Source: a virus. Taken from it: a stretch of DNA of 25,017 nucleotides. The stretch's first letter is position 1, and every line of letters starts with the position of its first letter. The stretch covers positions 1 to 25,017 of the IMG/VR virus record IMGVR_UViG_3300010354_000597; one strand, 5' to 3'. The translations under genes were made by a program, and so were the position numbers. Shown piece by piece: positions 1-25,017 of the stretch. The notes under the pieces were generated by a model. The model did not search any database, was not told the origin of the DNA, and saw only the letters and a program-made list of their open reading frames with translations.

Positions 1-1599
1 GTTCCAACGACGTAATGCTTTGTTGATTCTTGAATCTGGGTCTCTTGCAGTTTTTGCAGAAGTTAGTTTTGATTTCATCCCTTTCATACGACGGCAGAAA
101 TTAGCACGACGCTTTGCTCTTTTTCCGGTTGGTTTCTTTTCGGTTACAGCAGTCTGAAGTTTTGAACCTGGATTTTCACGACGATAAGCATCTACTGCCT
201 TCTGACTTAATCCATCAGTTTTATCTTGACGATTGACTTTTTGCCAGTCTTCTTTTTGTAAATTTGCACTTTTGGATGGTGTAGAGGGAATAACTTTTCC
301 ACCTCCATATTTTGGATTGTCTTTTATTATTTTTCGAAGAAGTTGATCTGGTCCACCATATTCTGTTGCGTCAATACCAATTTGTTCTAGTATCTCTTCC
401 CTCCAATTAGAGAACTGCTCTTTTTTAACACAACGATTATATGTTTTTCCAAATAGTTTTTGAGTTCCTTTTTTCTCATAACCTGGCCAACATTTCTTTG
501 CTGCCTCTTCAACATTGTGCTCACCACTTTCGACATAATCTGCGGCAGTATCAATGTAATCTGCTGCTTTGGTAATTTTAGATTGGACCCAAGCTTCAAT
601 ACTACCTTCACCTTTCATTTTTTTCTTCAGTCTTTTTGCTGCTGAAATTATAGTAGAGAGTTCAGAACGAGCCATTGAATACTCATGGTCTTTCTCTTCG
701 TTTGCTGGGTGTGGTCTGGTTGAATTATATTTCATTTGATTTACGGTTAACAATGGTGAAGAAGATGTTACTTCTGGTCCAGGATATGGCATTGTTGTTT
801 TGTAATCATTTTTGTTTGTAACTATCTCTGCAGGTAAAGAATACATATCCCAATATTTTGGTCCATATCTACATTCACTTCTCAATTCAAGTTTTTCACA
901 TTTTGGGCAATATCTATCAGGTCTTTCACGAATTGGAGTATTCCAATCATAACTGAGAGCTGCTGTTGTTTCTTCCGTTTTAGTTCCCCAATTATCAGCG
1001 CCTACCTTGCGACATTTGACGAGTGCTCCTGACGCATATGCACTTGGCCAAACATCGTATCTTGCTTTAACCTTATGGTAGCAGGCATCTTTTGTCCCAC
1101 TACCTTTTCCAGGTTTATCTTTCTTTGCTTCGTTCAGTTCCATTTGTTCCTTAATACCTGGTTCTGCCTTTATGTAATTTGGATCCTTTTTACCTTTTGC
1201 AAAAGTTGCAACATTGGTTGGACTTGCTGCACCAGATTTTGCTTGTTGACTCTTATCTTTTTGTCTTTTGCGGCGAACTGCTGAGCGAATCAGTGCCTCT
1301 CCCTTTTTTCCTTTTTTCTTTAACGCTTTTAATCTTCCACTACTAAAACATTTTGGTGTTTTAGTCTCACCAGGTTCATTTGCACAAGGTGAACCATCTG
1401 CTTGAACCCAACCAGGTTTTCCACCTTTTGATTTTGAACCTTTGAACCAGTGATGGAGAGTGCCTTCACTAAAGGGAGATTTAGATTGAGTCTCTTGTCC
1501 CCTTGACCTTTTTTTGCGAGCAGCACAATGAGCTTTTTGTGAAAACCCTTTTGGGTTGTCACAGTCTATTGATTTTTTATAATCTTTAGACCAACTCAT
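1..1599 (-). CDS. Mosaic Cys/Lys/Arg-rich phage protein, 3' end beyond left edge (DUF5872-like)
   Basis: The minus strand is open without a stop from ATG at 1599-1597 to codon 3-1, giving 533 residues. The protein looks like a chain of short basic modules. Residues 1-33 hold SIDCDNPKGFSQKAHCAARK. Residues 72-131 hold CANEPGETKTPKC followed by AVRRKRQKDKSQQAKSGA, which resembles DUF5872-type phage proteins. Residues 171-206 hold DACYHKVKARY...YASGALVKCRKVG. Residues 231-243 hold a CPKC...C cluster that could bind zinc. Residues 300-360 are a helical stretch with EAWVQSKITKAADYIDTAAD. Residues 370-391 hold KCWPGYEKK...NRCVKK. The last module, about 450-533, ends KALRRWN at the edge. It starts 12 nt after gp16 with no clear Shine-Dalgarno. 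Function is unknown. The Lys/Arg content suggests nucleic-acid or capsid contact, which is inference. The ORF is certain; the family name is from memory. Confidence 0.85.
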   Translation of the reverse strand, partial: MSWSKDYKKSIDCDNPKGFSQKAHCAARKKRSRGQETQSKSPFSEGTLHHWFKGSKSKGGKPGWVQADGSPCANEPGETKTPKCFSSGRLKALKKKGKKGEALIRSAVRRKRQKDKSQQAKSGAASPTNVATFAKGKKDPNYIKAEPGIKEQMELNEAKKDKPGKGSGTKDACYHKVKARYDVWPSAYASGALVKCRKVGADNWGTKTEETTAALSYDWNTPIRERPDRYCPKCEKLELRSECRYGPKYWDMYSLPAEIVTNKNDYKTTMPYPGPEVTSSSPLLTVNQMKYNSTRPHPANEEKDHEYSMARSELSTIISAAKRLKKKMKGEGSIEAWVQSKITKAADYIDTAADYVESGEHNVEEAAKKCWPGYEKKGTQKLFGKTYNRCVKKEQFSNWREEILEQIGIDATEYGGPDQLLRKIIKDNPKYGGGKVIPSTPSKSANLQKEDWQKVNRQDKTDGLSQKAVDAYRRENPGSKLQTAVTEKKPTGKRAKRRANFCRRMKGMKSKLTSAKTARDPDSRINKALRRWN

Positions 1600-1611
1600 C
1601 TATACAAAAAC

Positions 1612-2025
1612 CTACTCTTTATTATTTAGAAAACCTTGTTTGAGTAGTTTAGAAAGTTCTGACGTAGAACCAACAAAAACTGCATTATTGGTCACATTAT
1701 TAGTTGTTTTAACAGACTCTTCCTCTACGTCTTTTAATTTTTTTTGCAAATCTATCAGTTTATCAGTTACATCACCAACACTTTTAATTAATTGACCTGC
1801 AACTTCATACGCTCTTGGACTTCCACCCTCTCCAGCGAGTTCCATAATTCCGTTAATTGCTTCCTGACCTTTTTCAATTAAAGAATAAAGATTTGCTCGT
1901 GTATATTCATAATCTTTTTTGATATCATTTCCTTTTGAGATGATCTCAATATCATTATTTTTTTCAACATTTACTATTTCACTTTCAATATTTAATGCTT
2001 TATCGATACTACTGTAATCAGACAT
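1612..2025 (-). CDS. gp16: Small terminase subunit, T4 gp16-like
   Basis: 137 residues, somewhat shorter than T4 gp16 (164 aa). In T4 the small subunit forms a ring that recognises concatemeric DNA and stimulates the gp17 motor. The protein looks mostly helical: an acidic N-terminus, a central helix around YTRANLYSLIEKGQEAINGI, the segment GSPRAYEVAGQLIKSV, then a charged coiled-coil stretch LIDLQKKLKDVEEE near residues 92-103. The tail ends with FVGSTSELSKLLKQGF. The central and coiled-coil parts fit marine T4-like gp16 proteins. It starts 11 nt after gp15, and AGGTAA about 5 nt upstream is a modest ribosome site. The call rests mainly on the overall pattern and on its place directly after gp15. 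Gp17 is not in the window. Confidence 0.82.
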   Translation of the reverse strand: MSDYSSIDKALNIESEIVNVEKNNDIEIISKGNDIKKDYEYTRANLYSLIEKGQEAINGIMELAGEGGSPRAYEVAGQLIKSVGDVTDKLIDLQKKLKDVEEESVKTTNNVTNNAVFVGSTSELSKLLKQGFLNNKE

Positions 2026-2036
2026 AAAATTACCTA

Positions 2037-3086
2037 TTAAAAATCAATTTTGCGTGTTGGACTGTACTCTTTAGAATCTCCTAGATAAGTCCAACTTTCG
2101 TTGAATCCAAAATCATCATCTGCTTCAACTAATTGATCATCTGCAGCAGTCAACTTATCAATACTACTATTTACTAGATGTTCAATTATTGTAGTATTTT
2201 CATAACCACGTTCAACATACAACTGAGTTGCATTTGGTTTATCTTTCACATACATTATTTCATTACCAATGATAATTCTATCACCTATACTAAAATCAGC
2301 ACTGCTAACAACAGGAATCAGGACATCGCTGGTAGAAATACCATCTGTTAGCACAGATGTATTATCGTTACTATAATCCCTCTTAGCCCTAGGAGTTACA
2401 ATGTATCTCATTTCACGTCTAGAAGTATTAACAGTATCTCCAGTATATGTATCGACTTGAACTTTTTTGATAAGACCCTCTGAGCTTTCTGCAATAGGTC
2501 CAAAAAGATATGTTTTTGCGTTAAATCTTAAAGTATAGATTAAAACTCTTCTTGTAGAAAAATCTCCTTCATAATCGTCTTGAAAATTAATACTTTCTAA
2601 AACAATTGGTATATCTCTTTTTTCACCAATTGAATCTATGAGATTAATTGTGATGTTGAATGCTGGTTGGAAATATGGTAGAATTTGTTCAATTATTTGA
2701 AGTCCGTCATCATTTAATTTTACCATAATATTTAAATCAAACCCAATATTATATGGCACTGGCATAAAAACCTTTTTAAGATTTGTGCCATTCGAAGCTT
2801 TAAACGTTTGTGTTAAACTTGCTTTTCTTGTTGCATCATATTGTATTGATGTCATTTCAAATGACATTCTAGGTAAAGTTATTTGAACAGGTTTGTTTAA
2901 TTCTGGTTGTTGCCTAATTCTTGCAAGAAATTTTTGAACGGGACCATAAGCAAGAGGAACTCTCATATCACTGATAACTGTAGTATCATCAGAATCTTGA
3001 TGCCTGATGTTTATCTGATTAAATAACGTTCCAAAACCAATAATGGTTTTTCTAATAATCTCGTGATAGTAATAAGTCCCTAACAT
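2037..3086 (-). CDS. gp15: Tail sheath stabiliser and completion protein, T4 gp15-like
   Basis: 349 residues against 272 in T4. T4 gp15 forms the hexameric ring at the top of the tail that caps tube and sheath and docks to the gp13/gp14 neck. The N-terminus MLGTYYYHEIIRK matches marine gp15. The strongest match to T4 is LQIIEQILPYFQPAFNITIN (residues 129-148; T4 has QIVEQILPYFQPHFNTTM). MRVPLAYGP and KRDIPIVLESI align with the T4 segments IRVPITYAS and KRDIKIVLMSA, and FSTRRVLIYTLRFNAKTYLF is the expected beta segment. The extra length is C-terminal: residues about 262-310 carry a small module (IGDRIIIGNEIMYV, then VERGYENTTIIEH) that recurs in other proteins of this window. The start ATG overlaps the gp14 stop (TAATG), implying translational coupling. 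Confidence 0.95.
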   Translation of the reverse strand: MLGTYYYHEIIRKTIIGFGTLFNQINIRHQDSDDTTVISDMRVPLAYGPVQKFLARIRQQPELNKPVQITLPRMSFEMTSIQYDATRKASLTQTFKASNGTNLKKVFMPVPYNIGFDLNIMVKLNDDGLQIIEQILPYFQPAFNITINLIDSIGEKRDIPIVLESINFQDDYEGDFSTRRVLIYTLRFNAKTYLFGPIAESSEGLIKKVQVDTYTGDTVNTSRREMRYIVTPRAKRDYSNDNTSVLTDGISTSDVLIPVVSSADFSIGDRIIIGNEIMYVKDKPNATQLYVERGYENTTIIEHLVNSSIDKLTAADDQLVEADDDFGFNESWTYLGDSKEYSPTRKIDF

Positions 3087-4525
3087 TAATAAGTACCAAA
3101 TGGATTCGATTCTGAAAAATCTAGAATAAGGTCTGCTTCCTCTTCAATTTCATCATTTTGACTATATTTATCGTAAATATCATTGTCATTATAAGACTTA
3201 ACAGAGAAAGTTGCACCAGATTCTTGACCAATAATAGTTTCTCCTGGATAAAATGTCGGTTGAGTAGAGGAAGCACCAACGAATGAAACTTTTAGAGTTC
3301 CATCATCAGAATCCCAAGATTTAACTCTTGCTCTAAGTTTAGATCTTTCACCGACAATAATTTCATTAAATTGATACGTTCCAATTCCAGATAATGTTTC
3401 TGGATTAGAAATAGTAATTGATGGAGGACTATTGAGATCATATCCAGAACCTGGATCAATTATGAGTATTGAAGAAACCGCACCAGAAGAGTTAATTCTT
3501 GTTTCTGCACGTGCTGTAGAACCAGAACCTATTGGACCAGCGATAGTTATGACTGGATTTGTAGAGTATCCTGTTCCACCTTCATTCACCACGATGCTTA
3601 TAACACCATAACTTTGTGATTCAATCGAACAAGTGGCAGCTGCTCCAGCACCAATTGTAACCGCTGTAGCACCACTACCAACTACATGACTGATAAAACT
3701 AATGGTTGGTTCTGTTCCAGAATATCCAATTCCGGCATTGGAAAATAAAATTCTTTGTACTGATGAAACTCCACCTTTTGTTGTAGTTATTGCAACTGCC
3801 GTTGCATCTGTATGTCCAATACCTGGTGGAGCAGTTCCAATTGCCACTACAGGTGCTGTAGTATAATCATATCCATCATTATTTAAGAAAATTTGTCTTA
3901 CATATCCAGTACGAACAATGGCATTTGCCGTGGCAGTTGAACCTAAACTTACCATTTTAAGTGTAGTAATAAATCCAATTTCCTCAAGTTCCCTATCAAC
4001 TTCTTCAATTCCAGTATCAAGAACTTCATCTTCATATTCAAAGAGTTCACACTTTAATTCATAGACATAAAGTTTTCCTAATTGATAAAAAGGTTGTTCA
4101 TGCTCTACAAATTTTACTTCAAATAATCTTTGACCAAGTGGAAAATAAATTAAGTCCCCTTCTCTTGGTCTAGATGACAATTCAATTTCATCAGTATCAC
4201 TACCCATCAAAAATGGAGATATAAAGTCTTCAAATCTTTCTTTTGATATTGTAATTAATAATTCATCTCTTAAACTCATGCCAAATTTGGTAAGGATATC
4301 TCCTGCTCCCCCGTAACCATCATAAGTATTGATATATGCTTCTATGGCATAATTATCATCAAATCTTGATGATTGTATTTCCTGTATGACAGTTTTTTTA
4401 TTGACAAATTTTCTTGGAATGTAGATTACATCGACACCATACATTCTCAACTGCTCGTTAATCAAAGATTGAACGAGTCTCTGTTCTGAAGAAGAACCTT
4501 GTAAGAAAAAGGGATTAAGAGCCAT
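3086..4525 (-). CDS. gp14: Neck protein, T4 gp14-like, with inserted repeat region
   Basis: 479 residues against 256 in T4. In T4, gp13 and gp14 close the filled head and form the tail-docking surface. The N-terminal 165 residues match T4 gp14 closely: MYGVDVIYIPRKFV, AYINTYDGYGG, FGMSLRDELLITI, and PREGDLIYFPLGQRLFEV followed by QPFYQLGK. The C-terminus SESNPFGTY resembles T4 SSPFDNDFMD. Residues about 195-375 are an insertion absent from T4. It has about four beta repeats with a GxGY-x-x-x-P core (DGYDYTTAPVV, GIGYSGTEPTI, GTGYSTNPVITI, GSGYDLNSPPSITI). A further module at 389-446 includes GETIIGQESGATFSV. The ATG overlaps the gp13 stop and the gene's own stop overlaps the gp15 ATG. No Shine-Dalgarno is visible, so coupling is likely. 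Confidence 0.95.
   Translation of the reverse strand: MALNPFFLQGSSSEQRLVQSLINEQLRMYGVDVIYIPRKFVNKKTVIQEIQSSRFDDNYAIEAYINTYDGYGGAGDILTKFGMSLRDELLITISKERFEDFISPFLMGSDTDEIELSSRPREGDLIYFPLGQRLFEVKFVEHEQPFYQLGKLYVYELKCELFEYEDEVLDTGIEEVDRELEEIGFITTLKMVSLGSTATANAIVRTGYVRQIFLNNDGYDYTTAPVVAIGTAPPGIGHTDATAVAITTTKGGVSSVQRILFSNAGIGYSGTEPTISFISHVVGSGATAVTIGAGAAATCSIESQSYGVISIVVNEGGTGYSTNPVITIAGPIGSGSTARAETRINSSGAVSSILIIDPGSGYDLNSPPSITISNPETLSGIGTYQFNEIIVGERSKLRARVKSWDSDDGTLKVSFVGASSTQPTFYPGETIIGQESGATFSVKSYNDNDIYDKYSQNDEIEEEADLILDFSESNPFGTY
3188..3361 (-). repeat. SGAxAxV hairpin module in gp14
   Basis: Encodes gp14 residues 389-446, with IVGERSKLRARVKSWDSD and GETIIGQESGATFSVKSYND. The same pattern, G-x-x-I/L-x-G-x-x-S-G-A/V-x-A-x-V, recurs in the DUF4815-type protein (GTKLVGKTSGAVATVSN), in the giant protein (GDTLKGKKSGVIATVSD) and more weakly in gp8. 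It is a protein-level repeat, not a nucleotide-identical one. Confidence 0.6.
3404..3943 (-). repeat. GxGY beta-repeat array inserted in gp14
   Basis: Encodes gp14 residues about 195-374. Roughly four degenerate units of 35-45 residues alternate a Gly/Ala/Thr-rich strand (GATAVTI, GSTARAE), a G-V-x-S-I/V strand and a GxGY-x-x-x-P-x-I turn. The array lies between the two ends that align with T4 gp14. Similar units occur in gp8, the DUF4815-type protein and the giant protein. Confidence 0.7.
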
Positions 4526-5370
4526 TATCCAATAAAGTCGTAAGGAGGTAATTCGTGCTCTGATGCCATTCTCTGCTTTAAAGTATCAAGTTCTCTAACA
4601 GCATCTTCATATATTTCTCTACCATTTAACTCAATTCCCCCAGGCAACTTGACTCCTCTAAACTTAATTAGATTTTGACCCCATTGCTTTTTGATTAAAG
4701 AAGTTAAATATTGCTTTAAAAAACTATCATTATAAATTTGACTAAAAGATCCTGGATCTAGTGCTCTATAACAATCAATTACTATAAAATTTCCAACCGA
4801 TTGTGATCCCCAATCAATGTCCAAATATAATCTATCTTGTCTTTTGTTAAATCTTACTTGTTTATCAGTAGTTAGTAAAAAGTCAATATCTTCCAGATAA
4901 CTTTTAGTCATTGAATATTGAAGAAGTTCAACCGAGTTGAAATAATATAAATCATTTAAAAATAACTGATATTTGATGCTAAACAAACCACCTGATATTG
5001 AACTTGTATCAAACTTAAATATTTTTTCAATACCAATTACTGAATCTGGAACTTGAATGAAATTAGATGATTCATAAAAATTAGATGTTATTGATCCATA
5101 TCCGCTAATATTTGTAGAAGTTGCTGTAGTAGTTACAACACCAACTCCGTTTGTTTCCCTTCCTCTTCCCCTATCAATATCTGCTTGACTAATTTCATAT
5201 TTTAGATACATTCTTTCGACACCATCAAAGTGTCTTTCCTGAAAATATTGTATAGCGTCGTCTACTAAATCGTCAATCTGATCGTCATCAACATTAATTT
5301 CAAGAACAGGTGCTCCTAGTTTCCTTTTGCAATAATCTATAAGTTCTTGTCTAGTAGATGGTTTGGACAT
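4525..5370 (-). CDS. gp13: Neck protein, T4 gp13-like
   Basis: 281 residues against about 309 in T4. Gp13 works with gp14 to complete the portal end of the filled head. The N-terminus has the conserved helical pattern RQELIDYCKRKLGAPVLEIN, then DQIDDLVDDAIQYFQERHFD and MYLKYEIS, typical of cyanophage gp13. Later landmarks are IDIDWGSQ-like LDIDWGSQSVGNFIVIDCYR, an aromatic stretch FLKQYLTSLIKKQWGQNLIK, and a helical end ELDTLKQRMASEHELPPYDF. The start is supported by AAGGAAG at 5383-5377, 6 nt upstream of ATG and inside the preceding 56-aa ORF. Only 1 nt separates it from that ORF's stop. Gp14 begins on its last base. Confidence 0.93.
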   Translation of the reverse strand: MSKPSTRQELIDYCKRKLGAPVLEINVDDDQIDDLVDDAIQYFQERHFDGVERMYLKYEISQADIDRGRGRETNGVGVVTTTATSTNISGYGSITSNFYESSNFIQVPDSVIGIEKIFKFDTSSISGGLFSIKYQLFLNDLYYFNSVELLQYSMTKSYLEDIDFLLTTDKQVRFNKRQDRLYLDIDWGSQSVGNFIVIDCYRALDPGSFSQIYNDSFLKQYLTSLIKKQWGQNLIKFRGVKLPGGIELNGREIYEDAVRELDTLKQRMASEHELPPYDFIG

Positions 5371-5371
5371 T

Positions 5372-5542
5372 TTACGCTTCCTTGAAATCTTTATCTGAAG
5401 ATTTATTCAATTTTTCTATTTCATTTCGAAGTGTTTGAACTGTTGCCTCCAAAAGAATAACCTGATTGGACAAATCGGATATTTTTCTATGATAAGATCT
5501 AATCAAAAAGTTAATATCAACCTCTTCACTGGGGATATTCAT
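5372..5542 (-). CDS. Small coiled-coil ORF, 56 aa, function unknown
   Basis: The reading frame runs from ATG at 5542-5540 to TAA at 5374-5372, starting MNIPSEEVDINFLIRSYHRK. The rest is a probable coiled coil: ISDLSNQVILLEATVQTLRN, then EIEKLNKSSDKDF. The ATG directly abuts the stop of the 566-aa gene, and its end carries the Shine-Dalgarno of gp13, so it exactly fills the gap between two real genes. No family is recognised. It could be a small assembly factor or trimerisation partner (inference). The lack of its own strong Shine-Dalgarno lowers certainty, but the packing and heptad-like leucines favour a real gene. Confidence 0.72.
   Translation of the reverse strand: MNIPSEEVDINFLIRSYHRKISDLSNQVILLEATVQTLRNEIEKLNKSSDKDFKEA
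5377..5383 (-). promoter_or_regulatory. Ribosome binding site of gp13
   Basis: AAGGAAG on the minus strand, 6 nt before the gp13 ATG and inside the end of the 56-aa ORF. It is one of only two good Shine-Dalgarno matches in this cluster and fixes the gp13 start. Confidence 0.75.
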
Positions 5543-7243
5543 TTAATAGTGTCCCCCATCTAGAGTTGCAGTCCAAGTAGGTCTGTTAGTATGTATATTA
5601 GTTATTGATGTTGGAATTTCGAAAAGATTTGAAACTGCACCATCTGCACCTTCTTTTCTTAAATTATAAGTATTAGTAAAAGTTCCTTCTACTCCAGTTA
5701 GTTGTATTGTTGAAGTTGTTCCCGCAACTTTGACAACGCCATATGCATTAGATGTATCTTGTTTGATAACATCTCCAACGGCAATAGTTACATTAGAACC
5801 TAGGTTTAAATTGACATCGGTCACTGCAGTTAAAACTTGTTTTGATGTAATTGTTGGAGATTCTGGATTATTTGTAGATGTTTGCAAACCATCTACATCA
5901 AAATAGACAACGCCGTGAGTATTAAAATCTCCAGTCTGGTAATAAATTCCTTTAATATCTAAATATCCTCTAGTTCCGGTGACAACACTATTTGAAATAG
6001 TAGCATCTGGAATATATGTCCAAGATCTTGATGTGGCAGAACTTCCTACATTTGTGCCGTCAATATATCCGAAAAATCCAGTTTTGTTATTTGCCGTACC
6101 ACTACTTGTATTATAATTAAATCCAATTCCACGATCGGTATTGGTATCAAATGCATGAGTAATTACTAACTGACTAGTTGTTGAAATTCCACCAATAACA
6201 GCATTTGTTAGTGTAATAATTTTGTTGGTGGTATCATACGCAGTTATAGTATTGATTCCAGAACCAGATAAAGATGCGTTACCACTAACAACATCACCGG
6301 TATTAATTCCTACAACAGAATCTAAACGAATTGTGCTAACACCAGTAACAACTGTTGTCATTACTGTTCTATTACTCGTTACATCTCCAAGTATAATAAT
6401 TGGATCATTTATATCTACAGTAAGTGAGTTTACTGATGTTGTTGTTCCGTCAACTTGAAGATTACCCTTAATGACAACTGTCCCTTCGTTACTTAAACCA
6501 TCTGTGTATGGATCAAGATAAAGTGTTGTGGTTCCTGGAAGAGTTGATATTACATTATTTTCAATTTTAATATCATCAAAAGTTGTAATTCCACTTACAG
6601 AAAGATTTCCACCAATTGAAAGATTTTTTTCAATTCCAACTCCACCTTCAACTACAAGAGCACCAGTGTCTTTAGTATTTGAGTTTGTTGTGTCTCCAAT
6701 TACAATTGAGACACCATTTTCAAAATACCAGTCCGCACCTTCAATTTCAAATCTATTGTCTGTTGCTTCATCATAACGCATTGCTACGTCATTATCATTA
6801 CCAAAATTTAAATAAGTATCATCTACTACCCTAACGCTTCCAATTCCCGTAGGATCTAAAATAATATTTCCATCAGTATTGGTTGAAGATAATGTATTAG
6901 AATCTAATCTAAGATTATCTACGTTCCATTGATCTACTTTTAGTGATGTTGAGTTATCGCTTGTATTTGTTTCGGGTGCTAATACTGCTACAACTCCACT
7001 ATCATAATTTCTAGAATTGCTTACATTTGCAACTGCGCCGGGAGTATGCTCCATCATAGAAGCATAATAATATCCACCTACTGGAATAATGGTTCCAGAA
7101 TCATCTCCAACAAATATTCTATCCTTGTATTGAAGAGTGCCCCCATAACTTCCAATACCAGTTATGTAAGCAAGTTCGCCCCAGGCTAGTGATGTAGGTA
7201 AAGAGGTCCCTGTAGACCTTTTAATTTTAATTATACTTGCCAT
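5543..7243 (-). CDS. Virion fibre or whisker-like structural protein, 566 aa
   Basis: Starts MASIIKIKRSTGTSLPTSLA, then WGELAYITG and KDRIFVGDDSGT, an N-terminal pattern common in marine T4-like phage fibre and structural proteins. The centre has repeating fibre phrases: GALVVEGGVGIEKNLSIGG with NLSVSGITTF, and VVIKGNLQVDGTTTSVNSLT with DINDPIIILGD. Another stretch, STIRLDSVVGINTGDVVSG, may be a small beta module. The end NRPTWTATLDGGHY echoes the end of the neighbouring 75-aa protein. No enzyme motif is seen. It lies immediately before gp13, the position of T4 wac (fibritin), so a neck whisker or short fibre is possible, but no sequence match to wac is claimed. It begins 3 nt after the 75-aa gene. 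Confidence 0.85.
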   Translation of the reverse strand: MASIIKIKRSTGTSLPTSLAWGELAYITGIGSYGGTLQYKDRIFVGDDSGTIIPVGGYYYASMMEHTPGAVANVSNSRNYDSGVVAVLAPETNTSDNSTSLKVDQWNVDNLRLDSNTLSSTNTDGNIILDPTGIGSVRVVDDTYLNFGNDNDVAMRYDEATDNRFEIEGADWYFENGVSIVIGDTTNSNTKDTGALVVEGGVGIEKNLSIGGNLSVSGITTFDDIKIENNVISTLPGTTTLYLDPYTDGLSNEGTVVIKGNLQVDGTTTSVNSLTVDINDPIIILGDVTSNRTVMTTVVTGVSTIRLDSVVGINTGDVVSGNASLSGSGINTITAYDTTNKIITLTNAVIGGISTTSQLVITHAFDTNTDRGIGFNYNTSSGTANNKTGFFGYIDGTNVGSSATSRSWTYIPDATISNSVVTGTRGYLDIKGIYYQTGDFNTHGVVYFDVDGLQTSTNNPESPTITSKQVLTAVTDVNLNLGSNVTIAVGDVIKQDTSNAYGVVKVAGTTSTIQLTGVEGTFTNTYNLRKEGADGAVSNLFEIPTSITNIHTNRPTWTATLDGGHY

Positions 7244-7246
7244 ATC

Positions 7247-7474
7247 TTAGAATGTCCCCCCCTCAACAACTAAGTTTTGAGTATTAGTAGGGGTTAACTG
7301 TAGAGTCGCTGTCCATTTTTGAGTAGTGCTGTTATACACCAAAACCATTCCATTTTGTAAATTTGAAGCATCTACGTCAGTTAATTCACTTAACGCAAGA
7401 CTACCTGCACCCGCTAGTGATGAAAGAACTTTAATGGCGTTTTGTTGGCCTACTCTGACCTTTATTTCCGACAT
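7247..7474 (-). CDS. Short fibre-type structural protein, 75 aa
   Basis: Starts MSEIKVRVGQQNAIKVLSSL, resembling the N-terminal attachment part of longer marine phage fibre proteins. It then has LALSELTDVDASNLQNGMVL and VYNSTTQKWTATL, the L-x-D-V...G-M-V-L-x-Y-N...K-W phrase often seen in phage tail-fibre proteins. It ends NLVVEGGTF. The gene stands alone, ending 3 nt before the 566-aa gene. It is the first gene after the late promoter at 7508-7501, with a leader of about 21 nt and no clear Shine-Dalgarno. It may form a small adaptor for the downstream fibre, or be a fibre head separated from its shaft. Both are inference. Confidence 0.82.
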   Translation of the reverse strand: MSEIKVRVGQQNAIKVLSSLAGAGSLALSELTDVDASNLQNGMVLVYNSTTQKWTATLQLTPTNTQNLVVEGGTF

Positions 7475-7500
7475 CTAAGTATGAACCAGGTTCTAAAATG

Positions 7501-7508
7501 TATTTATA
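7501..7508 (-). promoter_or_regulatory. T4-type late promoter upstream of the fibre/neck genes
   Basis: TATAAATA on the minus strand (tatttata on plus), identical to the T4 late promoter core used by the gp55 sigma factor. It overlaps the TAA stop of the 59-aa gene. By T4 spacing, transcription would start near 7495, about 21 nt before the ATG of the 75-aa gene. It fits a late transcript for the fibre, gp13-gp16 and left-edge genes. Confidence 0.72.
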
Positions 7509-7683
7509 CTGGCTTGGAATCTAAGTTGGATAAAACCTCTTGCTGTTTTAGATATAATTTGAAGTAAGATTTTGCAATATTGCGTAATTCTTCAATATTG
7601 TCAATGTTATCTATTTCGGATGCATATTTAAAATATTCAAAACTTTTACTCAAATTTTCAAGTTCAATTTTGTCTGGATCCAT
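7504..7683 (-). CDS. Small acidic helical ORF, 59 aa, function unknown
   Basis: ATG at 7683-7681, TAA at 7506-7504. The product starts MDPDKIELENLSKSFEYFKY, continues ASEIDNIDNIEELRNIAKSY, and ends KQQEVLSNLDSKPV. It is probably all helical and has no recognised motif. The start is well supported by AAGGGAG at 7697-7691, 7 nt upstream, which lies inside the 68-aa gene. The first 20 nt overlap the end of that gene in another frame. The late promoter core overlaps its stop. Family unknown; small genes of this kind are common between structural genes of marine T4-like phages. Confidence 0.8.
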   Translation of the reverse strand: MDPDKIELENLSKSFEYFKYASEIDNIDNIEELRNIAKSYFKLYLKQQEVLSNLDSKPV

Positions 7684-7870
7684 TTAAAATCTCCCTTAGT
7701 AAGGACTTAATTTCATCAATATCGGATTTTAGTTGGTCTATTTCTTCTCTTTGTTTCTTTTTATCATCCTTCATTTTAATATATTGTGAGTATGCGAATG
7801 TATCACAATTAACAATTGCTCCAGTTTTTTCGTCTCTATAGAGATTTTTGTGTCCGTCTACGGGTATCAT
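7664..7870 (-). CDS. Small conserved-type phage protein with coiled-coil end, 68 aa
   Basis: Starts MIPVDGHKNLYRDEKTGAIV with NCDTFAYSQYIKMK, a compact N-terminal part. A heptad-like tail follows, KKKQREEIDQLKSDIDEIKS, then LLREILNGSRQN. The ATG overlaps the stop of the 2350-aa gene (TAATG), suggesting translational coupling, and no Shine-Dalgarno is visible. It resembles a small hypothetical protein often found beside structural genes in cyanomyoviruses (from memory). Its role is unknown. The coiled coil may act in assembly or oligomerisation (inference). Confidence 0.8.
   Translation of the reverse strand: MIPVDGHKNLYRDEKTGAIVNCDTFAYSQYIKMKDDKKKQREEIDQLKSDIDEIKSLLREILNGSRQN
7691..7697 (-). 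promoter_or_regulatory. Ribosome binding site of the 59-aa gene
   Basis: AAGGGAG on the minus strand, 7 nt before the ATG at 7683 and inside the coding region of the 68-aa gene. It is the best Shine-Dalgarno match I saw in the window and supports the out-of-frame overlap as real. Confidence 0.78.
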
Positions 7871-10800
7871 TATGCAAGAGCAATGACTCTAAGGTCTCTA
7901 AATTCAACTGGTTTTGCTTCATTTGCAGACGACATAACAATTTTAATTGCAAATCCTGTGAATTGATCTAAGTTATCGGCAGTAAACTGATATTCTAAGA
8001 ACTCATTGTCATTACTTGGTCTCACATAAGAATCTGCTCTGCCACTATTTTTTGAAGAATCAACTACAGTATCTCCGTAACCATCTCCATCGGTATCTGT
8101 CAAATTATCATATCCAGGGAAAAGTTCATAAGACTGTTCAATTTCACTAGAGTCTGATTTGAATAGTCTATAGAGAACTCTAAAATCTGAATCTGCGGAT
8201 CTATATGCTGAAACCAAAAGTTTCAATGATGTTGCTGGTTGCTTTAAATCAATTCTCTTAGAAATGTAAACTGATGCATGAGGATCTCCTTCTAACAGAT
8301 TAGATCTTCCATCAGAAACATAGTCTAAAACTGGATTGTTAACTCTACTTCTTCCTAAGATAATACTTGCATTTTTAATATTAATCGCTGGAGAAAGATT
8401 TGAATCCCCACTATTCATTTTCACCCTTAGTGTAAATGATTTTTCAGACGAAAGTCTTTCAATTTCATTTCTCTCTGAGCACATTAATCTTGGAGAATCC
8501 AAAACATTTTCTTCATTGAGCGTGATATTATCAGGTTCTTTGGATAAGAATGATACTTCAGAACCACCAGCACTTGTTCCAGAAACTGTTTCTATTGTAG
8601 AACTTACGGTTGTTTGTTCTCCAGGAGTAAAGATACTTAACTGAGGTCTGATAATATTAAATTGGTAGTTTTGAGATGCAGAAGCATTGGAACCTCCAGA
8701 AATTTTCTCTTCAGTAAATGACAATAAAGATGTTCCACTACCTCTGTCAGTTCTATCCAACTCAAGATGATACACATCAAAGTCTCTAAGATCTTTAAGT
8801 GCTTGTGTACTTGGTAAATCGTGAATAGTATTAATTCTTGTCAACGAAACACCATTTAATTCATACTTATATGCTACGTCATTAATATAATGAGGAGTTA
8901 TACTTGTGCCCTCTGCGCCTCTAGTACTAATCCCAAGTGATCCAACATTAATTCCATCATAGAACATAATTTCATTATTTACTTTGATATATCCTCTCGA
9001 AGTTGATATACCCTCAAAGGTTGTAAACGCTGCAGTACTTGCTACTGAAATAGTCGTATCACTTATGCCAAGATTAGCGGTTAACTTGATTGGTGTGGTT
9101 GAGGGTTCTACACCTTTAATTTCTACAACGTTGTTATCAGCATGCATCCCATGATTTGGTTGATAAACCGCAATTACGTTACCGGTATAGAGATTGTTAT
9201 ATACACTAGAAGATCCTCTTATATCGGTATTTGCACACGCAACTGCTGTTGAGTTATCATAAACAATTAAATCTTCACCAGAGGTAAATGATTCGCCCTG
9301 TACACCTGTCAAATATAGAGTATCGATACCATCTATGGTAGAAACAGTAATTTGTGCTCCAGTTCCTTTAACAACATTGCTTGTGGTAATTCCAAGAACA
9401 TCACCAACAACATATCCGTTTCCAGTTGATCCTATAGTAACTGCACTAACTTGACCAGCAGAGCTGAAAGTAATAGATGCGGTTGCTCCACTACCATTAC
9501 CAGTAACGTTGTATAGAGAAACTCCACTAAAAGAACCACTGGAATATCCAGTTCCTACGTTAGTTGTACTAATTCCATTTCCAGAACCACTGATTCTGGA
9601 ACCAATATTTTCAACATACCCATAAGTGCCTGGTGACGATACTGTTCCATGACTTACCTTTTTACCAATTGTCAATACAGATCCCATTGTGGAGGTAGTT
9701 GTAATACCAACTTTGAGTTTTCTTGGGTAAGAAGTGATGGGATTATCCACGAGGTCTTGAATAATATTTTCCCCTGCTCTTAAAGGAGGATTGTAGAAAA
9801 CTACATCTCCAGAGGTTGATGTGAAGTTGCACTTATAAAGTTTAAACTTGAGATCTTGGAATTGATTTGCTGTCCAAATACTTCCGTTTTGAGATCTAAA
9901 CAAACTTCCGCCCAGATATTGTCTAGCATAGACAACACTTTCTGCTGAAGGTAAAGAAGCAGTATTTATGCTCTTTTTACCCATTGTAGCAATCCAGAGC
10001 GTATAGTTGTTAGTACTTGGTGCTAAGAATACCAAGGCATATTCTTTTTTGGGTTCAAGATGGATTGGAGATGGGAAGGTAATTCTAGTTGGTATTGACG
10101 CATCAGAAGTGACAGTAATGTCTGAAGGTTCTAAAGTTACAGTAGCAAATTCATTAACAAGATTTAAAGTTGGAGTTCCAAGTTCAACAGTTCTCACTTG
10201 AACTTGTAGTTTTTCAACTTCATCTTTTGAACCAAAATAAACATCAACAGAACTCAAGTATGCACCAGTTTCGTCAACTGTAAATGATTGTGCAAGTGGA
10301 TCATATCTCTCAACAGTTGTAACTATTGTTGTTTCAGTTCTAATTGTCCCCCTTGCTTGATATACTGCTTCTGCATTTGAAGCAAGACGTAAATCTCCTG
10401 GTAAAAGAGGAACATTTGAAGGATTAGCAGTAATCTTAAATACCCTATCACCAGTCCTAACTCTTACAAGGGGAGGTGGTGTAGTATTTGGATCTCTGAC
10501 AAAGAATGTTCCTAATATATCACCAAAGGTGTCTGATATCAGTCTGATATTTGATACTGTAGCAACAGCTCCACTTGTTTTTCCTACTAACTTAGTGCCA
10601 ATTTCAATATAACCACCATATTTTCCAATTGATTCTTCTGCTAAGGAGAAAGTATCAACGTTTAGAATCGTTGAAGAAGCAGAATATGCTGTGGGAAGAG
10701 CGATAGTTCTATTATATGGATTTGCATTGTAAATTTTATCTGGTGAGGAATAATTTCCTACTTTGTGATCTGGTCTTGCAGTTCTAAAAGCAATAGTTTT

Positions 10801-13800
10801 CAATGAAGAAACATACCCTTCAACATCTTCACCAACATTGAAAGAACCAGAGACCATTGATATTTCAATAAGTTTAGGTACATAATCGACAGAACTTATA
10901 CTATCCAACGAAATATAATGTTGAGTCAAAGGTTTTAATCCAGTTGCATAGAACTGAACATTTCTAGATCTTACGTAAGGATCTTCTTGGAATGTATTTG
11001 TAACTGTGGTCGTTTCTTCTCTTCTGGGACCATGTGGAGTTGCTATACGTCTTGTTCCACCGTCTATTCTAATTCTAATTACTCTTTCCCATTCATCTGA
11101 CTTTGGATTAAGAGATACTAACCCAACATATTCTATAACGTTAAATGGATTGACATTTTCAACTTCAGTTGCAACTGGTTGTTCTAACCAACCAATTTCA
11201 GTATAATTTAAAGTAATTAACTCTCCAGTTTTTCTTACATTGGAATCTAGTAATGCCAAATTCTGAGAATAATCTGAAGTATCAGCATTTAAATTGGGTG
11301 ATAGACCCAATCTTGGTTTGACTGACCAATAATCAACTGTGCTAGATAGTTCATCATTTTGAACATCACACTTAAGGTCTGGATTTGTTATATCTAACAA
11401 GTCAGTATTCTTAAAGTCGTCGGCAAAAAATCCAGATTTGAATCTAGTTAGTCCAAAGTTATCTTGAATTTGTAACGTTTTTGTGTCTAATTCCAGTAAC
11501 GATAGTGAAGTTGTAATTTCTAGATTTTCAATTCTATCTTCTAGTTTTCCAATATCTCTCATTGTATAACGTCTATTATCTACCAGAACAATTTTTGCAT
11601 CATCTGGATTGTAAAGATACGCTGGTAGAGTAATCGTTGCAATATCCATTGCCTCCTCTACGTTTAGAGGTGTTTTTGGATCAATTGAAGAAGTTCCTTT
11701 TATGACAGTAAATTGTCCTAGTTTGTTTAGAACAACTTTGTCTATTCTTGGCAAATAGAAACTATATCCAAGTAAAGAACTTTCTCCAGGAGAAACTACC
11801 TGAGAGTTTTGAAGAGTTGTGAATACTCTACTGGAGAAATCGAAGGGAGATGTGGTTGTTGAAGTAAATCTCTGAACTCTTGGTCTAAAGTCTAATGTAT
11901 CACTTGCTCTTAATCCACTAGGTAAAGTTGGAATGTCAGAAGAGAATCTATTGTAATTATAGGAATTTACTGTTAGAATATCTCCAAGATCACTAGATGG
12001 TATCTCATAGTAGTTAAAGATTACCAATAATTGTTTTGTTGGGGCATTTGTATTAGTTTGTCTTACTATTTTAGAGTAATCATAATATTGATCTTTTTGA
12101 CCTTTGTCTAACTTATAATTAGTCGTTATATTAAGATAACTTCCTGCGGTGATTGCTTGGATGTTGGAAGTAATTTTGGATTCTTCAAATACTACATTTT
12201 CCCCAGATACAAATTGCTTAGAGTTTAGATAAACAAATTCTACTTCGGTTGAAGAAGATCTAGTTACTAGTTGTGCAATTGCTCCACTTGTGGAACCAAT
12301 AATTCTTTCACCTAAAATTGATGCCGTATCTAGATTTAAACCAGAAACAAAAGTCAGTTTATCTAATATTGGTGCTGAAGTGTCAAGTGATTCATAAACA
12401 GCAATTACATTTACCACATCTGGTAAATTGAGAGAAATTTCTTTATCTTCTATCCTTAATCCGTAAAAACTGCTTGTGATTAATCCACTAATAACTGTAG
12501 AAATTCCAGAAGAAGATTTATTAACCGTTAGTTTTTCGCTTCTTACTAGATTTTTAGTTCTATTTTTAATTACTTGCTTTCTAATAGTTACATTAACTGT
12601 GACGTTGCTAGTCTGATTTGGAGTTAATCCAGAAAATACAACTTGTTGACCATTACTAGAAACGGTAACCTGATCTGATCTTAGTTGCTGAACGGTTCCG
12701 TCTATGTAGAAAACTGAATATCTCTCAGCATCAAAAGTTTCAAAATATCCATCGGTAACATTTGTATCTGTAATATTAAGAGTCAACGAACCAACAGAAT
12801 TGGTTGTTCTTTCTCTCACTTGTGTTGTAATTACTAAGTTAGATCCAGAAAGATTTACAGAAGAAATATTTCTAGCATTTAATGGCGTATATAGAGAAGC
12901 ATTTTCTGCATTTTTGATATCTGCAATTCCAACGCTAAAAGTTACTTCTGTTGTAGTTATTCCGATAGGAAGTGCTCCATCACAAACATTTGCAACTGTA
13001 GGAACGCTTGCCAATTGCATCGTTCTTCCATCAGAAGAAACGGAAACAACTCTGTTAAATGTTTCTGTAGTAAATCCAGTTTTTTGATATCGAATAATCG
13101 AATCGCTTCTAATACCTAAAAATGTCTTTCCAGGGCAAGTTGCAATTCCAGCACTATTGATACTTAATCTATCTGTGATAGAAAAATTATTCGGTGTAAA
13201 ATTATATAAAACAGTGTCGGCAACAAAGTCTGTTTTTAGTCCAGAAGATACTGCCGTTGAATCTTGATATACTGATTTAATATCTTGAATATTATACGCC
13301 TTTATAGACTTAATCGTTCTTGGTATAATTGAAGATTCATTGATTATGATACTTTCTCCCTGAATAAAAGTTCCAGAAGTTTGAGAAAGTTTAATAACAG
13401 AACTTCCTGCTGCAGCGTCTACAACATACCCAGAAGCTCCGCTGCTAGCACCCTTAACAAAACTAGTTGCAGGGCATTGAACTGAGGTTAAAGATTGGTT
13501 TAGAGTTAATTCTGTATATGTTTGAACATCAAACAAATATAAATCCCACTCAGTCCCAGCATTTGAATATGTTGCATCTGTTAAAGAGAACGAATATATT
13601 CTTGCCTTTCCAATTGAGGTTCCTGTTCCAGATACTGTTGAATTTTTTCTCTGGTTATATAAATCGACTGTGTTCAGAGCTGAGTTAATTCCAACAAACG
13701 GAGTTCCACTTACGTTATTAATTCTCAAAAGATTGCCCATTTCAAAGGGAACTAAAGACGTAGATACAGTTTGAGTATCTCTTGGTTTATCTACATCAAT

Positions 13801-14922
13801 AATTGTACTTCCTGCATAGTCAAAATCAAATCCACGAACATATGCAGTTCCTGGAGAAATTTTGACACACATTAAATCATCTGAAGGAGTTCCTCCTTGA
13901 TCTGTTTTTTCTGAAGGTAAATATATTCCTTCATTTGAAATTCTATCATTTAGGGAATTTAAAACATCAACTGTGAAAGGAGTTACTGCATAGTCTCCAG
14001 ACTCATCATAAGTTCTCTTAGCAAAATAATCTTTAATAATAGAATAAGTAGACTTGTCTTGAAGTTTTCTAATTTCTCCGTTTTTAATTCTAATTAACTC
14101 AATAAAATCTTTATCATCTAAATCATCAATATCTTTCTTAGATAAAATGGCACTTATTTTAAATCGGTCAGCTCCAGGTGCAGCATAGTTAGAAAATCCA
14201 CGTGCATTATCGTTTAAACTTTCATCATCATCTGAAGTTACAATTTCTTCAAAAACACTTAGTCCAACTCTATAAGAACCATTATTTGCATAAGGATCTA
14301 AAATAACTGTGGACACACCAACAGATACAAAAGATCCTCTCATAAAATAAACGCCTGGAGTAATTCCAACTGCCGAACCAATGGCATTTGGATTTGTTCC
14401 AAGAACTGTTGCAACAGTATCTCCAGAATTAATTACTGTTGCCCCATTGTTATATGTTATATTTTCGTTAATAACTAGATTTTCATCTTCTAGGAACGTA
14501 GTTCTTTGAAAATCAGTTCCAGAAGAAACATATTTAATATAGAGAGTAATCTCATCAACGTCATTACTGGGGGGAATACTATAGTTATTAACTACAGCAA
14601 CAACTCCGGAAGTTTGTCCCTCTAACCGCTTACCAATCAATTCTTTTAAATAAGCAGTTATGTCCACTCCTAAATGAGTTTCTTGAATCTTTAAAGAAAA
14701 ATACTCACTGTCATAGGTAACAGATCCAGGGATAACCATAGATCCTTCTTTAAAAATATGGCTACCAAAAGATTCTATTTGATTTTGGAGTATTGACTGA
14801 AGTGTCGTTAGCTCTCTTGCTTGAACTGGATATCCAGGTTTAAACAGAACTTTATAAAAGTTCTTATCTGCATCAAAATCATCAAAGTAAGGACTAATAT
14901 TTAAGTCTGTTTTTTGGGACAT
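7870..14922 (-). CDS. DUF4815-type virion structural protein, 2350 aa, probable baseplate-associated
   Basis: The N-terminus carries the DUF4815 phrase NISPYFDDFDADKNFYKVLF, KPGYPVQARELTTLQSILQN and SFGSHIFKEGSMVIPG. A second conserved part lies near residues 1540-1700: DPLAQSFTVDETGAYLSSVD, LEPKKEYALVFLAPS and WTANQFQDLKFKLYK. The rest is Ser/Thr/Gly-rich beta sequence with shared small modules: several SGAxAxV hairpins (GQTSGVVAVV, GSTSGAIAQL, GKTSGAVATV), GxGY units near 9330-9560 and a NNEIMFYDG...RGAEGTS...H module near 8890-8990. The C-terminus is a separate domain, with FLEYQFTADNLDQFTGFAIK. It follows gp8 by 2 nt, where T4 has genes 9 and 10, so a baseplate wedge or pin role is likely but inferred. 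It is far longer than T4 gp9 (288 aa) or gp10 (602 aa). No enzyme motif was seen. Confidence 0.88.
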   Translation of the reverse strand: MSQKTDLNISPYFDDFDADKNFYKVLFKPGYPVQARELTTLQSILQNQIESFGSHIFKEGSMVIPGSVTYDSEYFSLKIQETHLGVDITAYLKELIGKRLEGQTSGVVAVVNNYSIPPSNDVDEITLYIKYVSSGTDFQRTTFLEDENLVINENITYNNGATVINSGDTVATVLGTNPNAIGSAVGITPGVYFMRGSFVSVGVSTVILDPYANNGSYRVGLSVFEEIVTSDDDESLNDNARGFSNYAAPGADRFKISAILSKKDIDDLDDKDFIELIRIKNGEIRKLQDKSTYSIIKDYFAKRTYDESGDYAVTPFTVDVLNSLNDRISNEGIYLPSEKTDQGGTPSDDLMCVKISPGTAYVRGFDFDYAGSTIIDVDKPRDTQTVSTSLVPFEMGNLLRINNVSGTPFVGINSALNTVDLYNQRKNSTVSGTGTSIGKARIYSFSLTDATYSNAGTEWDLYLFDVQTYTELTLNQSLTSVQCPATSFVKGASSGASGYVVDAAAGSSVIKLSQTSGTFIQGESIIINESSIIPRTIKSIKAYNIQDIKSVYQDSTAVSSGLKTDFVADTVLYNFTPNNFSITDRLSINSAGIATCPGKTFLGIRSDSIIRYQKTGFTTETFNRVVSVSSDGRTMQLASVPTVANVCDGALPIGITTTEVTFSVGIADIKNAENASLYTPLNARNISSVNLSGSNLVITTQVRERTTNSVGSLTLNITDTNVTDGYFETFDAERYSVFYIDGTVQQLRSDQVTVSSNGQQVVFSGLTPNQTSNVTVNVTIRKQVIKNRTKNLVRSEKLTVNKSSSGISTVISGLITSSFYGLRIEDKEISLNLPDVVNVIAVYESLDTSAPILDKLTFVSGLNLDTASILGERIIGSTSGAIAQLVTRSSSTEVEFVYLNSKQFVSGENVVFEESKITSNIQAITAGSYLNITTNYKLDKGQKDQYYDYSKIVRQTNTNAPTKQLLVIFNYYEIPSSDLGDILTVNSYNYNRFSSDIPTLPSGLRASDTLDFRPRVQRFTSTTTSPFDFSSRVFTTLQNSQVVSPGESSLLGYSFYLPRIDKVVLNKLGQFTVIKGTSSIDPKTPLNVEEAMDIATITLPAYLYNPDDAKIVLVDNRRYTMRDIGKLEDRIENLEITTSLSLLELDTKTLQIQDNFGLTRFKSGFFADDFKNTDLLDITNPDLKCDVQNDELSSTVDYWSVKPRLGLSPNLNADTSDYSQNLALLDSNVRKTGELITLNYTEIGWLEQPVATEVENVNPFNVIEYVGLVSLNPKSDEWERVIRIRIDGGTRRIATPHGPRREETTTVTNTFQEDPYVRSRNVQFYATGLKPLTQHYISLDSISSVDYVPKLIEISMVSGSFNVGEDVEGYVSSLKTIAFRTARPDHKVGNYSSPDKIYNANPYNRTIALPTAYSASSTILNVDTFSLAEESIGKYGGYIEIGTKLVGKTSGAVATVSNIRLISDTFGDILGTFFVRDPNTTPPPLVRVRTGDRVFKITANPSNVPLLPGDLRLASNAEAVYQARGTIRTETTIVTTVERYDPLAQSFTVDETGAYLSSVDVYFGSKDEVEKLQVQVRTVELGTPTLNLVNEFATVTLEPSDITVTSDASIPTRITFPSPIHLEPKKEYALVFLAPSTNNYTLWIATMGKKSINTASLPSAESVVYARQYLGGSLFRSQNGSIWTANQFQDLKFKLYKCNFTSTSGDVVFYNPPLRAGENIIQDLVDNPITSYPRKLKVGITTTSTMGSVLTIGKKVSHGTVSSPGTYGYVENIGSRISGSGNGISTTNVGTGYSSGSFSGVSLYNVTGNGSGATASITFSSAGQVSAVTIGSTGNGYVVGDVLGITTSNVVKGTGAQITVSTIDGIDTLYLTGVQGESFTSGEDLIVYDNSTAVACANTDIRGSSSVYNNLYTGNVIAVYQPNHGMHADNNVVEIKGVEPSTTPIKLTANLGISDTTISVASTAAFTTFEGISTSRGYIKVNNEIMFYDGINVGSLGISTRGAEGTSITPHYINDVAYKYELNGVSLTRINTIHDLPSTQALKDLRDFDVYHLELDRTDRGSGTSLLSFTEEKISGGSNASASQNYQFNIIRPQLSIFTPGEQTTVSSTIETVSGTSAGGSEVSFLSKEPDNITLNEENVLDSPRLMCSERNEIERLSSEKSFTLRVKMNSGDSNLSPAINIKNASIILGRSRVNNPVLDYVSDGRSNLLEGDPHASVYISKRIDLKQPATSLKLLVSAYRSADSDFRVLYRLFKSDSSEIEQSYELFPGYDNLTDTDGDGYGDTVVDSSKNSGRADSYVRPSNDNEFLEYQFTADNLDQFTGFAIKIVMSSANEAKPVEFRDLRVIALA

Positions 14923-14924
14923 CT

Positions 14925-16478
14925 TTAGAATTCCAGTATGATTTTAATATCTTCTTTTTGGCGACTATTTCTACTAATTATTGGTCGGTTGTCCAAGTAA
15001 ATTATATCGCCTGACCCTTTATTTATCTCAGGAGAAGCAAGACCAGAAGTGAAATTGACGCCTAGATTGATTACCTTATTTCCGGTTGGATTTGTACTTA
15101 TACCAGTAAAATTAGTGTCAATTGATGCACTAAACCCACTTGGAGAAGCGGTAATTTGAGTTGCAGATGATTCAAAATCTAAAACTTTTGAAGAAGTTGA
15201 AACTCCAATATAATCTTTTTGATCTAGAGTAGTTTGGTTAAAATATAGTGAACGATCTTGAACATATTTCATAATCTTGGTTTCACTATCATATGACGAT
15301 ACCCATCCATATGCAATTCCACCGGTGACTGCTTGTTGAATTTTATCACCAACTGCTGGAGTTCCAGAAGTGGATGAAAATTTTAAAGCATATGTGGAAG
15401 AATATTGACTTCCAGCAAATATTGTCGTGGAACCTATGGAAGTTGGATTTTTAACAACCCCAACTTGAGCAAATTTAGTGTCTGTTGGAAAATCCCTGGT
15501 AGAATCATCAAATCTTGCATAAACTAAAACCTTATCAGCACCAAGTTCTTTGTAAATATCAAATCCATGACCTTTGGAAGGTGGTATAATTGGAATTAAC
15601 TTTGCAAAATCTGAGGAAGAATTAGAGTTTATAGAACCCAAATCTACCATCCCATAAGTATAATCTTTACCTCCAGAGGAAACTGTAGCGTTGGTAATTT
15701 TGCCATTAACTACATCAATAAGAACTTTTCCTCCAGTTCCATCACCCAAAATATTTACTTCTTGACCTACACCATTTGAGTAATTTGAACCTTGTCTTTC
15801 AATATAAACTTTTTTAATTTGATTTTCATTTATTGATGAATCACCATTTTCTCTTACAGATTGAATTTGAGGATCTGTAGATGTATCCCAATCTCCGGGC
15901 AAAGTAATATATTCTGTAGAATCAAATTTTACAATGTCACTTGGATTGACGGTATACAAATACTTCCATACATAACCATCTCCACTATCTCCTGCTTTTG
16001 ATGGTTCCAAATCGGTAAAAGTTGGTTCATCTTGAGAAGCATTTCCTGAAGTGTTAATTCCGGAAGAACCATTATCAATACAAATATAAACTTTATATTG
16101 ACTATTCATAACATAATAATTTGCATCATACAATCTTGAAGATGCAGTTAAAGGTGATGGTGAAGTTAATGAATAATCATGTCTATACATTTCATATTTT
16201 GTACCTCTTGCCCAGTCTATTCTACGAATAATTCTACGAACAGTTGAGGAAGATATTTTCTTACCATATAAAGATACATCACCCGTGTGTGACAGATACG
16301 TAAAATTATCAGTTGGGTTCGGAACAGTGGTATTCCAGTTAGAAGTTCTACCAAATCCTACCTGAGAAGCATTGGGTAGTCCAACAAACACATAGTATGA
16401 ATTAGAGGTGTTCTCAACAGATTCAACAAAATTTTCAGCATTTAGTATTCTAAACTGATCTGTTACAATTGAGGACAT
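14925..16478 (-). CDS. gp8: Baseplate wedge protein, T4 gp8-like
   Basis: 517 residues against 334 in T4. T4 gp8 is a dimer that binds gp7 and gp10 in the baseplate wedge. Matches to T4 include the N-terminal IVTDQFRI (T4 IVTSKFRT), YVFVG with GRTSNW (T4 FITFGRSEPW), IIRRIDW (T4 VIPRRDW), YICIDN, GDGYVWKYLYTVNPSD (T4 GDGYVWEYLFEIPPD), EYITLPGDW, and the end GDIIYLDNRPIISRNSR...EDIKIILEF (T4 GEMIYMENRPPIIMAMD...EEINILFTF). The additional length includes a GxGY-type unit at residues 222-280 and a weaker SGA-type unit near 376-412. There is no Shine-Dalgarno before the ATG. A late promoter lies just upstream in the 29-bp gap after the giant gene. Confidence 0.95.
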   Translation of the reverse strand: MSSIVTDQFRILNAENFVESVENTSNSYYVFVGLPNASQVGFGRTSNWNTTVPNPTDNFTYLSHTGDVSLYGKKISSSTVRRIIRRIDWARGTKYEMYRHDYSLTSPSPLTASSRLYDANYYVMNSQYKVYICIDNGSSGINTSGNASQDEPTFTDLEPSKAGDSGDGYVWKYLYTVNPSDIVKFDSTEYITLPGDWDTSTDPQIQSVRENGDSSINENQIKKVYIERQGSNYSNGVGQEVNILGDGTGGKVLIDVVNGKITNATVSSGGKDYTYGMVDLGSINSNSSSDFAKLIPIIPPSKGHGFDIYKELGADKVLVYARFDDSTRDFPTDTKFAQVGVVKNPTSIGSTTIFAGSQYSSTYALKFSSTSGTPAVGDKIQQAVTGGIAYGWVSSYDSETKIMKYVQDRSLYFNQTTLDQKDYIGVSTSSKVLDFESSATQITASPSGFSASIDTNFTGISTNPTGNKVINLGVNFTSGLASPEINKGSGDIIYLDNRPIISRNSRQKEDIKIILEF

Positions 16479-16496
16479 ATTTATAGTTTTTTTCTA

Positions 16497-16504
16497 TATT
16501 TATA
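16497..16504 (-). promoter_or_regulatory. T4-type late promoter upstream of gp8
   Basis: TATAAATA on the minus strand, inside the only gap of notable size here (16479-16507). T4 spacing puts the start near 16491, giving a leader of about 13 nt (AAAAACTATAAAT) with no Shine-Dalgarno. It would drive gp8 and the DUF4815-type gene. Confidence 0.72.
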
Positions 16505-16507
16505 TTA

Positions 16508-19500
16508 TCATCCAAAGGTTTTCTTCAATGGTCCTCTGTCACGTAATCCATAACCTCTTCTTTGAATGGTTGGGAACGTGGAAAGACCAGAATCAATAGT
16601 CAATCCAGTAACTCCAATTGAAACTGGAGAAGAGGATCTGGAAACGTCAAATAATCTTCCCCAAGAGAATTTACCAACAGGAGATGCGGAAGAAACTGCA
16701 GTCGTTGCTAATCCAACTACAGAAGTTCCAGAATGAATGTTAGTAACTACCTGAGCGTTTTGTCCAGATGCTGATATGGAATGTACATAGTAAATGTTAT
16801 CAAGGAAAGTAGTTCCAATTCCAACAACAGATGCATTTCCACCGTCAACAGAAGTTACACCAGATCCAACACCAGTTTCAAACACAAGTATTGGATATCC
16901 CACAGATAAATTAGCAAAAGGAGAAGCGGATGCTGTAGAATTAAGGAACAACTTAAGTCCTAATGGATGACCTCCAGTTCCTGTAGAGGTAGTGATTCCT
17001 GTTATAATTCCAGAGAATCCCATAATTTCAGAACTACTAATATTTGTTATGGTTTCAATTTTGGGTGAAGGAGACTCGACAATTACACTTGGAGGTGTTG
17101 ATTGATTATATCCAAATCCAGGATTAACTATAACAGGAGAAGAAATTGAACCATTGGAGATGGAAACAGTTGCTGTTGCAGTTGTGCCAACACCAACTCC
17201 AATTGTTTTTGGAGCTCCTATTTTAATATTTACTGTTCCAGTATAACCAGCACCAGAATTAGTAATTGTTAGTGCTGATATCGTTCCAGCAGCAGATACT
17301 GTTGCTGTAACTCCTGCAGAAACTAATCCAGCATCTTGAACAAGAAGCACACTAAATCCAGCAATTGCTATACTACTTACGTCTTGTTCGTAGTCAAATA
17401 ATTGAACATCATCAACAAAAATTTCAGTATCGGATGGAGAAACATTCTTGATGACTTTTGCTGTAGGGTAAATTTGCCCTTCAATAGAATCTCTACTCTT
17501 ATAAACTAAATCTCCGTTAATAATCTTATCAACTTTTTGTTTTGTCCAATATAGAGGTTTATAATTGTTAGTATCTATTCCTGCACCCGAGTAAATATTA
17601 GTTTCAATTCTATCCGATCCAGAAATATCATCAACTCTTCTACTATCTTGAGTTATGGTTTCGGGGTAATTATCGTTTTGGAAAATCTGAACATCATCAC
17701 CAATTTTAATTGTTTCAGTTATATTTACTTGTTGAGTATCAACTCCAGTTGTTCCTCTGTAGAAGAAAATTGCTATGCTGTCCTCAGATCTTGGTGCCTC
17801 AGAGAATAGGATAGATGTTCCCCCATCATATTCATAAGCATCACCTGGTTTTTGAAGTACACCGTTTCTAAACACTAAAAGAACAGAATTCAAATCAATA
17901 TTTACTGAGTCTGGATCGAGTGGATCTATTTCAAAAGAAAGTAACTGAGCGTTGTAATAGAGAGGGAATCTCTTTCTAGATCCATCTTGCAAGGATGTAA
18001 TTGGATCAATAAAGTCTAAATCTCCAAACTGCCAGGCAGCGAAAGAATCTGTGAAAATATCAAGAACCGTTAATTCAAAATCTGCTAAAGGTGATGCTAA
18101 TCCTTTTGCTGTTACTAGACCAACTGGTTTGAATACGTCTCCAATTCTAAATCCATATCCAGGTCTTGTTATCTTAAATGACTTAACTTCAAATAAAGTA
18201 GAACCAATTCCAGTTGTTGAAGAAGCACCAACATCTAGTGATATCAGTAGACCAGACCCAGTATCCGATGTTGCACCAACACCAAATCTAGAAACACCAG
18301 TAACTTGTAAATCTGAATATTTTGGTTCTGGTATTATCAATTTAGGATTTGTATATCCAGTTCCACCATAACTAACGGTAAATGCTAGTGTTCCACCAGC
18401 TCCAACTGTTGCAATAATTACGGCAGTTGAACCAAGTCCTACTGAATGTGATGTTTCACTCAGACCAATTGAAACTGTTCCATAATATCCAGAACCAACT
18501 CTATCAGTCGTTCCCAAACCAACAGAAACAATACTACCCCCAGCACCAACAACTGCTGTTACAGAAGCACCTACTAATGGTGCAAATCCCAATCCATTTG
18601 TGGAACCAAGAGAAACAATGACTCCACCTCTTGGGATTTGATTTTGATTTACATCATAATCAGAGATAATTATTTGATTATTTGTTGAAGTTATTCCAGT
18701 AAAACTTACTGTAGATACACCAGAAGAAGGATGAGGTATAATTTCATAATTATTTCCAACATTATTTTGTGTTGTTGGGGTCTGAAAAATATCATTAATT
18801 AAAAGAACTGCGGTCGTGTTTATTCCACTGGTACTAATACCTTGAACAGTTAAACTATATGTTCTACCAATACCACTAAATGTATCTGAAATATCATCAT
18901 AAATGTAATTTGTCGAATAATTCTGTCTTAGATAAACTCTACCGTCAAAAGTTGATCTTGCATAAGGTAATTGTGTGCTTGGATTTTTACTTATACCAGA
19001 ATTTCCATAAGGTGCATCGGTAAAGTATATTGTGCTATTTTCAATATTGTATGATCCTCTGTAAACTCTTGCAGATGATCCATCAGCGTGTACGGTTGAA
19101 GACGAACCAACAGCAGATCTGGACACGGAAACCAAACTAAACGTTCCTATTCCGGAAATTGGTCCAGTGAATGTAGTTCCAATACCAACAGAAACAACAT
19201 CCATATATTCGTTATTAATTTTAATAATATCTCTTGGTTTGATTGAAGAAATTCCAGATAAAGCAAATATTGAAGATGCTGTACCAATCTGCCCACCATT
19301 ATTTGCAAGATTATAACTTAGAGGAGTAAATGTTAATGGTTTTTGAATTACACCATCAAGAGTAATGATTGCTTTTTCATTTCTCTTACTCATTGTCAAT
19401 GTGTGGGCGTTTCCTCCACCAACTGAAGTAAATGTAACTCCTATTCCTGCAGTAGCATATTCTGGAGTTGTTGCAAGTTTGAAACTATTGTTATCAATCT

Positions 19501-22500
19501 TAATTAGATAAACGGTAGATGGTAAAATATTGGTGGTGCCAATACCAACGCCACCTACAACTGATGTTGCTGTGGAACCAATTCCAACAGAAGTCGCTCC
19601 AACTCCTATTAAAGTGGAATTAGGTGCATAAGTTAATTTTTCACCGTTACTAAAGAAGTGATTGTCAATTTGGAAAATTCCTGTAGATGGATTAAGAACC
19701 GTAGAAGAAGAAGGATTGAATGTTTTACTGAAAATAGGAACCCCTTCATACTTAAGAACAAAAGATTTTTTATTAACTCTTGTCCCGTTTAATCCACTAT
19801 ATTGTGACAATTTAATCGATTCGGTTATAGTACCATAATCTAAATTAGGCGCTTCATTATCATTATCATTATCTGCATATAAAATTTCATTGAAACTCTG
19901 AACTAAAACATTAGCACTTCCAGTATATGAATCAGGATGGAATGATAGAATTAGATTTGATCCAGAAATACTTCCACTAAATGTACCAATTCCATTAGTG
20001 CTACCAATAGATAAGAAAGGATATTGGGAAACAACAGTATCTGTACCATCGTATGCCATCACAATTTGATGTAGAGAACTGGTATTTCCATAAGAGACTT
20101 TAACAGTAGACTTAATTGCAGAAATATTTTCAGTGCTTACACCAATTACAGATGTGCTTCCAGAAGAAACATTGTAATTTGATTGATAATATGCACTTCT
20201 TTCATTTCCTGCAATTTGACCAGGACTTAAGAATCTATAAGTTCCAACTCCAACGGCAGTTGTTCCAAAACCAACAATCTTACTTCTAATTGAAATTTCA
20301 TTTGAAGAATTGTTGAAATAATTTAATCTGATAGATCCAGAACTTATAGTTGGTTGGAAAATTCCAATATGGCTTGTTGTCAATCCTGAACTTGTATCAA
20401 AATAATATTCTGAGGTGAAGGTATCTGTTCCGTCATGATCAACATACAACTCAATATAATTCATCTCCAATGTTGCTTTGTTAATTACTTGAATATTGGC
20501 AAAAATTCCTCTATTTGTAGAAGAAGATGTGGAAAATACTGTGACAGTAGTTCCAACCCCAACTGAAGTATTAACTCCAACTAGATTTACAAATCCAATT
20601 GATTGAGTTCCGATTCCAGATAAATCTGAATTAAATTCTGTTTTTATTACTTTGATATCATAATCATCATCATATGGATCAACAGGAATAAATCTCAGCG
20701 AAGGAATATCAAATGAATCTTTGTCTGCAACAACTTCACCAATAACTGTTTGTGTTGTTGAAGTACTTAATCCACTAGTAATCAGAGATTTTGTGAGACT
20801 ATACACATTATCATTTGTATAAAGGGCGACAACTTCGCCAACTTGTTTTGCTGAAGAATTAATATCAGTAATTTGATAAATGTATTTTGAAAAACTACCT
20901 TCAATAAAATCAAGATATGTGTAATTATTCAGACTTGAATTATTGTTTTGGAAACTTGAACTTATATCATCAACTAGCAGTACTCTGTTTGTGGTACATT
21001 TTACATAATCAGTTAGTTTTTTATTCTTAAACTTGATAAATTTAGATCTAGATGCTAAAGTATCAACATCTAGTGTCAAATCAAAGTTGTTGATTGTATC
21101 AACTCGCTTTTCATTAATTACGTCTAAAACGATAATATCATTTGTCGAAGAGGCTATTGATACTCTATTTGCTCTAGAATTAATTTGAGTATCTGAAAAA
21201 TTCTTCATTCCAGTTGGATGAAGAAGTCTATTGACTGAATTGACTATTTCATCATACTGAATAGTACTCTTAATTGAGTAAGACATATTTTGATAATAGT
21301 CATTATCAGACGAAACTTGAGACAACTCACTTAACTTACCTGTTTCAGTCAACCATCCGTTATCTTTTCTAACAAAATAATCAACTTTAAATTTTCCTTG
21401 TCTATCGTCAATATCTGAGACTGTTGCAATTACCCCTGACTTTTTACCCTTTAAAGTATCACCTATTTTTATTTGAGTATAAGTTCCTATAAATTTCACA
21501 TAATCTCTTTCAGAAATTTGAACTGCTAAATCTCTTTCAACAAATTGAGTTCCAGTAGATGACTTAACAAGAATTGTTTCATCTATTGAGAAAGTTGAGA
21601 ATCCTTGTACTGGTTCAAAAATTGGATAGTTATTTCTATTAACGATAAAAGCATAACTGTTTTGAGAAGTTTTTGCTATACCAGCGTTTGTTGTTAACCC
21701 AACAACATTATATTCAAGTTTAGCTGGATTTGTATTTGTAAAATTAGTTACTGTAAAGAATCTGTATCCATAATCAGCAGAATTAAATCCAGTTCCTGAA
21801 GGATCGTTCTTTTCGATATTTTCTACAAAAATTTGATCACCAGCAGCAAACACTGCAGTAGTGAAACCAGTTAATGGTGTGGTGAGGAAACAAGTTACAA
21901 TTCCAGATGGAGATGTGAGTATTGTATTGATTCCTATGCCGTTGCTATTGTTTATAGCAACAATATTTTGTTGCGAAGATGATAACCCTTTAGGTGGATA
22001 TATTACGTTTACAGAACCAATTGATGTTCCACTCAAATTACAAGTTAAGGAATCGTTATTTACAATTTGATTTGTCTCTGGATCTACAATTATAAGATTT
22101 GGTGGAGTTGAATAATTTTTACCGCCACTAAGAACAGTTACTGAATTAATTGTATTTGAGTTTGAAATATAATATGTTGGAGATACATAAGCATCAGGTC
22201 TCAAAGTTTTATCTGAAGGATACTCAAATCCCTGTTCTAAAATTCTAACTTTGTTTATTTTACCAATTTGATCGCTTAGTGGAACAATATTAGCATTTTG
22301 ACCACTAGCAGTTGTAACAGATGAAAATCCTGGAAGAGATTTATAGTTATATCCACCAAAAATATTTCTTACTTTTTTAATTCCACCAGTTGCCGTAACA
22401 GATGTTGTGGAATACTCTAGAACATCAGTATTTGAAGATGACAAATAAGTTTCTTGTGGAACTTTTGATAAGGAAATTGAGAAAGTGGTAGAACCAACTC

Positions 22501-25017
22501 CAAAAATACTATAAGTTCCGTTATATTCGTTATCTACAAAACTAATCTTAGAGTAGTTTTTAACTTCTTTATCCGCTGTGCTAATAAATCCAGATTTTTC
22601 TACTGCATAGAATAGATTAAGTGGAAGACCATCTGAATGTTTTAGTGTTAGTGAAGCAGTAGTTCCTACACCAACCGTTCCAACGCCAATTATATTAAAA
22701 GTTGTGGTATTTGCAACTGAAACAAATTCATTATTAAATTCGTCATCAAAAAATAGTTTTAACTTATAACCAGATAGTGATGAATCAGATAAGTCGAATT
22801 TTAGATCCGAATTATTTTGAACTTTGATTGGTGGATTAATAATTTCAAGTTGATGTTGAGTTCCACCAATACTTGTAATTGAAACAGTTCTGGGGAATGG
22901 TCCTTCTATATCTTTACGAGTTTCTGCAAGTTTAATTGTACTATCATCAATTTTATATACAAAATATGTCGAGGTTGTCAAACCACTTGCAATTAAATCT
23001 GTAGAATTATAGAATACTTTATCTCCAGTATTGAGGTGTGAAGCACCAATAGAAATAGTACTGTTAGAAGTATTGATACCTGCTGAAGTAAATCCAATTG
23101 GATTGAAGACGATTTTATCAATTTTAGAATTATATTTAAGATTAACTACATTTGTTGTTCCAAATCCAACGGTCGTATTTGGTTTTACCTCAAGTGTAAT
23201 TATATCTCCATTTACCAAGGAGTGTGCAGTTGAGACCGAAACTACGGCAGTAACTTTTTCTGATTTTCCAGTTACTTGAGTATAATTTGTTCTTAAAGAA
23301 TATTCATAATCATTTGATCCGTTACTGGAGAAATATAGACCATCTGTGTTTGTAGTTAATCCTACAGAGGTAGTTAAACCAATATAATCTTTTGATTTAT
23401 TGATTGCGTAAACTGTTTCTGTATTACCTGTTTGTGGCAAATTAAATGTTGAACTTGCGGGTTGCTGTGAAACAATCAGTGCTGTTGCCGAAGAAAGTTT
23501 TGTTAATGTTAGTTGATCACCAGTCTTAAACGGATGGTTGGGAAGATAAATTGATTGAGTTGGAATTGAAATTATTTTATTAATTTCTCCAACTGTAAAT
23601 GACGTAGATATACTAACACCAGCAGTTGTTCCCACACCAACCGATTGCTTAGGGTTGAAATAAGCAATATTATTAACTTTAGAATCAAAATAACCTACAT
23701 TTACTGGTATTGTAAATGTATCAGGTAACACATTTACTTCTGTTGTTGCAGTATGAGCAGTTCCAGAACTTCTCTTAACCCTGATGATTGAATTAACATC
23801 AAATCTATTCAGAACTGATACAGTTTCTGCTCCGATAGTTAAACTACTTCCTATCGATACAGATGCTGGAATTCTTGAAACATAAATGTCTTCAACTGTG
23901 GATATGCCCGCAACTGGCATATTTTTGAATAAGATACACTTCTCCGTAGTAACTCCAACTTTATGAACTTTATTCAGATAAGTTATTGAACTTGATAGTC
24001 CAGAAATAGAGATGTTATCATTATCTAAAAATGTATGTTTTGGTGAAATAGTTGCAAGAACTGTACTTGAATCTTTCCAAGTAAATACTGTATTATTAAA
24101 TGTTTCTACAGAAGTATTGATGTTAATAATCTCTTTTCCTGTAATTGATTCAACATCTGCAGTTAATCCTCCACCGTTAGTTCCTTCATCATTGAAGTGT
24201 AAGTTGTCACCTACTTTATATCCACTTCCTTGATTTAAAACTTCAAATCCTGTAATTCCACCTTTAGTTACAGATTCAACAATTGATAACTGTTTTATGA
24301 TTTCGTTAGATTCTACAAAGAAATCATTATTTGCGTATGGATCATTAACTTTATAACCTAAAGTATTTCTAACCAGATTGGAATTATTAAAATCAAATGA
24401 TTGATCTAATGTGGTGTTATCATCAACATATTGAGATCTATAAGTATTACCAATAAAATATGGGTACTGTGGTATTAAAGTATTAGTTGACGGATCTGTT
24501 GAAACTCCCACGAAATATGCGTATGTTCCTTTTGGAAATTCTGGAGTTTTACATATTCTTCCATTATGGATATCAAGAGTTCCTGTGCTTGTAAATTGAT
24601 GATCCTCAATGAAATATCCTGCCGCATATGCAGAAGGTCTATCAATAACTGATGAAGTTTGAAGTGAATATCCACTATTCATCAAAGTTATTGGAGAAGC
24701 AATATTTTCAGGATCCGAGAATCCATAAGGACCATAAATTGGATTTCCATCATATGCCCATCCAATAATTGGTGAGTGTGCTAGTCCAGTATCACCATAA
24801 TTTGTTGAAAAAATAGAAGTTGAGTATCCAACAAAGGCATATTTTAGATCATTTAGTGTTTCAACTAAAACCTCACTTTGTTTTTCAAACTGTTGATTAA
24901 TTTCTAAAGATCTTACGTTTGCCTCTAAAATAGCACCTGTTCCAGAAGCAACTATCGAAATTGATGTAGTTTCTTGAACATAACCTATTCCACCGTTAAT
25001 TACTGTTATTGATACTA
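16508..25017 (-). CDS. Giant YHYH-domain virion structural protein, 5' end beyond right edge
   Basis: The frame ending at TGA 16510-16508 stays open to the right edge: at least 2835 residues, with the start outside. A TTG at 24685 is not a credible start, because conserved sequence continues upstream. At 24775-24719 the protein reads SPIIGWAYDGNPIYGPYGF, a YHYH-type domain signature, followed by HNGRICKTPEFPKGTYAYF and PQYPYFIG. The rest is Gly/Ser/Thr/Val-rich beta sequence built of recurring modules: GxGY units, an SGVIATV hairpin, HxFxxGD...KLA units, DGVxQxP units and a tandem DGTDT duplication. It ends TFPTIQRRGYGLRDRGPLKK. It lies directly before gp8, the T4 gene 7 position, so a baseplate wedge role is likely by synteny; I see no direct gp7 match. 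No catalytic residues are identified. Confidence 0.88.
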   Translation of the reverse strand, partial: VSITVINGGIGYVQETTSISIVASGTGAILEANVRSLEINQQFEKQSEVLVETLNDLKYAFVGYSTSIFSTNYGDTGLAHSPIIGWAYDGNPIYGPYGFSDPENIASPITLMNSGYSLQTSSVIDRPSAYAAGYFIEDHQFTSTGTLDIHNGRICKTPEFPKGTYAYFVGVSTDPSTNTLIPQYPYFIGNTYRSQYVDDNTTLDQSFDFNNSNLVRNTLGYKVNDPYANNDFFVESNEIIKQLSIVESVTKGGITGFEVLNQGSGYKVGDNLHFNDEGTNGGGLTADVESITGKEIININTSVETFNNTVFTWKDSSTVLATISPKHTFLDNDNISISGLSSSITYLNKVHKVGVTTEKCILFKNMPVAGISTVEDIYVSRIPASVSIGSSLTIGAETVSVLNRFDVNSIIRVKRSSGTAHTATTEVNVLPDTFTIPVNVGYFDSKVNNIAYFNPKQSVGVGTTAGVSISTSFTVGEINKIISIPTQSIYLPNHPFKTGDQLTLTKLSSATALIVSQQPASSTFNLPQTGNTETVYAINKSKDYIGLTTSVGLTTNTDGLYFSSNGSNDYEYSLRTNYTQVTGKSEKVTAVVSVSTAHSLVNGDIITLEVKPNTTVGFGTTNVVNLKYNSKIDKIVFNPIGFTSAGINTSNSTISIGASHLNTGDKVFYNSTDLIASGLTTSTYFVYKIDDSTIKLAETRKDIEGPFPRTVSITSIGGTQHQLEIINPPIKVQNNSDLKFDLSDSSLSGYKLKLFFDDEFNNEFVSVANTTTFNIIGVGTVGVGTTASLTLKHSDGLPLNLFYAVEKSGFISTADKEVKNYSKISFVDNEYNGTYSIFGVGSTTFSISLSKVPQETYLSSSNTDVLEYSTTSVTATGGIKKVRNIFGGYNYKSLPGFSSVTTASGQNANIVPLSDQIGKINKVRILEQGFEYPSDKTLRPDAYVSPTYYISNSNTINSVTVLSGGKNYSTPPNLIIVDPETNQIVNNDSLTCNLSGTSIGSVNVIYPPKGLSSSQQNIVAINNSNGIGINTILTSPSGIVTCFLTTPLTGFTTAVFAAGDQIFVENIEKNDPSGTGFNSADYGYRFFTVTNFTNTNPAKLEYNVVGLTTNAGIAKTSQNSYAFIVNRNNYPIFEPVQGFSTFSIDETILVKSSTGTQFVERDLAVQISERDYVKFIGTYTQIKIGDTLKGKKSGVIATVSDIDDRQGKFKVDYFVRKDNGWLTETGKLSELSQVSSDNDYYQNMSYSIKSTIQYDEIVNSVNRLLHPTGMKNFSDTQINSRANRVSIASSTNDIIVLDVINEKRVDTINNFDLTLDVDTLASRSKFIKFKNKKLTDYVKCTTNRVLLVDDISSSFQNNNSSLNNYTYLDFIEGSFSKYIYQITDINSSAKQVGEVVALYTNDNVYSLTKSLITSGLSTSTTQTVIGEVVADKDSFDIPSLRFIPVDPYDDDYDIKVIKTEFNSDLSGIGTQSIGFVNLVGVNTSVGVGTTVTVFSTSSSTNRGIFANIQVINKATLEMNYIELYVDHDGTDTFTSEYYFDTSSGLTTSHIGIFQPTISSGSIRLNYFNNSSNEISIRSKIVGFGTTAVGVGTYRFLSPGQIAGNERSAYYQSNYNVSSGSTSVIGVSTENISAIKSTVKVSYGNTSSLHQIVMAYDGTDTVVSQYPFLSIGSTNGIGTFSGSISGSNLILSFHPDSYTGSANVLVQSFNEILYADNDNDNEAPNLDYGTITESIKLSQYSGLNGTRVNKKSFVLKYEGVPIFSKTFNPSSSTVLNPSTGIFQIDNHFFSNGEKLTYAPNSTLIGVGATSVGIGSTATSVVGGVGIGTTNILPSTVYLIKIDNNSFKLATTPEYATAGIGVTFTSVGGGNAHTLTMSKRNEKAIITLDGVIQKPLTFTPLSYNLANNGGQIGTASSIFALSGISSIKPRDIIKINNEYMDVVSVGIGTTFTGPISGIGTFSLVSVSRSAVGSSSTVHADGSSARVYRGSYNIENSTIYFTDAPYGNSGISKNPSTQLPYARSTFDGRVYLRQNYSTNYIYDDISDTFSGIGRTYSLTVQGISTSGINTTAVLLINDIFQTPTTQNNVGNNYEIIPHPSSGVSTVSFTGITSTNNQIIISDYDVNQNQIPRGGVIVSLGSTNGLGFAPLVGASVTAVVGAGGSIVSVGLGTTDRVGSGYYGTVSIGLSETSHSVGLGSTAVIIATVGAGGTLAFTVSYGGTGYTNPKLIIPEPKYSDLQVTGVSRFGVGATSDTGSGLLISLDVGASSTTGIGSTLFEVKSFKITRPGYGFRIGDVFKPVGLVTAKGLASPLADFELTVLDIFTDSFAAWQFGDLDFIDPITSLQDGSRKRFPLYYNAQLLSFEIDPLDPDSVNIDLNSVLLVFRNGVLQKPGDAYEYDGGTSILFSEAPRSEDSIAIFFYRGTTGVDTQQVNITETIKIGDDVQIFQNDNYPETITQDSRRVDDISGSDRIETNIYSGAGIDTNNYKPLYWTKQKVDKIINGDLVYKSRDSIEGQIYPTAKVIKNVSPSDTEIFVDDVQLFDYEQDVSSIAIAGFSVLLVQDAGLVSAGVTATVSAAGTISALTITNSGAGYTGTVNIKIGAPKTIGVGVGTTATATVSISNGSISSPVIVNPGFGYNQSTPPSVIVESPSPKIETITNISSSEIMGFSGIITGITTSTGTGGHPLGLKLFLNSTASASPFANLSVGYPILVFETGVGSGVTSVDGGNASVVGIGTTFLDNIYYVHSISASGQNAQVVTNIHSGTSVVGLATTAVSSASPVGKFSWGRLFDVSRSSSPVSIGVTGLTIDSGLSTFPTIQRRGYGLRDRGPLKKTFG
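17783..17881 (-). repeat. DGVxQxP module, copy 3 (giant protein)
   Basis: Encodes LLVFRNGVLQKPGDAYEYDG with GTSILFSEAP. Related phrases lie at about 19292-19378 (ITLDGVIQKPLTFTPLSYNL) and 18739-18805 (LLINDIFQTPTTQNNVGNNY). They are degenerate protein-level repeats of one beta module. Confidence 0.6.
19460..19670 (-). repeat. HxFxxGD...KLA module, copy B (giant protein)
   Basis: Encodes NHFFSNGEKLTYAP, a Gly-rich spacer, and TVYLIKIDNNSFKLATT. It pairs with copy A at 22919-23041 (SHLNTGDKVFYNS...STYFVYKIDDSTIKLAET). Weaker relatives, HPFKTGDQLTLTKL and HSLVNGDIITLEV, lie further upstream in the same protein. Confidence 0.65.
19900..20480 (-). repeat. Tandem duplication of a DGTDT beta module (giant protein)
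   Basis: Two adjacent degenerate copies. The upstream copy (about 20290-20480) reads IELYVDHDGTDTFTSEYYFD, then GIFQPTISSGSIRLNYF. The downstream copy (about 19900-20110) reads IVMAYDGTDTVVSQYPF, then GTFSGSISGSNLILSF. The order and spacing of the two blocks are the same. Confidence 0.7.
22919..23041 (-). repeat. HxFxxGD...KLA module, copy A (giant protein)
   Basis: Encodes SHLNTGDKVFYNSTDLIASG, then STYFVYKIDDSTIKLAET. Phrases of this type recur in marine phage structural proteins (from memory). Copy B lies about 3.3 kb away in the same gene. Confidence 0.65.

Follow-up and report, generated by a model that had tools for sequence, protein, structure and literature searches.

A mosaic, cysteine-bearing basic protein encoded after gp16 in T4-like cyanophages is assembled from reshuffled modules that also occur as separate genes

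Results

The stretch of DNA that was analysed, referred to here as the window, is a 25,017-base IMG/VR virus fragment whose minus-strand genes follow a T4-like order, running through gp8 (14925-16478), gp13, gp14, gp15 and gp16 to an open reading frame (ORF) of 533 amino acids (Table 1). The ORF begins with an ATG at 1599-1597 and continues to position 1 without a stop codon, in agreement with a preliminary description that had reported a 533-codon frame running off the left edge. Because full-length relatives terminate in ..ALRRWNCN-stop, no more than about two residues plus the stop codon are missing from it, and it is essentially complete. The gp17 gene of this phage lies beyond the window edge, and its position was read in relatives. 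The window gp14 (3086-4525) carries a long C-terminal extension whose repeats resemble those of structural and baseplate proteins (phrog_701, phrog_708).

Table 1 Features of the 533-amino-acid ORF and its upstream neighbor
Feature	Residues	Coordinates	Strand	Remarks
gp16, terminase small subunit		1612..2025	-	Directly upstream of the ORF; phrog_445, E 4e-53
T4-GC119/phrog_727 family protein		1..1599	-	533 aa, open at left edge
M1	1-34	1498..1599	-	WSKxYKKSIDCDNPKGFSQKAHC
M2	43-116	1252..1473	-	LHxWF..GWV..PC..PKC.SS
M3	145-208	976..1167	-	ACYHKVKxRYxVWPSAYASGALVKCRKxGAxNWG
M4	224-262	814..930	-	RYCPKCxKxExRxECKYGPKYWDMFS
M5	299-363	511..705	-	MARSELS..AWVQSKITKAADY; two predicted helices
M6	366-394	418..504	-	CWxGY..NxCVKK
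Linker peptide SNWREEIL		388..417	-	Recurrent, follows M6
M7 = DUF6321 (PF19846)	449-533	1..255	-	C-terminal; all-helical prediction, confident

In composition the ORF is Lys/Arg-rich and Cys-bearing and unlike its neighbors, as had been noted previously. Lys and Arg make up 21.2 % of its residues, the net charge is +50, and there are 12 Cys (2.25 %), whereas net charges of 0 to -64 make the other window ORFs checked neutral to acidic, and they mostly have ≤0.7 % Cys; the exception is a 68-aa ORF in which a single Cys amounts to 1.5 %.

The ORF is a member of a catalogued, uncharacterized cyanophage family known as T4-GC119 or phrog_727, with DUF6321 at its C-terminus. DUF6321 was the only Pfam domain found (residues 458-532, E 1e-13, 52.1 bits against a cut-off of 28.5), and PHROG searches returned phrog_727 (E 1.3e-87, over three stretches) together with phrog_3477, both of them families without a function. 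Relatives comprised 332 IMG/VR matches and 512 phage records, nearly all cyanophages, and this conservation excludes a chance origin of the ORF. Thus, the mosaic ORF of the preliminary description is real, but it is not a one-off. In annotated cyanophage genomes its relatives bear the label 'T4-LIKE GC: 119', are listed as hypothetical and lie between gp16 and gp17. The family gene was preceded directly by gp16 in 69 of 69 related loci, and gp17 followed in 28 of the 29 loci with enough flank, at a distance of 13-3446 nt. The proposed interruption of the gp16-gp17 order is therefore upheld, with gp16 adjoining the ORF in the window and gp17 on the expected side in relatives. The gp16-gp17 interval is a known insertion/recombination hot spot, and T4-GC119 has been assigned to a mobile cassette for carbon metabolism (zwf/gnd/petE/PTOX; PMC3037559).

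Some relatives carry the labels 'RecA-like' or 'major head protein', which look like transferred annotation and were set aside. Among them, Greip gp45 (L157:3876-4127), an 83-aa DUF6321 protein, is annotated as 'RecA-like recombination protein', apparently through a label-transfer error from 'gp114'. A DUF6321 gene was also found beside gp17 on a 188-kb contig (L161) of a Nonlabens xiamenensis assembly that also encodes a T4 gp23 homologue at some point; this contig is probably a T4-like phage sequenced along with the Nonlabens strain.

Seven short modules (M1-M7) were defined from pairwise conservation and iterated profiles. Every motif quoted for the modules proposed earlier, at least five or six in number, was located in the ORF; the Cys motif of M4 (RYCPKC..EC..WDMYS) had not been listed. 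Among 73 distinct relatives, the Cys of M2, M3, M4 and M7 are kept in ~90 % or more and those of M6 in ~75 %, giving module-core Cys conservation of about 75-97 % outside M1; pairwise alignments covered M1 in only about half of these relatives. Only three Cys are conserved in M4 (a CxxC plus one) and two in each of the remaining Cys modules, against the four Cys/His ligands of a zinc-ribbon site. These paired Cys may stabilize each module through a disulfide or a bound metal, and a Zn_ribbon_3 match was obtained in the S-T4 relative at E 0.034 only. In a DUF6321 variant (L082:7001-8830 and L196), a CSKTPDKPIC-type segment with two extra Cys replaces SAKTARDPNSRI. The linkers between modules are highly variable, and SNWR-type peptides frequently stand immediately ahead of DUF6321. 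In other phages, M5 turned up in unrelated genes as well.

The modules were found in 30 arrangements among 127 fused relatives (a count of loci, including some near-duplicates), and DUF6321 was last in 125 of the 127. Clear permutations were seen in S-T4 (M2-M5-M3-M6-M4-beta-M7), S-CAM9 (beta-M1-M5-M2-M3-M6-M7), DSL-LC02 (M2-M1-M3-M5-M6-M7) and S-SM2. S-SM2 and Bellamy encode M1 in an upstream ORF of its own, and in both of them DUF192 is spliced in as a guest domain; S-SRM01 and DSL-LC02 carry DUF5661. These order changes rule out one continuous domain in a fixed order and bear out the earlier reading of the gene as a module collector. A cleavable leader ahead of DUF6321 was considered as a general rule and rejected, with FxxF-type peptides in just 5 of 97 distinct fused sequences and SNWR in 39.

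The position in a hot spot, the association of T4-GC119 with a mobile cassette (PMC3037559) and the variable linkers could together be read as debris, that is, as fragments accumulated without a selected function of the whole gene. We regard this as very improbable because the module cores are tightly conserved. The sampled relatives also keep long, intact reading frames, and, as described below, the same modules form separate genes in unrelated phages and relatives have been detected in virions.

The DUF6321 alignment and all module profiles were scanned against other phages. M1, M2, M3 and M7 were recovered as small, mutually adjacent separate genes in unrelated marine phages, as anticipated by the earlier suggestion that the modules occur alone. 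In the cultured SAR11 phage (pelagiphage) HTVC027P, gp49 corresponds to M3 (65 aa), gp50 to M2 (87 aa) and gp52 to M7 (92 aa), within a series of small genes with mostly basic products between the large gp43 and the capsid gene gp59; the gp49 match is weak (E 0.0016), yet its sequence reads KFKVYPSAYANMYASG. The window M2 has no match to Pfam DUF5872 (PF19197), whereas a standalone protein picked up with the M2 profile at locus L218 matches it at E 1.3e-15 and that of L234 at 0.0011; the L194 protein gave no match. An algal giant virus is also reported to carry DUF5872 (PMC12085832).

In the neighborhoods of these genes, the order is M3-M2-M7-TerL-portal in L194 and portal-M2-M7-..-MCP in L234 and L171, and in the T7-like P-SCSP1g DUF6321 lies between MCP and the adaptor gene gp11. 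A handful of head-gene queries found a head gene in the fetched stretch of 45 of 95 standalone DUF6321 loci, a lower bound obtained without a gene-clustering control; some standalone genes had no recognized head gene nearby. Head-gene density increases away from DUF6321 because tiny genes cluster around it, and hence no statistical test was drawn from density.

Modules were also found in other settings. M2, M3, M5 and M6 occur in other proteins of a second cassette that follows a virion-detected cytidylyltransferase (L096, L099, L094, L303) in HTVC008M, S-H9-1, S-B64 and S-CREM2. The non-cyanophage Flavobacterium phage immuto encodes, near its terminase large subunit, an 841-aa protein with two M5 copies (L095:2393-4918).

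Published mass spectrometry (MS) supports particle association of relatives in two phages, S-CREM2 and S-SCSM1, but not in S-SZBM1 or S-SM1. In CsCl-purified S-CREM2 particles, gp137 was detected with 4 unique peptides and gp160 with 7 (PMC10665884 Table 3). Of M1-M7, gp137 (108049-109521) has M7 alone, and it is separated from gp16 by one gene and immediately precedes gp17; gp160 has the order M2-M6-M3 and lies about 20 kb from gp137. The MS coverage of gp137 was 4.1 %, and the authors warn that abundant non-virion proteins may co-purify (PMC10665884). S-SCSM1_29 (SSCSM1_29; M2-M3-M6-M4-M7) is labelled 'virion protein', and the S-SCSM1 paper determined virion proteins by MS (PMC9602691). SSZBM1_192, the DUF6321 protein of S-SZBM1, was not seen in the parts of that phage's MS table that were covered (PMC9146016), and the S-SM1 member is labelled hypothetical, not structural, in a phage whose virions were analysed (PMC3037559). 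Trypsin is unfavorable here, with peptides of 7-35 residues covering ~18 % of the window DUF6321 and about half of the whole protein.

A full-length AlphaFold model had a pTM of 0.20 and was confident only locally, around M1 and M4, of which M4 was the best-predicted part (pLDDT 83-86); its uncertainty precluded a search for folds or zinc sites. DUF6321 modelled alone from 72 sequences was predicted as five helices with a pLDDT of 90.8. Sequence searches of the PDB with the full protein and with the M2, M3, M4 and M7 profiles gave no credible match, and a fold search of the PDB with the DUF6321 model gave no match and no recognized DNA-binding fold. Significant matches of this model among viral structures were DUF6321 proteins or nameless entries.

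Discussion

We hypothesize, with slightly better than even confidence, that the ORF encodes a virion-associated head-region protein resembling beads on a string, built by the fusion and reshuffling of small basic head-block proteins. Small basic proteins encoded by separate head-block genes in other marine phages would have been fused in T4-like cyanophages; the direction, fusion rather than fission, is the one that we infer. After fusion the module order would have been reshuffled, with DUF6321 staying as the nearly constant C-terminal module while the beads M1, M2/DUF5872 and M3-M6 and the guests DUF192 and DUF5661 were gained, lost and permuted. The protein would be synthesized late, together with gp16 and gp17, its strongly basic modules would touch DNA or the inside of the head close to the packaging machine, and it would remain in the head with the genome. 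Its charge, its neighborhood and the virion detection of relatives suggest that it may contact DNA inside the head. The preliminary description had guessed at an internal protein or a packaging accessory, and the head-block neighborhoods and virion proteomics lend this support, short of proof.

The second half of that guess would have the protein act with gp16 and gp17, bridging DNA, terminase and portal, so that its presence in particles would be carry-over. The constant place between gp16 and gp17 fits such a role, as does the standalone cassette M3-M2-M7 of L194, which immediately precedes TerL and portal. We nevertheless consider it unlikely, given that the S-CREM2 table of particle proteins includes a DUF6321 protein and neither terminase subunit (PMC10665884), and that the modules of other phages have MCP or portal close by and no recognized terminase gene at their side.

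A similarly low probability is given to a cargo or effector role, in which head-carried modules would be ejected to act on host DNA or metabolism and the shuffling would reflect host-driven selection. It would account for the speed at which modules and guest domains come and go, for the module cassette beside the virion-detected cytidylyltransferase, and for the leaders like those of T4 internal proteins on some genes of that kind and on one DUF6321 protein. However, M1-M7 contain no recognized catalytic motif and nothing indicates ejection, and the strong conservation of the core modules M2, M3 and M7 among phages whose hosts differ widely favors a common structural role.

Particle association could also reflect a neck, portal or capsid-surface component instead of an internal protein. 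The gene lies downstream of the neck genes gp13-gp15 in the window, and both the P-SCSP1g arrangement between MCP and gp11 and the virion detection are compatible with such a component. This appears highly improbable, since the DUF6321, M2, M3 and M4 profiles gave no convincing PDB chain, DUF6321 has no fold match, and the low MS coverage is unlike that of a multi-copy decoration protein.

Beyond the head-region reading that we prefer for this protein, a wider and distinctly more tentative proposal is that several lineages of marine tailed phages draw on one common stock of tiny basic head proteins with paired Cys. T4-like cyanophages would fuse these into one chain, anchored at the C-terminus almost invariably by DUF6321, producing an exchangeable head cargo or a DNA-organizing rod with a phage-specific payload.

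About 500 sequenced marine phages carry the T4-GC119/DUF6321 family, to which no function has been assigned. Its link to head-block genes of pelagiphages and cyanopodoviruses and to measured particle peptides turns a 'hypothetical protein' into a testable virion component. The searchable literature is a partial collection, and within it no publication on DUF6321 was found; by the same measure, module permutation, separate-gene equivalents across lineages and a tie to virion peptides appear not to have been combined before.

Comparison with known systems

The closest known system is T4-GC119 itself (phrog_727/phrog_3477), which shares with the window ORF, one of its members, the place after gp16, the C-terminal DUF6321 and the modules. 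It has been catalogued merely as hypothetical, and neither its modular reshuffling nor the separate-gene equivalents were found described in the searchable literature. Pfam lists DUF6321, equivalent to M7, and DUF5872, matched by standalone M2 relatives, as families without a function.

The T4 internal head proteins (IPI-III) are likewise basic and encoded with late/head genes, but they have no sequence relation to the window protein and are single small proteins, whereas the window protein is multi-module. The start of SSZBM1_192, MKTFKQYITEA, resembles the T4 leader MKTYQEFIAEA. A capsid-targeting leader of this type (MKTYQEFIAE) is absent from the window protein, which begins with MSWSKDYKKSIDC. 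In six genomes, MKxFxxFLxE(A/S) starts close to the T4 leader were present at 10 of 2177 first Met and at 0 of 4552 other Met. Many cyanophage proteins have leader-like starts, including S-CREM2 gp154 (L303:4809-5669) and gp136 (L302:4035-4748), SSZBM1_192 (L309:6629-7126), and products of genes adjoining GC119 in S-CAM9, S-T4 and DSL-LC02; such a leader may be a mark of proteins that are targeted to the capsid and cleaved by gp21.

Families whose members have gained, lost and permuted domains are also known among mosaic phage proteins such as tail fibers, tail spikes, endolysins and DNA polymerases (PMC10684548). The window family differs in being a Cys-rich basic head-region protein built from very short modules for which separate genes exist as well, and it falls outside the four outlier classes named in that study. 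It offers an evident example of fused genes and permuted domains among head-region proteins, beyond the usual tail-fiber/endolysin hot spots.
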